NCBI GenBank assembly: GCA_949297785.1
Contig: CASFTW010000006.1
Span: 1-64,000 of the forward strand
DNA: 64,000 bases
Source of the DNA: an uncultured Spirochaetales bacterium
GTDB lineage: Bacteria > Spirochaetota > Spirochaetia > Sphaerochaetales > Sphaerochaetaceae
Reading direction: 5' to 3'
Below the pieces are notes generated by a model. It was not told the origin of the DNA. It was given only the letters and a program-made list of their open reading frames with translations, and did not search any database. A program made the translations under genes and the position numbers. Numbering within the stretch: the first letter of the stretch is position 1; every line of letters starts with the position of its first letter. Below are positions 1-64,000 of the stretch, one piece after another.

Positions 1-32
1 AGATTGTCGCAGTAAACCCTTAAAATATAGAA

Positions 33-54
33 AACGGCCCGTTGAAAGGCCGTT
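33..54 (-). terminator. Candidate intrinsic terminator
   Basis: A perfect 7-bp stem (AACGGCC / GGCCGTT) with an 8-nt loop is followed on the minus strand by a T-rich run. It would end leftward transcripts, possibly the zinc-uptake operon that stops at 276. The distance of more than 200 nt from that stop makes the assignment uncertain. Confidence 0.45.
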
Positions 55-81
55 CTAAGCGTATTTCCTATAGTCCTATGA

Positions 82-282
82 ATTCAGGTTCTTTTATTCG
101 ATGCTCTTGCAATCGGGCATAACGGCCCGCTGGAGGGCAAATCCCTCATAAGTGATTACCTCACCCTGAGTGAAGGACTCCTGGACGGCAGCATAAGAGG
201 GAAATATATGGAGAAAGGCTTCCGCAAAGGAGAAGCCGCCTCATACGGGGATGCCGAGCTGTGGTATCAGTGTGATCAGTGA
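82..282 (+). pseudogene. Short open frame, probable C-terminal gene remnant
   Basis: An open frame of about 66 codons runs from just after a TGA at 79-81 to a TGA at 280-282. It encodes a sensible-looking peptide (IGHNGPLEGKSL... then YLTLSEGLLDG and KGFRKGEAASYGD). No ATG or GTG with a Shine-Dalgarno sits near its 5' end, and the only ATG lies in the last third. I do not recognise the family. It looks like the tail of a degraded gene whose 5' part is gone. Its last codons overlap the stop of the convergent znuB. It could also be chance. Confidence 0.3.
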
Positions 283-1097
283 CGGATGATTCCCCTCTCC
301 TTCAGACAGCCCGCAGCCAGTGCAAGCAGGAAAGCAATGAGGTGCACTATGACAATGCTCGCACCGGCAGGCGTGCCGAAAGCATAGCTTGCACTGAAAC
401 CGAGGATGAAACACACAACAGCCTGCACAGCTGAATATATTGTCACGGCTTTGTAGCTTCTCATCACCCTCATCGCACTCAGGCAGGGGAAAATGATCAG
501 GGCGCTGATCAGAAGACTTCCAAGCATTCTCATGCCGAGAGTTATCGTGAGAGCGGCAAGGACGGCAAGCAGTGTTGTATACCTGTCAGCCTTCACGCCT
601 GCAGAGCGGGCGAAGACAGGATCGAACGTGACGGCATACAGCCGGGGATAAAGCAGGATGTATGATATGATCACAATGAGGGAAAGCACCACTGAAAGAA
701 TGCAGTCGCTTTTGCCGACCGCAAGCAGCGAACCGAAAAGGAAGTTGTTTATATCGGTATTGGTCCCTTTTACATAGCTTATGAGCACAACACCAATCGC
801 AAGGGATGACGAGGCTATCAGAGCAACTGCGCTGTCTCCTCCTATGCGGCTTTTCTCATTCACTCTCAGAAGAAGCACGGCCGCAATCACGACAACCGGA
901 AGCGTGAGTGCCATCGGGGAGACGGCCAATACGCTTGCTGCCGCAAGAGCGCCGAAACCGACATGTGAAAGTCCGTCGCCTATCATTGAATAGCGTCTGA
1001 GAACCAGCGACACACCCAGCAGGGCAGCGCACAGCGAAACCAGCAGCCCGGTTATGAAAGCTCTCTGTATGAATGCATAGGAAAACATCTCAATCAT
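276..1097 (-). CDS. znuB: Zinc/manganese ABC transporter permease, ZnuB type
   Basis: This 273-residue integral membrane protein of the ABC-3 family has about eight hydrophobic segments. It is expected to form the channel for Zn2+ (or Mn2+) delivered by the binding protein encoded upstream. The start at ATG 1097 (MIEMFSYAF) overlaps the end of the ATPase gene by 8 nt; an ATG three codons further in is an alternative. The frame stays open upstream, but that part overlaps the ATPase and reads as non-homologous sequence. It is the last gene of the regulator-znuA-znuC-znuB operon. The family is clear; the metal is inferred from the linked Zur-like regulator and the His-rich binding protein. Confidence 0.9.
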   Translation of the reverse strand: MIEMFSYAFIQRAFITGLLVSLCAALLGVSLVLRRYSMIGDGLSHVGFGALAAASVLAVSPMALTLPVVVIAAVLLLRVNEKSRIGGDSAVALIASSSLAIGVVLISYVKGTNTDINNFLFGSLLAVGKSDCILSVVLSLIVIISYILLYPRLYAVTFDPVFARSAGVKADRYTTLLAVLAALTITLGMRMLGSLLISALIIFPCLSAMRVMRSYKAVTIYSAVQAVVCFILGFSASYAFGTPAGASIVIVHLIAFLLALAAGCLKERGIIRH

Positions 1098-1794
1098 GAT
1101 GACCTGCCTCCTCAAGATATTTCTTTCCCACGGAAGATGAGAAATATTCATCACGGCTGCCGGAGAAAAAGCTCTGTCCCAGATGCAGTATGCGTGTGGC
1201 GCTGTTGAGCGCAGGATGGATGTCATGCGTCACCATTATTATCGTCATGCCGCTTTTGTTCAGGGAATCGATAAGTGAATAAAGCTCGCTTGACGTGTGC
1301 ACATCAAGCCCCGCGGCCGGCTCATCCAGAAGAAGGACACGGCTTGCAGCCGTAAGTGCACGTGCAAGCAGAACTCTCTGCTTCTGTCCTCCCGAAAGAG
1401 TCTGAAAGCTTTTCTTCCTCAGCTCCAGCACACCCATCTTCGCAAGATTGTCCAGAGCCCGCATCTTCTCCTCTTTTGTGTAGAAGAAATGCGTTCCCCC
1501 AAGCCGTGACACATTGCCTGAAAGAACGACCTCCCCGACATTCGTCGGGAAGCTGCTGTCCACATGGCTGCTCTGAGGCAGATAGCCGATGCTGTTTCTC
1601 TCAATATTGAAATCAAGGGAACCGGAGAGAGGTGAATGCAGGGAGAGTATCGCCTTGACAAGCGTGCTCTTGCCAGCTCCGTTGTCGCCAACTATGCACA
1701 GGTAGTCTCCTTCCTCTACACGGAAGTTTATGTTTCCCGTTACAATCTGCCCTTCATAACCCAGGGTGAGATTTTTAGCTTCCAAAAGAATCAA
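1090..1794 (-). CDS. znuC: Zinc/manganese ABC transporter ATP-binding protein, ZnuC type
   Basis: This 234-residue ABC ATPase energises metal uptake together with the neighbouring permease and binding protein. Visible motifs are Walker A GDNGAGKST (residues 36-44), signature LSGGQ (133-137), Walker B VLLLDEP (153-159) and a switch histidine in VTHD. The ATG at 1794 overlaps the znuA stop in an ATGA arrangement, which implies translational coupling. Length and motif spacing are ordinary for ZnuC/MntB-type ATPases. Zn versus Mn specificity cannot be read from this subunit. Confidence 0.92.
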   Translation of the reverse strand: MILLEAKNLTLGYEGQIVTGNINFRVEEGDYLCIVGDNGAGKSTLVKAILSLHSPLSGSLDFNIERNSIGYLPQSSHVDSSFPTNVGEVVLSGNVSRLGGTHFFYTKEEKMRALDNLAKMGVLELRKKSFQTLSGGQKQRVLLARALTAASRVLLLDEPAAGLDVHTSSELYSLIDSLNKSGMTIIMVTHDIHPALNSATRILHLGQSFFSGSRDEYFSSSVGKKYLEEAGHHD

Positions 1795-2738
1795 TTGAGA
1801 GCCTCCTTCAGCACGGCAGCATTCTGCCGCATCAGATCGACATAAGTGACGCCGCTGTCAAAAACACGCTTTGATACGTTGTGGCAGGATGAGAATTCCA
1901 TGACTGCGGCACCTGTCTCTTCCGCTATAACCTCACTGAGCAGAGTATTCGCAAGCTCCATATGGAGTACAACTGGAATCTCATCCTCCCTCACCTTGTC
2001 AATGAGGAATGCGACAGTCTTTGCAGATGGTTCGCTCCCGCTGCTGCAGCCGGGATATGCCGCATAATACTCAAGTGAGAATTCAGTGACGAAATAAAGC
2101 AGGGGGAAACGATCGGCAACAATGATCTCCCTTCTTTTGCTGTTCTTGACAATATCCCCGATTGCAGCCTGCACTTCCATTATGTCTTTGATATAGGAAG
2201 CTGCATTGCTTTCATAGATCTGTCTGTTATCTTCATCCAGTGATGATATTTCCTCGCATAAGGCCTGTATGATCGCAATCTCGTTGGCGGGGCTTGTCCA
2301 CACATGCTCGTCAAGCACCCTGTCATGAGGGTGCTCATGTCCGTCATGCTCATCTTCTCTCTGGGCAATGTTCTCTTCATCCTCATAGAGGGTGAATGCC
2401 GCATTCTCCAGAAGAGGGAAAAGAGATGTATCATCATCCAGATCGGAAAGGATGTACGTGATCCAGGTATCGCTTTCTCCTCCGTTATAAATGAAAAGAT
2501 CGCTTTCACTGATCCTGATCACATCTTCAATCGAAGGCTCATAGGAATGTTCCCCTCCTCCGGGCGGCATCAGCATTGTGACGGAGGCGAGATCTCCGGC
2601 CACGGCGCGCGCCGCATCGTAGGAGGGAAATGAGGCTGCTATTATCTCAAGTCTGTCATCATCGCTCTCATCATGGCTGCTGCAGGAAAAAAGAAGAAAA
2701 AGGCAGATAATCAGAAGAAGCGGAAGAGCTTTCCTCAT
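1791..2738 (-). CDS. znuA: Zinc-binding lipoprotein of ABC transporter, ZnuA type
   Basis: This 315-residue solute-binding protein of the cluster A-I metal family has a type II signal ending in lipobox LFSC (Cys near residue 19), so it is probably membrane-anchored. An acidic, His-rich loop (DEHDGHEHPHD) lies mid-protein, as in zinc-specific ZnuA proteins, and further conserved His residues occur at GEHSYEPS and LDEHVW. The start at ATG 2738 (MRKALPLLL) gives an intact signal peptide and an ATGA overlap with the regulator stop. Longer in-frame starts lie inside the regulator gene. It captures Zn2+ and hands it to ZnuB. Confidence 0.9.
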   Translation of the reverse strand: MRKALPLLLIICLFLLFSCSSHDESDDDRLEIIAASFPSYDAARAVAGDLASVTMLMPPGGGEHSYEPSIEDVIRISESDLFIYNGGESDTWITYILSDLDDDTSLFPLLENAAFTLYEDEENIAQREDEHDGHEHPHDRVLDEHVWTSPANEIAIIQALCEEISSLDEDNRQIYESNAASYIKDIMEVQAAIGDIVKNSKRREIIVADRFPLLYFVTEFSLEYYAAYPGCSSGSEPSAKTVAFLIDKVREDEIPVVLHMELANTLLSEVIAEETGAAVMEFSSCHNVSKRVFDSGVTYVDLMRQNAAVLKEALN

Positions 2739-3109
2739 TTTTCCCCCTTCTCCATGCACTGCGGGCATATCAGTGAAATCATGCAGCCGCCGTTTATGCA
2801 AAGCCCCTTCGAGGCAAGCAGAGCCGTTATGGCACGGCTTGTATCCTCATCAAGATGGATAAGTGCGCCGCAGGAAGAACAGGAAGCATGAAGATGCCGG
2901 GAACACGAACCGGTATAGGAATACAGGCGCCTCCTCTTCCTGACAAAGGATGAGACAAGACCCTCTTCTTCAAGAGAAGAGAGTATTCTGTATATCGAAG
3001 AGGAGCCAACATCGGGCAGCGCCGTGATCATATCGCCGGCACATAAGGCGCGCGTGCTTTTCCTCAGAAGTTCAAGCACTTCTGTTTTCTGACGTGTATT
3101 GTAATTCAC
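2735..3109 (-). CDS. zur: Fur-family metalloregulator, Zur-like
   Basis: This 124-residue Fur-family repressor heads the znu operon. The N-terminal winged helix-turn-helix reads TRQKTEVLELLRKS...AGDMITAL...SSSIYRILSSLEEEGLV. The C-terminal part holds two CxxC pairs (CSSCG and CPQC) that bind structural zinc, plus His residues (CSRHLHASC). The best start is GTG at 3109, since the next ATG would delete the first helix. No Shine-Dalgarno precedes it and the predicted promoter places transcription start only a few nt upstream, so the mRNA may be nearly leaderless. Zur is favoured over Fur or PerR because of the znuACB neighbours. Autoregulation is likely through operators at 3114-3137. Confidence 0.85.
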   Translation of the reverse strand: MNYNTRQKTEVLELLRKSTRALCAGDMITALPDVGSSSIYRILSSLEEEGLVSSFVRKRRRLYSYTGSCSRHLHASCSSCGALIHLDEDTSRAITALLASKGLCINGGCMISLICPQCMEKGEK

Positions 3110-3113
3110 AAAA

Positions 3114-3146
3114 TGAGAATTATTCTCAAATTGAGAACTTTGTCAA
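3114..3146 (-). promoter_or_regulatory. zur-znu promoter with two overlapping Fur-family operators
   Basis: On the minus strand a -35 TTGACA (3141-3146) and a -10 AATAAT (3119-3124) are 16 bp apart. Two perfect 7-1-7 palindromes overlap them: TGAGAATTATTCTCA at 3114-3128 and TTCTCAAATTGAGAA at 3123-3137. Read another way, these are three hexamers (TGAGAA, TTCTCA, TGAGAA) each separated by 3 bp. Fur-family dimers bind 7-1-7 sites, so a metal-loaded regulator would cover the promoter. The -35 overlaps the stop codon of the upstream gdpD gene. Confidence 0.8.
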
Positions 3147-3871
3147 CGCCTGACGATAGAGAGCGCCTTTTCCGGGAAGTTTGTTATTATGCCGTCGACA
3201 TGGAGAGAAGCAGCCTTTTCAATGTCTTCCATTTCATTGACAGTCCATACATTGACGCTTCTTTCCTCCGCATGCATGCCTTTGACGAAAGCCTCATCGA
3301 TATCATGGAAATCGGGATGAAAGAAATCTATGTCGAGCTGTCTCATGATTGGCGCCTGATTGTAAAGCTTCATGCCTGAGAACAGAAGTCCCACACGGCA
3401 GGAAGGATCGATCCTCTTCATCTTTATGACAGACAGCCAGTTGAAGGATGAATAGATGACATTGTTCTCAAGAGAATACCGGGCAACGAGGTTCATTACC
3501 TTCTCTTCAAGTCCGGGGTAATACACCGGAGCCGATTTCAACTCTATATTTGTCACCTTGTCCTTATGGTCCTTCATGAAACACAGATATTCCTCGAGGG
3601 AAGGAACCGGAGTGAAACCGAACCTGTCGTTCATTGTCTTTCCGGCGCTGATCTTTTCCAGCTCGCTGCGCGTCATGTTGAAGATGTACTCGTTGAGACC
3701 GGCAGTACGGGCAAGGCTTTCGTCATGCATGATCATCACTTCTCCGTCTTTTGACAGATGCACGTCGTTTTCAATTCCGTCGGCACCGGCTTCAAGCGCC
3801 TTTGAGAATGCAAGCATTGTGTTCTCGGGATACAGGCCGCTGTACCCCCTGTGTGCATAGACTTTTATCAT
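3143..3871 (-). CDS. Glycerophosphodiester phosphodiesterase
   Basis: This 242-residue GDPD-family TIM-barrel enzyme hydrolyses glycerophosphodiesters to glycerol 3-phosphate and an alcohol. The diagnostic N-terminal motif HRGYSGLYPENT is followed by ENDVHLSKDGE (metal-binding Glu and Asp) and a HD pair in MHDES, then IELKS and, near the end, VNVWTVN. There is no signal peptide, so it is cytoplasmic. ATG 3871 overlaps the stop of the small zinc-ribbon gene upstream (ATGA), so the two are translationally coupled. The open frame extends upstream, but that extension is the zinc-ribbon gene read out of frame. Confidence 0.9.
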   Translation of the reverse strand: MIKVYAHRGYSGLYPENTMLAFSKALEAGADGIENDVHLSKDGEVMIMHDESLARTAGLNEYIFNMTRSELEKISAGKTMNDRFGFTPVPSLEEYLCFMKDHKDKVTNIELKSAPVYYPGLEEKVMNLVARYSLENNVIYSSFNWLSVIKMKRIDPSCRVGLLFSGMKLYNQAPIMRQLDIDFFHPDFHDIDEAFVKGMHAEERSVNVWTVNEMEDIEKAASLHVDGIITNFPEKALSIVRR

Positions 3872-4086
3872 AAATGGCCTCCGATCAGGAAATCGAGAAT
3901 ATCCCATCCTGCACTGTTCTGTTTTCTGTATAGCTCGCTGTAACCGCACTGAGTGCAGGTGACAACCGTGAATTTCTTGTTCTGGATATCGAAGATTTTG
4001 GAGAAATTTCCTCCTGTCGTCTGTATCTGATCCACTTCGTAATGCATGTTCCCGCATTTGGGACACACGTACTGTATCTTTTCCAT
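3868..4086 (-). CDS. Small zinc-ribbon protein (COG3478-like)
   Basis: This 72-residue protein has two CxxC pairs (CPKCGN near the start and CTQCGY later) around a conserved middle (TTGGNFSKIFDIQNKKF). It resembles the predicted nucleic-acid-binding zinc-ribbon proteins of COG3478; the role in cells is unknown. The start at ATG 4086 follows a GGAGGT Shine-Dalgarno. A longer open frame reaches beyond 4300, but its extra N-terminus runs antisense to the gene at 4154 and lacks a ribosome site. Confidence 0.8.
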   Translation of the reverse strand: MEKIQYVCPKCGNMHYEVDQIQTTGGNFSKIFDIQNKKFTVVTCTQCGYSELYRKQNSAGWDILDFLIGGHL

Positions 4087-4153
4087 GCAAACCTCCACAT
4101 GCCAGTCTAAAGCTTTATTGACCATTTGAAAACTTTTTCTCATATTTCTTTCT

Positions 4154-4597
4154 ATGAATGATTTCAAAAGAAAAATTGAGGAATTCCTTTCAGGCCGGCA
4201 CGGTTCTGACCATCTGTCATTCACCCTGTCGCTTGCAGGACTCGTACTGGTTTTCTGCTCTCCTGCATTCGCCAGCCAGGATGTGAGGACAATATTCTCC
4301 CTGCTCGGCATGGGTCTGATCATATATTCAATCTTCAGGGTATTCTCAAAGGATGATGCGAAACGCACAAGGGAAAACCAGGCTTTTGTGAATTTCTTCA
4401 CCAGAGGAGGGAATTCTGCAAAAGCACAGGAGAGAAAGGCGAAGAGGGAGCAGAAAAAGAGACTTAAAGAAAAACTGAAAACCCATGTGATGTTCTACTG
4501 TCCCAAGTGCAAGGCAGCCTGTTTCGTTCCCAAAGGAAAGGGAAAAGTCAGGATCACCTGTCCCAAATGCGGTGAGAAATTCATAGGAAAAACCTGA
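4154..4597 (+). CDS. Membrane protein with C-terminal zinc ribbon, unknown function
   Basis: This 147-residue protein has two hydrophobic segments near residues 22-40 and 45-63, a long Lys/Arg-rich linker (QERKAKREQKKRLKEK) and a C-terminal zinc ribbon with CPKC and CPKCG. I do not recognise a named family. It is the first of three coupled genes with a DUF5685 protein (1-nt TGATG overlap) and a DnaJ-like protein. The same company is met in some clostridia, which suggests a shared and still unknown role. Confidence 0.75.
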   Translation: MNDFKRKIEEFLSGRHGSDHLSFTLSLAGLVLVFCSPAFASQDVRTIFSLLGMGLIIYSIFRVFSKDDAKRTRENQAFVNFFTRGGNSAKAQERKAKREQKKRLKEKLKTHVMFYCPKCKAACFVPKGKGKVRITCPKCGEKFIGKT

Positions 4598-5415
4598 TGT
4601 TCGGCTACGTGCTCTTTAACCCCGCAGGTGCGGATGAAAGCGAGAAGAAACGCTACAGATATTACTACTGCGGACTGTGCAAGGCCCTTGAGAGGGAGCA
4701 CGGGCGGAATGCCGCAAAGCGCCTCAGCTATGATCTCACATTCCTTTACCTTCTGCTGTCAGACCTTTACAACGCGCCCGAAAAAGAAGAGAAGGAACAC
4801 TGTATCATGCATCCGCTGACAAAAAGGACATTCATCGATACATCCCTCAGCACATACTGCGCCGACATGCAGATGATGCTCTCCTGGTACAGCGCCAGGG
4901 ACAAGGCTGAGGATGATGGCAGCGTGAAGGCCGCTGCATTCGTCAGGGCCTTTGCGGAAACTGAAAAGATGCTGGAAGAAAAGTATCCGCGCCAGAGCGG
5001 TGAAGTAAGAAAGAATCTGGCACTTCTTGCCGCTATGGAGAAGGAAAACATCAGGGACATAGAAAAACCTTCCCGCTGTTTCGCCTCTGTACTTGCATCT
5101 GTGTTTGCTCCTTTTGAAGACAACTGGAAAACACGCCTTGAGAAAATCGGAAGCGGAATGGGGCATTTCATCTATGTGCTTGATGCATATGACGATCTTG
5201 AAAAGGACAAGGCGAAAGGACGGTACAATCCGTTCTCCGGCAGAAAAAAAGATGAGAGTCTCAGGGAAGATGTGAGACAGGAACTGCTGACTGCGGCGAG
5301 CTTTGCCACGGAAGCTCTCGAAGAGCTTCCCCTTGATGACAATCTTTCTATCTTGCGGAATATAGTATATAGTGGAATCTGGTCCGGATTCGGGGAGAAG
5401 AAGAAAGCGAAATGA
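4597..5415 (+). CDS. DUF5685 family protein
   Basis: This 272-residue protein begins with the family-typical MFGYV and a YYCGLCKAL motif. Other Cys and His residues ([13 protein letters not shown]) may help bind metal. A late [19 protein letters not shown] segment looks like the acidic motif of all-helical prenyl-transferase-like folds. The function is not established. It starts on the stop codon of the upstream gene and overlaps the DnaJ-like gene by 4 nt, so all three are probably translated together. Confidence 0.8.
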
Positions 5416-5993
5416 GAGATCCTTACAGCGTGCTCGGCGTGAATCCCGGCGCGAGCGAAGATGAGATTAAGAAAGCCTACAAGAACCTTGCGAAGAAGTA
5501 TCATCCTGACGTTACAGGCAACTCGCCTGAAGCGGAAAAGAAAATGCAGGAGATCAATGCGGCTTATGACGAGCTCATGAACAAGAAGACAAACTACAAT
5601 CCATTTGAAAGTTCATACTCATCCTCTTCCTCCCATCCGTATGAAGAAGAACCTCTCATCTTCCAGGCCGTTCAGAATTACATCAGGGCTCACCGTTTCA
5701 ATGAGGCGCTCACGGCGCTCAGCCAGATAGGAGAAGGTGAAAGAACTGCAAGGTGGTACCACTTGAGCGCAATCGCATATGCCGGTATCGGGAACAGGAT
5801 GGAAGCGACCTTTGCCGCACGCAAGGCATGCCGCATGGAACCGGGAAACATGGAATACCAGGAGCTGCTGAACTATCTTGAATCGGGAAGGAGCACATAC
5901 CAGAGAACGACCATGAATTATGCTCCTGCGGGCAACATAGGTTCCATCTGCTGCACCATTTTCGCCCTGAGGCTGTGCTGCTGCCCGTTCTAG
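5412..5993 (+). CDS. DnaJ-domain protein with TPR-like middle and Cys-rich tail
   Basis: This 193-residue protein has an N-terminal J domain (residues 1-60, HPD motif in KKYHPDVTG), a helical TPR-like stretch (about 85-155) and a hydrophobic, Cys-rich C-terminus ([15 protein letters not shown]). It lacks the G/F region and zinc fingers of true DnaJ, so it is a specialised type III J protein. J domains stimulate Hsp70 ATPase; the client is unknown. The last gene of the three-gene unit, it ends on a CTAG shared with the stop of the convergent TetR gene. Confidence 0.85.
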
Positions 5994-6577
5994 GCCTTCA
6001 CATAGTTCTTCATCTCATTCCTGATTATTTTAGCCAGTTCATGAGGAAGCATTTCAAGAGGAATGTTGTTCTTTCCCAGAAGCGAATCCATTATGCTCTC
6101 AATCGTACCGTTGACAATGAATGTTACCGTGCATCTGTAAGAAAGCATTCTCTGCTTGGAAATGCCTGCGGATGAGAAAAAGCTTGCCGCCTCAAGATAT
6201 CCTATTATATTGCTTTTCCACATCTCAACAACATTCTTTCCGTTGTCAATCGAGAGAAGGGTTCTGTAGAACTGGGGATCCCTGCTTATGAATTCAACTG
6301 CCCGGGTGAGTATTTTCTCACAGTCGGGAATACTGCTGAAGGACAGACCTTCGAAAATCCTGCTCATCTCAAGCGCAACATCAGCCTGAATTGACTCAAG
6401 AACCTCGGAAACATTTCTGAAATGCGCATAGAACGTACCCCTGTTTATATCAGCAAGCCTGGCGATTTCAGTGATTGTGATCTTATCAAACGGTTTGTCT
6501 TTCATCAGCGAGAGCAGTGCGTTTCTTATGAGTGCCCTGCTTCTCCTGGATGATCTGTACTCAGCTTTTTCCTTCAT
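5990..6577 (-). CDS. TetR-family transcriptional regulator
   Basis: This 195-residue protein has an N-terminal TetR helix-turn-helix ([23 protein letters not shown], about residues 33-55) and a helical ligand or dimer domain. The start ATG overlaps the stop of the HAD phosphatase gene (ATGA), so it is the last gene of ilvA-HAD-tetR. The targets and effector are unknown. No palindromic operator stood out nearby. Confidence 0.85.
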
Positions 6578-7374
6578 ATTACCCCGAAATACCTCAGAGC
6601 CTGCCCTATTCCGTCTTCATCGCAGGCCGCTGTCACATAATCGGCAATTCCCTTCAGCTCGTCGCATGCATTGCCCATTGCGACTCCGATACCCGCAGCC
6701 CGGATTATCTCGATATCATTCGAACCGTCGCCGAATGCAATCGAGTCGGATATGTCGGCACCGAAATAATCAAGCACGGCTTTCATCGTGCGTCCCTTGT
6801 TCACGTTCTTCTGGCATACTTCTGCCATGAAGCAGGACGGTATGCCGACAGTATTGTCCAGCACGTCATAACGGTCGCAAAGCTGACGCCGTGCCTCCTG
6901 CATATCACCTTCGGGGGTGACAAGAAGCAGCTTTGTGCATTTCGCATCAGGAGGAATGATTTCAGTTTTTATGAAATTTCCGAATTGAAGACGGCTTCCG
7001 ACATACCTGTCCAGAAGAGACTCATACATTTCACAAAAGTCGCCCTTGTACCATGATGCCTCATCACACTGCACGAGCAGTCTCCAGCCGTGTTCGCTGC
7101 ACAAGGCTTCCGTAAAGGCAAGGTCTTCGCTGCTGATGTACGAACTGAAGATTTCCTTTCCATCCGCAAACGCCTTTGCGCCTCCCGAACAGACACCGCC
7201 GTCAAAAGATATGACATTAAGGCGCGGATCCATCTCGGCAGGAGAACGCCCGGTTGAAAGGAAAATCATATTGCCCTGCTCCTGCGCTGAGGCAAGAGCG
7301 GCACGGGTATCATCAGGAACACCCCTGCCGAAAGGAAGCAGAGTACCGTCAACATCGAAGAACAGATATTTCAC
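6574..7374 (-). CDS. HAD-superfamily phosphatase, Cof type
   Basis: This 266-residue cytoplasmic Cof-type HAD hydrolase has motif I DVDGT (nucleophile Asp near residue 7), motif II FLSTGRS, a conserved Lys in the cap-adjacent region and motif IV GDGSND. Such enzymes dephosphorylate sugar phosphates, nucleotides or flavin precursors; the substrate cannot be read here. It starts with GTG at 7374, directly after the ilvA TAG stop, with a GAGGTGAG Shine-Dalgarno inside the ilvA tail. This suggests coupled expression, though a metabolic link is not obvious. Confidence 0.85.
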   Translation of the reverse strand: MKYLFFDVDGTLLPFGRGVPDDTRAALASAQEQGNMIFLSTGRSPAEMDPRLNVISFDGGVCSGGAKAFADGKEIFSSYISSEDLAFTEALCSEHGWRLLVQCDEASWYKGDFCEMYESLLDRYVGSRLQFGNFIKTEIIPPDAKCTKLLLVTPEGDMQEARRQLCDRYDVLDNTVGIPSCFMAEVCQKNVNKGRTMKAVLDYFGADISDSIAFGDGSNDIEIIRAAGIGVAMGNACDELKGIADYVTAACDEDGIGQALRYFGVI

Positions 7375-8577
7375 CTATCTCACCTCACAGCGGTAGCCGA
7401 GATCGTTCCTGATCGCATTTATGATCTCCTGAACATGGTCCTTGTTCCTTGTCTCAAGACCGAGACGGAGAAGACAATGCTGAAGATCGATGCTGTCATT
7501 CTTCCTGTCATGTTCCACGGATACGACATTCGCGCCGAGCTGTGCGACCTTCGCGCTGACAAGTGCAAGCTGGTTGGGTCTGTCATAGACTTCAAGTTCA
7601 AGCTCCACCTGACGGCCCTGCATCATGAGACCGCGGGTGATGACACGTGAGAGAATCGTCACGTCTATATTGCCGCCTGAAACGAGGCATACCGTCTTCC
7701 TGTCCTTAAGATCAACCTTCCCCGACATTGCAGCCGCAACGGAAACGGCACCGGCTCCCTCCGCGACAAGTTTCTGCTGCTCCATCAGGGAGAGGATCGC
7801 ACTCGCGATCTCGTCATCGTTTACAGTGACGATGTCATCAACATATTTCATGCAGTAGTCAAAAGTCTTTTCGCCCGGCATCTTCACGGCAATGCCGTCA
7901 GCAATCGTGGAGACACGGTCAAGCGAAAGCCTTTTATGCTCATCAAAGGCATGTTTCATGCTTGCGGCTCCTGCAGCCTGGACGCCGATCACGCGGCACT
8001 GCGGCTTCAGTGATTTCACCGCGAAGGCAACCCCGCTTATGAGGCCGCCGCCTCCCACGGGGACAATGCAGGTATCCATCTCGGGAAGCGCGTTGAGAAT
8101 TTCAAGGCCGATGGTGCCCTGCCCCGCAATCACATCATCATCGTCAAAAGGATGTATGAGAGTGCGTCCTGTCTCTGCCGCAATCTGAAGTGCCCTTTCG
8201 TATGCATCGTCATACACACCCGGAACAAGAACGACTTCAGCACCATAGGAGCGGGTTGCCTCCACCTTTGAAATCGGAGCACCTTCGGGAATGCAGATGA
8301 CCGCACTCAGTCCGGCTCTCTGCGCGGCAAGGGCAACACCCTGTGAGTGGTTTCCCGCAGAACATGCGACAACACCCTTCGCCTTCTCTTCATCACTCAG
8401 GCGGTGTATCTTGTTATATGCGCCCCTGAGCTTGAAGGAACCTGTGAGCTGGAGGTTCTCAGTTTTGAGGTACACCTCATTTTCCGGAAACATTCTGGGT
8501 GCGCGGATGAGATCCGTCACACGGGCAACTGAACTCAGGGCAAAAGCTGCCTGATATAAAGAATCTAAAGTCAACAT
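7375..8577 (-). CDS. ilvA: Threonine dehydratase (threonine ammonia-lyase)
   Basis: This 400-residue PLP enzyme converts L-threonine to 2-oxobutanoate and ammonia. The PLP lysine sits in TGSFKLRGA (Lys49), the phosphate-binding loop is VGGGGLISG, and a C-terminal ACT domain (about residues 325-400, starting LELEVYDRPNQLALV) could bind an amino-acid effector. The length and single ACT domain fit the short TdcB/IlvA-like form rather than the long E. coli IlvA. No isoleucine biosynthesis gene is adjacent, so a catabolic role is equally possible. Confidence 0.9.
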   Translation of the reverse strand: MLTLDSLYQAAFALSSVARVTDLIRAPRMFPENEVYLKTENLQLTGSFKLRGAYNKIHRLSDEEKAKGVVACSAGNHSQGVALAAQRAGLSAVICIPEGAPISKVEATRSYGAEVVLVPGVYDDAYERALQIAAETGRTLIHPFDDDDVIAGQGTIGLEILNALPEMDTCIVPVGGGGLISGVAFAVKSLKPQCRVIGVQAAGAASMKHAFDEHKRLSLDRVSTIADGIAVKMPGEKTFDYCMKYVDDIVTVNDDEIASAILSLMEQQKLVAEGAGAVSVAAAMSGKVDLKDRKTVCLVSGGNIDVTILSRVITRGLMMQGRQVELELEVYDRPNQLALVSAKVAQLGANVVSVEHDRKNDSIDLQHCLLRLGLETRNKDHVQEIINAIRNDLGYRCEVR

Positions 8578-8730
8578 GGCTCCACATTAGCGCCAAAGGC
8601 AGAGAAAAATCAACAAGTGACGGACTTTGGGGGAAAAGAAATGATTTGATTCAATCTTTTTTTCCACCGTGCCGTGCTTTTTCGATTTTCATTTTAATAG
8701 TATCATTACAGATACAGACGGAGGCAGATG

Positions 8731-9117
8731 ATGATAAGAGAAGTGAATGCCCATTTTGACAACAGCTCATCATATTTCACAAAAAACGGAAAGAAATTTT
8801 TCTATGAAGAAGGCATGGGTGCATATGAATACCTGATGGGAGCGCTCTCCGGCTGCTTCACGTCAACGCTGAAGGACATTCTTCAGGAAATGGACATACA
8901 GACACAGTCAATCGACCTTCATACATACGGCGTCAAGAGAGAAAGCATTCCCTCAACCCTGAAAGACACATACATCGATATCAGCATCAGAGCCGTGGAC
9001 AGAAAAAGAGATGAAGAAAACATAAGAAAGGCTGTAATCAGAACGCAGGAAAACTGTTCTATGTATCAGACGATAAAATGTGTCAGTGCAATGCATGTGA
9101 CAGCAGAGGTGTTATGA
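8731..9117 (+). CDS. OsmC/Ohr-family peroxidase-like protein
   Basis: This 128-residue OsmC-family protein carries the two conserved cysteines expected for thiol-dependent peroxide reduction: one in ALSGCFTST (about residue 42) and one in QENCSMYQT (about residue 109). Two adjacent ATGs occur at 8728 and 8731; the second has the better spacing from GGAGG at 8719-8723. The YhfA-like subgroup is also possible. The next gene overlaps its stop. Confidence 0.85.
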   Translation: MIREVNAHFDNSSSYFTKNGKKFFYEEGMGAYEYLMGALSGCFTSTLKDILQEMDIQTQSIDLHTYGVKRESIPSTLKDTYIDISIRAVDRKRDEENIRKAVIRTQENCSMYQTIKCVSAMHVTAEVL

Positions 9118-9692
9118 GCAACAGAGAAACCGAGATAATCCTGTTTGATGCCTTTTCACAGGCCCTGAAGAAGCTTTGCCGTGATGACTTCGTCCTTTTC
9201 TCCACGCAGAAGAAGAAAGGTCCCATCACCCACCGCATCGCCATGTATATTGAAAGTGAGCTGAACAGCAGTGCATACCTGTGCGACACACAGTTCCAGA
9301 TCAGAGGCGAGAAGCAGACCTACACTCCCGACATGATCATACATGACAGAAAGGGAAACGAGGCGATGGCCATATACTGGCAGGACGGCTATCTGAGCGG
9401 CAGGGAGAAGGAAGAGGCCCGCGATTTCCACAAGGAGAAGAAATGCTTCACAATCGCATTCTCCCTTCTTCCCGACAAGGACTACTTCCTCATCTACCGC
9501 TTTGCAGAGAACTACACTGATTACCTGCACATCTCCCGGGAGGATTTCAGCGAGGAAGTTCTCAAGCGCTGCAGCAGCGATGAGGACATACTCTCCGACC
9601 AGCTGCTTTTCAAACTGGAAAAGAAAAGGCAGAGAAAGAGGAAAGCAGAAAGTCTACCTGCCGCCGCTGAGGATCCGGCTCTCTCCGAATAG
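9114..9692 (+). CDS. Hypothetical protein with a possible degenerate PD-(D/E)XK fold
   Basis: This 192-residue protein starts at ATG 9114, overlapping the OsmC stop (ATGA). I do not recognise the family. The segment HRIAMYIESEL...QTYTPDMIIHDRKGNEAMAIYW resembles the core of PD-(D/E)XK nucleases: a helix with an acidic residue, then a PD strand. The expected (D/E)xK is replaced by AIYW, so catalysis is doubtful. The C-terminus is basic (KKRQRKRK). The last 39 nt overlap the convergent DUF6062 gene. The fold suggestion is inference. Confidence 0.65.
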   Translation: MSNRETEIILFDAFSQALKKLCRDDFVLFSTQKKKGPITHRIAMYIESELNSSAYLCDTQFQIRGEKQTYTPDMIIHDRKGNEAMAIYWQDGYLSGREKEEARDFHKEKKCFTIAFSLLPDKDYFLIYRFAENYTDYLHISREDFSEEVLKRCSSDEDILSDQLLFKLEKKRQRKRKAESLPAAAEDPALSE

Positions 9693-10385
9693 CTTTCTCA
9701 CACAGCGTTTATGTGCATCCTCACAGCCGTTCCACGGCTTGTCCTTGTTCTCGCTTTTGTATTTCTGTGAAAGATATACATCATCATTCTGACATCTCTC
9801 AAGGTTATCTTTCAGCAATTTTGCAAGCAGGGAAAGATAATCCGGAAGGAGGGAACCTGAGAGTTCCTCCTTTGCACAGTGAGCGAGAGAGAGCGTATGA
9901 TGCACACAGAAACCCCGGCCTTCAGCAAGAGCGCTTCTGAACTGTTCATCATCACGGTAAAGAGCGGCGACGGTTCTGACATAGCGCACCAGTCTGTTAT
10001 TCATATAGTCGCATACGAGACAGCCTTTTTCCCTTTTCGCGTTTATCTCATCAAGCTCCTCGAAAAGCTTCAGGCTTTTCCTTGCCGAGGATGAGGCAAT
10101 GATCTTATCGAGAACAGGATATGTCAATCCTTTTGACTCATTCATGTAGGTGTCGAGGACGAGGGAAAGGCTCTGTGCCTTGTTCCTTGCGGCCAGCGCC
10201 CTGAAGTGTGCCGGGCAGAAGCCTTTCCGGTTTATCTCGACACGTATCTCGGGAACCATGATCGCAGGACCGAGGTAATAGTCAACGGCATCTTCCTCAG
10301 CCTTGTTCATAAGGTCGCATATAAAACATTCACTTCCGCTTTTCACACCGTCCCATACAGGGATCGTCTCAAGTTCGATCTTCAC
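9654..10385 (-). CDS. DUF6062 family protein
   Basis: This 243-residue soluble protein has repeated CxxC and CxxH patterns: CFICDL, GFCPAHF, GCLVCDY and GFCVHH. This suggests two internally duplicated metal or redox sites, each a CxxC followed by a CxxH. The segment DAVDYYLGPAIMVPEIR is typical of DUF6062, found in clostridia and spirochaetes. The function is unknown. It begins one base after the aldolase stop, so it lies in an operon with that gene. Confidence 0.8.
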   Translation of the reverse strand: MKIELETIPVWDGVKSGSECFICDLMNKAEEDAVDYYLGPAIMVPEIRVEINRKGFCPAHFRALAARNKAQSLSLVLDTYMNESKGLTYPVLDKIIASSSARKSLKLFEELDEINAKREKGCLVCDYMNNRLVRYVRTVAALYRDDEQFRSALAEGRGFCVHHTLSLAHCAKEELSGSLLPDYLSLLAKLLKDNLERCQNDDVYLSQKYKSENKDKPWNGCEDAHKRCVRKLFGESRILSGGR

Positions 10386-10386
10386 A

Positions 10387-11010
10387 TCAGCCTCCGAAAT
10401 TCCTTTTTATCTCATCAAGCCGCGTCTCATCCAGAAACAGCGGATGAAGCGCTTGTGCACACATATATGTCATTCGTGCCGCATTCTCAAGCACTTCCAT
10501 TCTTTCAAAAGCCTGCAGCAGACTGCCTCCTGTCGTAAGCGCTCCGTGGTTTTCAAGAAGAAGAGCTTTACACCCTTCAAGGGCGCGGCATACATTCTCT
10601 GCCAGCTCCGCTGTGCCCATCAGGGCATAAGGAGCCTTCACGACTTTTCCAAGAAGGTAATAGCTTTCGGCAATGAAACGGGTGTCTATGCTCTCTTCAA
10701 GAGCCGAGAACATGGATGCATAAAGCGGATGGGAATGCACCACGGCGCGGACATCATCATACGCCAGATATACGGCTCTGTGCATCTCAGCCTCTATGCT
10801 CAGTCTGAGATGAGGAGTCATATTCTTCCCGCTTTCAATATCGACAGCGGCGATCATCGAAGGCGGAATACATGATTTGTCCCCGCCGGATGGCGTGATG
10901 TACATGACATCACCTTCCCTTGCAGAGACATTCCCGCCTCCGGCTGTCGTAAGGCCTCTGTCATACAGGCGGGCCATGAAAGAAGCAACTTCATTTTTCA
11001 GATCACTCAT
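10387..11010 (-). CDS. Class II aldolase/adducin-family protein
   Basis: This 207-residue zinc-dependent aldolase resembles L-fuculose-1-phosphate or L-ribulose-5-phosphate enzymes. Visible features are GGGNVSAR (phosphate loop), TPSG, the Glu/His segment SIEAEMHRAVY, zinc ligands HSHP (His92 and His94) and a third His in LENHG. Members cleave sugar 1-phosphates to DHAP plus an aldehyde or epimerise them; the substrate here is open. There is no sugar kinase or isomerase nearby. Confidence 0.85.
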   Translation of the reverse strand: MSDLKNEVASFMARLYDRGLTTAGGGNVSAREGDVMYITPSGGDKSCIPPSMIAAVDIESGKNMTPHLRLSIEAEMHRAVYLAYDDVRAVVHSHPLYASMFSALEESIDTRFIAESYYLLGKVVKAPYALMGTAELAENVCRALEGCKALLLENHGALTTGGSLLQAFERMEVLENAARMTYMCAQALHPLFLDETRLDEIKRNFGG

Positions 11011-11026
11011 ATGGAAAGTTTAAAGC

Positions 11027-11389
11027 TCAGACGGCCTGATTGGAAGTACTGAAAGAAAGGATTTTCCCAAGCGGCTTTCCCTTTGCAAGATCGTCGACGA
11101 GCTTGTCGAGCACCCTCACCTTCCTCATGAGCTCATCCTCGATATTCTCAATCCTAACCGAGCATATGCTGCCCTTCACATTGACCCAGCCGGGGTCGAA
11201 AGACGGAGCATTCCTGAAAAACTCACCGTATGAGATATCATCAGAGAGGGCTTTTTCAAGCGACGCCTCATCGTAGCCCATGAGGGAGAAAATGAGTGCA
11301 TTCACCTCTTCCTTTGTCCGTCCTTTCCTCTCCGCCTTCGCCACGAGCAGAGAATAGATTTTCCCCAGCTTCATTGAAAATATGTCCAT
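11027..11389 (-). CDS. DUF2200 family protein
   Basis: This 120-residue protein matches the DUF2200 pattern: KIYSLLVAKAERKGRTKEEV near the start, a GYDEASLEKAL segment, FFRNAPSFDP, then IEDELMRKVRVLDKLVDDLAKGK. The function is unknown. It lies 16 nt upstream of the class II aldolase on the same strand, so co-transcription is likely. Confidence 0.8.
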   Translation of the reverse strand: MDIFSMKLGKIYSLLVAKAERKGRTKEEVNALIFSLMGYDEASLEKALSDDISYGEFFRNAPSFDPGWVNVKGSICSVRIENIEDELMRKVRVLDKLVDDLAKGKPLGKILSFSTSNQAV

Positions 11390-11452
11390 ATGGTGAGATT
11401 ATCATCAATGGAATGGCGAAACAACATTGCCGTGACAGAGGTGTGAAAAAAA

Positions 11453-11785
11453 ATGAATGAAAGATACCTTATGAAAATATCGTCAGTGCTGGTGGTTGTC
11501 ATCATCCTTCTTTTCGTTATTGCAGTCATGGTCATTGCTTTCACATGTGACAGCACGATTTTGATGTTGTGTCTCTTTGCTGCTGTTTTCACTCTTTTCC
11601 TTGCCGGTATATTCTGCATCATGGAAATCGAGAGGCTTGCAGGTTCATATGAATGTCCCTTCTGCCATGGAAAGCATGTCCCGTCAAGAACAGCTATGCT
11701 TCTTTCTCCCCACATTTTCACGACAAGATACCTGAAATGTCCTCACTGCAGCAAACGAGGCTGGCATAAAAAAGTATTCAGCTAA
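11453..11785 (+). CDS. Small membrane protein with zinc ribbon
   Basis: This 110-residue protein has two hydrophobic segments (about residues 9-30 and 37-57) and a C-terminal zinc ribbon made of CPFCHGKH and CPHCSKRG. It is not a family I can name. It has the same plan as the protein at 4154-4597 (membrane anchor plus zinc ribbon). A GAGGTG Shine-Dalgarno precedes ATG 11453; MKISS at 11471 is an alternative start. Confidence 0.65.
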   Translation: MNERYLMKISSVLVVVIILLFVIAVMVIAFTCDSTILMLCLFAAVFTLFLAGIFCIMEIERLAGSYECPFCHGKHVPSRTAMLLSPHIFTTRYLKCPHCSKRGWHKKVFS

Positions 11786-11866
11786 TGAATATCACTCTCA
11801 TATTTGCAATTGCATGTAATTTATAAAATACGATAGAATAAGCACCGTTTAGGAGACAGAATAATT

Positions 11867-13624
11867 ATGAGAATGTCAAATATGTTTTCCAGAACCCTCA
11901 GGGAAGCCCCCAGCGGAGCTGACAGCAAGGGTTATGAATATTTACTGAGAGCCGGGTACATCAGACAGCTGGGTGCCGGCATCTTCTCCCTCCTTCCCCT
12001 CGGATTCAGGGCAGCAAAGAAAATCGAGGGAATAATCAGGGAGGAAATGGAGAGGATCGGTGCACAGGAAATCCTGATGCCGGTCGTCAACACTGCAGAT
12101 ATCTGGAAGGAAACCGGGCGGTACTACTCAATCGATAAGGAAATGAGCCGCTTTGAGGACAGGAACGGCAGGGACATGGTGCTTGCAATGACACATGAGG
12201 AAGCCGTGACCGATCTTGCCAGAGGCGAAATCGACTCATACAGAAGACTTCCGCTTCTTGTATACCAGATCCAGACAAAGTGGAGAGACGACCCCCGCCC
12301 GAGAGCAGGCCTCATCAGGGTAAGGGAATTCACCATGAAGGACTCCTACTCTTTCGACAAGGACCAGGAAGGGCTCGAGAAGGTTTACAGAGAGCATTAC
12401 AAGGCATACTTCAGGATCTTCTCACGCTGTGCGCTGCCATGCATCGCGGTAGGCGCAGACTCCGGCATGATGGGCGGAAAGGTAAGCCACGAGTACATGT
12501 ATCTTTCTCCGATCGGGGAAGATACCATCATCACCTGCCCGCACTGCGGTTATACGGCAAACAGACAGGTAGCGGCATTCAGAAAGGAATACTACAAGGA
12601 AGAGATGAAGCCGCTTGAAAAGATTGCGACTCCTGATGCGAAGACAATCGAGGATCTTGCCGCTTACCTGAAGATTGAAGCACGCCAGAGTGCCAAGGCT
12701 GTCTTCATGGTCGGCACCTTCATCAATGACCATACCGGTGAAGAACAGGAGAAACTCATAGTCGCAATCATCCGCGGCGATATGGATGTCGAGGAAAGCA
12801 AGCTTTCAAATGCCGCAAAGGCAAACTCGATCCGCCCCGCACATGAGGAAGAGATAAGGGCCCATAACATAGTCCCGGGCTTCGGTTCCCTCATCGGCGC
12901 CACAGGAGATTTCATCGCCATAGTCGATGACTCTGCAGCGAATTCAAACAACCTTGTTGCAGGAGCGAACGAGGAAGGTTTCCACTACCTCAACACAAAC
13001 TACGGACGTGACTACAGCGGAACTGTCGCTGACATCGCATCGGCACGTCAGGACTACAGCTGCCCGGTATGCGGTGAAAAACTCAATTCTAGCAAGGGTG
13101 TCGAAATCGGCAACATATTCCAGCTCGGCACACGCTATTCACAGAGCATGAACTGCTATTACACGGCGGAAGACGGCACAAGAAAGCCTGTCATCATGGG
13201 AAGCTACGGTATCGGTGTTGGCCGTCTGCTTGCATGTCTTGCAGAGGAATACAACGATGAGGCCGGCCTGAAACTCCCTATCTCAGTGGCTCCATATCAG
13301 GTGCATCTCATCTGCCTCGTAAAGGACAGTGCCGTGGGAGAAGACATTTACAGCCAGCTTACAGCCGCCGGCATTGAGGTCCTTTACGATGACAGAAAGG
13401 AATCCGCCGGAGTCAAGTTCGCAGATGCCGACATCATCGGAATTCCAATAAGAATAACAATAGGCAACAGAAGCCTGAAGGAAGGCAAGGTCGAAGTGAA
13501 GATCCGTGAGACAGATGAAGTCACATCCTTCCTTGTCGAGGATCTTGCCGATGAAGTGAAGGCGACAATCGCAAGGCTTCAGAAGGAAATCGACGACAAT
13601 ATCGTTGAGAAGGAACTCGACTGA
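11867..13624 (+). CDS. proS: Prolyl-tRNA synthetase, bacterial type
   Basis: This 585-residue class II aminoacyl-tRNA synthetase charges tRNA-Pro. Class II motif 1 is around LPLGFRAAKKIE; motif 2 is RDDPRPRAGLIRVREFTMKD; motif 3 is GSYGIGVGRLL. The insertion between motifs 2 and 3 (about residues 225-400) is the YbaK-like editing domain that clears Ala-tRNA-Pro, and CPHCGY and CPVCG flank it as a likely zinc site. The C-terminus is the anticodon-binding domain. ATG 11867 has GGAG upstream. A terminator follows at 13651. Confidence 0.97.
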   Translation: MRMSNMFSRTLREAPSGADSKGYEYLLRAGYIRQLGAGIFSLLPLGFRAAKKIEGIIREEMERIGAQEILMPVVNTADIWKETGRYYSIDKEMSRFEDRNGRDMVLAMTHEEAVTDLARGEIDSYRRLPLLVYQIQTKWRDDPRPRAGLIRVREFTMKDSYSFDKDQEGLEKVYREHYKAYFRIFSRCALPCIAVGADSGMMGGKVSHEYMYLSPIGEDTIITCPHCGYTANRQVAAFRKEYYKEEMKPLEKIATPDAKTIEDLAAYLKIEARQSAKAVFMVGTFINDHTGEEQEKLIVAIIRGDMDVEESKLSNAAKANSIRPAHEEEIRAHNIVPGFGSLIGATGDFIAIVDDSAANSNNLVAGANEEGFHYLNTNYGRDYSGTVADIASARQDYSCPVCGEKLNSSKGVEIGNIFQLGTRYSQSMNCYYTAEDGTRKPVIMGSYGIGVGRLLACLAEEYNDEAGLKLPISVAPYQVHLICLVKDSAVGEDIYSQLTAAGIEVLYDDRKESAGVKFADADIIGIPIRITIGNRSLKEGKVEVKIRETDEVTSFLVEDLADEVKATIARLQKEIDDNIVEKELD

Positions 13625-13650
13625 TCATTTCGCATATGAATGAAGAAATG

Positions 13651-13687
13651 AAATCCGGACGTTTTCACATGAGCGTCCGGATTTTCT
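13651..13687 (+). terminator. Intrinsic terminator after proS
   Basis: A GC-rich stem (AATCCGGACG / CGTCCGGATT) with a 10-nt loop is followed by TTTCTT. It lies just after the proS stop. Confidence 0.85.
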
Positions 13688-13705
13688 TACCCCGCAGGGA
13701 TAAAT

Positions 13706-13733
13706 AAAAAAACTGCCGCAGATCTGCAGCAGT
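13706..13733 (-). terminator. Intrinsic terminator after the ankyrin gene
   Basis: On the minus strand a near-perfect hairpin built on ACTGC.GCAGATCTGC.GCAGT is followed by a run of seven T. It lies 30 nt past the ankyrin gene stop. Confidence 0.75.
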
Positions 13734-13762
13734 CTCTTATGCTTCATGCAATGGAAGCCGGA

Positions 13763-14275
13763 TCAGTTGGCACCCTTCTCCTTGAGAAGATTCACGATGT
13801 AGGTTCTCTTTGCAACCTTTGCATAGTCAAGAACTGAATGTCCCTGATAGTCACGTGCGTTGATGTCTGCACCGGACTTGATGAGCTGTGTTGCCATCTT
13901 TGTCTCAGGGTTGTTGTTCACAGCCATGATGAGAGCAGTCTCACCGAGATAGTTTCTTGCATCAATGTTTGCACCTGCCTCAAGAAGGACCTCGACAACT
14001 TTCGGATTGTCAGAGTTGTTTGCTGCAAGGTGAAGAGCATTTGAGCGGTACTTCGGCTCGGCCTCATGAATGTCGGCACCTGCATCGATGAGAGCCTTTG
14101 TGATGGCCACACAGTGGTTGTACTGTGCTGAGAGCATCACAGGGGAAAGACCCCATTCATTGTGGCAGTTGACTTCTGCACCTTCCTCGATGAGCTTCTT
14201 GATATCGCTGGCCTTTGTTGCTGAAACTGCTACTGCGAGAAGTTTCTTGTTAAGGGATTCTACTTTCTTAGCCAT
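13763..14275 (-). CDS. Ankyrin-repeat protein
   Basis: This 170-residue protein is made almost wholly of ankyrin repeats. About four units are visible, with repeated phrases such as LIDAGADIHEAE, LLEAGANIDARNYLGETAL and LIKSGADINARDYQGHSVL. There is no signal peptide or membrane segment, so it is probably cytoplasmic and binds a protein partner. Ankyrin proteins in host-associated bacteria are sometimes effectors, but nothing here indicates secretion. It starts at ATG 14275 with GGAGGAATT upstream and is monocistronic. Confidence 0.85.
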   Translation of the reverse strand: MAKKVESLNKKLLAVAVSATKASDIKKLIEEGAEVNCHNEWGLSPVMLSAQYNHCVAITKALIDAGADIHEAEPKYRSNALHLAANNSDNPKVVEVLLEAGANIDARNYLGETALIMAVNNNPETKMATQLIKSGADINARDYQGHSVLDYAKVAKRTYIVNLLKEKGAN

Positions 14276-14452
14276 AATAATTCCTCCAATAAATTCCCTG
14301 GTGTTTTTTCATTCTGCCCTAAGGCTAGCGATAAAATAAAATTTAGTAAATAGAAATTTCCCTTATTTTCATACTTTTTATTTGACTAATCCTATTTGCA
14401 GCTAAAAGTTACAAAGCCTGTCTTAAAAATTTCACGCACTATGTGGAAAAGT

Positions 14453-14481
14453 TTGCCCGAATACAGGTTTGTTAATATAAT
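14453..14481 (+). promoter_or_regulatory. Promoter of add; predicted leaderless transcript
   Basis: A -35 TTGCCC (14453-14458), a 17-bp spacer and a perfect -10 TATAAT (14476-14481) stand before add. The ATG at 14488 begins seven bases past the end of the -10, about where transcription should start. There is no Shine-Dalgarno. Confidence 0.65.
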
Positions 14482-14487
14482 ACTAAT

Positions 14488-15570
14488 ATGGTAACGAGAG
14501 ACATGATAAAGAGAGTTCCCAAGGTTGAACTCCACGATCATCTTGACGGAGGCTTGAGGATCAGCACAGTCATCGAGCTGGCGGAAAAGGAGAATATCGC
14601 ACTTCCAAGCTATGACGAGGCTGAACTGAAAGACTGGTTCACACAGGGTTGCAGGAGAGGAAGCCTCTCCCTCTATCTTGAAGCTTTCAGATACACGACT
14701 GCTGTCATGCAGAGTGCAGAAAACCTTGAACGCGTGGCGTATGAAGCCGTGCTTGACCTTCATGCTGAGAATGTCGTCTATGCTGAAATAAGATTCGCTC
14801 CCGACCTACACACGGGAAAAGGCCTCAGCCAGGAAGAAGCGGTGAGCGCTGTTCTTGAGGGTGTCAACAAAGGCAAGATGGAAACCGGAATGCAGGTGGG
14901 CATCATACTCTGTGCGATGAGAACCGACAAGCCGGAGAACAACCTGAAAATAGCAGAACTCGCAGCTGCCTTTTCCGACAGGGGCGTTGTGGCCTTCGAT
15001 CTTGCGGGAGATGAAGACGGCAATCCGCCCAAGAAATATATTGCAGCCTTCGACTACATAAGAGGGAAGAACTTCAATATAACGATACATGCGGGAGAAG
15101 CTTTCGGCGTCGAATCCATCTGGCAGGCCATTCAGATCTGCGGTGCGCACAGGATCGGACACGGCGTGCGCCTTATTGAGGATATGAGCATAGAGAACGG
15201 CAGCATCACAAAGCTCGGCTCCCTTTCCCAGTTCATACTGGACAGACGCATCCCGATGGAAATGTGCCTTTCGAGCAATGTCGGCACCGGCGCGGTACAG
15301 TCATTCGAGACACACCCCTTCCCCGTCTTCTTCAGGAACAACTTCCGTGTCTTCCTGTGTTCTGACAACAGACTGATGAGTGACACGAACCTGACGAAGG
15401 AAATGACAATTGCATGCGAGAAATACAACCTGAGTTTCCGCGACCTTGAGAAGATTACGCTCAATGCCATGAAATCTGCATTCATCCATCATAATGAGAG
15501 AATCAGGATCATCTATGATGTTATAAAAAAGCAGTACGCAGATTTGAGAAAAGAGTATTCAATTGAGTGA
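14488..15570 (+). CDS. add: Adenosine deaminase
   Basis: This 360-residue amidohydrolase deaminates adenosine or deoxyadenosine to inosine. The zinc site and catalytic residues are in place: HDHLDG (His16, His18), HAGE (His201, Glu204), HRIGHG (His221, His225) and SDN (Asp293). A second ATG at 14503 is an alternative start. It fits with the purine-nucleoside importer and PunA at 39357-45510, since inosine is a PunA substrate. Adenine deaminase type 2 is closely related and cannot be fully excluded. Confidence 0.9.
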   Translation: MVTRDMIKRVPKVELHDHLDGGLRISTVIELAEKENIALPSYDEAELKDWFTQGCRRGSLSLYLEAFRYTTAVMQSAENLERVAYEAVLDLHAENVVYAEIRFAPDLHTGKGLSQEEAVSAVLEGVNKGKMETGMQVGIILCAMRTDKPENNLKIAELAAAFSDRGVVAFDLAGDEDGNPPKKYIAAFDYIRGKNFNITIHAGEAFGVESIWQAIQICGAHRIGHGVRLIEDMSIENGSITKLGSLSQFILDRRIPMEMCLSSNVGTGAVQSFETHPFPVFFRNNFRVFLCSDNRLMSDTNLTKEMTIACEKYNLSFRDLEKITLNAMKSAFIHHNERIRIIYDVIKKQYADLRKEYSIE

Positions 15571-15576
15571 AAAAGC

Positions 15577-15612
15577 GACTGCACTGCCAGAAGGAAAGAC
15601 AGCAGTGCAGTC
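15577..15612. terminator. Bidirectional terminator between add and the exported-protein array
   Basis: An 11-bp perfect stem (GACTGCACTGC / GCAGTGCAGTC) lies between the two convergent units. On the minus strand it is followed by GCTTTTTC, so it best serves the leftward array; on the plus strand the tail is weak. Confidence 0.7.
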
Positions 15613-15636
15613 AAAGTATTAAACATTGGAGATCTA

Positions 15637-16248
15637 TTAACTGGACTCCACACAAAGTGTGAGAGTTCCCGTTAAACTTGTTCCACCGACCAGGCTGTTC
15701 ACAGTATCCTGTGCACTTTCGTCCGTCTCTATTTTTATGGGAACAGAGAATACCCAAGGTTTCCAAACTCCACTTTCAGTAACATTCCCTGATGAAGACG
15801 AGAATTCTGCCAGAATGTATCCATATTCTTCTGGTGATAAAGATGTTGTCTCTTTAGTGCTTCCCCATTTAATCTCTGCTGTATCTATTCCCTCAGGATT
15901 TCCGCCGAAGCCAATTTTATAGTCAATTCTTGCAGGATCGGTATTGTTTCCAGTCTCATAAAGCGGAGTCCCGTAAATCTTTATCTTTGCAGCACCGACA
16001 TCAAGATTTGAAGAACCGGATGCATAAATCTTCGCATCTCCACTTGTGAAGATATTTCCATTTCCTTCAAGTTCCACAGGTTCGGAGATGGGAACGAAAT
16101 CTTTCTTCCCATTATACTCCTCAGACGTCCATGCAACCTTGGTGTCATCCTGAATGTTGAGAATAACCTGTGCTGTATACTGCTCCGCGAATACACAGGA
16201 GATGGCAAGAACAATAAAAACAGCTGAAAGCAAGATTTTTCTTTTCAT
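15637..16248 (-). CDS. Exported protein, tandem family member 6 (divergent)
   Basis: This 203-residue protein has a signal peptide ending VFA before EQY. It is the last gene of the six-gene array. It keeps the family layout: an early beta-strand (YTAQVILNIQ), a middle block IGFGGNPEG...AEIKW, and a hydrophobic end LTGTLTLCVES. It has lost the W...AGxY signature of its siblings and carries a Ser-rich insertion, so it is the most divergent copy. AGGAGG precedes ATG 16248 by about 11 nt. The function is unknown. Confidence 0.75.
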   Translation of the reverse strand: MKRKILLSAVFIVLAISCVFAEQYTAQVILNIQDDTKVAWTSEEYNGKKDFVPISEPVELEGNGNIFTSGDAKIYASGSSNLDVGAAKIKIYGTPLYETGNNTDPARIDYKIGFGGNPEGIDTAEIKWGSTKETTSLSPEEYGYILAEFSSSSGNVTESGVWKPWVFSVPIKIETDESAQDTVNSLVGGTSLTGTLTLCVESS

Positions 16249-16296
16249 AATCTCATATCCTCCTGTACATCAAGTCTCTTCATTTCAAGCATAAGC

Positions 16297-16974
16297 TCAT
16301 GCACCGGTACTGACTTCCACCTGTATATCCGCAGCATAATCCCCGCTGGGAAGTTCGCTCTGCTGCCATGAAGCTTCAAGTGTTGCAACAAGATTCCCGC
16401 TGATCGGTCCCTGAATGGGAACAACAAGGCGGAAAGAATCATCAGAACTGCTGTCAACCTGAATGATTCCGCGTATTCCGCCACTTCTGCCGGTGATCAG
16501 AGCAGCAGCGTCAGAGGAATATGAGACATCAAGATTACCGAAAGAAATGGGAAGATCGGAATTGGAATTGAGCTGTGAATAATCATCACTCTGCGAAGCA
16601 CGGCTTGTCATGAAACTCCTTGATGTCCTGTTCCAGCCCGTGGTGGAGAATTCAACAGTACAGTTATATTCCGTCGGCTCGTTGCCGTAGTATCTTGCCC
16701 TGAGATAGATTGCGTCGCTTACAGAGCCGAGGTTTTCAACAAAAACTTCAGCCTCATTGGCGTAATACCACTCAGTATTGTTGAGGCTGTATTCAATGAG
16801 AAGATTTCCTACCAGCTCCGCACCTTCCGGTATTTCAACACCAGCCCCCTGAGCCACATTGCTTGACATATGGAGAGTACCGATTGAAGGAGAAGAGGAA
16901 ATCTCATCTGCCGCACTCACAATCGCAACACAGCTCATCGCTATTACCAGAAATGACAAACAAAACTTCTTCAT
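16297..16974 (-). CDS. Exported protein, tandem family member 5
   Basis: This 225-residue protein has a signal peptide ending VSA before ADE. Family landmarks are an N-terminal strand (GTLHMSSNVAQGAGVE), a middle YYGNEPTEYNCTVEFSTTGW and a C-terminal W...PSGDYAADIQVEV. The start at 16974 is chosen for its AGAGG Shine-Dalgarno; an upstream ATG at 16989 overlaps the stop of member 4. I infer an all-beta extracellular domain. I do not recognise a named family. Confidence 0.75.
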   Translation of the reverse strand: MKKFCLSFLVIAMSCVAIVSAADEISSSPSIGTLHMSSNVAQGAGVEIPEGAELVGNLLIEYSLNNTEWYYANEAEVFVENLGSVSDAIYLRARYYGNEPTEYNCTVEFSTTGWNRTSRSFMTSRASQSDDYSQLNSNSDLPISFGNLDVSYSSDAAALITGRSGGIRGIIQVDSSSDDSFRLVVPIQGPISGNLVATLEASWQQSELPSGDYAADIQVEVSTGA

Positions 16975-16985
16975 ATCAAACCTCT

Positions 16986-17675
16986 TCATCCTTCATTCAC
17001 AATGACAACTGAAACATCCGCATTGTAGTTGCCGGCAGGGATACCGTCATTCGGCCATGTCAGCACCGAGTAGGCGATAATCGGTGTCGCCTCACCTTTC
17101 GGATACCCACTTCTCGCTTCAAGTGTTATATATTCAGCCCACGCAGATGCAATCACATTGGAATCCTCAGGATATTTTATTCCATCAACTGTCTGAGATT
17201 CTGCAATAATTGGGAAAGAATAATCATTTCTTTGTCCCTGTAGAATCCAACCATCTCCAGTATCGAACCTCAAACTGATTTTTACCGGTTTTGCAACATT
17301 GGAATCTGCTGCAACATAAATAGTCACTGCGGTATCATCGGGTACATCAGCATCCGCCGAATCCAGCCTGACATACAAATCTTCTTCATTATTCAAAGAC
17401 GATATGTCACTGATACTATAAGCAGAATCATATTCACCAACTGCATATCCTACGTAAATTCTAACACCATCAACTTCATAACCGGGAATATCATCAATTG
17501 AATCCAGTGTACCGCCTCCGTTAGTGACAGAAGAATGCAGTACAATATATCTTCCGTCCATAATCCCAACTGCACCTTCGTTCAGAAGAGAAAGAGATGC
17601 GTATAATGGAAGTGGCATGACAAATAAAAGCAAAAAGAAAATCATCGGGAATTTTTGCATAACTCTTTTATTCAT
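16986..17675 (-). CDS. Exported protein, tandem family member 4
   Basis: This 229-residue protein has a hydrophobic signal segment ending LYA before SLS. It keeps the shared plan: an early strand (YIVLHSSVTNGGG), a middle block VAADSNVAKPVKISLRFDTGDGW and a terminal W...PAGNYNADVSVVIV. It overlaps the frame of member 5 at an ATGA, which supports one transcript. The function is unknown; the predicted location is the periplasm or cell surface. Confidence 0.75.
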   Translation of the reverse strand: MNKRVMQKFPMIFFLLLFVMPLPLYASLSLLNEGAVGIMDGRYIVLHSSVTNGGGTLDSIDDIPGYEVDGVRIYVGYAVGEYDSAYSISDISSLNNEEDLYVRLDSADADVPDDTAVTIYVAADSNVAKPVKISLRFDTGDGWILQGQRNDYSFPIIAESQTVDGIKYPEDSNVIASAWAEYITLEARSGYPKGEATPIIAYSVLTWPNDGIPAGNYNADVSVVIVNEG

Positions 17676-17717
17676 CTTGAATTAACTTCCTACTGTTTAT
17701 TAAAATTCCCGATCATG

Positions 17718-18398
17718 TCATTCCACACCTGGTGAAAATGTCAGTGTTATTGTTGCTGTATATTCATCCGCCTGAATTACGGCACCTGAATTATACCCCC
17801 ATGTAATGCCGTGAGCTGCAGCTACAATAACAGTTTGCTGTATGTTTTCACCATAAAATACTATATCCGTATCAGATGTGCCAGCTGACGCATAATACGA
17901 AGAATTCTGTTCGACACCAATGCTCCGCACTGGAGTAATATATAATTTATCTTTCGTTGTACCTTCTGTCCATTCTGCAGAAATTGAAACAGAAACTTCT
18001 GCCTTCTCCCCATCCGGAACATTTCCCCATATACCATAATTGATTGTAAGTGAATCTATTCCTTCATCCGAGGTATGCATTAAATCAATATCTGCATAAC
18101 TCAGAGAATCCTCTGATGTTGTTATTTTATCATTCAATGTATCCCACGAAGATGTAATTTCCGGTGCAACATATGACAATACATTTCCTGTTGCATTTTT
18201 ATCTGTTTTAGTCTCGACCCTTGCAACAACATTCAACCCGTTTACATTGATAATTACTTCATCCTGAGAAACAGGAGGATTGACTATTGTCCCAGCCGCA
18301 ACATTACCAGTAATCAGGACATTCCTTGAAGTCGCATCAGCGAAAAGAAAACCGGCAAATAGCATAAATACCATAAAAATTAGAATAATTCTTTTCAT
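17718..18398 (-). CDS. Exported protein, tandem family member 3
   Basis: This 226-residue protein has a signal peptide ending LFA before DAT. Landmarks are an N-terminal strand (NVLITGNVAAGTIV), a middle YGIWGNVPDGEKAEVSVSISAEW and a terminal W...QADEYTATITLTF. The start is ATG 18398, with ATG 18404 as an alternative and only a weak Shine-Dalgarno. The region is visibly richer in A+T than the housekeeping genes nearby. The function is unknown. Confidence 0.75.
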   Translation of the reverse strand: MKRIILIFMVFMLFAGFLFADATSRNVLITGNVAAGTIVNPPVSQDEVIINVNGLNVVARVETKTDKNATGNVLSYVAPEITSSWDTLNDKITTSEDSLSYADIDLMHTSDEGIDSLTINYGIWGNVPDGEKAEVSVSISAEWTEGTTKDKLYITPVRSIGVEQNSSYYASAGTSDTDIVFYGENIQQTVIVAAAHGITWGYNSGAVIQADEYTATITLTFSPGVE

Positions 18399-18426
18399 AA
18401 TCACTGATTTATATTTTACTTTTTGA

Positions 18427-19095
18427 CTATTCCTTAGAATCTACTGTAATCGTCACAGTAGAACTGTAATCACCAGCATCCAGCTGAGTTGATCCGTCAT
18501 AACTCCACTTAATCAGAGAATAGCCGACAAGCTGTACTTCCTTCTGCTGACCTGCCGCATGGGATATTGTGAATCCACATTCCGAAGCTTTGCCGTTTGC
18601 GTCACTCCCCGATATATCCGAAACAGATATTTTTGATGAAGTTTCTTCAGACAAAGCATCGCCTGCCGTACACCATATATCCAATCCGTCAACTGCAGAC
18701 TCTCCTTCTACTGCACCATATGAACCTTTATACCATCCGTCAACTTTGAACCTGATATCTGTTTTGATTTCTTTCACAGGGTTGCCATTTACACCAACGA
18801 GAATAAAAAAGCTATCAACCCCGCCATCAACCTCAGATACCAGATTTGCAATGATTGGATTACTGTTTTCAGACATAATAAAAGATCCATCCGAAGAATC
18901 CCCCCACCCCGAAGGCACACTCTCTCCTAGATACGTTTTAAGATATATATAAACACCTTCTCCACCTGAAATGGAATTATCATTATCAACTCCATATCCG
19001 GGCTCAACTGTTGTTTTCACCAAGAGAGTATCTGTCTGGTCAGCATATAATATGAAACTCAACATCAAAACAAGAACAAAAAGTACTTTTTTCAT
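18427..19095 (-). CDS. Exported protein, tandem family member 2
   Basis: This 222-residue protein has a signal peptide ending LYA before DQT. Landmarks are the strand LLVKTTVEPGYGVD (close to member 1), the middle VGVNGNPVKEIKTDIRFKVDGW and the terminal W...DAGDYSSTVTITV. Two Cys residues (IWCTAGD and SECGF) could form a disulphide after export. ATG 19095 is preceded by GAGAT; an in-frame ATG at 19116 is possible. The function is unknown. Confidence 0.75.
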   Translation of the reverse strand: MKKVLFVLVLMLSFILYADQTDTLLVKTTVEPGYGVDNDNSISGGEGVYIYLKTYLGESVPSGWGDSSDGSFIMSENSNPIIANLVSEVDGGVDSFFILVGVNGNPVKEIKTDIRFKVDGWYKGSYGAVEGESAVDGLDIWCTAGDALSEETSSKISVSDISGSDANGKASECGFTISHAAGQQKEVQLVGYSLIKWSYDGSTQLDAGDYSSTVTITVDSKE

Positions 19096-19170
19096 GTCAG
19101 ATCTCAATATCTTCATTGTCATATATGCAGGAGAAATACAGTGTAATCTCCTGCATAAAGCATGCCTGTG

Positions 19171-19920
19171 CTATTCATTCACTGCAATATCAATTGCAAT
19201 TGTAGCCTGATAATCACCAGCCTGCGGTTTTGTATCCTGAGCCCAGCTGACCATTGTCAACGCTGTAAGAATACTCTTTCCATTTGTGTTGGTAACAGCT
19301 TCTGCATTAAAATTTATTGCCTGAGAAGCAGCGGTGGTGACTACACCTTCTACAACACCTGCAGCCGTCGCTTCTTGAGCTGATACGGTAATTATATCAG
19401 TCTCGTCACTCCCTTTGACATTCTGAGTAGTTGTGGAAAATACAACAGGAATATCATGTTTGTCTGTAGCAGAGCCATCCTCCATCAGAGCCCATCCTTC
19501 ACTTGAATATGTTACAGTAACATCTGGTGTACCGCCCTCAGGGACATTGCTTCCCGTATAAACATAGATAGCAATCGAATCTGCGGCATCAGTAGCTGTA
19601 CCATCAAGGTCAAATCCCTTCGAATAGTTCTCATCAACCTGACCTTTCGCAATCGGCCTCAAGTCAATGGCGGATTCACTACCTAATTTATATTTTGTAG
19701 ATGTTCCAAAGACAGGTTCCCAATAAATATACCCGACAAGGTTGTCATCATTGAAATCAGGGCCATCATCCTCAATAGGAGCATCAGGATCTACCGAAGG
19801 ATCTTCTATTTCACCGCTTCCTTCTACTGTAGTCTTCAAGACAATTGAGCTATAACTTTCAGCATACACAAAACCTGCACACATCAGAAATGCCATTAAA
19901 ACAATTAAACCTTTCTTCAT
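19171..19920 (-). CDS. Exported protein, tandem family member 1
   Basis: This 249-residue protein is the first and longest of the array, with a signal peptide ending VYA before ESY. Landmarks are IVLKTTVEGSGEI, then an acidic insertion (DPDAPIEDDGPDFNDD), the middle VYTGSNVPEGGTPDVTVTYSSEGW and the terminal W...QAGDYQATIAIDIAV. GGAGGG precedes ATG 19920. Its promoter region carries three copies of a shared element (19978-20104). No chaperone, usher, sortase or pilus assembly gene is adjacent. Confidence 0.8.
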   Translation of the reverse strand: MKKGLIVLMAFLMCAGFVYAESYSSIVLKTTVEGSGEIEDPSVDPDAPIEDDGPDFNDDNLVGYIYWEPVFGTSTKYKLGSESAIDLRPIAKGQVDENYSKGFDLDGTATDAADSIAIYVYTGSNVPEGGTPDVTVTYSSEGWALMEDGSATDKHDIPVVFSTTTQNVKGSDETDIITVSAQEATAAGVVEGVVTTAASQAINFNAEAVTNTNGKSILTALTMVSWAQDTKPQAGDYQATIAIDIAVNE

Positions 19921-19977
19921 TTTTACATCTCCCTCCAATCAGAGATCAATAAGATTTATTTTCCTTCGTATCGCTAT

Positions 19978-20104
19978 CTTATGTCATAAGTTTTAGCATC
20001 GTCAAGGAAATTTCAGTGATTTTCCGGATAATTCCTTATAAAACAGCAATTACATATGACATAAGATGTCAAAAGCGTCAAAGAAAAGACTCTTATGTCA
20101 CAAG
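19978..20104 (-). promoter_or_regulatory. Three copies of a TCTTATGTCA element before the exported-protein array
   Basis: The near-palindromes CTTATGTCATAAG (19978-19990), its inverted copy CATATGACATAAG (20053-20065) and CTTATGTCACAAG (20092-20104) share an identical 10-mer. On the minus strand TTGACG lies 9 or 10 nt upstream of the first two. The copy nearest the gene overlaps a possible -10 (TAAGAT) paired with TTGACG at 20000-20005. The 326 nt between 19920 and 20247 hold nothing else except the terminator at 20186. Confidence 0.65.
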
Positions 20105-20185
20105 ATATTCATTAAAGCGAATAAAAATTCATGTATTCAGTTTCAATATACAGTTTATTTACAAAAGTCGTATCAACCTTGCAAT

Positions 20186-20220
20186 AAAAAGGACACAGTC
20201 ATGTTTTGCGTTCTGTGTCC
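20186..20220 (-). terminator. Intrinsic terminator after the rhomboid gene
   Basis: A stem GGACACAG / CTGTGTCC with a 14-nt loop is followed on the minus strand by TTTTTA. It separates the rhomboid gene from the exported-protein array. Confidence 0.8.
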
Positions 20221-20246
20221 CTTATGTTTATTTCTGCTGCTGTATT

Positions 20247-20873
20247 TCAGCGTCTCCACTCCCGCAGAGGATTCAGCCTCATCCTTATGAGGATGTAAAG
20301 CAGACCGAAGACAAGTCCGAAAAGATGTGTCATATGGGCAACTCCGTCAAAAGACATCATGCCAGAGAACAATTCAATCACAAAATAAAGGATTATGAGA
20401 ACGGGCGCCGGTACCGGGATAATACCGAAAACATATATGACGGCACGCGGGTAAAGCACTGAAAACAGCATGAGAAGCGCATAAATGGCACCCGAAGCTC
20501 CCAGGAGAACCACATTGGTATTCGCAAGATAATAAACACCGTAGCTTGCAAGACCGCAGAGCGTTCCGGTCAGCATGTAATAAAGAAGGAATTCCTTGCT
20601 GCCCACTCTTCTTTCAACTGCCGTGCCGAATATATAAAGGGAAAGCATGTTGAAAAGCAGATGGCTTATCGAACCGTGAGTGAACATGTATGTGACAAAC
20701 TGCCAGTATGAATGTCCGTAGTAAACTGAGCTCGGAACAAGGGCAAGTGTGCATGTCAGACGCGGGAAGAGAAAATAAGTGAGACAGAATACGGCGATGT
20801 TGAGGGCAACCAGTATTGCAGTCACATTATTATATGTATAGACAAACTTCCGGTTGATGATTGTATTTTTCAT
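20247..20873 (-). CDS. Rhomboid-family intramembrane serine protease
   Basis: This 208-residue protein has about six transmembrane helices. The catalytic serine is in GASG (Ser127) and the partner histidine in AHMTHLFG (His183), on separate helices as in active rhomboids. HGSISHLLFNM is the conserved His/Asn segment of helix 2. It should cleave membrane-anchored substrates within the bilayer; the substrate is unknown. The start at ATG 20873 (MKNTII) is preferred to an upstream frame extension. The upstream side faces the small-RNA region. Confidence 0.9.
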   Translation of the reverse strand: MKNTIINRKFVYTYNNVTAILVALNIAVFCLTYFLFPRLTCTLALVPSSVYYGHSYWQFVTYMFTHGSISHLLFNMLSLYIFGTAVERRVGSKEFLLYYMLTGTLCGLASYGVYYLANTNVVLLGASGAIYALLMLFSVLYPRAVIYVFGIIPVPAPVLIILYFVIELFSGMMSFDGVAHMTHLFGLVFGLLYILIRMRLNPLREWRR

Positions 20874-20919
20874 AAATCTGAAAATAACGGTGCTTACATA
20901 TGCCGTCAAGAATACAATT

Positions 20920-20952
20920 TTTCACACTGTGAAATTTTTTCACACCTGAAAA
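20920..20952 (+). promoter_or_regulatory. Twin palindromes upstream of the sigma-54 promoter, candidate enhancer site
   Basis: TTTCACACTGTGAAA (20920-20934, a perfect 7-1-7 palindrome) is followed at once by TTTTCACACCTGAAAA (20937-20952, TTTTCA and TGAAAA arms). They lie about 60-95 nt upstream of the predicted start of the first small RNA, a usual place for a bacterial enhancer-binding protein. The regulator is not in the window. Confidence 0.5.
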
Positions 20953-20987
20953 CATGTTTTTATACGGAGAATCATGCTGAAAACCTG

Positions 20988-21005
20988 TTGGCATGGTCTT
21001 TGCAT
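20988..21005 (+). promoter_or_regulatory. Sigma-54 (RpoN) type promoter 1
   Basis: TTGGCATGGTCTTTGCAT matches the -24/-12 consensus TTGGCACG-N4-TTGCA. The GG (20990-20991) and GC (21002-21003) are separated by exactly 10 nt. It points rightward and predicts a start near 21015. Confidence 0.85.
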
Positions 21006-21014
21006 ATAGATTTG

Positions 21015-21090
21015 TACAGAGCAACAAGTTTTTTTCAACCTCCTTTTAGTGTGAAATATCAGGCATCCGGAGCTCCCGGATGCCTCTTTT
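21015..21090 (+). ncRNA. Predicted small RNA 1 with anti-Shine-Dalgarno hairpin loop
   Basis: A transcript of about 75 nt is expected between the sigma-54 promoter and a terminator. The 5' part (ACAGAGCAACAAG) is shared with small RNA 2. Next, TTTCA (21033-21037) and TGAAA (21052-21056) form a short stem whose loop displays CCTCCTTTT, complementary to a strong Shine-Dalgarno sequence. The RNA ends in a perfect 10-bp terminator stem (AGGCATCCGG / CCGGATGCCT, 21061-21085) followed by CTTTT. No open frame with a ribosome site is present. It probably acts by blocking translation starts. Ends are approximate. Confidence 0.75.
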
Positions 21091-21106
21091 ATTATTCCTC
21101 GTGTGT

Positions 21107-21124
21107 TTGGCATGGCTTTTGCTT
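21107..21124 (+). promoter_or_regulatory. Sigma-54 (RpoN) type promoter 2
   Basis: TTGGCATGGCTTTTGCTT again has GG (21109-21110) and GC (21121-21122) 10 nt apart. It lies just after the terminator of small RNA 1 and predicts a start near 21134. Confidence 0.85.
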
Positions 21125-21133
21125 ATATTTTTG

Positions 21134-21234
21134 CATAGAGCAACAGTTTTTCATGCCTCCTTTGTATGAAAAATAAAACTTGTGCCGGACGGCCCTCTCT
21201 CCCACCCCAATTTATTCCGCCCGGCACTTTTTTT
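21134..21234 (+). ncRNA. Predicted small RNA 2, sibling of small RNA 1
   Basis: A transcript of about 100 nt is expected. After the shared 5' end (ATAGAGCAACAG), an 8-bp perfect stem TTTTTCAT (21147-21154) / ATGAAAAA (21166-21173) exposes an 11-nt loop GCCTCCTTTGT, complementary to ACAAAGGAGGC. The terminator stem is GTGCCGG.CGG / CCG.CCGGCAC (21182-21227) with a pyrimidine-rich 24-nt loop and seven T. Promoter, 5' end, hairpin and terminator all follow the order of small RNA 1, so the two arose by duplication. rlmE begins 30 nt downstream. Confidence 0.78.
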
Positions 21235-21263
21235 ATTCTCCCGTTGCTGATAATATTTTTCAC

Positions 21264-21863
21264 ATGGCAACAAGCAGAAGAGACAAAGCAGATTCATATA
21301 CCCAGAAAGCACACAGAGAAGGTTACCCCGCACGTTCGGTATATAAGCTTGAGGAGATCAATGCTTCCCATCATTTGATCAAGCCGGGTGACAGCGTGCT
21401 TGATGTCGGTGCAGCGCCCGGTTCCTGGACTCTTTATGTTCACAGGGCGCTCATCAAGGGAAAGGGAAAGATTGTCTCATGTGATCTCAATCCGCTCAGG
21501 CTTGATCCCGTGCCACCTACCGTGATTGAAATAACAGGCGATGCCTTCAGCAGGGAAATAAGGGCACGCCTTGTTGAGGAAGGTCCTTATGACTGCATAA
21601 TATCGGATGCAGCACCGATGACAACAGGAAACAGAACAGTGGACACTTCAAGATCAGAGTATCTTGCCGAGCAGGTTGTTTTTCTGGCAGAAGAACAGCT
21701 TGCACAGCACGGCAATCTTGTCCTCAAGATATTCCAGGGAGGAGGACAGGAGGAAATACTTAAAAAGATGCGGACGCTCTTCAGAAAGGCAAAGGCTTTC
21801 AAGCCCAAAGCATGCAGGGATGACAGCTTTGAAATCTATCTGATTGGATTAGACAAGAATTAA
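21264..21863 (+). CDS. rlmE: 23S rRNA 2'-O-methyltransferase RlmE (FtsJ)
   Basis: This 199-residue SAM-dependent methyltransferase acts on U2552 of 23S rRNA (E. coli numbering) late in 50S assembly. The SAM loop is LDVGAAPGSW, and the K-D-K-E tetrad is present at Lys28 (SVYKL), Asp115 (SDAAP), Lys155 (LKIFQG) and Glu190 (SFEIYL). ATG 21264 begins the canonical N-terminus; an open extension to 21180 is just the terminator of small RNA 2. Transcription may come partly from read-through of that terminator. Confidence 0.93.
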   Translation: MATSRRDKADSYTQKAHREGYPARSVYKLEEINASHHLIKPGDSVLDVGAAPGSWTLYVHRALIKGKGKIVSCDLNPLRLDPVPPTVIEITGDAFSREIRARLVEEGPYDCIISDAAPMTTGNRTVDTSRSEYLAEQVVFLAEEQLAQHGNLVLKIFQGGGQEEILKKMRTLFRKAKAFKPKACRDDSFEIYLIGLDKN

Positions 21864-21989
21864 ATCCTCTGCCAATTCTGCGGTGTTCTCTCTGTTTTTG
21901 AGGACTGCTTATTTCAAAATGATAGCTGTCAACGAGGCAAACAGGCAAATAAAACTTTACTTTTCTTATTTTTATCCGGTTAGATCCCA

Positions 21990-24149
21990 TTATAAGTTAT
22001 TTTCCTTTTTGCTCTGCCTGTATACAAGAGGCGTACATCCGTTCATTTTTCTGAACACTTTATAAAAATAAGTAATGTCACTATATCCGACAGAATCAAC
22101 AATTAAGTTGATCTCCATATCAGTTTTTCTTAAGAGTTCGCAGGCCTTTTCCATCCTCACACAATGAAGATACTCGACAAAAGTCTGTCCAGTATTTTTC
22201 TTGAACAACTTTCCAAGGTAAGATGCATTCATATTCATCTCGCCTGCAATCGAAATTATGGAAAATGTCTTACAGTTGTAATTTTCACCTGTTATCTTTC
22301 TTACCTCATCTATCATGTTTTTCTGATGATTGTTCTTATTATTTTCCACAAGTGTCTCGACTTCCCGGATCTGACAGACAAAGGCCGAGTATATTTCATC
22401 AAGAGAGTTAAAAGATGATAAAGAATATATCAGAGAAACTATATTAACAGTCTTCTCAATGCCGTTATTAAGCCGAAGGCGGGTCAATATATCATCAAGG
22501 GTTATTGCAAGCTGCATGATGCATATCTGGAAACTTCTGTATGACCCGCTGGAAATTTCATTGATTATTTCTTTCAAAATCAAGATACTTTCATTTATAT
22601 TCAAGCGCAAAATATTTTGAGATAAAGTTTTCAGCAAATCTTCCGGCAATACGTACTCACACATATTCCTCGCATCACACATAGAGGTTGTGATTATTGT
22701 GCCCTTCTCCATAATTACCCTATACGGCAAAGCCTCACACAATTCATCAAAAAGGACCGGAAGTGAAGAATAGTCATCTTCTCTGCTTATTATCGCTGTA
22801 ATATCGACATTATATCTATCCTTGATAAACATAACAGCAGAAGACAGATTTTCTGACAAATCAGGGGTTCCCGTGCTTTTGATGCAGATAAAGCATTTAT
22901 CGTCATCATATGTAGAAAACAGAACAGGAATGTCCGATTTCTCAGATACAGACTCAATAATATTCTTCTTCAATATGTTACGATCCTTTATCCTCTCATA
23001 TTCAGCGGAAATCCGGGTATGATACTCATTGAGATAAAGCATTACAAGCACTACAGATTCTGATATCTGAACCTGCTCTTCTGTCTTTCCTTCAAGAAAT
23101 GAAAGCAGGCGGGTTCTCTCCTGCTCCCTGGCCATATCCGCCTTCTCCCTCTCAAGTCTTGCAATTGAATCACGGTGAAGCTGACTGAACCTGATCAGTT
23201 TCCTTATTACAGTCCATGCTGCAAAAACACATGCGGTAAGAGCACTTAAAACAGCAAGCATCGCAAAGATCCAGACCCTGTCCTGCATAACTGAATCAAT
23301 ATCACTTTCACTTGCGATAAGAACAAGATCAACATAGCCGTTCATCACAGGCTGTGCACAGACTATATATTCCGATCCGTCAACTTCACTCAATCCGCTA
23401 TTGTTTTTATTCTCCAAATCATCAAGAAGGATGCTTATTGCCTGAGGAGAATAGCGGTACTCTTTTCCTGCCACGGTTATGTAGGAATCCGGGGCAACGG
23501 AAAAAACAAGAAGCCTGCTGTCATTTTCAGGAAGTTCCTCAAGCAGAGCAGAAAATATTTCCTGCCGTACATTTATCATTATAACATCAGAGCTTCCATC
23601 TTTTTTCAAAGTATTGAACCGGAGAAAACTTATAAAATTAATCTCTGTATCATACGGATAATCAAAACAAACTTCACGGAACAGCGGCTGCATGTTGCTG
23701 TAGCCTGAATAATCCTTCATGATATCCAGTGCTTCATCATCGAAAAAAGAATCTTCCGTATATACGGATTCCCTGCCATTCGGAGATGATACATAAATAT
23801 TTCCGTTGCTTCTGTTATAAATATAAATCGAATCAATGTAAAAATTGGAATTCACATAAGAATCAAGTCTCTGCAACCCCTGATTCAGATCACCGCTGGT
23901 TATGGCTTCATAATTAAGCAGCTTTGAAACCTGAACGTCAAAACTTATGCTGTCAAAAACATCTTTCACAGCACGTGTAACTGTATCAATGTAAAGGCTG
24001 TCACTGTCAAGTATCATCTGACAATGAGAAAGCATCTGTCTCTGCAAGGCGGAATTGAACAAGCGGAGAAAAAGACAGATAGCCAGAATGAAGACAGCGA
24101 TTATGGCTGAAAATACAATAACAAATGATCTTGTTATATTTTTCTTCAC
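21990..24149 (-). CDS. Membrane-anchored AraC-family sensor/regulator
   Basis: This protein of about 719 residues has a transmembrane helix near the N-terminus (SFVIVFSAIIAVFILAICLF), an extracytoplasmic sensor of roughly 240 residues (dCache-like by layout), a second helix (VWIFAMLAVLSALTACVFAAW), a coiled coil (RLEREKADMAREQERTRLL), a cytoplasmic linker domain and a C-terminal AraC DNA-binding domain (FVEYLHCVRMEKACELL...VGYSDITYFYKVFRKMNGCTP). The best start is GTG 24149. This layout is typical of regulators beside LplB/YtcP-type importers. It probably controls the galactoside locus at 24208-30132. Confidence 0.88.
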   Translation of the reverse strand: MKKNITRSFVIVFSAIIAVFILAICLFLRLFNSALQRQMLSHCQMILDSDSLYIDTVTRAVKDVFDSISFDVQVSKLLNYEAITSGDLNQGLQRLDSYVNSNFYIDSIYIYNRSNGNIYVSSPNGRESVYTEDSFFDDEALDIMKDYSGYSNMQPLFREVCFDYPYDTEINFISFLRFNTLKKDGSSDVIMINVRQEIFSALLEELPENDSRLLVFSVAPDSYITVAGKEYRYSPQAISILLDDLENKNNSGLSEVDGSEYIVCAQPVMNGYVDLVLIASESDIDSVMQDRVWIFAMLAVLSALTACVFAAWTVIRKLIRFSQLHRDSIARLEREKADMAREQERTRLLSFLEGKTEEQVQISESVVLVMLYLNEYHTRISAEYERIKDRNILKKNIIESVSEKSDIPVLFSTYDDDKCFICIKSTGTPDLSENLSSAVMFIKDRYNVDITAIISREDDYSSLPVLFDELCEALPYRVIMEKGTIITTSMCDARNMCEYVLPEDLLKTLSQNILRLNINESILILKEIINEISSGSYRSFQICIMQLAITLDDILTRLRLNNGIEKTVNIVSLIYSLSSFNSLDEIYSAFVCQIREVETLVENNKNNHQKNMIDEVRKITGENYNCKTFSIISIAGEMNMNASYLGKLFKKNTGQTFVEYLHCVRMEKACELLRKTDMEINLIVDSVGYSDITYFYKVFRKMNGCTPLVYRQSKKENNL

Positions 24150-24167
24150 TTCCTTTTCCCATATCTG

Positions 24168-24200
24168 ACAGCATGCCCTCTTTGCAGGAAGGCATGCTGT
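24168..24200 (-). promoter_or_regulatory. Intergenic hairpin between solute-binding and AraC genes
   Basis: A perfect 10-bp stem (ACAGCATGCC / GGCATGCTGT) with a 13-nt loop and no T-run lies just past the solute-binding protein stop. It may protect the 3' end of that message, so the binding protein is made in excess of the regulator. Confidence 0.55.
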
Positions 24201-24207
24201 GATTATA

Positions 24208-25731
24208 TTACACAATTCCGTTTCTGGCGTAATATTCTTCCATTTGCCGTGATACTTCCTCGACAAGCCTGTCAATGCCGGCAAGCTCAAGCTGTTCTCT
24301 GTATTCTGCAATCGCAGCATCCACATCATCAACAATACCTATGTTGATAGGATAGCCATACTGCTGTACAACCTGATTAACTGCAGCAAGCTCACTTTGC
24401 ACTGCTGAATAATCAATTGATGCGGCTCCGAACTTATTATCAACCTCAATTGACTGGAGATAAGCAATCAGATCATCATAACCGTCCCATACACCCGCAT
24501 CATTTCTCATAAGGTTCTGGACTCTCATCGCATATTGTGCACCGCTCATGCTGTGGTTGCTGACAGATGCAGGATCCATGCCTTCTGCAGGTTTAATAAG
24601 CTCCCCGTTCTCGGTAAGAGAATAATGATAACCTTCTATTCCGTACATCCACAAATCGAACAGCTCCTGATCTGTTTTTATAAGTTCAAGCACACGCAAC
24701 GCTCTTTCGGCATTCTCAGAAGAAGCTGGAATCGCAAAGCCGTCTCCGGTCATCGGATAAATATATGAATATCCTGTAAGTTCTGCGAGAGGCCAGTATG
24801 CACATTCCGCATCAGGAAGTTTCTGCTTCATGTACCCCATCATGTTTTTTGCACCGTCAGCATTAGCCTGGGTCACAGCACTTGTTCCGACCTGGATGCT
24901 GCTCCATGGATCCATTGTGCTGGATAATGCATTTGAGCTCCAGTATCCCTTATCAGCCCAGTCCTTCATTCTGTGTGCCCATTCAACATATTCATCTGTA
25001 AACGGATATGCGAGGATGTCATGTATTTCGTCATAGCTTTTAACGACTACTATGGAAGTGGTTGAGGCGGCAATCGGTTCAAATCCGTAATTTGCCATGA
25101 ACATCTGGAAAAGTGCCTGTTCGGGATTACCGTCGATAACTCTTATTCCTTCCTCGTTCTGAACAATTGCATCTGCATACTGCTCAAATGTTTCCAGGCT
25201 GTTAATCTCATCGATTCCGTATTTGTGAGCAAGATCAAGACGGTAGAAAATTCCATTCTGAACAAAATTTGATACATATGAAGGGATCATATAAAGACGC
25301 CCATCAACCTCTGCCTGAGCTAATTGTTCCTGCGTAAAATAGCTGTAAACCGTCGGCATGTACTCAGGGAACAGATCCGTCACATCCATGAATGCACCAT
25401 CCGGCGCATATATGCTGTAAATATTGGGATTTACATACATAAGGTCGGCAGGCTCGCCTGTAGTCAGGATCAGCTGATACTGATTCAGATAATTATCCCA
25501 GCCGAGACAGGTCACATCAATTGTCGTATTGCACTTCTCACTCAGAATTTCATTGAACCTGTCCATCACCATTTCCGTATCCTTTCCGGAAGAACCAGAA
25601 CTGTAAAGAATAAGTTCGACAGGCTCAGCAAAAGGATCATCTGAAGATGAAGATGCTGTCTCACTGCTGCCACCCGCATAAAGCGACAGAGCAATCATAG
25701 CAATCAGAAAAACAGAAAACCATTTTTTCAT
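24208..25731 (-). CDS. ABC transporter solute-binding protein (LipO/YtcQ type)
   Basis: This 507-residue extracellular family 1 binding protein resembles those of LplB/YtcP importers for complex glycans. The signal peptide ends LYA before GGSSE and lacks a lipobox Cys, so signal peptidase I is the likely processor. GGAGGTAAAT precedes ATG 25731. It follows the GH59 gene on the same strand, and the two permeases are divergent at 28270-30132. No ATPase is encoded here, as is usual for this family, which shares an MsmX-like ATPase. A galactosyl glycan is the inferred ligand. Confidence 0.88.
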   Translation of the reverse strand: MKKWFSVFLIAMIALSLYAGGSSETASSSSDDPFAEPVELILYSSGSSGKDTEMVMDRFNEILSEKCNTTIDVTCLGWDNYLNQYQLILTTGEPADLMYVNPNIYSIYAPDGAFMDVTDLFPEYMPTVYSYFTQEQLAQAEVDGRLYMIPSYVSNFVQNGIFYRLDLAHKYGIDEINSLETFEQYADAIVQNEEGIRVIDGNPEQALFQMFMANYGFEPIAASTTSIVVVKSYDEIHDILAYPFTDEYVEWAHRMKDWADKGYWSSNALSSTMDPWSSIQVGTSAVTQANADGAKNMMGYMKQKLPDAECAYWPLAELTGYSYIYPMTGDGFAIPASSENAERALRVLELIKTDQELFDLWMYGIEGYHYSLTENGELIKPAEGMDPASVSNHSMSGAQYAMRVQNLMRNDAGVWDGYDDLIAYLQSIEVDNKFGAASIDYSAVQSELAAVNQVVQQYGYPINIGIVDDVDAAIAEYREQLELAGIDRLVEEVSRQMEEYYARNGIV

Positions 25732-25763
25732 ATTTACCTCCAAAATATAGCTTGATACCTTAA

Positions 25764-28019
25764 TCAACACAATTCACCGTCTGTTTCTATTGCGTTTATG
25801 CAGACAGCAGTCCCCTGTGAATCCGCATTCTTTTCTCCCAGCACATCGATCCTGACATCATGTTTTTCTTGAGAAAGATCGTTAACCGAGAAAATGCTGA
25901 CCCGGGATCTGGGTGACATTGAGAACTGATCTGCTGATCCATATTCTTTTCCATCAATATAGACAGCGGATTTGCCAAGACCTTCTCCCTGAATGCCGAT
26001 GACACTCAAACTTGTCCCGGAAAAGGAAAATGTAATATTTTCGCCTCTCCTTCCGGCGCTCAGCAGTGTTCTGAAATAATTATCGGGATTTGATCCTGCC
26101 TCACTCCAGCCGGAAGAACATTTTATACGGCTGTCAAGGATATTAAACCGTCTGCATGCCGCAGGAAGCTTTCCAACCGGCTCTATGCTGAAATCAGAAA
26201 AGCTGACAAGGCTATAGCTGCTGCCGATTACAATATTACCGCTTGAAAGTGCGTGATCCGTTACTTCCGCAATATTATTTCTATCAATGGAAGCATAAAC
26301 TTTTTCATAGACGCTTTTCACGGAAACTGTATGCCATGACAAAGGATTGAAATTATCAATACAGCCGGCACGCAATGCTGTAAAACCATTTGAAAGCAGC
26401 CATCTTCCATCTTCATACAGTCTGAGATTATAACTCTGCGGAAAATCCCAGCGTGCAGGTGCCCAGTTCGCTCTCAGGCCAAGCATTACATAATTTTTAC
26501 AGGCGGACTGGCTGAGCTCCTCAAACCTGAATCTTATGGTTGTAATGCAATTTGTCAGTAATTCACTGCCAAGCAAGGTAAAAGGCGGAGGGGTGGGACG
26601 GCGTTCCCAGTCCACAGGTTTCAAATCACGCGTAATGACCTGCTGAAGACATTTCCTGCCATCAGATTCTCCGATTTCAAAAGCGCCTCCCTGATCAACA
26701 GCATAACAAGGCTGGGCTCCTTTCTCATAAGTCGAAAAATCATCTGAATACGGAAGAATGAAATCAGACTGCGGGGGAATCGATAAGTAATCAGAACCTT
26801 TTCTCTGACCGCTGGTTGTTGTCAGAGTGACAATACTTTTCCCCGGTATTGCAAGACTGAATTTACCGCCTTTTCTAATCAGATCGCTAATTCTGATGAA
26901 CTGTTTTTCTTCATTTGTAATCCAGCATTTGAGAACTGAAATATCAAAGCCTGATATATCAATGCATATTTCTTCTTCTGTCTCTCTCAGATTGAGAAGA
27001 ATAATGCTCAGTCCACTGTTTTCAGGATCCTTCAGACATAGTGAGCTTATTCCGTAGGAAGAAGTACAGGCACAGTCTATGAATCTCCATCCGGGTTTTG
27101 CAAATTGCGTAAAGTGTGCAGTGACCCACAATCCCGGTTCAATTGTATAATGTCCGCTCCAGGGACTGTCGGCAGCAAGAATGGCCTTATATGAATAAGG
27201 CACGCTATCGTACATAGACTCTATAACCGGGTGCATCACATATTGAACCATGCGGCCTGACACATATGACCGTATAATCTTATAGGCCATCATAAGAGCA
27301 TATTCAAATTTGTTCCTGAACGGGGCCAGATCCTCGGTATTGAATATCGGCAATCCGCAATCCTTTGCTTCCTGCGGACTGTCCTGCTTGTAATGTCTTG
27401 TAATGGCAGCAAGAGTATTACGCAGATCAGGATTCCCCTGCACCATTGCCGCAATATTCCATTCCTCTGTACTGTCTGCACCTGTAAGGCAGACATTGCT
27501 GAAACCGTCTCTGTCCAACCCGGGGCGCAAGATATCAACAACCCAGGGAATATCATAATCACCTTCATTCTCATCAGGAGCAAGATAGTCAAAATCCAGA
27601 TTGTATTTATCTTTTGCGCCTCTAAGAAAATTAAGATAATAAAGATATTTGTCATTATAACTTCCGGTCGTCCATGCAGGAGTACCCCACCGTATCGCGT
27701 CAAGGATAATGGCAGCATTACGGTCTTTTGCCGCTCTTGCCATTTTCAGGCCGACACCTCTGCTGATATCAAAGTCAGAACGGCTTCTCATGTGGCTTGG
27801 CTCTGTTCCTCCGGTACCATTCGCATCTGATCCGATTTCAACTTTAAGTGTGTGGAAACTTGCACCGAATGAAGGGAGGAAAAGAAGATCAAGGATGTCT
27901 TCTCGTATATTCTCCGGATAATCATATAACAAACGGGACATTCCATTGCTTGTAACCGCTCCGATTCCTTTGAATTCAAGTCCATTATTATGGAAATCAA
28001 TATGCAGATTTTCCGCCAT
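25764..28019 (-). CDS. GH59 galactosylceramidase-like glycoside hydrolase
   Basis: This 751-residue GH59-family protein resembles animal galactocerebrosidase along most of its length. The N-terminus holds KGIGAVTSNGMSRLLYDYPE and FGASFHTLKVEIG...GTEPSHM. The catalytic acid/base is Glu152 (DENEGD) and the nucleophile Glu229 (FNTEDL), aligned to human WNER and SSEDF. SPWSGHY and FAKPGW are also conserved. Beta-sandwich domains follow. No signal peptide is visible, so it appears cytoplasmic. It should release beta-galactose from imported glycans or glycolipid fragments. ACAAAGGAGG precedes ATG 28019. Confidence 0.88.
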   Translation of the reverse strand: MAENLHIDFHNNGLEFKGIGAVTSNGMSRLLYDYPENIREDILDLLFLPSFGASFHTLKVEIGSDANGTGGTEPSHMRSRSDFDISRGVGLKMARAAKDRNAAIILDAIRWGTPAWTTGSYNDKYLYYLNFLRGAKDKYNLDFDYLAPDENEGDYDIPWVVDILRPGLDRDGFSNVCLTGADSTEEWNIAAMVQGNPDLRNTLAAITRHYKQDSPQEAKDCGLPIFNTEDLAPFRNKFEYALMMAYKIIRSYVSGRMVQYVMHPVIESMYDSVPYSYKAILAADSPWSGHYTIEPGLWVTAHFTQFAKPGWRFIDCACTSSYGISSLCLKDPENSGLSIILLNLRETEEEICIDISGFDISVLKCWITNEEKQFIRISDLIRKGGKFSLAIPGKSIVTLTTTSGQRKGSDYLSIPPQSDFILPYSDDFSTYEKGAQPCYAVDQGGAFEIGESDGRKCLQQVITRDLKPVDWERRPTPPPFTLLGSELLTNCITTIRFRFEELSQSACKNYVMLGLRANWAPARWDFPQSYNLRLYEDGRWLLSNGFTALRAGCIDNFNPLSWHTVSVKSVYEKVYASIDRNNIAEVTDHALSSGNIVIGSSYSLVSFSDFSIEPVGKLPAACRRFNILDSRIKCSSGWSEAGSNPDNYFRTLLSAGRRGENITFSFSGTSLSVIGIQGEGLGKSAVYIDGKEYGSADQFSMSPRSRVSIFSVNDLSQEKHDVRIDVLGEKNADSQGTAVCINAIETDGELC

Positions 28020-28122
28020 TGATACGACCTCCTTTGTGCAGTTTCCTTTGCACATATTCAGTATGTAAGGGGCTTTGTTCTCCTGTCTATTTGAAATAAG
28101 AGATATTATTGGACAAAAGAGA

Positions 28123-28239
28123 TTAAACTTTTTAATTATTTACAAAGCAAATAATTACTAATTTTAGTAAAAGTCAGGCAAGACAATAATCTCCCATATT
28201 TCAAATTGCAGAATTCCATATGCGATTTAAACTTTTTAA
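28123..28239. promoter_or_regulatory. Duplicated TTAAACTTTTTAA element in the divergent galactoside promoter region
   Basis: The 13-mer TTAAACTTTTTAA (TTAAA and TTTAA arms) occurs exactly twice, at 28123-28135 and 28227-28239, with starts 104 bp apart, close to ten helical turns. The pair sits between the divergent GH59 and permease genes. It may be the binding site of the AraC regulator. I could not assign the -10 and -35 boxes. Confidence 0.55.
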
Positions 28240-28269
28240 CAGATAAGGAAGGCTATCAAGGAGGCGGAA

Positions 28270-29208
28270 ATGAAAAAAAGAACAGATAATAATTACAATA
28301 TAATCAGACAGCCGTTATTAAAAAACAAGACATTATGGGCAATGCTGACACCATCAATCATTTATTTCATTGTATTTGCCTATATTCCCATGTGCGGAAT
28401 ATGGCTTGCTTTCACAAAATTTGACTTCCGCCTCGGGTTTTTCAAAAGTCCGTTTGTCGGATTGAGCAATTTCACATATCTGTTCAAAAGCGGAATATTC
28501 GCACGCCTTTTGAAAAATACAATCCTTTATAACCTTGCATTCCTGCTTGCCGGCAATGTAATGCAGATCATATGTTCAGTATTTCTAAGTGAATTGAAAA
28601 ACCGCAGATTTGTAAAACTGAGTCAGTCGCTGATCTTTCTACCCTATTTCATTTCTTATGTTCTTATCGGTCTGTTCTCATATGCTCTTTTCAATGTTGA
28701 CAACGGTGTAATCAACACAATTCTGCGGTCAATTGGACTGGAAGAATACAATTTCTACTTAAAGCCGGAAGCCTGGCCCTTCATAATTATAGCCGTTCAG
28801 GTCTGGAAAGGACTGGGATACGGCAGTGTTGTATATCTTTCTGTCATAAGCGGCATTGATCAGGAAATATACGAGTCGGCACGTATAGATGGTGCGACAA
28901 AATGGCAGCAGATAACAAAGATCACGCTTCCAATGATAAAGCCGACTTTCGTTCTGCTCGTTATGTTCAATCTGGGAAGCATTCTGAAAGGACAGTTCCA
29001 GCTGTTCTACCAGCTTATAGGAAATAACGGACTGCTTTACAATGCCACAGACATTATTGACACATATGTGTACAGAGCTCTCACAGTCAACTTTGATATA
29101 GGAATGGGATCAGCCGCAGGTGTGTTCCAATCAGTCTTCGGCTGCATTCTGGTGCTCACCGTAAACGCAATCGTAAAACATTACAATGAAGAACTGGCTC
29201 TTTTCTGA
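28270..29208 (+). CDS. ABC transporter permease (LplB type)
   Basis: This 312-residue inner-membrane permease has about six helices and the EAA loop ESARIDGATKWQQITKITLPMIKP, which contacts the ATPase. It belongs to the carbohydrate uptake-1 family, LplB/YteP group. AAGGAGGCGG precedes ATG 28270. It forms an operon with the second permease 15 nt downstream and should work with the binding protein at 24208. Confidence 0.9.
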   Translation: MKKRTDNNYNIIRQPLLKNKTLWAMLTPSIIYFIVFAYIPMCGIWLAFTKFDFRLGFFKSPFVGLSNFTYLFKSGIFARLLKNTILYNLAFLLAGNVMQIICSVFLSELKNRRFVKLSQSLIFLPYFISYVLIGLFSYALFNVDNGVINTILRSIGLEEYNFYLKPEAWPFIIIAVQVWKGLGYGSVVYLSVISGIDQEIYESARIDGATKWQQITKITLPMIKPTFVLLVMFNLGSILKGQFQLFYQLIGNNGLLYNATDIIDTYVYRALTVNFDIGMGSAAGVFQSVFGCILVLTVNAIVKHYNEELALF

Positions 29209-29223
29209 AAAGGAGATGCGATA

Positions 29224-30132
29224 ATGAAAAAAATAAATTATTCCACAGTACGCCCTGACAAAGGAACAAAATCATTTACAGTACTCGGATATGCCGTAAT
29301 GACTGTCATAACGATTATCTGTTTCATACCGTTCTGGCTCATAATATCAGCAAGCATAAGTGACGAACACACGATTCTTGTGGAAGGATTCAAATTATGG
29401 CCGTCGGAAATTTCATTTGATGCATATCGTTCAATCTTCCAGGATTCGTCCAGCATTTTCGAATCGTATGCAGTTACACTCATAGTAACTGCTGCCGGAA
29501 CAGCGTCAGCGCTTCTTCTGACATCAATGACGGGATATGTACTCACAAGGCAAGATTTCAAAGCAAGAAACAAAGTTTCATTCTTTATTTACTTTACAAC
29601 ACTGTTCAGCGGCGGAGTGATACCCTCTTACATTCTTATTGTCAAATATCTCCAGCTGAAAAACACTCTATGGGCGCTTATTCTTCCATGTCTGCTCAGT
29701 CCATGGAACATATTTCTCATGCGGAATTTCATGAAATCAATTCCATACAGTCTTATCGAAGCTGCAAAAATCGACAGTGCTGGAGACCTTCAGATATTCA
29801 CACGGATAGTATTGCCTCTCAGCAAGGCAGGGCTTGCCACTGTAGGGCTTTTCCTTGCTCTCAATTACTGGAATGACTGGTACCATGCAAGTCTGTACAT
29901 TACAAAAGAAAATCTTTATCCGTTACAGTATCTGCTTTACAGGATGCTTTCCAATGCAGAATACATGAAACAGGCAGCAGAAGCCGGTCTCTTCCTCGGC
30001 ACTGAGACTTTACCAAGTGAAACACTTAAAATGGCAACGGCAATTGTCGTCACAGGCCCTATACTTCTTGTATATCCGTTTGTACAGAAATACTTCGTAA
30101 AAGGAATAATGATCGGAAGTGTCAAAGGCTAA
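29224..30132 (+). CDS. ABC transporter permease (YtcP type)
   Basis: This 302-residue partner permease has six predicted helices and the EAA loop EAAKIDSAGDLQIFTRIVLPLSKAG. The C-terminal YPFVQKYFVKGIMIGSVKG is typical of the YtcP group. AAAAGGAGATG precedes the start. The operon ends at a hairpin shared with the convergent htpG. Confidence 0.9.
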   Translation: MKKINYSTVRPDKGTKSFTVLGYAVMTVITIICFIPFWLIISASISDEHTILVEGFKLWPSEISFDAYRSIFQDSSSIFESYAVTLIVTAAGTASALLLTSMTGYVLTRQDFKARNKVSFFIYFTTLFSGGVIPSYILIVKYLQLKNTLWALILPCLLSPWNIFLMRNFMKSIPYSLIEAAKIDSAGDLQIFTRIVLPLSKAGLATVGLFLALNYWNDWYHASLYITKENLYPLQYLLYRMLSNAEYMKQAAEAGLFLGTETLPSETLKMATAIVVTGPILLVYPFVQKYFVKGIMIGSVKG

Positions 30133-30140
30133 AATACAGA

Positions 30141-30164
30141 AAAGCTCCCCGCAATGGAGAGCTT
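30141..30164. terminator. Bidirectional terminator between permease operon and htpG
   Basis: A 7-bp stem AAAGCTC / GAGCTTT with a 10-nt loop lies between convergent genes, with modest U-tracts on either side. Confidence 0.65.
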
Positions 30165-30192
30165 TCTGCAGTGTTCCGTGTCATTATACAGC

Positions 30193-32076
30193 TCAGCTGA
30201 GGAGGCTTGTGACATCCTTCACGTAGGCTGCAGGATCTTTCGGCATGATGCCTTCGGCAAGGTAAGCCTGTGCAAGAATGACGGAAGCAAGACGGCTGAT
30301 GTACTCCTCGTCGTCGCTTGAATCGATCTTTCTGATGATCGTATTGCCGGCATTGACTTCGAGAATGGGCTTGATCTCCGGCATCTCCTCGCCGCCACCC
30401 ATCTGCTTCAGGATCTTCTGCATCTGGATGGACGGGTCATTCTCATCCATCACGATGACGGCGGCACTGTCGGCTGAGAGACGGTCTGAGATGACAACAT
30501 CTTTTACCGCACCTCCGAGAGCCTTCTTGAGTTTCTCCACAAGCTTGCTCTCTTCCTTCTTCTCATCCTCGGTTTTCTCCTTCTTATCCTTCAGGTCATC
30601 GATGGCACCGCTCTTGTTGATGGCCTTGAGCGGAAGATCCTTGTAATCATGGACCATTTCAACAACGATGTCATCGATGTCATCATCCATGATGAGAACC
30701 TCATAACCCTTCTCCTTGTAAGTTGCGAGCAGAGGACTGCTACGCAGAATATTCTCCTTGCCGCCTGTAATGTAATAGATGGCACTCTGTCCGTCCTTCA
30801 TCCTTTCCTTGTATGCAGCAAGGGATGTATAGCCTTCCACTTCACTTGACTTGTAGCGCACCAGCTCGAGAAGAGTCTCCCTGTTCGCATAATCCCCATA
30901 CAGTCCTTCCTTGAGCGGTCTGTTGTACTGTGTGATGAACTTTGTATAAAGCTCGGGATTGTTCTCGCTTATCTTCTTGAATTCACCAAGCAGTTTCTTC
31001 ACGGAGCCGTTTCTGATTGCGCTCATTATCTTGTTCTCCTGGAGAATCTCGCGGGAGACATTGAGAGGAAGGTCCTCACTGTCGATTATACCGCGCACGA
31101 AACGGAGGTAGGTCGGAAGAAGTTCTTTATCGTCATCAGTGATATACACTCTCTTCACATAAAGCTTCACACCGGGGCGGTAATCGGCATAGTACATGTC
31201 GAAAGGAGCCTTTGCAGGGATATAGAACAGTGTTGTATATTCCGTGGCACCCTCGGCATGAGTGTGGATATAGAAAAGAGGATCCTCGCTGTCGGAATAA
31301 TTGTTCTTGTAGAATTCCTTGTACTCCTCATCCTTGATTGAACTCTTGGATCTGGTCCACAGTGCGGATGCGCTGTTTATCTGCTCCCTCTTATGCTCAG
31401 TCTCCTTCACAGGATTGCCTTCGCTGTCCTTCTCATCCTTGTAATGTTCCTGATCATACTCAAGATAGATAGGATAGGCGATATGATCGGAATACTTCTT
31501 GATCAGAGTCTCAAGCTGCCAGCGGTTCGCATATTCTTCTCCGTCCTCATTGAGATACAGGATGATATCGCTGCCCTGCTCATTTCTCTCGGCATCGCTG
31601 ACGGAATAAGTGGCCTTGCCTTCGCTTTCCCAGCGGAAAGCCTTCTCTTCCCCTGCCTTTCTTGAAATGACAACAACCTTCTTTGCAACCATGAAGGCTG
31701 AATAGAAACCTACACCGAACTGTCCGATGAGATTGCTGTTCTTCTTAGCATCCTCTCCGAGAGACGAGAGGAACTTGCGTGTTCCGCTTGATGCGATCGT
31801 TCCCAGGTTGTTGTTGAGCTCCTCCTCGTCCATGCCGATACCGTTATCGCTGATGGTGAGGGTTTTCGCGATGCTGTCGAATGTGATATTGATGCAGGGA
31901 TCAAAGCTGAAACCTTTGAGCTTCTCATCAGTGAGGCTCAGATACTTCAGTTTGTCTATGGCATCGGATGCGTTTGAAATGAGTTCCCTCAAGAAGATTT
32001 CCCTGTTTGAGTACAGAGAATGGATAATAAGGTTCAGAAGATCACTGACCTCTGTCTTGAATTGTTTTTTTCCCAT
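30193..32076 (-). CDS. htpG: Molecular chaperone HtpG (Hsp90)
   Basis: This 627-residue cytoplasmic Hsp90 has the GHKL ATPase motifs LISNASDAIDKLK, DNGIGM, IASSGT and GQFGVGFYSAF at the N-terminus, the middle-domain catalytic loop (SEDLPLNVSRE) and the C-terminal dimer domain. A Lys/Glu-rich stretch (DDLKDKKEKTEDEKKEESK) is the usual linker-like insertion. GGGGAGAAT precedes ATG 32076. The length is normal and no key residue is missing. Confidence 0.97.
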   Translation of the reverse strand: MGKKQFKTEVSDLLNLIIHSLYSNREIFLRELISNASDAIDKLKYLSLTDEKLKGFSFDPCINITFDSIAKTLTISDNGIGMDEEELNNNLGTIASSGTRKFLSSLGEDAKKNSNLIGQFGVGFYSAFMVAKKVVVISRKAGEEKAFRWESEGKATYSVSDAERNEQGSDIILYLNEDGEEYANRWQLETLIKKYSDHIAYPIYLEYDQEHYKDEKDSEGNPVKETEHKREQINSASALWTRSKSSIKDEEYKEFYKNNYSDSEDPLFYIHTHAEGATEYTTLFYIPAKAPFDMYYADYRPGVKLYVKRVYITDDDKELLPTYLRFVRGIIDSEDLPLNVSREILQENKIMSAIRNGSVKKLLGEFKKISENNPELYTKFITQYNRPLKEGLYGDYANRETLLELVRYKSSEVEGYTSLAAYKERMKDGQSAIYYITGGKENILRSSPLLATYKEKGYEVLIMDDDIDDIVVEMVHDYKDLPLKAINKSGAIDDLKDKKEKTEDEKKEESKLVEKLKKALGGAVKDVVISDRLSADSAAVIVMDENDPSIQMQKILKQMGGGEEMPEIKPILEVNAGNTIIRKIDSSDDEEYISRLASVILAQAYLAEGIMPKDPAAYVKDVTSLLS

Positions 32077-32194
32077 ATTCTCCCCTTATATTTCTAAGCA
32101 AGATTGTTTTCAAATGGCAAAGATAATAAAGACGGCAGGATGAGGCAAGGGAACATGGGATGAAATTCAGGTGAACATTCATTTGTAACCCGCA

Positions 32195-32211
32195 CTAACT
32201 TTAGTTGTTAG
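32195..32211 (+). promoter_or_regulatory. Candidate operator of the ROK regulator
   Basis: CTAACTTTAGTTGTTAG holds outer arms CTAAC / GTTAG and an inner AACT / AGTT palindrome. It lies about 45 nt upstream of the ROK start. ROK/XylR repressors often bind TTAGTT-type inverted repeats, so autoregulation is plausible. Confidence 0.45.
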
Positions 32212-32255
32212 AGTATTGTAATTCATTTATGATTGCACAGGGAGGACAAAAAAGG

Positions 32256-33398
32256 ATGCTGAACTTCTCAAAACCGGAGAATGCAAGATATATAAACAGA
32301 CTGAAAGTCGTGAACGCACTGAGGGCGAAAAGCGGACTCTCGCGCGCCCAGCTTGCAAAGGAAATCAACATAAACAAAGTCTCCATGGGTGAAATCGTGC
32401 AGGGTCTTGTTGACGAAGGCATCATCACAGAAGGCGTGAAGCAGGAGAGCGCAAAAGGACGGCCCGGCACATGTCTTTCGCTCAACGAGTCCCATGCATC
32501 CGCAATCGGAGTGGACATAAGCACAAGAGTGATAACGATCACCCTTTTCTCCCTTCTCGGCACACCCATACGAATGGAGCGCTATCCCAGCAGCGACTTC
32601 ACCTGTGACACCGATTATTTCGACACCATAAACGCTGCAGTGGAGAAATTCACATCATTCTCCGCATCTCCCGTCATCGGAATGTGCATTGCACTGAATG
32701 CCAATATTTCACCGGAAGGAAGAATAACATCATCTTTCCTGCCTCTGCTTAATGACAACAGCCATTTCATCTCCCTCTTCTCCGGCTACCCTTTCCCTGT
32801 CATACTTGCCCCCGCCCTGATCTGTGCGGCGGAAGCCGAACGCTTTTATTTTGAATCCACGCTTGAGAACATGCTTTTCATAAACTGGGGAGAGCACCTG
32901 TCATCGGCGCTCATACTCAGAGACAGGATCATCCCTTCAATGAACTTCGCCCACATCCCCATGCTGAAAAGAAACGTGTGTCACTGCGGCTCTGTAGGCT
33001 GTCTTGAGACAATTGCGTCGGGCTACGGGCTCAGGCTTGAGTCCGAAAGGGAATTCGGAGTCAGCATGACAGGACGTGAGATGATAAAGCAGAAAGACAA
33101 ATGCAGTGCCATACTCATGCGGGCAGCAGAAGCCCTTGCCAAGGCTCTTGTCTTCTCGCTGTGCGCAACAGGCGCAAATGCCGCTCTGATAGGAGGCGGC
33201 CTGTCGAACCTTCCAGATGAATACTTTGCCTACATGCTTGACGTGTTCAGCAAAAGCGCAGCCGTTCCGTACAGGGACTTTCCGATCTACCGTTCATATT
33301 ACAAGGAAAAAGGAACGGTACAGGGCGCCGGGCTTACCGCGCTGGAAGAGTTCTTCTACAGAAAGAATCTCCTGCTCAAGCTGAACGATGCAGTGTGA
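32256..33398 (+). CDS. ROK-family transcriptional regulator (XylR/NagC type)
   Basis: This 380-residue protein has an N-terminal winged helix-turn-helix (LSRAQLAKEININKVSMGEIVQGLVDEGII) and a C-terminal ROK sugar-kinase-like domain with the zinc motif CHCGSVGCLET. The usual kinase signature looks weakened, as in regulator members. It probably senses a sugar or sugar phosphate; no target operon is adjacent. ATG 32256 is chosen because upstream in-frame ATGs precede the GGAGG at 32241. Confidence 0.85.
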   Translation: MLNFSKPENARYINRLKVVNALRAKSGLSRAQLAKEININKVSMGEIVQGLVDEGIITEGVKQESAKGRPGTCLSLNESHASAIGVDISTRVITITLFSLLGTPIRMERYPSSDFTCDTDYFDTINAAVEKFTSFSASPVIGMCIALNANISPEGRITSSFLPLLNDNSHFISLFSGYPFPVILAPALICAAEAERFYFESTLENMLFINWGEHLSSALILRDRIIPSMNFAHIPMLKRNVCHCGSVGCLETIASGYGLRLESEREFGVSMTGREMIKQKDKCSAILMRAAEALAKALVFSLCATGANAALIGGGLSNLPDEYFAYMLDVFSKSAAVPYRDFPIYRSYYKEKGTVQGAGLTALEEFFYRKNLLLKLNDAV

Positions 33399-33406
33399 AA
33401 AGACAC

Positions 33407-33435
33407 AAAAAAACCGCCTGATAACAACCGGGCGG
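33407..33435 (-). terminator. Candidate terminator for thpR
   Basis: A stem CCGCC / GGCGG is followed by TTTTTTT on the minus strand, about 140 nt past the thpR stop. On the plus strand the same hairpin directly follows the ROK gene but has no U-run. Confidence 0.55.
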
Positions 33436-33573
33436 CAACCTCCTTAGTCCCAAACATTGGGTTTGCAATCAGAACAGCAGTCACAACACAAAACCGTCTC
33501 TGTTCTTTATGTAGACATTATCGCACGCTTTTTCAAAGGGTGCAAATATTTTTTACGTTTTTTTCGAAATTGT

Positions 33574-34101
33574 TTATTTATTTTTATATCCGTTTACAGT
33601 GTAAAGATTTGTATAAACCATCGAATTTCCATGTCTCTCTGAAAGCATGAGAGATACGGCTGAAACGGTGGTTTTGAATGCTTCCACCGGCCCGGCTGGA
33701 GATGATGTTATCACCCGGCGGGCAAGTGTCACATGAGGTCTGTAGCGCCTTTTCTCAAGCTTCAGTCCCTTTTCAATCAGGGCTTCATGCAGGGCCGCCT
33801 GCAACTTCATGAGGTTCCGGTTCTCCCTCACGCCGAGCCACCATGTATCGGATGAGTCCCCCGGGAAGAAGCCTGTCCTGTCAAACATGAGCTCAAACGG
33901 TTCAAACGATATTTCGTCCATTGCCGCTTGTGCGCTATGCATTTGCTGCACACTGCACTCCCCTAGGAAATCGAGGGTGAGATGAAGGTTGTCACGTCTT
34001 GCAAAGCTTCCCGTGGCAGCTTCATCATGGAGCCTGTCCCTTATGAGGGATATTCTGTCCAGGGTATCGTCATCAAAAAGAACTGCTGTAAACAACCGCA
34101 T
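33574..34101 (-). CDS. thpR: RNA 2',3'-cyclic phosphodiesterase (2H family)
   Basis: This 175-residue 2H phosphoesterase shows both HxTx motifs, HLTL (NLHLTLDFLGE) and HVTL (RPHVTLARR). It should open 2',3'-cyclic phosphates on RNA to 2'-phosphates; the family was first called LigT, for in-vitro 2'-5' ligase activity. AAAAGGAGGTTGTT precedes ATG 34101, a very strong Shine-Dalgarno that is fully complementary over 12 nt to small RNA 1. It is monocistronic. Confidence 0.9.
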   Translation of the reverse strand: MRLFTAVLFDDDTLDRISLIRDRLHDEAATGSFARRDNLHLTLDFLGECSVQQMHSAQAAMDEISFEPFELMFDRTGFFPGDSSDTWWLGVRENRNLMKLQAALHEALIEKGLKLEKRRYRPHVTLARRVITSSPAGPVEAFKTTVSAVSLMLSERHGNSMVYTNLYTVNGYKNK

Positions 34102-34346
34102 AACAACCTCCTTTTCCGGTTAATGATTCTATCATACAGGACAGAAGATGAATATATAACACGTATAACAAGGCTGTAAATTCTGTTATGAGAAATCCCT
34201 CTGGCTTCACTACCATTCCATGCAGCACACTGACAGTAAACGTCGAGGACCATCTCCAAGGACTTTGAAGATCCGCCGCAAATATCAGATGTGGACTTGA
34301 TTCTGTTTTAAGCGTAAACTGAGAACATACGGAGCTGACAGGAGTT

Positions 34347-35111
34347 ATGGCGAAACAGACGACGGCATCAATGCCAAAGGCAACACATATTGCCGCATTG
34401 ATAGAAAGCTCGATTCTATCAGGCGAGTACAAGCAGGGAGAATACCTCCCTTCTCAGAAAGAACTCTCATTCAAATACGATGCTTCATCACGTTCACTGC
34501 GTGAGGCTTTCAAGATACTTGAGGCAAAAGGTCTCATTGAGGTGAGCCAGGGAAAGAAGGCCTATGTGAAGACCAACAGGCTTGATCAGTTTGTCGAGTC
34601 CATATCAATGTCAATGTTCGGCCCCGACACAAAGGACATGAAACTGCTTTCCGACCTGCTGCAGGTTCATATAACGCTGGAGGTTGCCGCTGCCAGGGAG
34701 CTCAGCCGTGCTGCCGACAGGCTCAATGTCGTGAAGGTGATGGATGCCTTCCTTGCGAAAATGGACAAGGATCTTGCCGTGATCGAGAACTCAGGAGACA
34801 AGGATGCGATAACGGACTTCAGAAACTGCGACTTCAATTTCCACCTTGCCGTGATCAACTCCAATGCCAACATCGTGCTCAACTCCATTTACAACGCACT
34901 CGCTCCTCATATCCAGAAAGTCATGTTCTCTCTTCCCGAAACCCTTGAGGACAGGAGAAAGAAAGTCAGGGAGTACGGTTATCTTGTCGATGCGCTGCGC
35001 CACGGACAGACAGATCTCGCAGTAGCCATGACACTGGTCTACACGACAAGCCTGTCAAACAAGTTCAAGGCGAATTACGAGGAAAGGCAGCAGGAAGGCA
35101 CAGATGAGTGA
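34347..35111 (+). CDS. GntR-family (FadR/FCD subfamily) regulator
   Basis: This 254-residue protein has a GntR winged helix (EYLPSQKELSFKYDASSRSLREAFKILEAKGLIEVSQGKKAYV) and an all-helical FCD ligand domain with the metal-binding pattern D...FH (FNFHLAVINSNANIVL). It precedes and overlaps an ABC ATPase gene by 8 nt, so the pair is probably co-expressed. The effector is unknown. AGGAG precedes ATG 34347. Between 34102 and 34346 I see only a weak ATAACA / TGTTAT inverted repeat. Confidence 0.85.
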   Translation: MAKQTTASMPKATHIAALIESSILSGEYKQGEYLPSQKELSFKYDASSRSLREAFKILEAKGLIEVSQGKKAYVKTNRLDQFVESISMSMFGPDTKDMKLLSDLLQVHITLEVAAARELSRAADRLNVVKVMDAFLAKMDKDLAVIENSGDKDAITDFRNCDFNFHLAVINSNANIVLNSIYNALAPHIQKVMFSLPETLEDRRKKVREYGYLVDALRHGQTDLAVAMTLVYTTSLSNKFKANYEERQQEGTDE

Positions 35112-35886
35112 ACCTGTCCTTTCAATTGCACATGCATCCGTAAGACGCGGCGGCAGCTATATACTGAATGATGTATCATTCTCCCTTCATGAGGGAGAGA
35201 ATACGGCAATAATAGGTCCTAACGGAGCGGGGAAATCAACACTGATGAACACTCTGTGCAAAGAAGTGCACCCGCTTGCAAGAGACAATTACTCATACTG
35301 TCTTTTCGGCCGCGAGCGATGGCCGGTATCCGAACTGAGACTCAGGCTCGGGCATGTAAGTCAGGCCGATATGCTGCTTCTGAATACAACCTACTCTGTT
35401 TTCGACTTAGTGCTTTCAGCACGTTTCTCAGCCATCGGCATGGATTTTCATATAACGCCCGGCGATGAGGATATCAGGCGGGCGGAAGAGGAAATTGAAA
35501 AGGTTGGCCTTACGCATCTTTCCCAGAAGCCGCTCTCATCTCTTTCTTCAGGAGAGAAAGCAAAGGCTCTCATCGCCCGTGCCGCCGTCAATGATCCTCC
35601 CATTCTGATGCTCGATGAGGCCAGCAATGCGCTGGACTTCCCTTCCCGGTCCGATTTCAGGAAGACAATCTCGCTTTATGCGAAAGAAGGAAAGACAATA
35701 GTGATGGTCACTCATGAACTTTCAGAAATCATAGAGGAAATTGACAGAGTCGTCGTGATGAAGAACGGCAGGATTGCCGCAGACGGGAAGAAAGAAGAGA
35801 TCCTCAATGAGGAACTGCTTTCATCCGTCTATGAACAGAATGTCTACATCGACAGAAGAAACGGATTATATTCCGCCTGGTGCTGA
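35104..35886 (+). CDS. Stand-alone ABC ATPase (YlmA/ModF-like)
   Basis: This 260-residue single ABC ATPase domain has Walker A GPNGAGKST, signature LSSGEK (in place of LSGGQ), Walker B ILMLDEAS and a switch His in VTHE. Walker B ends in Ala-Ser rather than Pro. No permease is encoded next to it. Similar orphan ATPases are known with unclear roles. Its start inside the gntR tail implies coupling with that regulator. Confidence 0.8.
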   Translation: MSEPVLSIAHASVRRGGSYILNDVSFSLHEGENTAIIGPNGAGKSTLMNTLCKEVHPLARDNYSYCLFGRERWPVSELRLRLGHVSQADMLLLNTTYSVFDLVLSARFSAIGMDFHITPGDEDIRRAEEEIEKVGLTHLSQKPLSSLSSGEKAKALIARAAVNDPPILMLDEASNALDFPSRSDFRKTISLYAKEGKTIVMVTHELSEIIEEIDRVVVMKNGRIAADGKKEEILNEELLSSVYEQNVYIDRRNGLYSAWC

Positions 35887-35943
35887 TTTCTCTCTTTCTT
35901 TTTGCCCCGCGCTGAGTTAAATTTAAGAAAAAAGGAGACCACT

Positions 35944-36534
35944 ATGAAGCGGTGCAATATCATCATTCACTCGGTAAGCGGCAATATTTATATCATCGGA
36001 GAATACCTGAAGGAAAAGCTGTGCGAGCTCAATGTCGATGCACGCCTTTACCGTGTAGAAGACAGCGACCTGCATATTCTTGCCAACAAGAAAGACACGG
36101 TGAACCAGTACTATGAAGACATTCTAGCTCTTCCCGCAGCAAGCGAGGAGACTCTGCTCAAAGCCGATATGATCATACTCGGCGCCCCTACACGATTCGG
36201 CAACATGACGGCGGAAATGAAGGCGTTCATTGACAACACATATCCGCTCAGCGAGACACGGGCACTTGAAGGACGTCTGTTCGGCTGTTTCACAAGCTGC
36301 ACGCACTCAATATGTGAAGGAAGTCATGCCCTCGATTCGATGCTGTACTGGGCTCAGAACATGGCCCTGGTTCACATCCCTTACGGCGTGCACACTGAAA
36401 TCGGGCTGTCAAACCAGCCGGTTGCAGGCATCGTTCATCTTGAAGGAAAGGAAAACGACATACGGCCTTCAGACAGACTCGGCGATGTCATAGAGACCTA
36501 TGCGAAATCAATAGCAGAATACCTTGAGGAGTGA
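35944..36534 (+). CDS. Flavodoxin/WrbA-like flavoprotein
   Basis: This 196-residue flavodoxin-fold protein has an N-terminal FMN phosphate loop at IHSVSGNIYIIGEYL and a central GAPTRFGNMTAEMKAFIDNT segment that matches WrbA-type NAD(P)H:quinone oxidoreductases. GGAG precedes ATG 35944. An FMN-dependent reductase role is expected; the substrate is unknown. The gene lies 57 nt after the ABC ATPase and may share its transcript. Confidence 0.82.
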   Translation: MKRCNIIIHSVSGNIYIIGEYLKEKLCELNVDARLYRVEDSDLHILANKKDTVNQYYEDILALPAASEETLLKADMIILGAPTRFGNMTAEMKAFIDNTYPLSETRALEGRLFGCFTSCTHSICEGSHALDSMLYWAQNMALVHIPYGVHTEIGLSNQPVAGIVHLEGKENDIRPSDRLGDVIETYAKSIAEYLEE

Positions 36535-36536
36535 TG

Positions 36537-37445
36537 TCACTCCCTTTTCAGCTTGTTTTTTATCAGTCTGACCCAGCGGCTCAGGAGAGAAGAACCCGAC
36601 TCTTTCCTGAGCCTGCGGCTCGCCTCTTCTATTGAGGCATCCTTCTTTTCCTTTTTCATCTCATCCCAGCGGCGCACCAGCCACATGTAAAGGTCGCCTT
36701 CCGCATTACCGGGGAAATAGAACATCAGATTGTCTTCCCTTATCTGTCTGACAATCGGAGCATATACATTCTTGTACCAGCTCTTTGCCGCATCCTCGAA
36801 TGAGATTTCCCCTTTGACATTCTGGTTTATGTAATACTTGTGGACGAGAATATGATTCACCATTTCAGGATATGAACCGGGAGTCGTGAACACAATTTCC
36901 CCCATGGGCAGATAGGATGGCCTGTACTGTTCAATGAACGCCTGACGCTCATAGTCAACGACACGCTGCCTGAGCTGCTTCATCGTCATGCCGGGCTCAA
37001 GCTTGATCTCACTGTCAAGCTCAACCACCTCGGCATCTATGTATTCAACGCCCATGCTTTTGGCAACGGAGACACGGTGATTGCCGTCACGGACAAAATA
37101 ATAACCTCCCAGCGAATAAACGGAAATCGGGGGAAGAATGACATCGCTGAGACGTGCCTTGTCAATGCTTGTCCAGCGGCTGCGCAGCATTTCGCGCTTG
37201 GGATAGAAAGCATAGGAGAAATCACGATACCGCCCCTCAGAGCCTATGATCCTGTCAATCTCAATAGTCCTCATTCCGAGGTATGTTTCCTTTTTCGGCT
37301 TTATTATCTTTGTAACCTCATAAAGCGACAGCAGGTCGGAATTCTTCCATGTCAGCTTATTGAAAAGAGACTGCATCTTCGCCCTGTTCTTCGCTTTGTT
37401 GAAATCCTCAGCAGACTGCTGGGAAAGAAAATCAGATGTACCCAT
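36537..37445 (-). CDS. ParB/sulfiredoxin-like fold protein
   Basis: This 302-residue protein has the ParB/Srx-type motif VRDGNHRVSVAKSMG, as in ParB-like nuclease or kinase folds, preceded by ISVYSLGGYYF. It contains no obvious helix-turn-helix and ends in a basic tail (RLIKNKLKRE). The function is unknown; some relatives are annotated as transcriptional regulators. ATG 37445 overlaps the stop of the phosphoesterase gene (ATGA), so the two are coupled. Confidence 0.75.
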   Translation of the reverse strand: MGTSDFLSQQSAEDFNKAKNRAKMQSLFNKLTWKNSDLLSLYEVTKIIKPKKETYLGMRTIEIDRIIGSEGRYRDFSYAFYPKREMLRSRWTSIDKARLSDVILPPISVYSLGGYYFVRDGNHRVSVAKSMGVEYIDAEVVELDSEIKLEPGMTMKQLRQRVVDYERQAFIEQYRPSYLPMGEIVFTTPGSYPEMVNHILVHKYYINQNVKGEISFEDAAKSWYKNVYAPIVRQIREDNLMFYFPGNAEGDLYMWLVRRWDEMKKEKKDASIEEASRRLRKESGSSLLSRWVRLIKNKLKRE

Positions 37446-38137
37446 CACTTATCTCCTAAAAGAGGATCGTCGAGGATATAGCTCCTGTAGACATTGATGA
37501 TAGTCGTCTCATTGTAGTGCAGAATCCTGTTGGCATTCTCATCAAAGAGGTGCACATGTCCGTGCAGCATGTATCTGGGTTTATACGTATCGAGGAAGGA
37601 AAGGAATGTCTGGAATCCCCTGTGGCAGATATCCTCTCCGTCTCCGTGTCCGAAAGCCGGCGCATGCGTCACCAGAACATCAAGATAGCGGCCGTAGCGC
37701 TTCTTGTTGTACAGCAGATGAGGAATGAGCTTGGCTATCCTCCACTGCATCTGTCTTTCCGTGTACTGGCTTTTGCCGTAGTTGTACAGCATCGAACCGC
37801 CCAGTCCCATAATGATCAGGCCGGTTCTTTTATCCCTCATGATCTTGCCGTCAACGAGGTTGCCGCCGAAGGCCGGCATCATAAGATGCTTGCCGGTTCT
37901 TGAATATTCAACCACCGGGTCAAAGCCGCCGCGTCTCATCACCTGATCAAAGTGCTCGAGGTTATGATTGCCGTAGACATAATAGAAATCCTTGCCGAGA
38001 ACTGTCATGATGTAATCGTAATAGCGGATGGGCAGATCACCGGCACTGACTGCCAGATCGCAGTCAGCAAACAATTTTTTTGCCTGATTGGAATAGATCA
38101 AAGGATCTGTTATATCCGCAACACACAGGAGCTTCAT
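37445..38137 (-). CDS. Calcineurin-like metallophosphoesterase
   Basis: This 230-residue protein has the motifs AGD, GNHN, THAP and GHVH of metallophosphoesterases. The first motif reads VADITD in place of the usual DxH, so one metal ligand may be altered. The substrate is unknown. It is translationally coupled to the ParB/Srx-like gene, which suggests a joint task. Confidence 0.82.
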   Translation of the reverse strand: MKLLCVADITDPLIYSNQAKKLFADCDLAVSAGDLPIRYYDYIMTVLGKDFYYVYGNHNLEHFDQVMRRGGFDPVVEYSRTGKHLMMPAFGGNLVDGKIMRDKRTGLIIMGLGGSMLYNYGKSQYTERQMQWRIAKLIPHLLYNKKRYGRYLDVLVTHAPAFGHGDGEDICHRGFQTFLSFLDTYKPRYMLHGHVHLFDENANRILHYNETTIINVYRSYILDDPLLGDK

Positions 38138-38218
38138 AACCTGAATGTTAACGTATGAAGGAAATTAAGAAAAGCACCTGTTCGTAAAGCATCTAAATGC
38201 AGGAAAGAAAACAAAGGC

Positions 38219-38256
38219 AGCAGATAATTTAATCAGAAAACAGAGAAACATCTGCT
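38219..38256 (-). terminator. Weak candidate terminator after the purine operon
   Basis: A 7-bp stem AGCAGAT / ATCTGCT with a 24-nt loop is followed on the minus strand by a T-rich stretch. It lies 30 nt past the SDR stop. Confidence 0.4.
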
Positions 38257-38285
38257 CTTAGGGAAACATACAGGCGGAAAAACCA

Positions 38286-38948
38286 TCAGCAAAGGGTGAA
38301 TCCGTTATCTATTGTGATGCACTGCCCGTATATTCCCCGGCTCTGCGACAGGAAATACACAAGAGCCGCTATTTCCTCACTCTTCATCATTTCCTTTCTC
38401 ACACTGTGGCTTTTCCAGTATTCTTCCAGCGGTGAGCCGTAAAGATTGCTTCTTGCGATGAGTCCCGGCTGCACGGCATTCACCCTGAGGCCGGTCTCGG
38501 CGGCAAGGGAGCGCGTATATGCACTCACAGCCCCTTTTGAGGCATCATAATGTGCCGTCCTGCCGAATCCCGGATGGATGGCATTCATTGAGGAAATATT
38601 CACAATGCTGCCATCCGAAGCCCTGAGCAGGGGAAGAAGGGCCCTGACAGTCAGCATGAGACCCCGCACATTGAGGCTGAAAACTTTATCCCAGTCCTCG
38701 CATGAAAGATCTGATGCTTCAGATTCAGTGAATACACCTGCATTATTCACAAGTACATCAAGAGAGTCCAGATGAGGGAAACTGATCTGTGGTGCAGAAA
38801 GATCTGTTTTGTAGACATGCTTCAGCATCGGAGATGAATAATCTTTCGTGCTTGTGCCGTAAACTTCGAAACCATGATCATAAAACACCTTCACCACAGC
38901 ACTTCCCAGATTGGAAGAGGCTCCTGTCACCAGTACTCTTTTACACAT
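38286..38948 (-). CDS. Short-chain dehydrogenase/reductase
   Basis: This 220-residue classical SDR has cofactor motif TGASSNLG, NNAG, catalytic Ser in NISSM and the YxxxK pair in YDASK. It is an NAD(P)-dependent oxidoreductase of unknown substrate. It overlaps the cupin gene by 8 nt and is the last gene of the nucleoside-uptake operon, an unusual partner for purine salvage. Confidence 0.87.
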   Translation of the reverse strand: MCKRVLVTGASSNLGSAVVKVFYDHGFEVYGTSTKDYSSPMLKHVYKTDLSAPQISFPHLDSLDVLVNNAGVFTESEASDLSCEDWDKVFSLNVRGLMLTVRALLPLLRASDGSIVNISSMNAIHPGFGRTAHYDASKGAVSAYTRSLAAETGLRVNAVQPGLIARSNLYGSPLEEYWKSHSVRKEMMKSEEIAALVYFLSQSRGIYGQCITIDNGFTLC

Positions 38949-39366
38949 TGCAATACTCCTTCAGAAACGGGTGCTTCTCAAGCAGTCTCTCATCGGGAGA
39001 TGAATACATGTCGTCAGTATAATGAGGACACATCACAGTGGCGAAAAGGGCCCATTCCCCTTCTTTCAGCCGGGTTGACTGCCACTTTCCCTCTTTCACA
39101 AGACTGTCCCTGTGACGTGATGAGAGTATGCGCTTCTCACATTTTCCGTTCTTCTCATCAAAGACGAGCTGTTCACACTCTCCGCCTTCCAGAAAAAACC
39201 ACATTTCATCACATGAGAGACGGTGAAGAGATGAAAAGCTGTCCTTCGTCACCAGGTAGTAGATACAGCCTGATGAGTATTGCGAGAACTGTGTGATGAA
39301 ACGCCAGTACCCGCCTTCTCCTTCAAGAGGAGAAAGGCCGAGTTCCCCAATTCTGCTTATTTCCAT
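38941..39366 (-). CDS. Cupin_5 (DUF985) family protein
   Basis: This 141-residue cupin has the strand pattern YWRFITQFSQYSSGCIYYLV...HRLSCDEMWFFLEGGECEQLVF, where His and Glu are likely metal ligands. DUF985 proteins are related to sugar-binding or epimerase-like cupins; the role is unknown. It overlaps punA by 10 nt and the SDR by 8 nt. Confidence 0.82.
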   Translation of the reverse strand: MEISRIGELGLSPLEGEGGYWRFITQFSQYSSGCIYYLVTKDSFSSLHRLSCDEMWFFLEGGECEQLVFDEKNGKCEKRILSSRHRDSLVKEGKWQSTRLKEGEWALFATVMCPHYTDDMYSSPDERLLEKHPFLKEYCNV

Positions 39367-40181
39367 GTCCTGACAATTTCCCTTACGAGAGCAGAGAATG
39401 AAGCCTTCACCCTCTCTCCCGTTTCAAGAACTTCCTGATGGTTCAGCTTTTGTTTCAGTATTCCCGCTGCCATATTTGTCAGACAGCTTATTCCAAGCGT
39501 CTCCAGCCCGGCATGGCTTGCCGCGATGGCTTCCGGTACGGTGGACATGCCAACGGCATCGGCACCAAGAACTCTGGCCGCCCTTATTTCAGCAGGAGTC
39601 TCGAACTGAGGTCCTGTGAAATACATGTAAACACCTTCCCTCAATCCGATTGAGAGCCTGGCTGCAGCGGCCTTTGCGGTATTGCGGGCATTCTCGCTCC
39701 AGGTTGAGGACATATCGAAGAAGCGGGGACCGAGCTCATCGGGATTGCTTCCTCTCAGGGGGCTTTCCAGCGCCAGCTTTATATGATCGCTGATCACCAT
39801 CAGATCGCCTGCACTCCAGAGTGTGTTCACACAGCCTGCGGCATTGGTGAGGAACAGCTTTTCTATTCCCATCATGCGGAAAACCTGCACAGGATACACG
39901 CATTCCTGCATGCTCCATCCTTCATAGAAATGGAAACGGCCCTGCATGCACAGCACTCTTCTTCCTTCAAGCTTTCCGATCACGAGACGGCCCTTATGCC
40001 CCGGAACCGTCGATACCGGAAAGTGCGGAATATCCTTATAATCAATGATGAGGGCATCTTCCAGCTCATCTGCAAGATCTCCGAGTCCGGAACCGAGAAC
40101 AATGGCGATGTCTATCTTTTCCTCACCGGCTCTGTTCCTGATGAAAGCGCTGCTTTCCTTAAGTTTCTCAATCAGTGTCAT
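39357..40181 (-). CDS. punA: Purine nucleoside phosphorylase
   Basis: This 274-residue trimeric-type PNP splits inosine or guanosine with phosphate into base and ribose 1-phosphate. Motifs are LGSGLGDLAD (phosphate site), PGHKGRL, GRFHFYEGWSMQECVYPVQVF and TNAAG. The start at ATG 40181 follows AGGAG; the longer frame upstream has no homologous content. It lies downstream of a purine-nucleoside importer in the same operon, so imported nucleosides are probably cleaved at once. Confidence 0.93.
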   Translation of the reverse strand: MTLIEKLKESSAFIRNRAGEEKIDIAIVLGSGLGDLADELEDALIIDYKDIPHFPVSTVPGHKGRLVIGKLEGRRVLCMQGRFHFYEGWSMQECVYPVQVFRMMGIEKLFLTNAAGCVNTLWSAGDLMVISDHIKLALESPLRGSNPDELGPRFFDMSSTWSENARNTAKAAAARLSIGLREGVYMYFTGPQFETPAEIRAARVLGADAVGMSTVPEAIAASHAGLETLGISCLTNMAAGILKQKLNHQEVLETGERVKASFSALVREIVRTWK

Positions 40182-40254
40182 TTTTATTCGCTCCTGTGGA
40201 ATTGAAATAAAGGGGAAGCCGTGCTCCCCCTTTTCAGATATCCGCCCGGCAGCA

Positions 40255-41568
40255 TCAGTACGGCTGTCCTGTGGCAAGCGGTGCGACATTCCTCTTCGAT
40301 GTGAAGATGAGAACAATCAGCGTCGCGACATAAGGGAATGCCGAGAAAATTCCAGGCGGCACGACGGCAAGCGCCGGAATTACTCTCGACATGTTGGCAA
40401 TCGTATAACAGAACCCGAAGAAGAAGGTTGAACCGAGAATGCCGAGAACCTTCCACTGTCCGAAGATGAGGCCGGCCACGGCAAGGAATCCCAGACCGTT
40501 CATGCCGGATGCACTGTTGAACTCTCCTCCTACGGTTATAAGATACACAGCTCCGCCCAGTCCGGCGAGTGCGCCTGATGCCACAACGCCTATATAGCGC
40601 ATCCTGTGCACATTGACACCCGCACTGGCAACCGCGGAAGGATGTTCGCCGCAGGCTCTGAGCCTGAGACCGAAGCTGGTCTTGTAAAGCAGCAGGTAAG
40701 ACAGTGCCCATATCGCAAGACCGACTATCGTGGTCCAGTATACTCTTTCAAAAGCCATGGTGCGCAGGAATGTTCCAAGCCCGGCCTTCGCAAGAATACA
40801 TGATACAAGCGCAATGAGTGCGAGTGTTATGTAAGTCTGCCTTGTCTGCTTTTCCTTCCTTGCATTTTTCACGATCCTGACGGAGGCGAGGAAATCCTCT
40901 TTCTTCCATATCAGGGCAGAAAACACAGATGCGATTATTATTCCGCCGCATCCTGCAATGACAGGAGAAGAAATGAAAAGAGAAAGAATCAGAGACGGCA
41001 CTGCCAGAAGCAGGGCATACAGACGCAGGCTGGTCCTGCCGAAGAAAGAAGTGAACTGCGCCTTTCTTTTTGCAAAGGAGAAACACTGTCTTACAATAAG
41101 GAAGACGACAAAGGCGAAAATGTATGTCCACAGCAGGGCATAGAATGATTCGCTGAAAATCTTCGCGACGGCAAACGGTACGATTGAATGCGCGATTGTT
41201 ATGTTTCCCGATCCGGTCACGGTCTGGGCAAGATAGACAGTCAATGCTGTCGACATCATGTTCAGTGCCGTACCCGAGATAACCTGATCAGCCCTGAGGT
41301 TGATGGCAGCCACAGCATGCAGCAGCGAATATGCTGCGGTGACGGCAACGGCAACCAGCATGCCGATGATAAAGCAGATCGTCATCGGGATTTTTCCCTG
41401 CAGATAGAACATTGTGACAGCACAGCTGAAGCAACCCATCAGCATGAAACCTTCGATACAGAGGTTTGTGACACCCGAACGCTCAGAATAGAGGGCACCC
41501 AGAGCACCCAGAAGCAATGGAATCGTATAAATTACCGCTGCGGGGAAAATACTGTTCAGAATATCCAT
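40255..41568 (-). CDS. nupQ: Nucleoside ABC transporter permease (NupQ type)
   Basis: This 437-residue BPD_transp_2-family permease has about ten hydrophobic helices, with GALGALYSERSGVTNLCIEG near the start and LRACGEHPSAVASAGV as the coupling loop. It is longer than usual (near 310 residues) because of a middle insertion that holds extra helices and a basic loop. ATG 41568 sits on the stop of the partner permease gene (TGATG). It should import purine nucleosides with the PnrA-type lipoprotein. Confidence 0.87.
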   Translation of the reverse strand: MDILNSIFPAAVIYTIPLLLGALGALYSERSGVTNLCIEGFMLMGCFSCAVTMFYLQGKIPMTICFIIGMLVAVAVTAAYSLLHAVAAINLRADQVISGTALNMMSTALTVYLAQTVTGSGNITIAHSIVPFAVAKIFSESFYALLWTYIFAFVVFLIVRQCFSFAKRKAQFTSFFGRTSLRLYALLLAVPSLILSLFISSPVIAGCGGIIIASVFSALIWKKEDFLASVRIVKNARKEKQTRQTYITLALIALVSCILAKAGLGTFLRTMAFERVYWTTIVGLAIWALSYLLLYKTSFGLRLRACGEHPSAVASAGVNVHRMRYIGVVASGALAGLGGAVYLITVGGEFNSASGMNGLGFLAVAGLIFGQWKVLGILGSTFFFGFCYTIANMSRVIPALAVVPPGIFSAFPYVATLIVLIFTSKRNVAPLATGQPY

Positions 41569-42704
41569 CACATACCTCCTTGCACACTTGTATCGGCGCT
41601 CTTCACATTGCTTTTGGCAATCTTTTTCTCATACAGTTTATGGAAAAGACCGTTCCACAGATTCCTGAAAAGGACAGCTGTCGCAGTGAAGTAAATGATA
41701 ACCGCAATGACAGTATCAGAAAGTTCGGGCGGGATATCGGCACCGGCGCCGAGCGAGCCCTTGCCGGCCTTCAGGATGGAGAAGAAAAGTGCGGCAAAGA
41801 ACACGCCTATCGGGTTGCAGTTTCCAAGCAATGCGACTGCGACACCGTCAAATCCTTCATTGGGCATCTGGTTGCGGTAAATGACGTTTGAGTAGCCGCA
41901 GTAATACGTGACGCCTGCAAGACCGGCAAGCGCGCCTGCTATCGTCATTGTTATGATGATGTTGCGTTCAACCTTTATACCTGCGTATTCGGCACAGTAC
42001 TTGTTTGATCCGACAGCCTTCAGCTGATAGCCCAGCGTTGTCTTGTTGAGTATGAAGGCGATTACGGCCACCGCCGCTATGGCTATCACAATTCCCCAGT
42101 TGATATAGCTGCGGGGGAAGAACTGGGAGAGAACAGTCGTCCTGAGGCTCTGCGCCGCAGGCACCGCCGCAGACTTTGAAGGCACCGAGGGATCTACTAT
42201 GAATGCCGGGATGATCTCATAGATAAGCCAGAGAGCCGTCCAGTTGAGCATGATGGAAGATACGACTTCATGCACATTGAATTTTGCCTTCAGAAGCCCG
42301 GATATAAAACCCCACAATGCACCGGCAAGAGCCCCGGTGACTATGATGATCACGAGGTACAGAGGACGCGGGATGCCCTGTCCGTAGTATGCCCACACCG
42401 ATGCGACACAGCCGCCGACCAGCATCTGGCCGCTGCCGCCGATGTTGAAGAGGCCCGACTTGTATGCAAATGCGACAGAAAGACCCACAAGAATAAGCTG
42501 TGTCGAAACCGCAATCGTGTTTCCGATTCTTCTCGGATCGGAAAGGGCTCCCTGTGCGATGAGCGTAATCGCATCGAAGGGGTTCTTCCCGATTGCCAGA
42601 AGAAGAACACAGCCTGCAAGGATACCTGCTATGACAGCCGAGATGGAGACAAGCAGCGTACCCGCCTTTCTTTCCTTCAGAAGAGTATTTTTCACCACCA
42701 TCAT
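41568..42704 (-). CDS. nupP: Nucleoside ABC transporter permease (NupP type)
   Basis: This 378-residue permease pairs with NupQ and has about nine helices. It contains FAYKSGLFNIGGSGQMLVG and the coupling loop LKAVGSNKYCAEYAGI. ATG 42704 overlaps the ATPase stop (ATGA). The gene order ATPase, permease, permease follows that of B. subtilis nupOPQ. Confidence 0.88.
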   Translation of the reverse strand: MMVVKNTLLKERKAGTLLVSISAVIAGILAGCVLLLAIGKNPFDAITLIAQGALSDPRRIGNTIAVSTQLILVGLSVAFAYKSGLFNIGGSGQMLVGGCVASVWAYYGQGIPRPLYLVIIIVTGALAGALWGFISGLLKAKFNVHEVVSSIMLNWTALWLIYEIIPAFIVDPSVPSKSAAVPAAQSLRTTVLSQFFPRSYINWGIVIAIAAVAVIAFILNKTTLGYQLKAVGSNKYCAEYAGIKVERNIIITMTIAGALAGLAGVTYYCGYSNVIYRNQMPNEGFDGVAVALLGNCNPIGVFFAALFFSILKAGKGSLGAGADIPPELSDTVIAVIIYFTATAVLFRNLWNGLFHKLYEKKIAKSNVKSADTSVQGGM

Positions 42705-44224
42705 CCGCTCTCCTTTTCAGATTTTATGCCCGCCATCATGAGACCGACGGCATATTCATCAGTATCCCTGGTATTGACGATATCAATAAGACGGCCTGAA
42801 TTTATTACCGCTATTCTGTCGGACAGATTGAATATCTCATCAAGCTCAAAAGAAACAAGCAATACGGCATTGCCTTTGTCACGGTGCTTGACGAGCTCCT
42901 TGTGAATGAATTCGATCGCTCCGACATCAAGGCCGCGTGTCGGCTGTACAGCAATCAGGAGTTTCGGGTTTTCCGTAATCTCACGCCCGATGATGGCTTT
43001 CTGCTGGTTTCCGCCGGACAGCTTGCCGGCAAGAGAATTGACTCCTTCACCGGAGCGCACATCATACTGATCGATGATCTTCTGGGAATACTCCCTGATG
43101 GATTTCCTGTTCAGAAGCCCTCTTCTGCTGAAAGGCTCCTTGTCGAAATCCTTGATTATGAAATTGTCATACAGAGGCTGCGAGAGAATAAGCCCCCTCT
43201 TCTGGCGGTCTTCCGGTATATGACCGATTCCGCTTTCATTCCTCTCCTTGATCGACATGCGGGTTATATCTCTGCCACAGATGCTCACACTGCCGCTCTG
43301 GATCGCCCTGAGACCGGTTATGGCCTCAACGAGTTCGCTCTGTCCGTTTCCGTCAACACCTGCGATACCCACGATCTCACCGGCATGCACATCAAGAGAG
43401 AAATCCTTTACGCCGAGAACTTTCTTGTTGTTGAGTACATTGAGATTCTTTATCGCCAATACCGTCTCACCGGGTTCGGCTTCTTTCTTCTCAACCTTGA
43501 AATTAACCTGGCGGCCGACCATCATCGCAGCCATGTCATTCACAGACGTGGATGCAACATCCACAACGCCTACAAGCTTTCCGCGTCTTATTACGGTGCA
43601 GCGCTGTGCAACCGCCTTGATTTCCTCAAGCTTGTGGGTGATTATGATGATCGATTTTCCTTCCTTCGCAAGAGAACGCATGATATCCATGAGTTCGTCA
43701 ATCTCCTGCGGAGTGAGAACAGCCGTAGGCTCGTCGAATATGAGTATGTCGGCATCCCGGTAGAGCATCTTGAGAATTTCGACCCTCTGCTGCATGCCGA
43801 CTGTGATATTTTCTATGACCATGTCCGGATCGATATTCAATCCGTATTTCTCACTGAGTTCCTTGATCCTGCGGCTTCCGCTTTTCGTATCAAGAAGGAA
43901 TCCTCCTTCCTTACCCAGAATTATGTTCTCAGTGACTGTGTAGTTATGAACAAGCTGGAAGTGCTGGTGCACCATGCCGATGCCCAGGTCATTGGCATCA
44001 TTCGGCGAGTTTATCCTTACTTCCTTTCCCCTTACCTTGATGATTCCCCTGTCTGCATGGTACAGACCGAAAAGGATGCTCATCAGTGTGGACTTTCCGG
44101 CACCGTTCTCACCAAGAATCGCATGAATCTCGCCTTCCCTCACCTGCAGCGTTATGTCATCGTTTGCCACAATTCCGGGGAATTCCTTGCGGATGCCGAT
44201 CATTTCGATTACGTAGTCTGACAA
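42701..44224 (-). CDS. nupO: Nucleoside ABC transporter ATP-binding protein (NupO type)
   Basis: This 507-residue protein is a tandem of two ABC ATPase domains. The first has Walker A GENGAGKST and Walker B ILIFDEPT but a degenerate signature (NITVGMQQRV). The second has a degenerate Walker A (GVDGNGQSE), a good signature (LSGGNQQK) and VQPTRGLD for Walker B. This asymmetry is normal for ribose/nucleoside importers of this class. It energises NupP/NupQ. Confidence 0.9.
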   Translation of the reverse strand: MSDYVIEMIGIRKEFPGIVANDDITLQVREGEIHAILGENGAGKSTLMSILFGLYHADRGIIKVRGKEVRINSPNDANDLGIGMVHQHFQLVHNYTVTENIILGKEGGFLLDTKSGSRRIKELSEKYGLNIDPDMVIENITVGMQQRVEILKMLYRDADILIFDEPTAVLTPQEIDELMDIMRSLAKEGKSIIIITHKLEEIKAVAQRCTVIRRGKLVGVVDVASTSVNDMAAMMVGRQVNFKVEKKEAEPGETVLAIKNLNVLNNKKVLGVKDFSLDVHAGEIVGIAGVDGNGQSELVEAITGLRAIQSGSVSICGRDITRMSIKERNESGIGHIPEDRQKRGLILSQPLYDNFIIKDFDKEPFSRRGLLNRKSIREYSQKIIDQYDVRSGEGVNSLAGKLSGGNQQKAIIGREITENPKLLIAVQPTRGLDVGAIEFIHKELVKHRDKGNAVLLVSFELDEIFNLSDRIAVINSGRLIDIVNTRDTDEYAVGLMMAGIKSEKESG

Positions 44225-44276
44225 ATCGTGTCTCCGTCAAAATTAAACAGTTATGCTCAACTGTCTGACTGTGCTT

Positions 44277-44306
44277 AAAAAGGCCGCTGTAAACTAACGG
44301 CGGCCT
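44277..44306 (-). terminator. Intrinsic terminator within the nucleoside operon
   Basis: A 7-bp GC-rich stem (AGGCCGC / GCGGCCT) is followed by TTTTTAAG on the minus strand, between the lipoprotein and ATPase genes. Partial read-through would give much more binding protein than transporter core. Confidence 0.75.
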
Positions 44307-44331
44307 TTATCTTCATGATAATAATGCGGTC

Positions 44332-45510
44332 TTACGGAATAAGGCCATCTGCTGTGTCCTGAACAACGATGCTTCCATCAATGATCATCTGTTCGACTTC
44401 AGCTACGATTTCCATTGTCTCCGCAGAAAGGTTCGGGTTTGTCTCAGGAATTCCGAGATCTGCAGTTGCAGCACCGCGGAGCTCGTTTGTTCCGCCCGGG
44501 AATTCATTGTTGTATGCGGCATAGACAAGATCATATGCTGCCTTGTCGACATACTTCATTGCAGAAGTGAGGATGCAGCTCTCGCCGTTTCCCATATCGC
44601 CTACTGTATACTGGTCGACATCAACACCTACGGCCCAGACATTCTGTCCGGCAAGGCGGCGGCTCTTTGCCTCATTGATAACGCCTACACCGGTACCGCC
44701 GGCTGCTGCGAAGATAACGTCAACACCGCTGTCATACATAGCTGTGGCAAGCTGTCCGCCGAGTGCAAGGTCGGCAAATGAACCTGAATACACGAAATTG
44801 CTTGGAGCCATCTCCACTGTTGTGCCGTAGTTGTCATTTGCGAATGCAACACCCTGCTGGAAGCCCCAGTTGAACTTCTGTACAGCCGGGATCTCGATAC
44901 CGCCGACAAAACCGACAGAACCGTCGATGAGCTCAACTGCCGTGGCAACACCGGCAAGGAAACCGGATTCCTGTTCCTTCCATGAAACAGATACTGTGTT
45001 AGGTCCGCAGTTGTCTCCGAGGTTGGAGTCAAAGATTACAAGGTGCAGATCCGGGCACTGTGCCTGAACTTCAATGATAGCCTCTTCGAAGAGGTAGCCC
45101 GGGCATGCAATGAATCTGTATCCCTGATCATAGAGGTTGTAAATGGCATCTGTGTAATCAGCTGTAGTGGTTCCATTCGGTCTGAGATATGTGCTCTGGA
45201 GGCCGAGTTCGTCAGCAGCTCTCTTCACACCCTCCCATGTACCCTGGTTGAATGATCTGTCATCGATTGTTCCGGAGTCAGTTACCATACCGACCATCAG
45301 GCTGTCACCGGAAGTGGCAGGACCGGCACTCTCCTCTTTTTCAGCAGGAGCAGCAGGTGCTGCGGCAGCGGTTGCTGTTGATGTGCTAGCAGCAGCGGTC
45401 GTTGTGGATGTTGTGGATGCGGTTGTTTCCTCATCACCTGAACATGACGTCATCGTGAATACCGAGAAAGCGAGCAGAAGCATCATAACTATAGCTATGG
45501 ATTTCTTCAT
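44332..45510 (-). CDS. BMP/PnrA-family purine-nucleoside-binding lipoprotein
   Basis: This 392-residue BMP-family binding protein has lipobox TMTSC. A low-complexity Thr/Ser/Ala/Pro linker of about 45 residues then keeps the binding domain away from the membrane. The domain starts at MVGMVTDSGTIDDRSFNQGTWEG, the family hallmark, as in Treponema PnrA (TmpC). It should bind purine nucleosides for NupOPQ. A strong promoter (45549-45577) and AAAAGGAG precede ATG 45510. Confidence 0.9.
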   Translation of the reverse strand: MKKSIAIVMMLLLAFSVFTMTSCSGDEETTASTTSTTTAAASTSTATAAAAPAAPAEKEESAGPATSGDSLMVGMVTDSGTIDDRSFNQGTWEGVKRAADELGLQSTYLRPNGTTTADYTDAIYNLYDQGYRFIACPGYLFEEAIIEVQAQCPDLHLVIFDSNLGDNCGPNTVSVSWKEQESGFLAGVATAVELIDGSVGFVGGIEIPAVQKFNWGFQQGVAFANDNYGTTVEMAPSNFVYSGSFADLALGGQLATAMYDSGVDVIFAAAGGTGVGVINEAKSRRLAGQNVWAVGVDVDQYTVGDMGNGESCILTSAMKYVDKAAYDLVYAAYNNEFPGGTNELRGAATADLGIPETNPNLSAETMEIVAEVEQMIIDGSIVVQDTADGLIP

Positions 45511-45548
45511 CTGGTTATCTCCTTTTAAATTTTGGTCATTACCTTTTT

Positions 45549-45577
45549 ATTTTACTGATACACAAAACCACTGTCAA
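45549..45577 (-). promoter_or_regulatory. Strong sigma-70 promoter of the nucleoside operon
   Basis: On the minus strand TTGACA (45572-45577) and TAAAAT (45549-45554) are exactly 17 bp apart. Transcription would start about 30 nt before the lipoprotein ATG. Confidence 0.75.
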
Positions 45578-45648
45578 ACAAAACCGACCGGCAAGCATGT
45601 CCAATTTCGGAAAAATCAGGAGGAAGCCGGAAAATTCAGAAAAAAAAG

Positions 45649-45687
45649 AAAGTCCTCTGTCCATGCTCATGCATGCAGAGGACTTTT
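45649..45687. terminator. Terminator downstream of GH105 gene
   Basis: An 11-bp perfect stem AAAGTCCTCTG / CAGAGGACTTT, with T-runs on both strands, ends the leftward pectin-import operon at 45691. Confidence 0.85.
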
Positions 45688-45690
45688 CAA

Positions 45691-46800
45691 TCAGGTCCTG
45701 CTTTCAGCCATCTCGCTTTCAAGCAGTGCAAGGATGAACGGCCCCACTCCCTTGAAATCGTCACGCTTCTGAGGTTCAAGGAAATAGTATTTGAGAGATC
45801 CGTCCCTGTACGGGTTGCCGCCCAGGCCTGCAACCGAACATATGCCGTCAAGATGGTATATCCCGTTCTCATCACGTGTTAGGTATACCCTCTTTATCCC
45901 GTCAACAGCCTTCCTTGCATTCTCAATATATTTTTCATCAAGAATGCCTGTACGGACTCCCTTGTAATAGAAATATGCGAACATTGCGCTTCCGCTGGTC
46001 TCAAGATAGTTGCCCACGCTGTCCTGGCAGTCAGGCACCTGATACCACATGCCGCTCTCGCTCTGGAATGCGGCAACTGCGGGGGCAAGTTTTCTTATTA
46101 TGTCCTCAAGCTCACCTCTATGCCTGCTGCCGGCAGGAGTATAGTCCAGAACATCAAGAAGCGCCATGCAGAACCATCCGATGGAACGCGACCAGAAATG
46201 CGGGGAAAGTCCCGTGTTTATATCAGACCAGCGCTGTCCCCTTGACTCATCGTATGCATGATAAAGAAGTCCTGTTCTGCTGTCTTTCAACGTGTTATAT
46301 GTAATGATTAATTGATTTATGACATCATCAAGCTCATCTCCGTCATTATGACGCATGGCATACTCGGCATTGAACGGGCCCTGCATATACAGGCCGTCCA
46401 GCCAGATCTGCCACGGATATATCTCCTTATGCCAGTAGACGCCGCTCTTTGTTCTTGGCTGTCTGACAAGCTGACCACGCAGTTTGTCACAAGCCTTGAT
46501 GAAACGCTCCTCCCCGCTTTTGTCATACAGAGGGAAAAGCGCCCTTCCGGCATTGATCTGATCAAGGTTGAATTCCCCTTCTCTGTAAGTGGCAATTGTC
46601 CCGTCTTCGGCGATCAGTCTGTCATACATCGAGTACACCCAGGGATAGACGGATTCATCTTTATGGAAAGCCGCACTCTTAAGTGATGCATACAGGACAA
46701 GACCGTGTTCATAGTGCCACAGCATCATACCGGGGCGGTAATAGCTTTCAACACTTTTTGCAATTGCCAGCGACAGAGGCATGGCCGAATTCTGAGTCAT
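45691..46800 (-). CDS. Unsaturated rhamnogalacturonyl hydrolase (GH105)
   Basis: This 369-residue (alpha/alpha)6-barrel enzyme resembles B. subtilis YteR. It hydrates the unsaturated galacturonyl residue left by rhamnogalacturonan lyase and so frees rhamnose. Catalytic Asp equivalents are Asp80 (FNLDQINAGRAL) and Asp135 (WLDGLYMQGPF). There is no signal peptide, so it acts on imported disaccharide. ATG 46800 has AAGGA upstream; ATG 46818 is possible. It is the last gene of a permease-permease-binding protein-GH105 operon. Confidence 0.9.
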   Translation of the reverse strand: MTQNSAMPLSLAIAKSVESYYRPGMMLWHYEHGLVLYASLKSAAFHKDESVYPWVYSMYDRLIAEDGTIATYREGEFNLDQINAGRALFPLYDKSGEERFIKACDKLRGQLVRQPRTKSGVYWHKEIYPWQIWLDGLYMQGPFNAEYAMRHNDGDELDDVINQLIITYNTLKDSRTGLLYHAYDESRGQRWSDINTGLSPHFWSRSIGWFCMALLDVLDYTPAGSRHRGELEDIIRKLAPAVAAFQSESGMWYQVPDCQDSVGNYLETSGSAMFAYFYYKGVRTGILDEKYIENARKAVDGIKRVYLTRDENGIYHLDGICSVAGLGGNPYRDGSLKYYFLEPQKRDDFKGVGPFILALLESEMAESRT

Positions 46801-46862
46801 ATTCAATATCCTTATCATTGTATGGCCGGCTTTCACCGGCCATATCAAGTTGGTTTCAGTAC

Positions 46863-48434
46863 TTAACGTACAAGTCCGTTTGCCTGTGCGTATGCGATAC
46901 CTTCTTCGTTCCATGCAGCTCCGCCGATATTGTTGAAGCCGTCAATGAAAGCCTGCCAGTTCTCAGGTGTGAGGGCTCTCTGTCCGGAGAGGAACTCTGC
47001 CAGAGTCTGTTCATAGTAGCGCTGCACGTCAGCGTTCGGAGTCGGCATCTGACCTGATCCGATCGCAGCTGTCCAGTACTTTGACTGCATCTCCCTGAGA
47101 GCGGTGAGAGCGGACATTGTCTTTCCGGAAACTGCTGTTGTGTAGGTCGGATAGCGGCTTGCAAGCTCGACATCCGAGTTATAGAATACCATATTTCTCA
47201 GCTGTGTATAAACCTGTCCGTCAGGACCTGAGAATGAGTTGTCGCCAAGGTCGCCTGTCACAGGGATTCCGTTCTCGTCGAGAACATAGTTGACACCCTC
47301 AACACCCCATCCGCAAAGGTAGTAGCCTTCGTCGCTGCTCATCCATTCGAGGAGTTCGCAGATCTTCTCTGCCTTTCCTTCATCAGCAGCATCCTGGCTC
47401 ATTGCGTAGATTCTGTAGTTCTGGTCATAAGCACCGACTGATGCGAGTCCTTCCGGTCCCTTAGGAGGATCGATGATGATCCATTCGCCGTCAGGGAAGT
47501 TTGCATCGAACGGAGCATAGTTGGACTCAGAAGCATAAGCTGCGTTCTGTTCCTTCATAATACCGAAGCGGCCCTGTTTCCATGCTGCGCGGAAGTCATC
47601 CTTCTTGTATGTCAGCCAGTTGGGGTCCATGACTCCTTCCTCGCACATCTGGCGGATGTAAACCATTGCATCATAGAATTCCGGCTTGTAGACATTGAGA
47701 CCGAGATTCTCTTCTTCAAGACACCACAGACCGTCAACACCGAAAGCACCGAGGATCGGGAAGAGACGTGCGCCCGGATAGCCCTTGAGTGTTGCATCCG
47801 ATTCAATGTATGCACCGTAGCCGTATGTATCGTTCTTTCCGTTTCCGTCCGGATCGTCATATGTGAATGCCCTCATGACTTCCATGAGCTCATCAAGATT
47901 GGTGGGAACTTCGAGACCGAGATTGTCCAGCCAGTCCTTTCTGATGAGAAGACCTTCGTTCTTTGCGACAGAACCCGGAGAGGCGAAGCCGTAGCTGTGT
48001 CCGTCGATTGTGGACATTGCAATTGAGTCGGCATCATACTGCTGTGCTGTTCTGTTCGGCATGAGTGCGTAATAGTCATCAACAGGAGCGACAAGACCCT
48101 GGTCGACAAGACGTGTGAGGACTGGGCGGCTCACCATGAAGAGGTCAGGCAGTGAATTGCCTGCAGCTGCAGCCTGGATTCTCACATCCTGATCTGATTC
48201 ATTTGAAGGCAGCACGCTGAGCTTGAGATCAATGCCGTGCTCTTCGCGCAGGATATCATAACCTACCCAGTCATCAGGAATAGGACCTGCCTCTGTGATG
48301 GCGGCACCATACCAAAGTTCGATGGTGACTGTTCCATCTTCGTTGACGGCACTGGATTTCTCAGCGGCACCGTTTGCAAATACTGCTGACATTGCGATAA
48401 TGGCAATGAGCATCAGAGAAAGAAGTTTTTTCAT
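46863..48434 (-). CDS. ABC transporter solute-binding protein (YtcQ type)
   Basis: This 523-residue family 1 binding protein has a signal peptide ending VFA before NGAAEKSS and no lipobox. The segment DDPDGNGKNDTYGYG is a Ca2+-binding-like loop common to this family. It lies directly before GH105, so its ligand is probably an unsaturated rhamnogalacturonan oligosaccharide. GAGGTTAAA precedes ATG 48434. Confidence 0.9.
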   Translation of the reverse strand: MKKLLSLMLIAIIAMSAVFANGAAEKSSAVNEDGTVTIELWYGAAITEAGPIPDDWVGYDILREEHGIDLKLSVLPSNESDQDVRIQAAAAGNSLPDLFMVSRPVLTRLVDQGLVAPVDDYYALMPNRTAQQYDADSIAMSTIDGHSYGFASPGSVAKNEGLLIRKDWLDNLGLEVPTNLDELMEVMRAFTYDDPDGNGKNDTYGYGAYIESDATLKGYPGARLFPILGAFGVDGLWCLEEENLGLNVYKPEFYDAMVYIRQMCEEGVMDPNWLTYKKDDFRAAWKQGRFGIMKEQNAAYASESNYAPFDANFPDGEWIIIDPPKGPEGLASVGAYDQNYRIYAMSQDAADEGKAEKICELLEWMSSDEGYYLCGWGVEGVNYVLDENGIPVTGDLGDNSFSGPDGQVYTQLRNMVFYNSDVELASRYPTYTTAVSGKTMSALTALREMQSKYWTAAIGSGQMPTPNADVQRYYEQTLAEFLSGQRALTPENWQAFIDGFNNIGGAAWNEEGIAYAQANGLVR

Positions 48435-48472
48435 TTTAACCTCCATTTTGTTTTCATTATCCTTTTTTATAA

Positions 48473-49402
48473 TCAACCTTTGACCGCACCTACCATAGTA
48501 CCTTTGGTGAAGTACTTCTGGATGAACGGATAGGCAATTACCATCGGAATGGCACTCATGAATACAGATGCCGCCTTTATGGCCTCAATCGGGGCATTGC
48601 CGAACGCGCTTACCTCAACATACTCGTTCATGCCGGCTGCCATGAGGATGTTTCTCAGAAGAATCGGCAGCGGATTGAGGTTGCTGTCCTGGATGTAGAG
48701 CATTGCGTTGAAGAAGTTGTTCCAGAAAGAGACTCCGTAATACAGTCCGATTGTCATGACGATCGCCTTTGAAAGCGGCATGACTATGCGTATCAGGATC
48801 TGCACTTCAGAGCATCCGTCGATTCTCGCACTCTCCTTCAGCTCTGCGGGAATGCCGTCGAAGAACTGTCTCATGATGATAACGTTGTAGGTGGATATCG
48901 CACCGGGAAGGAAGACTGCTGCGAGGTGGTCCATGAGCCCTATGTTCTGTACCAGGAGGTAAGCCGGGATCATACCGACATCAAAAACATACGGGATAAG
49001 GATGATGGTGGTCAGCACCTTACGTCCCGGAAGCGATTTTACGGACATTACATATGCAAGGGGAATTGTCAGCAGAAGCGCGCTTACGACACCTCCGACA
49101 AGGATCTTGCAGCTGTTGGTGAAGGCCATGACGAAACCGTTGTTTCCCAGAAGGGCCTTGTAGGCATCGAATGACCAGTCCCACGGTGCCATGAACATAC
49201 CTTCAAGATATGTTCCGATATATGTATTGGGACGGAATGAAAGCGTGACTGTCGACCACAGCGGGATAAGGATGATGATCAGCATCAGCACCATGAAGGC
49301 ATCGACACAGACCTGGAAGATCTTGTCCGCCCTTGTGGGGCGCACTGCCTTGTTATGCATATTGGGCTTGAGATGAACCCTTGTTTTCTTTTTATCTGCC
49401 AT
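48473..49402 (-). CDS. ABC transporter permease (YtcP type)
   Basis: This 309-residue inner-membrane permease has six helices, EAA loop ESARIDGCSEVQILIRIVMPLSKA and the typical end YPFIQKYFTKGTMVGAVKG. ATG 49402 follows GGGGGTGA; a GTG at 49411 is an alternative. It pairs with the permease 17 nt upstream for uptake of pectin fragments. Confidence 0.9.
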   Translation of the reverse strand: MADKKKTRVHLKPNMHNKAVRPTRADKIFQVCVDAFMVLMLIIILIPLWSTVTLSFRPNTYIGTYLEGMFMAPWDWSFDAYKALLGNNGFVMAFTNSCKILVGGVVSALLLTIPLAYVMSVKSLPGRKVLTTIILIPYVFDVGMIPAYLLVQNIGLMDHLAAVFLPGAISTYNVIIMRQFFDGIPAELKESARIDGCSEVQILIRIVMPLSKAIVMTIGLYYGVSFWNNFFNAMLYIQDSNLNPLPILLRNILMAAGMNEYVEVSAFGNAPIEAIKAASVFMSAIPMVIAYPFIQKYFTKGTMVGAVKG

Positions 49403-49419
49403 ATTACTCACCCCCTGCC

Positions 49420-50415
49420 TCAGAATAGTGAAGAGCCTTCACTGAATTTGGAAACGAGCTTGTTTGAGAAGACGACAAGCAGCATTCCGATGACGCCCTT
49501 GAAAAGTCCGACTGCCGTGGCAAGGCCGAACTCGAACTGCAGCAGGCCCTGTCTGTAAACCCAGGTGTCGATGATATCGCCGACGGAATATACCTGAGGA
49601 CTGTAGAGCATGTACATCTGGTTGAAGCCCGCATCGAGGATCGTTCCGATCTTGAGAAGGAGAACCGTGACTATGACAGGCTTGATCGACGGGAATGTTA
49701 TGTAACGGACTCTCTGCCAGCTGTTGGCGCCTTCCACCATTGCGGCTTCAAAGAGAGTCACATCGATATTCATCAGCGCCGCGATGAAGATGATTGCGGA
49801 CCATCCCATTTCTTTCCATGCATCGGAAAGAAGGACAACCCACGGGAACGCCTTCACTGATGAAAGGAAGTCTACCGGCTGTCCGCCGAAAAGCTTTATG
49901 ATGTCGTTCAGGATACCCGATGAAGGGGAAAGCAGTGCGAAGAGGACACCGTACATGATGACCCAGCTGAGGAAGTGGGGAAGATATGCAAGTGTCTGCA
50001 CCGTCTTGCGCAGTGCGTAATGGGTGCATTCATAAATGGCGATTGCCAGTATGATCGATACCGGAAGACTGATGAGGATCTTGCCTATCGAGTACATCAG
50101 AGTGTTTCTCAGAAGCTCCCAGAAATAGAAACTGCTGAAGAAGTCGGTGAAGTTCTGGAAACCGATCCATGCGGAACCGAGAACACCGTCACGGGCACGG
50201 AAATCCTTGAATGCGATCTGCGCATTGAAAATGGGAACGTACTTGAAAACGATGTAATAGACAAAAGGAATGAGAAGAAGGAGATACACATCCTTATGCC
50301 TCAGGATCTCCCTTCTCAGATTCGGCTTCGGTGCGACAAGTATGGTAGTACCATCTTTGAGGACTTTAGTGGCCGGCTGTCTCGCAGCACGTTCTGCACT
50401 GTCTTTTTTTCTCAT
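49420..50415 (-). CDS. ABC transporter permease (LplB type)
   Basis: This 331-residue permease has about six helices and EAA loop EAAMVEGANSWQRVRYITFPSIKP. It has a longer basic N-terminus (RREILRHKD) than its partner. GAGGTGG precedes ATG 50415. It is the first gene of the transporter operon, 67 nt downstream of the large sensor-AraC regulator on the same strand. Confidence 0.9.
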   Translation of the reverse strand: MRKKDSAERAARQPATKVLKDGTTILVAPKPNLRREILRHKDVYLLLLIPFVYYIVFKYVPIFNAQIAFKDFRARDGVLGSAWIGFQNFTDFFSSFYFWELLRNTLMYSIGKILISLPVSIILAIAIYECTHYALRKTVQTLAYLPHFLSWVIMYGVLFALLSPSSGILNDIIKLFGGQPVDFLSSVKAFPWVVLLSDAWKEMGWSAIIFIAALMNIDVTLFEAAMVEGANSWQRVRYITFPSIKPVIVTVLLLKIGTILDAGFNQMYMLYSPQVYSVGDIIDTWVYRQGLLQFEFGLATAVGLFKGVIGMLLVVFSNKLVSKFSEGSSLF

Positions 50416-50482
50416 TTTTCCACCTCGATGGTACCAGTATGAGGCTGTTTTTTTTAAATATGCCTACGCAAAATTGTATTTT

Positions 50483-53400
50483 TCAGACTTTGATCCCCTG
50501 CTCTCTGAGCCGCCGCGGCGACATTCCCGTTATTTTCTTAAAGACCCTGCAGAAGTATGCCTGATCCTGGAAACCGGTCTGCCCTGCTATCTCATTGACA
50601 GACATTCCCGTGCCTGTCAGGAGCCGGCTTGCCATCTGCACACGGTAGCGGGAAAGATAATCCCATGGAGATATCCCCATCTCGCGGCGGAAGATTCTCG
50701 TAAGGTAATCCTCCGATATGTTCACGCTTTCTGCCACCTGCCATCTTATGACGGGACGTGCGGCGTTTTTGTTAAGGTATACTATGGCTTTCTTGACCAT
50801 GGCTCCTGTGAGAGGAGGAAGAATCTGACCTCCGCCGAAAATACCGATGAGACGCGATATGAACTCCTGCGCATCACAGATTCCGCTGTTGCATATGAGA
50901 AGATTGGAATAAAGAAGTATGCTTTCAACCTCTTCCTCAGAGAAGCTGTCCTTGCAGATGAGAACAGGAACGGATGAAGAGAAACGGTTCTCCCTCAGTG
51001 CGGCTATCTGGCTGCTTATGCACTCGCTGAGAATGATGAGGGACGGACTTGATGTGAGGGAGGACAGCAGTTCGTCAAATGTCCTGAAGACAGTTCTGGA
51101 ACCGAAAGCGTCGAGCCTTTCAAGGCCGGGAGGCATGCTGCCTGCACAGACAATGCCGGCTCCGGCGTCCTTATCGCCGGCAGCCATGGATGAGACACAT
51201 GTCCATATATCAAGAGGAGAAGACGACAGGGAAAAACACAGAAACGGCAGATTCTTTGCCTTCACGTGGTTGTGCAGCAGGTTGAGGACCACTCTGTCTC
51301 TTCCCTTCTCCCCGGCATCATATATGAGATGGGAGACACTGGCTGGAATTGAGAATCCTCCGGCAAGATCCTTCTCGAGAACGGGGATCACGTCAGTGAA
51401 GGCTGACAACGAAGAGGGAAGAGCGCTCTCAGGGGAAGCTTTTATGAAAACCGCACTGCCTGAAGACTGTACCTGCACATCCATGCCCGACAGGCTCGGA
51501 TAAGGCAGGCTGATCATGAGCGCATGAGGCAGGAAACGGAACGATCCTGACAGAAGCACTGTTATCTTCTCTGCAAGGAGGAGGGAAGGATTGTTCCTCA
51601 CCAGAAGAGGATTCCACCGCTCCACTTCAAGCTTCACGCACACACCTGCAGGCTGTGCACTAACTTCGAGCCGGACCTGCCCGCTTTCAGCCTCGCAGGC
51701 AAGCTGGAAAAGAAGGTCGAAAACCTTTTCAAGCTTGTCCCTGTCGCTGTAGATGGCGGGAAGAAGATGAGGTATGGAGAAATCCGTTATTGAATGGGAG
51801 GACACAAAGGAAGAGAAGAAGTGCACGGTTTCTATCGTGGAGCGCCGGAACTCCATCTCCCCTTTTTCCGTCAGTATGAGATCAAGCAGATGTTCGGCTT
51901 TCACCACATTGCTGACAACCCTCCGCTTCGTCGCGCTGTCCTTGACGAGTGAAAGCGTCTTTCTTATTGAACCGAGAGGCTCCCTGAGCTCCTCGGACAG
52001 GTTTGCATAGAAAGCGCTGCTTTCGCTTTCCGCCTCCTCTGCCCTTTTCTTTGCCTCATTCGCGCTTTCAAGCAGTGTTATTCCCTTGAGAGCTGATGAT
52101 ATCGAGGCCATTATGTCCTCAATGACAAGTTCATTGTGGCCTTTCTCGAATTCAAGGAGTATATAGCCGACACTCTCCTTGTCCATGATCACGGGTTCCA
52201 CAACGAAAGCGCCTTTCGTGATGAAGTATTCATAGCTCTGGGGAAGAAGCGTGCCTGAAAGGAAGTCCTGCTGGGCGACAACGCTCCCGTTGCCGTCGTA
52301 TCCGGCAAGCAGCCGGCTCTCATCCTCGCCTTCCTTCCTGAGGACGATGTAGGCCTGGCGGAAACCCAGCCGGGGAAGGTATTTCTTCATAATATCTGAA
52401 AGATATGACAGGGCATGCGTTGACAGAAGTTCCATCTTGAAATGATTCATGACGGAAATCTCCCCGTTCCTTATATGCTCCTTTTCCCCGTTGACCTGTG
52501 CGAACACATCGAGGATCACCCTGACGAGATTCTTCTGGCAGAAGTCCCGGACCTCCTCTTTCAGCGGAAGCAGGCGTGAAGCCCACATCGCTATTTCAAC
52601 AAGATCCTCATACTCCCCTCCCTGTTTCAGGAAGCCGGCGGCAAGGCGGGAGAAAGAAGACAGGAACCACTGGCGGCGGGAGAGAGGAAAATCATCAGAG
52701 CGCATCAGGAACTCGATAAGATACTCAAGATCCTCTCTCTTTATCCGCGAAGCGCTGTAGCGAACTGCCCAGTCAATGAATGAAGGGACATCCTCAAGCT
52801 TCTTCATCATCCTCTCATCAGAGGCAAAAGGATCCTCGCAGCCGCATGAATGGCGTATGACAAGATCGCACTCAAGGAGGATATCTTCTATTTTTCCATC
52901 CCCTTCCATCCGGCGGTACAGGCTGGCAATCGCACTGTCGATCATCTCGTCGACCGGCATTCTCACAGTTGTCGGGGCAATCGCGATGAGTTTGTTCGTC
53001 TCGGTATCGTTGAAACCTCCGGTGCTCAGGGCAGAAGGGATGTTCACGCCCAGTTCCTCAAGATGATGCACCGCAGCGAACATCATCAGGTCCGAGGCGC
53101 ACACCATTGCGTCGAAATCCACGGAAGGCATCAGCCCTCTTTCGTCTATAAGCTGGCACAGAGCTTCCCTGCCGCGTCCCCATGAATGGGGAGATGTGAT
53201 GAGATCATGGTTTATCCTGAGCCCGGATGAACGCAGGGCATCCATGTATGCCGCAAAACGGGCCTGGCTGGATTCATGGTTCTCCGGCCCCCTGAGGAAA
53301 GCGATCTTCTTCTTTCCATGAACCTCAATGAGGTGTTTCACGAGTTTGTAGAAACCGCTGTAAGCATCAAAGCCGACATAGGGAATGTCGTCCCCCGCCT

Positions 53401-53704
53401 TGAGGCCTATCGTGATGCAGGGAAGAGAGGAATACCGGCGCATGAAATGACGGACCTCGTCCACACTGGCCTGCCCCGTAAGCGTGCTTGCCCAGGCGAT
53501 CATCCCGTCAAAATCCTCACCGTTCACAAGATTATATATGGAATTCTTCAGATACTCGTCGCGCGCCTTGTAATCAAGCCTTCCTCCCGGAAAGACAAAA
53601 AGCGCATCCTCGCTGTAATTGAAAGAATCAAGACAGCGGTTCCACATCCTTACACTTGTTCCCTCATGTATCGAGGCGAGTATGAAAGCAACCTTTTTCC
53701 CCAT
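50483..53704 (-). CDS. Large hybrid regulator: periplasmic-binding-like sensor, GAF-like, degenerate kinase core, AraC output
   Basis: This 1073-residue soluble protein has in order: a LacI/PBP1-like ligand domain (about 1-300, GKKVAFILASIHEGTS...PTTVRMP), a helical stretch, a GAF-like region (about 430-570), a histidine-kinase-like core (about 590-790), a receiver-like region, and a C-terminal AraC helix-turn-helix (about 970-1073). The kinase H-box reads FYANLSEELREPL, with Glu where the phospho-accepting His should be. The N-box Asn and the G-boxes are missing. It is therefore probably not a kinase. It lies between the pectin importer and uxaBAC and probably controls one or both. Confidence 0.85.
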   Translation of the reverse strand: MGKKVAFILASIHEGTSVRMWNRCLDSFNYSEDALFVFPGGRLDYKARDEYLKNSIYNLVNGEDFDGMIAWASTLTGQASVDEVRHFMRRYSSLPCITIGLKAGDDIPYVGFDAYSGFYKLVKHLIEVHGKKKIAFLRGPENHESSQARFAAYMDALRSSGLRINHDLITSPHSWGRGREALCQLIDERGLMPSVDFDAMVCASDLMMFAAVHHLEELGVNIPSALSTGGFNDTETNKLIAIAPTTVRMPVDEMIDSAIASLYRRMEGDGKIEDILLECDLVIRHSCGCEDPFASDERMMKKLEDVPSFIDWAVRYSASRIKREDLEYLIEFLMRSDDFPLSRRQWFLSSFSRLAAGFLKQGGEYEDLVEIAMWASRLLPLKEEVRDFCQKNLVRVILDVFAQVNGEKEHIRNGEISVMNHFKMELLSTHALSYLSDIMKKYLPRLGFRQAYIVLRKEGEDESRLLAGYDGNGSVVAQQDFLSGTLLPQSYEYFITKGAFVVEPVIMDKESVGYILLEFEKGHNELVIEDIMASISSALKGITLLESANEAKKRAEEAESESSAFYANLSEELREPLGSIRKTLSLVKDSATKRRVVSNVVKAEHLLDLILTEKGEMEFRRSTIETVHFFSSFVSSHSITDFSIPHLLPAIYSDRDKLEKVFDLLFQLACEAESGQVRLEVSAQPAGVCVKLEVERWNPLLVRNNPSLLLAEKITVLLSGSFRFLPHALMISLPYPSLSGMDVQVQSSGSAVFIKASPESALPSSLSAFTDVIPVLEKDLAGGFSIPASVSHLIYDAGEKGRDRVVLNLLHNHVKAKNLPFLCFSLSSSPLDIWTCVSSMAAGDKDAGAGIVCAGSMPPGLERLDAFGSRTVFRTFDELLSSLTSSPSLIILSECISSQIAALRENRFSSSVPVLICKDSFSEEEVESILLYSNLLICNSGICDAQEFISRLIGIFGGGQILPPLTGAMVKKAIVYLNKNAARPVIRWQVAESVNISEDYLTRIFRREMGISPWDYLSRYRVQMASRLLTGTGMSVNEIAGQTGFQDQAYFCRVFKKITGMSPRRLREQGIKV

Positions 53705-53809
53705 ACTCTGAATTATGAATGGCCAAAGCACTGTGCACAAGGTGGAAAATGACGGTTTTGTACAATTTTTGATAATGAAAAAACACCATTTGAGGTGTAT
53801 CATCATAAG

Positions 53810-53849
53810 TGTCAATTTTGTTGACAACAGCGCGAGTCGGGGTTAAAGT
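53810..53849 (+). promoter_or_regulatory. uxaBAC promoter with overlapping palindrome
   Basis: TTGACA (53821-53826) and TAAAGT (53844-53849) are 17 bp apart. The palindrome TGTCAATTTTGTTGACA (53810-53826) covers the -35, so a bound protein would block the promoter. A smaller palindrome ACACC / GGTGT lies 13 bp upstream. The IclR regulator encoded after uxaC is the obvious candidate. Confidence 0.6.
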
Positions 53850-53930
53850 GGAATCATGTTTCATTTTAGGCATAAACCGGTGAAGCATCCGTGACCACAT
53901 TTACTCAGAAGCACCCTTAAAGGAGGAGAA

Positions 53931-55415
53931 ATGAAAAACATAACTGAAATCGTGAAGAAGACAGAACGCCCAGTGAAAGTTCTGCAGTTCGGAGAGGGAA
54001 ACTTCCTCAGAGCTTTTGTCGACTGGATCATCGATAACCTGAACGAAAAGACGGATTTCAACGGAAACGTCATGATGGTGCAGCCGCTGGCAAACGGCAT
54101 GGGGGACATGATCAATGCCCAGGACGGACTGTACACAACATGTCTGAGAGGCATCCAGAACGGAAAGCCGGTTGAGCAGTTCCGTCAGATCACGTCAGTT
54201 GCAGGCTGCATCAACCCCTACAGCGAGTATGACAAGTTCATCGCACAGGCCTCAAACCCGGATCTCAGATTCATCATCAGCAACACAACTGAAGCCGGCA
54301 TCGCATACAGGGAAGGCGACAAGCTTGAAGACAAGCCGCAGATCAGCTTCCCCGGCAAGGTATGCGCATTCCTCTACAACCGCTACAAAACATTCGGCGC
54401 AGATCCTTCAAAGGGCCTCATCATGATTCCATGCGAGCTCATCGACAAGAACGGGGACAACCTGAGGAGAATCGTTCTCCAGTACGCAGAGGAATGGAAT
54501 CTTGAGAAAGAATTCACAGACTGGGTTGAAAATGCATGCGACTTCTGCAACAGCCTTGTCGACCGCATCGTTCCGGGCTATCCGAGAGCCGAGGCGGAGG
54601 CAATCTGCGAGAAACTCGGCTACAGGGACAACCTCATCGACACAGCCGAAATCTTCCACCTGTGGGTCATTGAATGCCATAAGAAGTCACATGAGGATGA
54701 GCTTCCGACCACAAAGGCAGGACTCAATGTCGTATGGACTGACGACATGACATTCTACAGGACCAGGAAGGTACGCATTCTCAACGGCACGCACACCCTG
54801 ATGGTCCTCGCATCATATCTCTCCGGTCTCAATACAGTCGAGGATTCGGTGAAGAGTCCTCTTATCGGAACATTCATGAAGGAGGGACTCTTCAACGAGA
54901 TCATTCCTTCAATGGACGGAGATGTGGATGAACTGAAGAAATATGCGGCAGATGTTCTCGAGCGCTTTGCAAACCCGTACATCGAACACCTGCTCCTGTC
55001 GATCTCGCTTAACAGCGTATCGAAGTTCAAGACAAGGGATCTTCCTTCCCTCCTCGGCTATGTGAAGAAATTCGGAAAGATTCCTTCTCACCTCGCCCTT
55101 TCAATCGCCGCCCTCATGGCATTCTATCAGGGAACCGAATTCGAAGGTGACGCCCTTGTCGGCAGCAGGAACGGCGAAAAATACCTGATCAAGGACAACA
55201 TGGAGTACCTTGAGGCATTTGCTTCCCTGTGCGGCAGTGAGTACAAGTGCAACGGCTGCAAGGCAAAGGCAATGACACAGGACATCCTCAGCAGGGAAGA
55301 CTGGTGGGGAATGGACCTCACTTCAATTGAAGGTCTCAAAGATGTTGTCGAGAAGGATCTGAGAATCATCCTCGATGAAGGTATCGAGAAGGCTATCAGG
55401 AGTTTGGAAGACTGA
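53931..55415 (+). CDS. uxaB: Tagaturonate reductase (altronate oxidoreductase)
   Basis: This 494-residue mannitol-dehydrogenase-family enzyme reduces tagaturonate to altronate with NADH in galacturonate breakdown. The N-terminal nucleotide site is VLQFGEGNFLRAFVDW, and the catalytic Lys/Asn/His region is around ILNGTHTLMV. UxuB (fructuronate reductase) is a close relative, but the company of uxaA and uxaC supports UxaB. AAAGGAGG precedes ATG 53931. It is the first gene of uxaBAC. Confidence 0.92.
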   Translation: MKNITEIVKKTERPVKVLQFGEGNFLRAFVDWIIDNLNEKTDFNGNVMMVQPLANGMGDMINAQDGLYTTCLRGIQNGKPVEQFRQITSVAGCINPYSEYDKFIAQASNPDLRFIISNTTEAGIAYREGDKLEDKPQISFPGKVCAFLYNRYKTFGADPSKGLIMIPCELIDKNGDNLRRIVLQYAEEWNLEKEFTDWVENACDFCNSLVDRIVPGYPRAEAEAICEKLGYRDNLIDTAEIFHLWVIECHKKSHEDELPTTKAGLNVVWTDDMTFYRTRKVRILNGTHTLMVLASYLSGLNTVEDSVKSPLIGTFMKEGLFNEIIPSMDGDVDELKKYAADVLERFANPYIEHLLLSISLNSVSKFKTRDLPSLLGYVKKFGKIPSHLALSIAALMAFYQGTEFEGDALVGSRNGEKYLIKDNMEYLEAFASLCGSEYKCNGCKAKAMTQDILSREDWWGMDLTSIEGLKDVVEKDLRIILDEGIEKAIRSLED

Positions 55416-55417
55416 CT

Positions 55418-56929
55418 ATGGAGAAACTGATCAAGATAAATCCCAGGGACAACGTAGCTGTCGCGATCAGTCCTCTCTTCAAGGGAGACATCATCACATT
55501 CGACGGTGCCACCTACACTCTGATCAATGATCTTCCCGCAGGGCATAAAATGGCCCTGCAGGACATAAAAGAGGGAGAGAAGGTCATCAAGTACGGCTAC
55601 CCCATCGGAGCTGCAACCTGCGATATTCCCAGAGGCGCCCATGTGCATGCCTTCAACATAAAGACGCTTCTCAGCGAAGAAGCCGCCTACACATATGATG
55701 AGAAAAAGGCACAGGAGTACATTGAGGAAGCCCGGATAAAAGAACTCAGCTGGAAAGACAAGATCCCGACGATCAGGGCATACGAGAGAAAGAACGGAGA
55801 TATAGGCATCCGCAACGAACTGTGGATAATCCCGACTGTCGGATGCGTGAACAAGATCGGGGAGGCCCTCTGCTCATGGGCACAGAAAAACCTCGGCATA
55901 GAGGACGGCGTGCATGTATGGACTCATCCATTCGGCTGTTCCCAGCTGGGCGACGACCATGACAATACCCGCCATATACTCGCAAACCTCGTGCACCACC
56001 CCAATGCAGGCGGTGTGCTGGTCCTCTCCCTCGGATGCGAGAACAACACTCCGGAGTCATTCCGCGAGCTTGTCGGAGAGGTGGATGAGGAAAGAGTGAA
56101 ATTCCTGACATGCCAGAAGGTCGACGATGAGATCGCAGAAGGAGAAAAACTGCTTGGCCAGATCGCGGATGCGATGAAGAAGGACGAAAGGACAAGCGTC
56201 TCCATGGCACGGCTGAGAGTCGGTTTCAAATGCGGAGGTTCCGACGGATTCTCCGGCATTACCGCCAATCCTCTGGTGGGACGTTTCTGCGACGAGCTGA
56301 CTGCAATGGGCGGCACCGCGGTGCTCACGGAGGTTCCCGAGATGTTCGGTGCAGAGCAGATCCTCATGGACAGGGCAAAGGACAGACAGACATTCGAGGA
56401 AGTTGTCGCACTCATCAACAACTTCAAGCATTATTTCACATCCCACGGACAGGTTGTATATGAGAACCCGTCCCCGGGCAACAAAGCAGGCGGAATCTCA
56501 ACGCTCGAGGACAAGAGCCTCGGCTGTGTGCAGAAAGGAGGAAGGAGCATCGTCACCGGTGTGGCAAAGTACGGAGAAAGGATCACTGCAAAAGGCCTCA
56601 ACCTGCTTTCCGGTCCGGGCAATGACATTGTTTCAACAACCGCGCAGAGCGCGGCAGGAGTACACCTCATCCTCTTCACCACAGGACGCGGAACCCCGCT
56701 CGGCTCCCCTGTTCCGACAGTCAAGATCGCCACGAACAGCGAACTTGCCAGAAACAAGAAGAACTGGATCGACTTCAATGCCGGCAGGCTCCTGAGCGAA
56801 GATGAGAGAACGGTTACCAATGATCTGTTACAGTATATAGTCAAGCTGGCTTCAGGTGATGTGAAGACACAGAACGAACGGCATGGCTATGCAGAGATAT
56901 CTATATTCAAGGACGGTGTTGTGTTATGA
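55418..56929 (+). CDS. uxaA: Altronate dehydratase
   Basis: This 503-residue enzyme dehydrates altronate to 2-keto-3-deoxygluconate. The N-terminal SAF domain (about 1-95, INPRDNVAVAI) joins the catalytic UxaA domain, which holds conserved Cys, His and acidic residues (HPFGCSQLGDDH, GFKCGGSDGFSG). It starts 2 nt after uxaB, with AGGAG inside the uxaB tail, and overlaps uxaC by 4 nt. No kdgK or kdgA follows in this window, so later steps are encoded elsewhere. Confidence 0.94.
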   Translation: MEKLIKINPRDNVAVAISPLFKGDIITFDGATYTLINDLPAGHKMALQDIKEGEKVIKYGYPIGAATCDIPRGAHVHAFNIKTLLSEEAAYTYDEKKAQEYIEEARIKELSWKDKIPTIRAYERKNGDIGIRNELWIIPTVGCVNKIGEALCSWAQKNLGIEDGVHVWTHPFGCSQLGDDHDNTRHILANLVHHPNAGGVLVLSLGCENNTPESFRELVGEVDEERVKFLTCQKVDDEIAEGEKLLGQIADAMKKDERTSVSMARLRVGFKCGGSDGFSGITANPLVGRFCDELTAMGGTAVLTEVPEMFGAEQILMDRAKDRQTFEEVVALINNFKHYFTSHGQVVYENPSPGNKAGGISTLEDKSLGCVQKGGRSIVTGVAKYGERITAKGLNLLSGPGNDIVSTTAQSAAGVHLILFTTGRGTPLGSPVPTVKIATNSELARNKKNWIDFNAGRLLSEDERTVTNDLLQYIVKLASGDVKTQNERHGYAEISIFKDGVVL

Positions 56930-58329
56930 GAAAATTCATGGACGAGAACTTCCTGTTGATGAATGATACAGCGAAGGAACTTTATTTCAAGCATGCGAAA
57001 GACATGCCTATTTTTGACTACCATTGTCATCTTATCCCGTCACAGATCGCAGAGGACAAGAGATTCACGACAATCACGGAAGCATGGCTCGGCGGCGATC
57101 ACTACAAGTGGAGAGCAATGAGATCAAACGGTGTTTCTGAAGAGCTTATCACAGGCAACGCCGATCCGTTTGACAAGTTCATGGCATGGGCAGGAACCAT
57201 GGAGAACCTCATCGGCAATCCTCTCTACCACTGGACGCATCTTGAGCTTCAGCGCTATTTCAACATCTATGACGTTCTCAACAGGAAGAACGCAAAGAAG
57301 ATCTATGATGAGGCAAATGAGAAGTTCGCAAGCGATCCCGAGCTCTCAGTTTTCGGCATCATGAAGAAATTCAGGGTGTACGCTGTTGGAACGACAGACG
57401 ATCCGGCTGACGATCTTCTCATGCACAAGAAGATCAGGGATGACGGAAAGTGCCCCGCAAAGGTAATTCCCTCCTACCGCCCGGACAAGGCCCTCCATAT
57501 CGAAAAGGAAGACTTTGCCTCCTACATTCCCAAGCTTGCCGCTGCGGCGGACATGGAAATCAAGAGTGCCGATGATGTGGTTGCAGCACTGATCAGGAGA
57601 CTTGAATTCTTCGCATCAATGGGCTGCCGCGCTTCAGACCATGCTCTCGTACAGTGCCCCCACACATTCAAAAGCGCTGCGGAAGTCAACAAGATCTTCC
57701 AGAAGAAAATGTACGGCACAGTGCTCAACGAAGAGGAAGTCGATGCATACATGACATATGTCCTTTCTGCTCTTGCAAAGGAGTACAAGAGACTCAACAT
57801 CGCAATGCAGCTGCACTTCGCCTCAATCCGCGACAACAACATCATTATGTTCAAGAAGCTCGGTCCGGACACAGGATTCGACGCTTCCCATGACAAGGAG
57901 CTTGCAGAGAACGTATCGGCCTTCTTCTCCGCCCTCAGCGAGAGCGACAGCGTGCCGAAGACCATCTTCTACTCTCTCAACCCGAAAGACTACTACTCAC
58001 TGGGAACCCTCATGGGCTGCTACCAGGGTGACGGTATTCCGGGCAAGATGCAGCTCGGTTCAGGCTGGTGGTTCTGTGATCACAAGGACGGTATGTACCA
58101 GCAGATGCAGACACTTGGCAACCTCGGACTGCTCTCACGCTTTGTTGGCATGCTTACAGACTCAAGAAGCTTCCTCTCCTACTCAAGACATGAGTACTTC
58201 AGACGCATACTGTGCAACCTTATCGGTACATGGGCGGAAGACGGAGAGATCTATTATGATGAGGAGCAGATCGGAAAGATCGTCGAAGACATCTGCTTCA
58301 ACAACGCTAAAAACTATTTCGAGGGCTGA
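56926..58329 (+). CDS. uxaC: Glucuronate/galacturonate isomerase
   Basis: This 467-residue amidohydrolase-superfamily isomerase interconverts galacturonate and tagaturonate (and glucuronate and fructuronate). The typical start region FDYHCHLIPSQIAEDKRF carries the His pair, and HFASIRDNNIIMFKKLGPDTGFD lies in the core. ATG 56926 overlaps the uxaA stop; an ATG at 56938 is possible. It acts first in the pathway though encoded third. Confidence 0.95.
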   Translation: MRKFMDENFLLMNDTAKELYFKHAKDMPIFDYHCHLIPSQIAEDKRFTTITEAWLGGDHYKWRAMRSNGVSEELITGNADPFDKFMAWAGTMENLIGNPLYHWTHLELQRYFNIYDVLNRKNAKKIYDEANEKFASDPELSVFGIMKKFRVYAVGTTDDPADDLLMHKKIRDDGKCPAKVIPSYRPDKALHIEKEDFASYIPKLAAAADMEIKSADDVVAALIRRLEFFASMGCRASDHALVQCPHTFKSAAEVNKIFQKKMYGTVLNEEEVDAYMTYVLSALAKEYKRLNIAMQLHFASIRDNNIIMFKKLGPDTGFDASHDKELAENVSAFFSALSESDSVPKTIFYSLNPKDYYSLGTLMGCYQGDGIPGKMQLGSGWWFCDHKDGMYQQMQTLGNLGLLSRFVGMLTDSRSFLSYSRHEYFRRILCNLIGTWAEDGEIYYDEEQIGKIVEDICFNNAKNYFEG

Positions 58330-58336
58330 TTGAAAA

Positions 58337-59122
58337 GTGAAAGAGAGCAGTGAAGAAAAGAACAGGATGAGCGGGGTCGTCCGCACAATCAACATACTTG
58401 AGGTGATTGCCAAAAAAGGCAGCATAAACCTTGAGAATCTTTCGAAGGAAACCGATCTGCCGAAGGCCACCCTTCTCCGGTTCCTCTCCACGCTCTCCAG
58501 CCTCGGCTATGTCTGCCGTGACGATGCAGACCATTATTCACTGACGCTGAAGCTCTTCTCCATGGGATCAAGGGCTTTGGCGCACAATGACCTTATCTCC
58601 AAGGCACGGCCGTTTGCCAAGGCATTGTGCCAGAGCCTTGGAGAGACGGTTCACATGGGAATCCTTGAAGGCTGGCAGGCCGTCTATGTGCTTAAGGAAG
58701 AATCAAGCTACACACTGAGGATGTATTCCCGCATCGGCAAGGTCATTCCTCTTTACTGCACTGCAATAGGCAAGATATTCCTCTCCCAGATGAGTGAGGA
58801 TGAGCTGGATAAATACCTCAAGGCAACAAGCCTCAAACCGTACACAAGCAGAACAATAAAAACACCGGAGGCGCTTAAGGAACAGCTTGAACTCATCCGC
58901 CGCCGCGGCTGGTCAATTGACGATCAGGAACACGAGGACAATATCATGTGCATTGCTGCTCCAGTCTATGATTACACGGGACATGTCGTTGCCGCAATGT
59001 CGGTCTCATGGCCTCTCTTCCGCTTCAATCAGGCGGAATTCGAGAAGATCGTAAGTGAAATAAAGAGTGCAACTGATCAGCTTTCTGCAATAATGGGCTA
59101 CGAAAAGGAAACGGAAAGGTAA
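58337..59122 (+). CDS. IclR-family regulator, KdgR-like
   Basis: This 261-residue IclR protein has an N-terminal winged helix (INLENLSKETDLPKATLLRFLSTLSSLGYV) and a C-terminal GAF-like effector domain ending in AAPVYDYTGHVVAAMSVSWP. It lies 7 nt after uxaC. KdgR of enterobacteria, also IclR, senses 2-keto-3-deoxygluconate and represses pectin genes, so a similar role is likely. The start is GTG 58337 or ATG 58367; neither has a strong Shine-Dalgarno. Confidence 0.85.
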   Translation: MKESSEEKNRMSGVVRTINILEVIAKKGSINLENLSKETDLPKATLLRFLSTLSSLGYVCRDDADHYSLTLKLFSMGSRALAHNDLISKARPFAKALCQSLGETVHMGILEGWQAVYVLKEESSYTLRMYSRIGKVIPLYCTAIGKIFLSQMSEDELDKYLKATSLKPYTSRTIKTPEALKEQLELIRRRGWSIDDQEHEDNIMCIAAPVYDYTGHVVAAMSVSWPLFRFNQAEFEKIVSEIKSATDQLSAIMGYEKETER

Positions 59123-59147
59123 AAAATAGACCTCCACAGCGTGAAGG
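59121..59147 (-). terminator. Candidate terminator after small lipoprotein gene
   Basis: On the minus strand a short stem (CCTTCAC / GTGGAGG, one mismatch) is followed by TCTATTTTTTA. It lies 35 nt past the lipoprotein stop and next to the convergent IclR stop. Confidence 0.5.
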
Positions 59148-59181
59148 CCTGATGAAAATTAAGCTATCTGATTATATATAA

Positions 59182-59652
59182 TCACATAATATCCCAAATG
59201 CTAATTTCAACAGTGATGTCTTTTCCATTTATAGTTGCACCATCAATTGTTGCAACCAGTTTGGAAGTATCAACATTAATGTCCATGGCATCGCTAACTG
59301 TCCAAGAGAGGCTACCATCAAGAGTAATTGAGCTATCTCCGCACTTGAGATCTGCCACAACATCTACGGAACCATTAAATTCAGAATGGCCTTTTGCTGT
59401 TAAAGACCCTGTAATCACTCCTGCATCTGATGGTACAGAAATATTGTCTTTATTGATATTAATATCTTCATCTTGGATATTACTTACGACTTCCACTTTT
59501 ATCAAAGTATTTACAACAGTATTCACAGTAGCAATCTGCTCTTCAGTAGCAGTTGTCTCAACAGCCTCAGCAGGAGATGATCCGCCATTGTCACAGGAGG
59601 CAAATGCAAAAAGCATCAAAAAACAAACCAATAAAACCGAATTTTTTTTCAT
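59182..59652 (-). CDS. Small lipoprotein, unknown function
   Basis: This 156-residue protein has a type II signal with lipobox FASC (Cys near residue 20) and a Ser/Pro/Glu/Thr linker. The rest alternates hydrophobic and polar residues as in a beta-sheet domain (GVITGSLTAKGHSEFNGSVDVVADLKCGDSSITLDGSLSW). I do not recognise the family. Its promoter element matches that of the larger lipoprotein at 60576. AAAAAAGGGG precedes the start. Confidence 0.75.
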   Translation of the reverse strand: MKKNSVLLVCFLMLFAFASCDNGGSSPAEAVETTATEEQIATVNTVVNTLIKVEVVSNIQDEDININKDNISVPSDAGVITGSLTAKGHSEFNGSVDVVADLKCGDSSITLDGSLSWTVSDAMDINVDTSKLVATIDGATINGKDITVEISIWDIM

Positions 59653-59684
59653 ACGATTTTCCCCTTTTTTAAAGTTTGTCTCAG

Positions 59685-59700
59685 AATAGGCTATTTTTTT
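59685..59700 (-). promoter_or_regulatory. A-tract promoter element, copy 1
   Basis: The 16-mer AATAGGCTATTTTTTT (minus strand: seven A, then TAGCCTATT) recurs exactly at 62569. On the minus strand the TATTCT following TAGCC could be the -10. It lies 33 nt before the lipoprotein start. Confidence 0.5.
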
Positions 59701-59748
59701 CTGTCAAACTTTATCGAAAAATTGTATAAATTTTGAGATATGTCCGGC

Positions 59749-60408
59749 TTATTTTAAAAACGGAGGGGCATATGGCTTAAGACCATCTGCAATGAGAGAA
59801 GCAATCCATGCAGCACCTTCAGGCCGCAGATGGGTATTGTCCTGTTTTCCCTCAGGATAATTCTCATACATGCCTGCAGGGAAATTCATGAACATCTTCT
59901 TACTCTCTTCCTCACCCATCTCATCAAGAGCACTGAGTGTTCTCTGAGTCATTTCAATGAAGATAAGGCCTTCTTCATCTGCGACTCTCTTCATCGCTTC
60001 AGGATAACCGAAATGGGTGTTCTGAGGTTTCCCGTTGACAAAGCAGCGGCGGCTGATCGGACTTATGAGAATCACGGTAACACCACGTGAGCGGAAATTG
60101 TTTATCATATAGCGGAGATTGAAGACAAACTTGCCATTGGGGTCTGTTCTTCTGTATTCCTCCGGCTTGTTCTCATTATGACCGAACTGGATGATGACAT
60201 AGTCCCCCTCACTGCTTTCCCATAAACAGTCATAGAATATTCCTTCAAGAAGGATCATCTCTGTCGAGCGTCCGTTCTTAGCATGATTAACAAACGTCCA
60301 TCCGTCTTTGAGATACGGATAGAACATCTCTCCCCACCCTGTCTCAGGCCGGGCTGAATCTTCTTTGACAGCACAGGTTGAATCGCCAAGAAGGAACAGT
60401 TTGTTCAT
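59749..60408 (-). CDS. GDSL/SGNH esterase, rhamnogalacturonan acetylesterase-like
   Basis: This 219-residue SGNH hydrolase has block I LLGDSTCA (nucleophile Ser), a Gly block near NHAKNGRST, block III QFGHNENKP and block V DNTHLRPEG (catalytic Asp and His). This is the rhamnogalacturonan acetylesterase pattern. There is no signal peptide, so it would deacetylate pectin oligomers after uptake. The start at ATG 60408 is preferred to a frame extension upstream. It extends the pectin locus beyond the uxa genes. Confidence 0.85.
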   Translation of the reverse strand: MNKLFLLGDSTCAVKEDSARPETGWGEMFYPYLKDGWTFVNHAKNGRSTEMILLEGIFYDCLWESSEGDYVIIQFGHNENKPEEYRRTDPNGKFVFNLRYMINNFRSRGVTVILISPISRRCFVNGKPQNTHFGYPEAMKRVADEEGLIFIEMTQRTLSALDEMGEEESKKMFMNFPAGMYENYPEGKQDNTHLRPEGAAWIASLIADGLKPYAPPFLK

Positions 60409-60518
60409 TACATCACCATCATTATGCAAAAGATGATTATATTCTCTTAAAAACAAGGATGAGTTTCAATCATAAAAACAAGAAACGAATCCTCTGTTGG
60501 TGATACCCTTATGACCAA

Positions 60519-60552
60519 AAAGCCTCCATGCTTCACTTTGCACAGAGGCTTT
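60519..60552. terminator. Terminator after the large lipoprotein gene
   Basis: An 8-bp perfect stem AAAGCCTC / GAGGCTTT with an 18-nt loop has a T-run on the minus strand, ending the gene at 60576. Confidence 0.75.
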
Positions 60553-60575
60553 AAATTAGTCTGTAAAGATCAGGC

Positions 60576-62531
60576 TTATACAGCCGGAACTGTCACTTCA
60601 CCACCAGTAGAAGGTACATCATATGATGGAATAAGAGACGAAATATCATCAAAAGAAACAGAATATTCGCCAGCAAAACTACCTCCGACACAAACAATAT
60701 TGATTGCAAATGAAGGAATTCTGACTGAATACGAAACCTTATCTGCACCGAAATTGTTCTCCTTGGCACCTGTGAAATCCATTGAGATAACGGCTTCTCC
60801 TCTCATACCGGCTTTTTTAATTATTTGGAAAATAACAGTAATCGGATTAACAGACTCTTCTGTTCCATCCCCTTGTGCAAAACTCTCCGGCATGTCTGGA
60901 TTAGGTGTCGGCTCAGGGTTAGCGTCAGATGTAATCTGATCAATAAGCTCCATAATGTCATTAATGATATCCAGTGAGAAGTTAAATGAAACATCAATTC
61001 CAATGTCAAAAGAAGCTTTGTCTATGAACGGAGTGTAAATAGGTTCATGTGAACCTTCTGTCGTCGAATCAGGATATTCTACAAGATCAAAATGTCCACC
61101 GGAAATTCCAAGATCAACACCAAGAGAGATCTGCAGCGGATCTTCTGCCGGGATGAACTGTCCGCTATCGTCAACTCCGCCACTGATAAGGCTGAAAAGG
61201 CTCTGGACAACATCTAATGTAATCAGCGAGGACGAATCGAATGAAGTTTCCTCACCATCTCTTGTTAAAGTAACATTAGATTTCCACACACCTTCAACAT
61301 ACTCATGTGAAACTGAGAAGACATCACCTTCTTTAATGACATCCTTAACAGTTGGTTCCCCTTCACCTGGCACAGTTGCTGTCAATGGAGCAGGTAGTTT
61401 TTCAATAGTGATTACTTCTTTATCGTTGCTGTCATCATTCCAGTCATCATAGGAATCAATATTAATGACGATATAATCACCTCTGCGGTCTTTTACATTG
61501 ATATTACCATTTGATTCGTAATAGCTATCACCTTCGTCTTCCTTATAATCAGAGACATAAAGAGTGCTTCCAGAGGTTATCGGCAAGCCAAGACTTTCAT
61601 CCACAGTCTTGATAGCTACTTCAAGCGTGTAACTCTCAGGATTGAATTTGACAATAGCAGCATCAAGCAGAGTATTCCCCTTCTGTCCGATAGTAATTGA
61701 TGCACCGATTTCAGGAACAAATCCCACACCGTCAATATTGTACTCTGCCCCGAAAAGAGCGGCTGTAGCCATGAAGAGCTGCATCTTCTTATCACCATTC
61801 TGAATACTGTCAAAACTGAATTCATTCTTGAGATCTTCTCTTACATCAATAAGATTACCGTCCTGATAAATTGTTGTTGTCTTAGTCACGGTTTGGGTAA
61901 CAGTTTTCGCAACTTCATCGACTTTGTAGGTTACTTTGTAAGTATAAGAGACTTCATCCTTACCATAATAGAATGAGATAACAACCTTTTCGATAGTCTG
62001 GTCTAAAAGTAGGTCGTCACCGGCAGCTCTTGCCACTCTTCCTAAAAGCTCAGATTTTGTGTAAACATACTCAACACCATCTTTTGTCTCTGTAGCTACA
62101 AAAGCATTAGACGGAATCATTTTGGCAGAATCAAGTTTGGCATCAGCTTCTGCCTTTTCTTCTTCAGTAACACCTTCATAAGAAACTTTATCTGTCTCCT
62201 TATTTGTAACTTCATACACCACACCGTTCTCTGTGTATTTAGCTTTTATTGTCACCTCAGTACCGTTCGCAGAAACAGTTTTAGAGGCTGATTCAATTTC
62301 TTTTCCATCAATAACTGTATTTTCTACAGTTAAAACAATAGAACCATCTTCCTGTTCTTCAGACGAACTGGCTGCAAACAGATCATCAAGAGATGTCAAG
62401 GTCTCATCTGCTTTATCAAACTCAGTCGCTGGCGGCTCCTCAACTGCAGGCGGTTCAGGAGTTTCACTGCTACATGCAATGAAAGAAAACAGTAAAAAAA
62501 TTGAGATTAAAATTGCCAATGCTTTTTTCAT
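60576..62531 (-). CDS. Large beta-rich lipoprotein, unknown function
   Basis: This 651-residue protein has a type II signal with lipobox FIAC and a Pro/Glu-rich linker (TPEPPAVEEPPATEFDKA). Its long body is dominated by alternating-residue strands and Thr/Val-rich repeats (VTQTVTKTTTIYQ). Near the C-terminus is a loop NPEPTPNPDMPES. I recognise no domain. Outer-membrane anchoring is likely. Its promoter resembles that of the small lipoprotein at 59182. AAAAAAGGAGGGG precedes ATG 62531. Confidence 0.75.
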   Translation of the reverse strand: MKKALAILISIFLLFSFIACSSETPEPPAVEEPPATEFDKADETLTSLDDLFAASSSEEQEDGSIVLTVENTVIDGKEIESASKTVSANGTEVTIKAKYTENGVVYEVTNKETDKVSYEGVTEEEKAEADAKLDSAKMIPSNAFVATETKDGVEYVYTKSELLGRVARAAGDDLLLDQTIEKVVISFYYGKDEVSYTYKVTYKVDEVAKTVTQTVTKTTTIYQDGNLIDVREDLKNEFSFDSIQNGDKKMQLFMATAALFGAEYNIDGVGFVPEIGASITIGQKGNTLLDAAIVKFNPESYTLEVAIKTVDESLGLPITSGSTLYVSDYKEDEGDSYYESNGNINVKDRRGDYIVINIDSYDDWNDDSNDKEVITIEKLPAPLTATVPGEGEPTVKDVIKEGDVFSVSHEYVEGVWKSNVTLTRDGEETSFDSSSLITLDVVQSLFSLISGGVDDSGQFIPAEDPLQISLGVDLGISGGHFDLVEYPDSTTEGSHEPIYTPFIDKASFDIGIDVSFNFSLDIINDIMELIDQITSDANPEPTPNPDMPESFAQGDGTEESVNPITVIFQIIKKAGMRGEAVISMDFTGAKENNFGADKVSYSVRIPSFAINIVCVGGSFAGEYSVSFDDISSLIPSYDVPSTGGEVTVPAV

Positions 62532-62568
62532 AGCTTAATCCCCTCCTTTTTTGATTTTACACTGTCAT

Positions 62569-62586
62569 AATAGGCTATTTTTTTTT
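62569..62586 (-). promoter_or_regulatory. A-tract promoter element, copy 2
   Basis: AATAGGCTATTTTTTT is repeated exactly from 59685. On the minus strand a run of nine A leads into TAGCCTATTAT, where TATTAT is a good -10. It lies 38 nt before the large lipoprotein start. The rest of 62532-62998 holds only the tRNA, its terminator and A+T-rich sequence. Confidence 0.55.
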
Positions 62587-62696
62587 CCTGCATAGATTTA
62601 TGTGGTTTATTATGTAAATTTTCCGTCAGATTATCTAAAAACGGGTTTTAGCGGATAATTTGTTAAAGAAAGTAATTCAAGTTCAGAAGGAAAAAG

Positions 62697-62727
62697 AAGG
62701 ACAGCACACAATCTGCATGCTGCCTTT
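62697..62727 (-). terminator. Terminator after tRNA-Val
   Basis: An imperfect stem (AAGGCAGCATGC with GTGTGCTGTCCTT) is followed on the minus strand by CTTTTTCC, 24 nt past the tRNA. Confidence 0.6.
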
Positions 62728-62751
62728 TAATCTTTATACATCTATTTGTAA

Positions 62752-62823
62752 TGAGCACGATTGGGTTTGAACCAACGGCCCCCGCCGTGTGAAGGCGGTG
62801 CTCTCCCGCTGAGCTACGTGCTC
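62752..62823 (-). tRNA. tRNA-Val (anticodon CAC)
   Basis: On the minus strand a full cloverleaf folds: acceptor GAGCACG / CGTGCTC, D arm GCTC / GAGC, anticodon stem CCGCC / GGCGG around loop TTCACAC (anticodon CAC), a 5-nt variable loop, and T arm GTTGG / CCAAT with loop TTCAAAC. The discriminator is A and CCA is not encoded. It reads GUG codons. Upstream, TTGAAT and TACTTT 17 bp apart may be the promoter. Confidence 0.95.
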
Positions 62824-62998
62824 GGATGAATGTAAAGTAACACAAACAGTTATGAAATTCAATAGCGTGGAAAAATGTTAGTTTTTGCTGGCGAATAAGG
62901 AACAAGAACTCTTTTCAAGTCATATTTTGAATAGAATTTGGCTTTTCTAATCAATATATGATTTGAATAGCATTCTAATCTCATCATACACTTCTCAT

Positions 62999-63471
62999 AT
63001 GGCAAATGGAATATACATCTGGACTCGTGATGACTGGCCCCTCTCCACCGGGACACGCAAGAACACACTTCCCTGCTTCTGAATGCCACAAAACAAGAGG
63101 CGCCATTGCTGGAAAGCTGTGAGAAAGGTACAGGGGACATTACAAGTTTTGTCAGTTACATTCTCAAATGTCTGGCAACTGCAGTTGCCAGAACAGAAGA
63201 AAATCTTGCCGCCACTCTTGCAAAGACAAGATTCTGGGATTCCATCCACCAGTTAGCCCTCAATGAGAGACAGATCAAAATCATCAACCGTATTATGGAT
63301 GGATTTGAAGGAAAACTGACTGCAGAGAAATGGGCAAAAATCACAAAGTGCTCACATGCCACCGCTCTGAGAGATATCACGGATCTGATTGCAAAAGGGG
63401 TGCTTGAAAAAGATGGCAGCGGAGGACGCTCTGCAGGCTATCAGCTCACGAGGCAAAATATGACAATGTGA
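62999..63471 (+). pseudogene. Fic-family gene with internal deletion
   Basis: From ATG 62999 the frame reads MANGIYIWTRDDWP, the usual beginning of DUF4172-Fic proteins, then stops at a TGA near 63080. Another frame (about 63082-63471) encodes the usual C-terminal end: GTGDITSFVSYILKCL, LNERQIKIINRIMDGFEGKLTAEKWAKITKCSHATALRDITDLIAKGVLEKD and GGRSAGYQL. The middle, with the HPFxxGNGR AMPylation motif, is absent. The frames differ, so a deletion of several hundred nt has joined the two ends. No active Fic enzyme can be made; the C-terminal winged-helix part might still be translated. Confidence 0.82.
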
Positions 63472-63587
63472 GTGCGGAGGATGGTATTTTCACTGTAAGA
63501 CAAGATTTTCTTCCCTGCCTTCAAAACCCGTGATAGACTTAAAATGACGAAAAAGGTTCAGATGCGGGCAGCATCAAGCCTTGCTGT

Positions 63588-63608
63588 CCTCCTCTGAACA
63601 AAAGGAGG
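63588..63608 (+). promoter_or_regulatory. Hairpin that hides the hppA ribosome-binding site
   Basis: CCTCCT (63588-63593) pairs perfectly with AGGAGG (63603-63608), the hppA Shine-Dalgarno, across a 9-nt loop. Upstream, GATGC / GCATC and GGCAGC / GCTG-TCC segments could form competing stems. This suggests translational control by RNA folding. Confidence 0.5.
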
Positions 63609-63613
63609 CAGGC

Positions 63614-64000
63614 ATGCTCAATATTTTTCTGACTCTATCATTTCTTGTTTCCGTGATTGCGTTTCTATTCGCACTGTATCTGTACCTGTGGGTCAGAAAG
63701 CACAAGGTGGAAAACAAGGAAATAGAGCGTATCTCCCTCCTTATAAAAAAGGGAGCCGACACATTCATAAAAAGAGAATACAAACTGCTTGCAGCATTTG
63801 AACTTGCGGTCTTCATCCTCATACTCATCTTCTTCCCCCAGCCTGTATGGAAAGGCAGCATTTCAGGTAATGTCCTCACGGCTTTCGCATACATACTCGG
63901 TTCAATATTCTCGGCACTTGCCGGCAAGATAGGTATCCTTGTTGCAACCCTTTCAAACGGCCGCTGTGCCGAAGGTGCAAAAAAGGGACTGAAGGATGCT
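63614..64000 (+). CDS. hppA: Membrane-bound proton/sodium-pumping pyrophosphatase, N-terminal part
   Basis: The first 129 residues of an M-PPase run off the window end. Helix 1 is LNIFLTLSFLVSVIAFLFALYLYLWV, followed by the conserved IERISLLIKKGADTFIKREYKLL and SALAGKIGILVATLSNGRCAEGAKKGL. The full enzyme (near 700 residues) couples pyrophosphate hydrolysis to H+ or Na+ pumping. AAAGGAGG precedes ATG 63614. The K+-dependent and independent types cannot be told apart from this part. Confidence 0.92.
   Translation, partial: MLNIFLTLSFLVSVIAFLFALYLYLWVRKHKVENKEIERISLLIKKGADTFIKREYKLLAAFELAVFILILIFFPQPVWKGSISGNVLTAFAYILGSIFSALAGKIGILVATLSNGRCAEGAKKGLKDA

Follow-up and report, generated by a model that had tools for sequence, protein, structure and literature searches.

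A stretch of 64,000 nucleotides from an uncultured spirochaete (the window) contains, on its plus strand at 20988–21236, two head-to-tail units, each made up of a promoter, a predicted RNA and a terminator. They are flanked by a divergent gene for a rhomboid-family intramembrane protease (20247–20870, minus strand; Rhomboid domain, E = 7 × 10−34) and by rlmE/ftsJ, a gene of the 23S rRNA methyltransferase family (21264–21863, plus strand; FtsJ domain, E = 2 × 10−41). The locus raises the question of whether the two units encode regulatory small RNAs (sRNAs) and, if so, what switches them on and what they act on. Post-transcriptional control in spirochaetes is, to our knowledge, little known outside Borrelia and Leptospira. 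The reading that we favor, and hold to be probable, is that the units encode two sibling anti-Shine-Dalgarno (anti-SD) sRNAs that act in trans, are activated through an enhancer, do not depend on Hfq, occur in multiple copies and repress translation, and that they belong to a family confined to one spirochaete order.

Architecture and folding of the two units

The initial annotation of the locus described a GG-N10-GC promoter before each unit, and both promoters are indeed exact matches to the −24/−12 consensus, of the form TTGGCATGN4TTGCW and correctly spaced from the 5' end of the RNA: TTGGCATGGTCTTTGCA at 20988–21004, which is kept in relatives, and TTGGCATGGCTTTTGCT at 21107–21123. Judged by its spacing from the −12 element, transcription of unit 1 would start at 21015, which gives a predicted transcript of about 80 nt (21015–21096); the transcript predicted for unit 2, about 100 nt (21134–21236), is supported by covariance-model matches across the order. 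The near-identical 5' ends reported before are borne out by the motif AGAGCAACA, common to both units and located by alignment at 21018–21026 and 21137–21145. The anti-SD core CCUCCUU, recognized by its conservation and its probability of being unpaired, lies at 21039–21045 in unit 1 and at 21156–21162 in unit 2. Elsewhere in the window (15637–19938, minus strand), five open reading frames of about 200–255 aa follow one another; their starts resemble signal peptides, sequence patterns recur among them, and they appear to be a tandem cluster of paralogues encoding secreted proteins.

Both units end in a strong intrinsic terminator with a stem and a U-rich tail, as claimed. Terminator 1 (21061–21096) consists of a 10-bp stem at 21061–21085 and the tail, and in an alignment of 11 sequences double changes occur in 8 of its 9 modelled pairs. 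Terminator 2 (21182–21236) has an 11-bp stem (21182–21192 paired with 21217–21227) followed by a U-tract at 21228–21235; double changes affect all 12 of 12 pairs among 90 distinct sequences, and the covariation score is 0.530, compared to 0.132 in shuffled and at most 0.147 in slid controls. Its long loop carries a C/U-rich motif, CCTCTCTCCCACCCCA / CCUCUCUCCCACCCCA, at 21194–21209; the form CCUCUCUCCCACCCCA is kept across many genera and could offer G-rich sequences a second site for pairing.

Compared with shuffled sequences, both units fold more stably than expected (z = −3.5 for unit 1 and −4.5 for unit 2). The claim of a hairpin exposing the anti-SD sequence in its loop holds for unit 2, where the hairpin spans 21146–21174 (−9.4 kcal/mol, z = −2.6), but not for unit 1, which lacks a stable hairpin: there the folding excess is due to the terminator, and the loop hairpin by itself has little stability (−2.3 kcal/mol, z = +0.7). 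Across 110 units the core is predicted to be predominantly single-stranded, with a mean probability of 0.84 compared to 0.52 for the whole RNA and 0.72 in a control with shuffled flanks. In the same set the core stays invariant and the flanks differ, and no adjacent position is equally conserved save for a U-run; the flanks are conserved within each genus but not across genera. The motifs that are both conserved and unpaired are CCUCCUU and CUCUCUCCCACCCC.

Distribution in the order and predicted sigma-54 control

Within the genus, searching at the DNA level recovered the locus from 15 of 16 genomes, mostly with both units; only a single fused unit, combining the anti-SD hairpin with the C-rich terminator, was seen in three genomes (L012, L014, L016). 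Homologues of unit 1 occur elsewhere in the genus and across the order as a whole, and a covariance-model search with unit 2 matched 118 of 139 genomes in 16 of the 22 genera of the order, including Sphaerochaeta, Bullifex, Ornithospirochaeta and their relatives. Genomes carry one to four copies, usually between the rhomboid and rlmE genes, and the rhomboid gene is the divergent neighbor in 62 of the 74 loci with enough room to tell. In a sample of the wider phylum the covariance model found no credible member outside the order. Two weak matches there (G327, G333) had neither the 5' motif nor the promoter and were rejected, and pattern matches in non-spirochaetes such as L140 and L159, also without a promoter, were taken as chance.

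The −24/−12 element is present in 89 of 92 matches. In a separate sample of 54 matches, which is less biased than the set of 92 in that it was fetched by covariance-model score and not by the core motif, 47 have the promoter and 53 have CCTCCTT. Both units recur with promoter, 5' motif and core, and with terminators that are unrelated in sequence yet covary; recurrence of both units throughout the order with covarying stems is far beyond chance. The initial annotation had staked its proposal on conservation of promoter, loop and terminator in relatives, and this conservation extends across the order. Longer arrays occur at two loci. L250 (G093) has four sRNA copies in tandem and L251 (G090) has three; every copy is preceded by a sigma-54 promoter of its own, and at L250 also by a separate TTTCACA-type half-site upstream.

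Six of the seven exceptions to the promoter are unit-2 copies of a single Ornithospirochaeta clade (L256–L260, L262) in which the sigma-54 promoter is gone. Repeated TGTTGAT marks a conserved upstream element acquired by most unit-2 copies of this clade, and AGAGCAA and CCTCCTT have been retained. A change of promoter with retention of the RNA motifs indicates selection on the RNA itself, the motifs being kept as RNA and not as parts of the promoter. The clade also bears on the suggestion that the copies are redundant or additive: they are not simply redundant, as unit 2 has the additional C/U-rich terminator loop and is the only unit with a rewired promoter in this clade. Altogether, the two units almost certainly represent a real, conserved family of sigma-54-driven sRNAs.

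Components for such control are encoded in the genome. The presence of rpoN, which had been listed as a point to check, is confirmed for the genome of the window, and the gene was found in 136 of the 139 genomes of the order. Control by an enhancer-binding protein had also been proposed, and the window's genome encodes four such proteins that are available to serve the promoters. By its promoters, by rpoN and by the enhancer-binding proteins, the family probably falls in the class of sigma-54-dependent sRNAs. The promoters themselves are rare: the 2.22-Mb genome has no more than four exact matches to TTGGCAYRN4TTGCW, two of which are those of the units.

Upstream of unit 1, at 20920–20944 (no strand assigned), lies a candidate enhancer (upstream activating sequence) composed of two overlapping dyads, TTTCACA-C-TGTGAAA and TGTGAA-N5-TTCACA. 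This palindromic site and the C/U-rich motif in the terminator-2 loop are two elements that the initial annotation had overlooked. The 17-bp dyad TGTGMA-N5-TKCACA has a single exact match genome-wide, at 20928–20944, some 50 bp ahead of the first promoter, and with at most one mismatch it precedes 64 of the 89 distinct homologous loci, compared to 0.33 in dinucleotide shuffles.

Other predicted sigma-54 targets in the window's genome are two hsp20 genes, two pspA genes and one gene for a sigma-70-family factor, with predicted promoters at L045, L047, L023, L043 and L020, so that the rest of the sigma-54 set looks like a response to membrane and protein-folding stress. None of these pspA, hsp20 and sigma-factor genes is preceded by a dyad of the type found at the RNA locus, and the RNA pair therefore appears to have its own separate activator. 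The hsp20 and sigma-factor genes have a common, different upstream motif, around GTATCAGAATGAC / GTGTCATTCTGA, which suggests a second enhancer-binding protein. A candidate activator of the RNAs is the NtrC-type regulator at C3:42626–43975, which is nearly ubiquitous in the order; no close orthologue of it was found in G002 and G042, both of which carry the RNA. Another sigma-54 activator, of 363 aa (L052:232–1323, minus strand), lacks both a receiver domain and a domain for DNA binding according to Pfam and may act from solution.

Proposed anti-Shine-Dalgarno pairing and its alternatives

CCUCCUU is the anti-SD sequence of the 16S rRNA tail and the complement of the strong SD sequence AAGGAGG. 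From this complementarity we infer, as the initial annotation did, that the RNAs could block AAAGGAGG-type translation starts. Predicted duplexes with AAGGAGG-led starts range from −12 to −20 kcal/mol, compared to about −8 kcal/mol for rlmE, which has no SD. None of 41 genomes has a match to the Hfq family PF17209, although the E. coli and B. subtilis controls match, and the family accordingly lies outside the class of Hfq-dependent sRNAs. Complementarity to the unit-2 loop extending beyond the core gave 122 matches genome-wide compared to 93 in a reversed control, few of them at start codons, and complementarity to the C-rich terminator loop gave 44 matches in this genome compared to 61 in the reversed control, i.e., no enrichment. 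Since extended matches are about as many as in the reversed control, they identify no specific target. Repression by anti-SD pairing is reasonably likely.

The distribution of AAGGAGG start sites was surveyed in genome samples of about 0.4–0.46 Mb each, with gene starts assigned by a crude rule and polytopic membrane genes defined as having at least four transmembrane segments. In the window's genome such start sites are rare (17 of 378 sampled genes, about 4%), and 8 of these 17 precede polytopic membrane genes, compared to 41 of 361 elsewhere (odds ratio 6.9, p = 4.5 × 10−4). The same bias is significant in other species of the genus (6 of 15, p = 0.002) and in another genus (5 of 13, p = 0.005); a Sphaerochaeta sample points in the same direction with a weaker, non-significant excess (3 of 9). 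Pooling of the four samples, all from sRNA-bearing genomes, yields 22 of 54 compared to 6.8 expected (exact p = 7 × 10−8), where the genomes are related and the samples not phylogenetically independent. Two spirochaetes without the RNA showed no significant AAGGAGG membrane excess (3 compared to 1.8). Somewhat different strong SD motifs carry a mild membrane bias in these RNA-free spirochaetes, and the bias may therefore partly be a general trait.

The enrichment of AAGGAGG in polytopic membrane proteins suggests a role of the RNAs in membrane stress, as does the presence of pspA and hsp20 in the predicted sigma-54 regulon. On the other hand, hsp20 is itself AAGGAGG-led, and its control by the same sigma factor would be counter-intuitive for a pure repressor and counts against the model. 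We put forward the membrane-stress role only tentatively.

Several features of the locus would also suit RNAs that sequester a protein, with the C/U-rich core and the C-rich terminator loop titrating an RNA-binding protein (of KH-domain, cold-shock or S1 type) in the way CsrB and RsmY act toward CsrA. There are several C/U-rich motifs per locus, the RNAs are multicopy and activator-controlled, the flanks of the core are not conserved across genera and Hfq is absent. Each RNA, however, has just one or two motifs; the motif is the exact anti-SD sequence and not the GGA of CsrA decoys, and the multiple GGA loops of CsrB/RsmY-type RNAs are missing; the invariant 7-mer is also very well suited to base pairing with the SD. 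We consider a decoy function unlikely.

Invariance confined to the 7-nt core, the lack of extended specific targets and the presence of up to four copies could alternatively reflect an untargeted RNA that acts as a mimic of the 16S tail and depresses SD-dependent initiation across the board during stress. Against this stand flanks that are conserved within each genus, and the scarcity and membrane bias of AAGGAGG starts mean that even an unselective core would not act on all genes. Such a general brake on translation seems to us quite improbable.

The position of rlmE directly downstream in 52 of the 65 loci with enough room invites the question of whether the RNA is a cis-acting leader or attenuator of this gene. 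Both units come with a separate promoter and terminator, and in most loci rlmE has a −10-like box about 10 nt before its ATG and no evident SD; in the window this box, of the TATAGT type, lies at 21250–21256 (region 21248–21266), directly after the sRNA terminator. The RNA is moreover retained where rlmE is inverted or at least about 1 kb distant (L103, L105, L111, L170, L172). Given the separate box of rlmE and the persistence of the RNA without an adjacent rlmE, we rejected the leader as very improbable. The rlmE mRNA is apparently leaderless in most of the order, and it would then escape an anti-SD RNA. A seven-codon frame in unit 2 (ATGCCTCCTTTGTATGAAAAATAA, MPPLYEK), open in the window and in a few close relatives, was rejected as a peptide and has next to no chance of being one, as other congeneric species and other genera have lost its ATG or its stop and no SD precedes it.

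Under the favored reading of trans-acting anti-SD repressors, a dedicated enhancer-binding protein at the 20920–20944 dyad would activate the sigma-54 polymerase at both promoters. Each RNA would stop at its own intrinsic terminator and expose the unpaired CCUCCUU, which without Hfq would pair in vivo with AAGGAGG-type ribosome-binding sites and block initiation of translation. Repression would fall on the mRNAs with the strongest SD, disproportionately those of transporters and other polytopic membrane proteins, and two to four copies would raise the dose. These results lead us to speculate, with considerable doubt, that in an order lacking Hfq, enhancer-switched, multicopy, soluble anti-SD RNAs brake strong-SD membrane mRNAs under membrane or folding stress, with SD strength serving as the tag and leaderless rlmE exempt. 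If SD strength does define the regulon, a functional class of genes, the transporters, would be silenced by a seven-nucleotide seed without a chaperone.

Relation to known sRNA systems

The view that no family of this kind had been described is upheld: the region scores below the gathering thresholds of Rfam 15, and the open literature searched yielded neither a description of the family nor any report of sigma-54-driven multicopy sRNAs in the phylum. The family is Hfq-independent and extends through an entire order. Its promoter class is clear, its pairing element explicit and a candidate enhancer site at hand, which makes both its control and its mechanism directly testable.

Among sigma-54-dependent sibling sRNAs, Vibrio Qrr1–5 and the enterobacterial GlmY/GlmZ have conserved cores and are controlled by enhancer-binding proteins; they are Hfq-dependent or RapZ-dependent and do not act through anti-SD loops. 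The spirochaete RNAs share the sigma-54-dependent sibling arrangement but differ in sequence and targets, and the Rfam models of Qrr and GlmY/GlmZ do not match at gathering score. MicA and RybB of the sigma-E response use Hfq and a 5'-end seed to target outer-membrane proteins. If our reading is correct, the spirochaete RNAs would parallel this repressive arm of the enterobacterial sigma-E response, in that a sigma factor which can only activate would gain a repressive arm through sRNAs that stop the synthesis of envelope proteins.

Pairing without a chaperone and the resulting block of initiation are read here as they are for the csRNAs of streptococci (PMC3091779) and for LhrC of Listeria (PMC4132741). 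LhrC1–5 are multicopy sRNAs under an envelope-stress two-component system, whose CU-rich loop sites pair with SD regions and which do not require Hfq (PMC4132741). The multiple copies, the CU-rich anti-SD sites and the independence of Hfq are common to both families, but LhrC uses a UCCC motif at three sites per RNA and is not driven by sigma-54 (PMC4132741); the LhrC model RF00616 matches only below threshold (22.5 bits compared to a gathering score of 110, E = 0.38). The csRNAs belong to the CiaRH regulon, with five in S. pneumoniae, and are about 90–150 nt long (PMC3091779, PMC8186281). Like the spirochaete RNAs they are multicopy siblings under one regulator, with an anti-SD sequence left unpaired, a short conserved stretch close to the 5' end whose role is not known, and an intrinsic terminator (PMC3091779, PMC8186281). 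They differ in being activated by CiaR, as opposed to −24/−12 promoters served by sigma-54 and an enhancer, and in placing the anti-SD sequence between two stem-loops, usually together with an anti-start codon (PMC3091779, PMC8186281); they also belong to another phylum, and no sequence relation was detected. The spirochaete RNA belongs to none of the csRNA, LhrC and Qrr families, and is best described as an RNA that works like a csRNA without being a member of that group.
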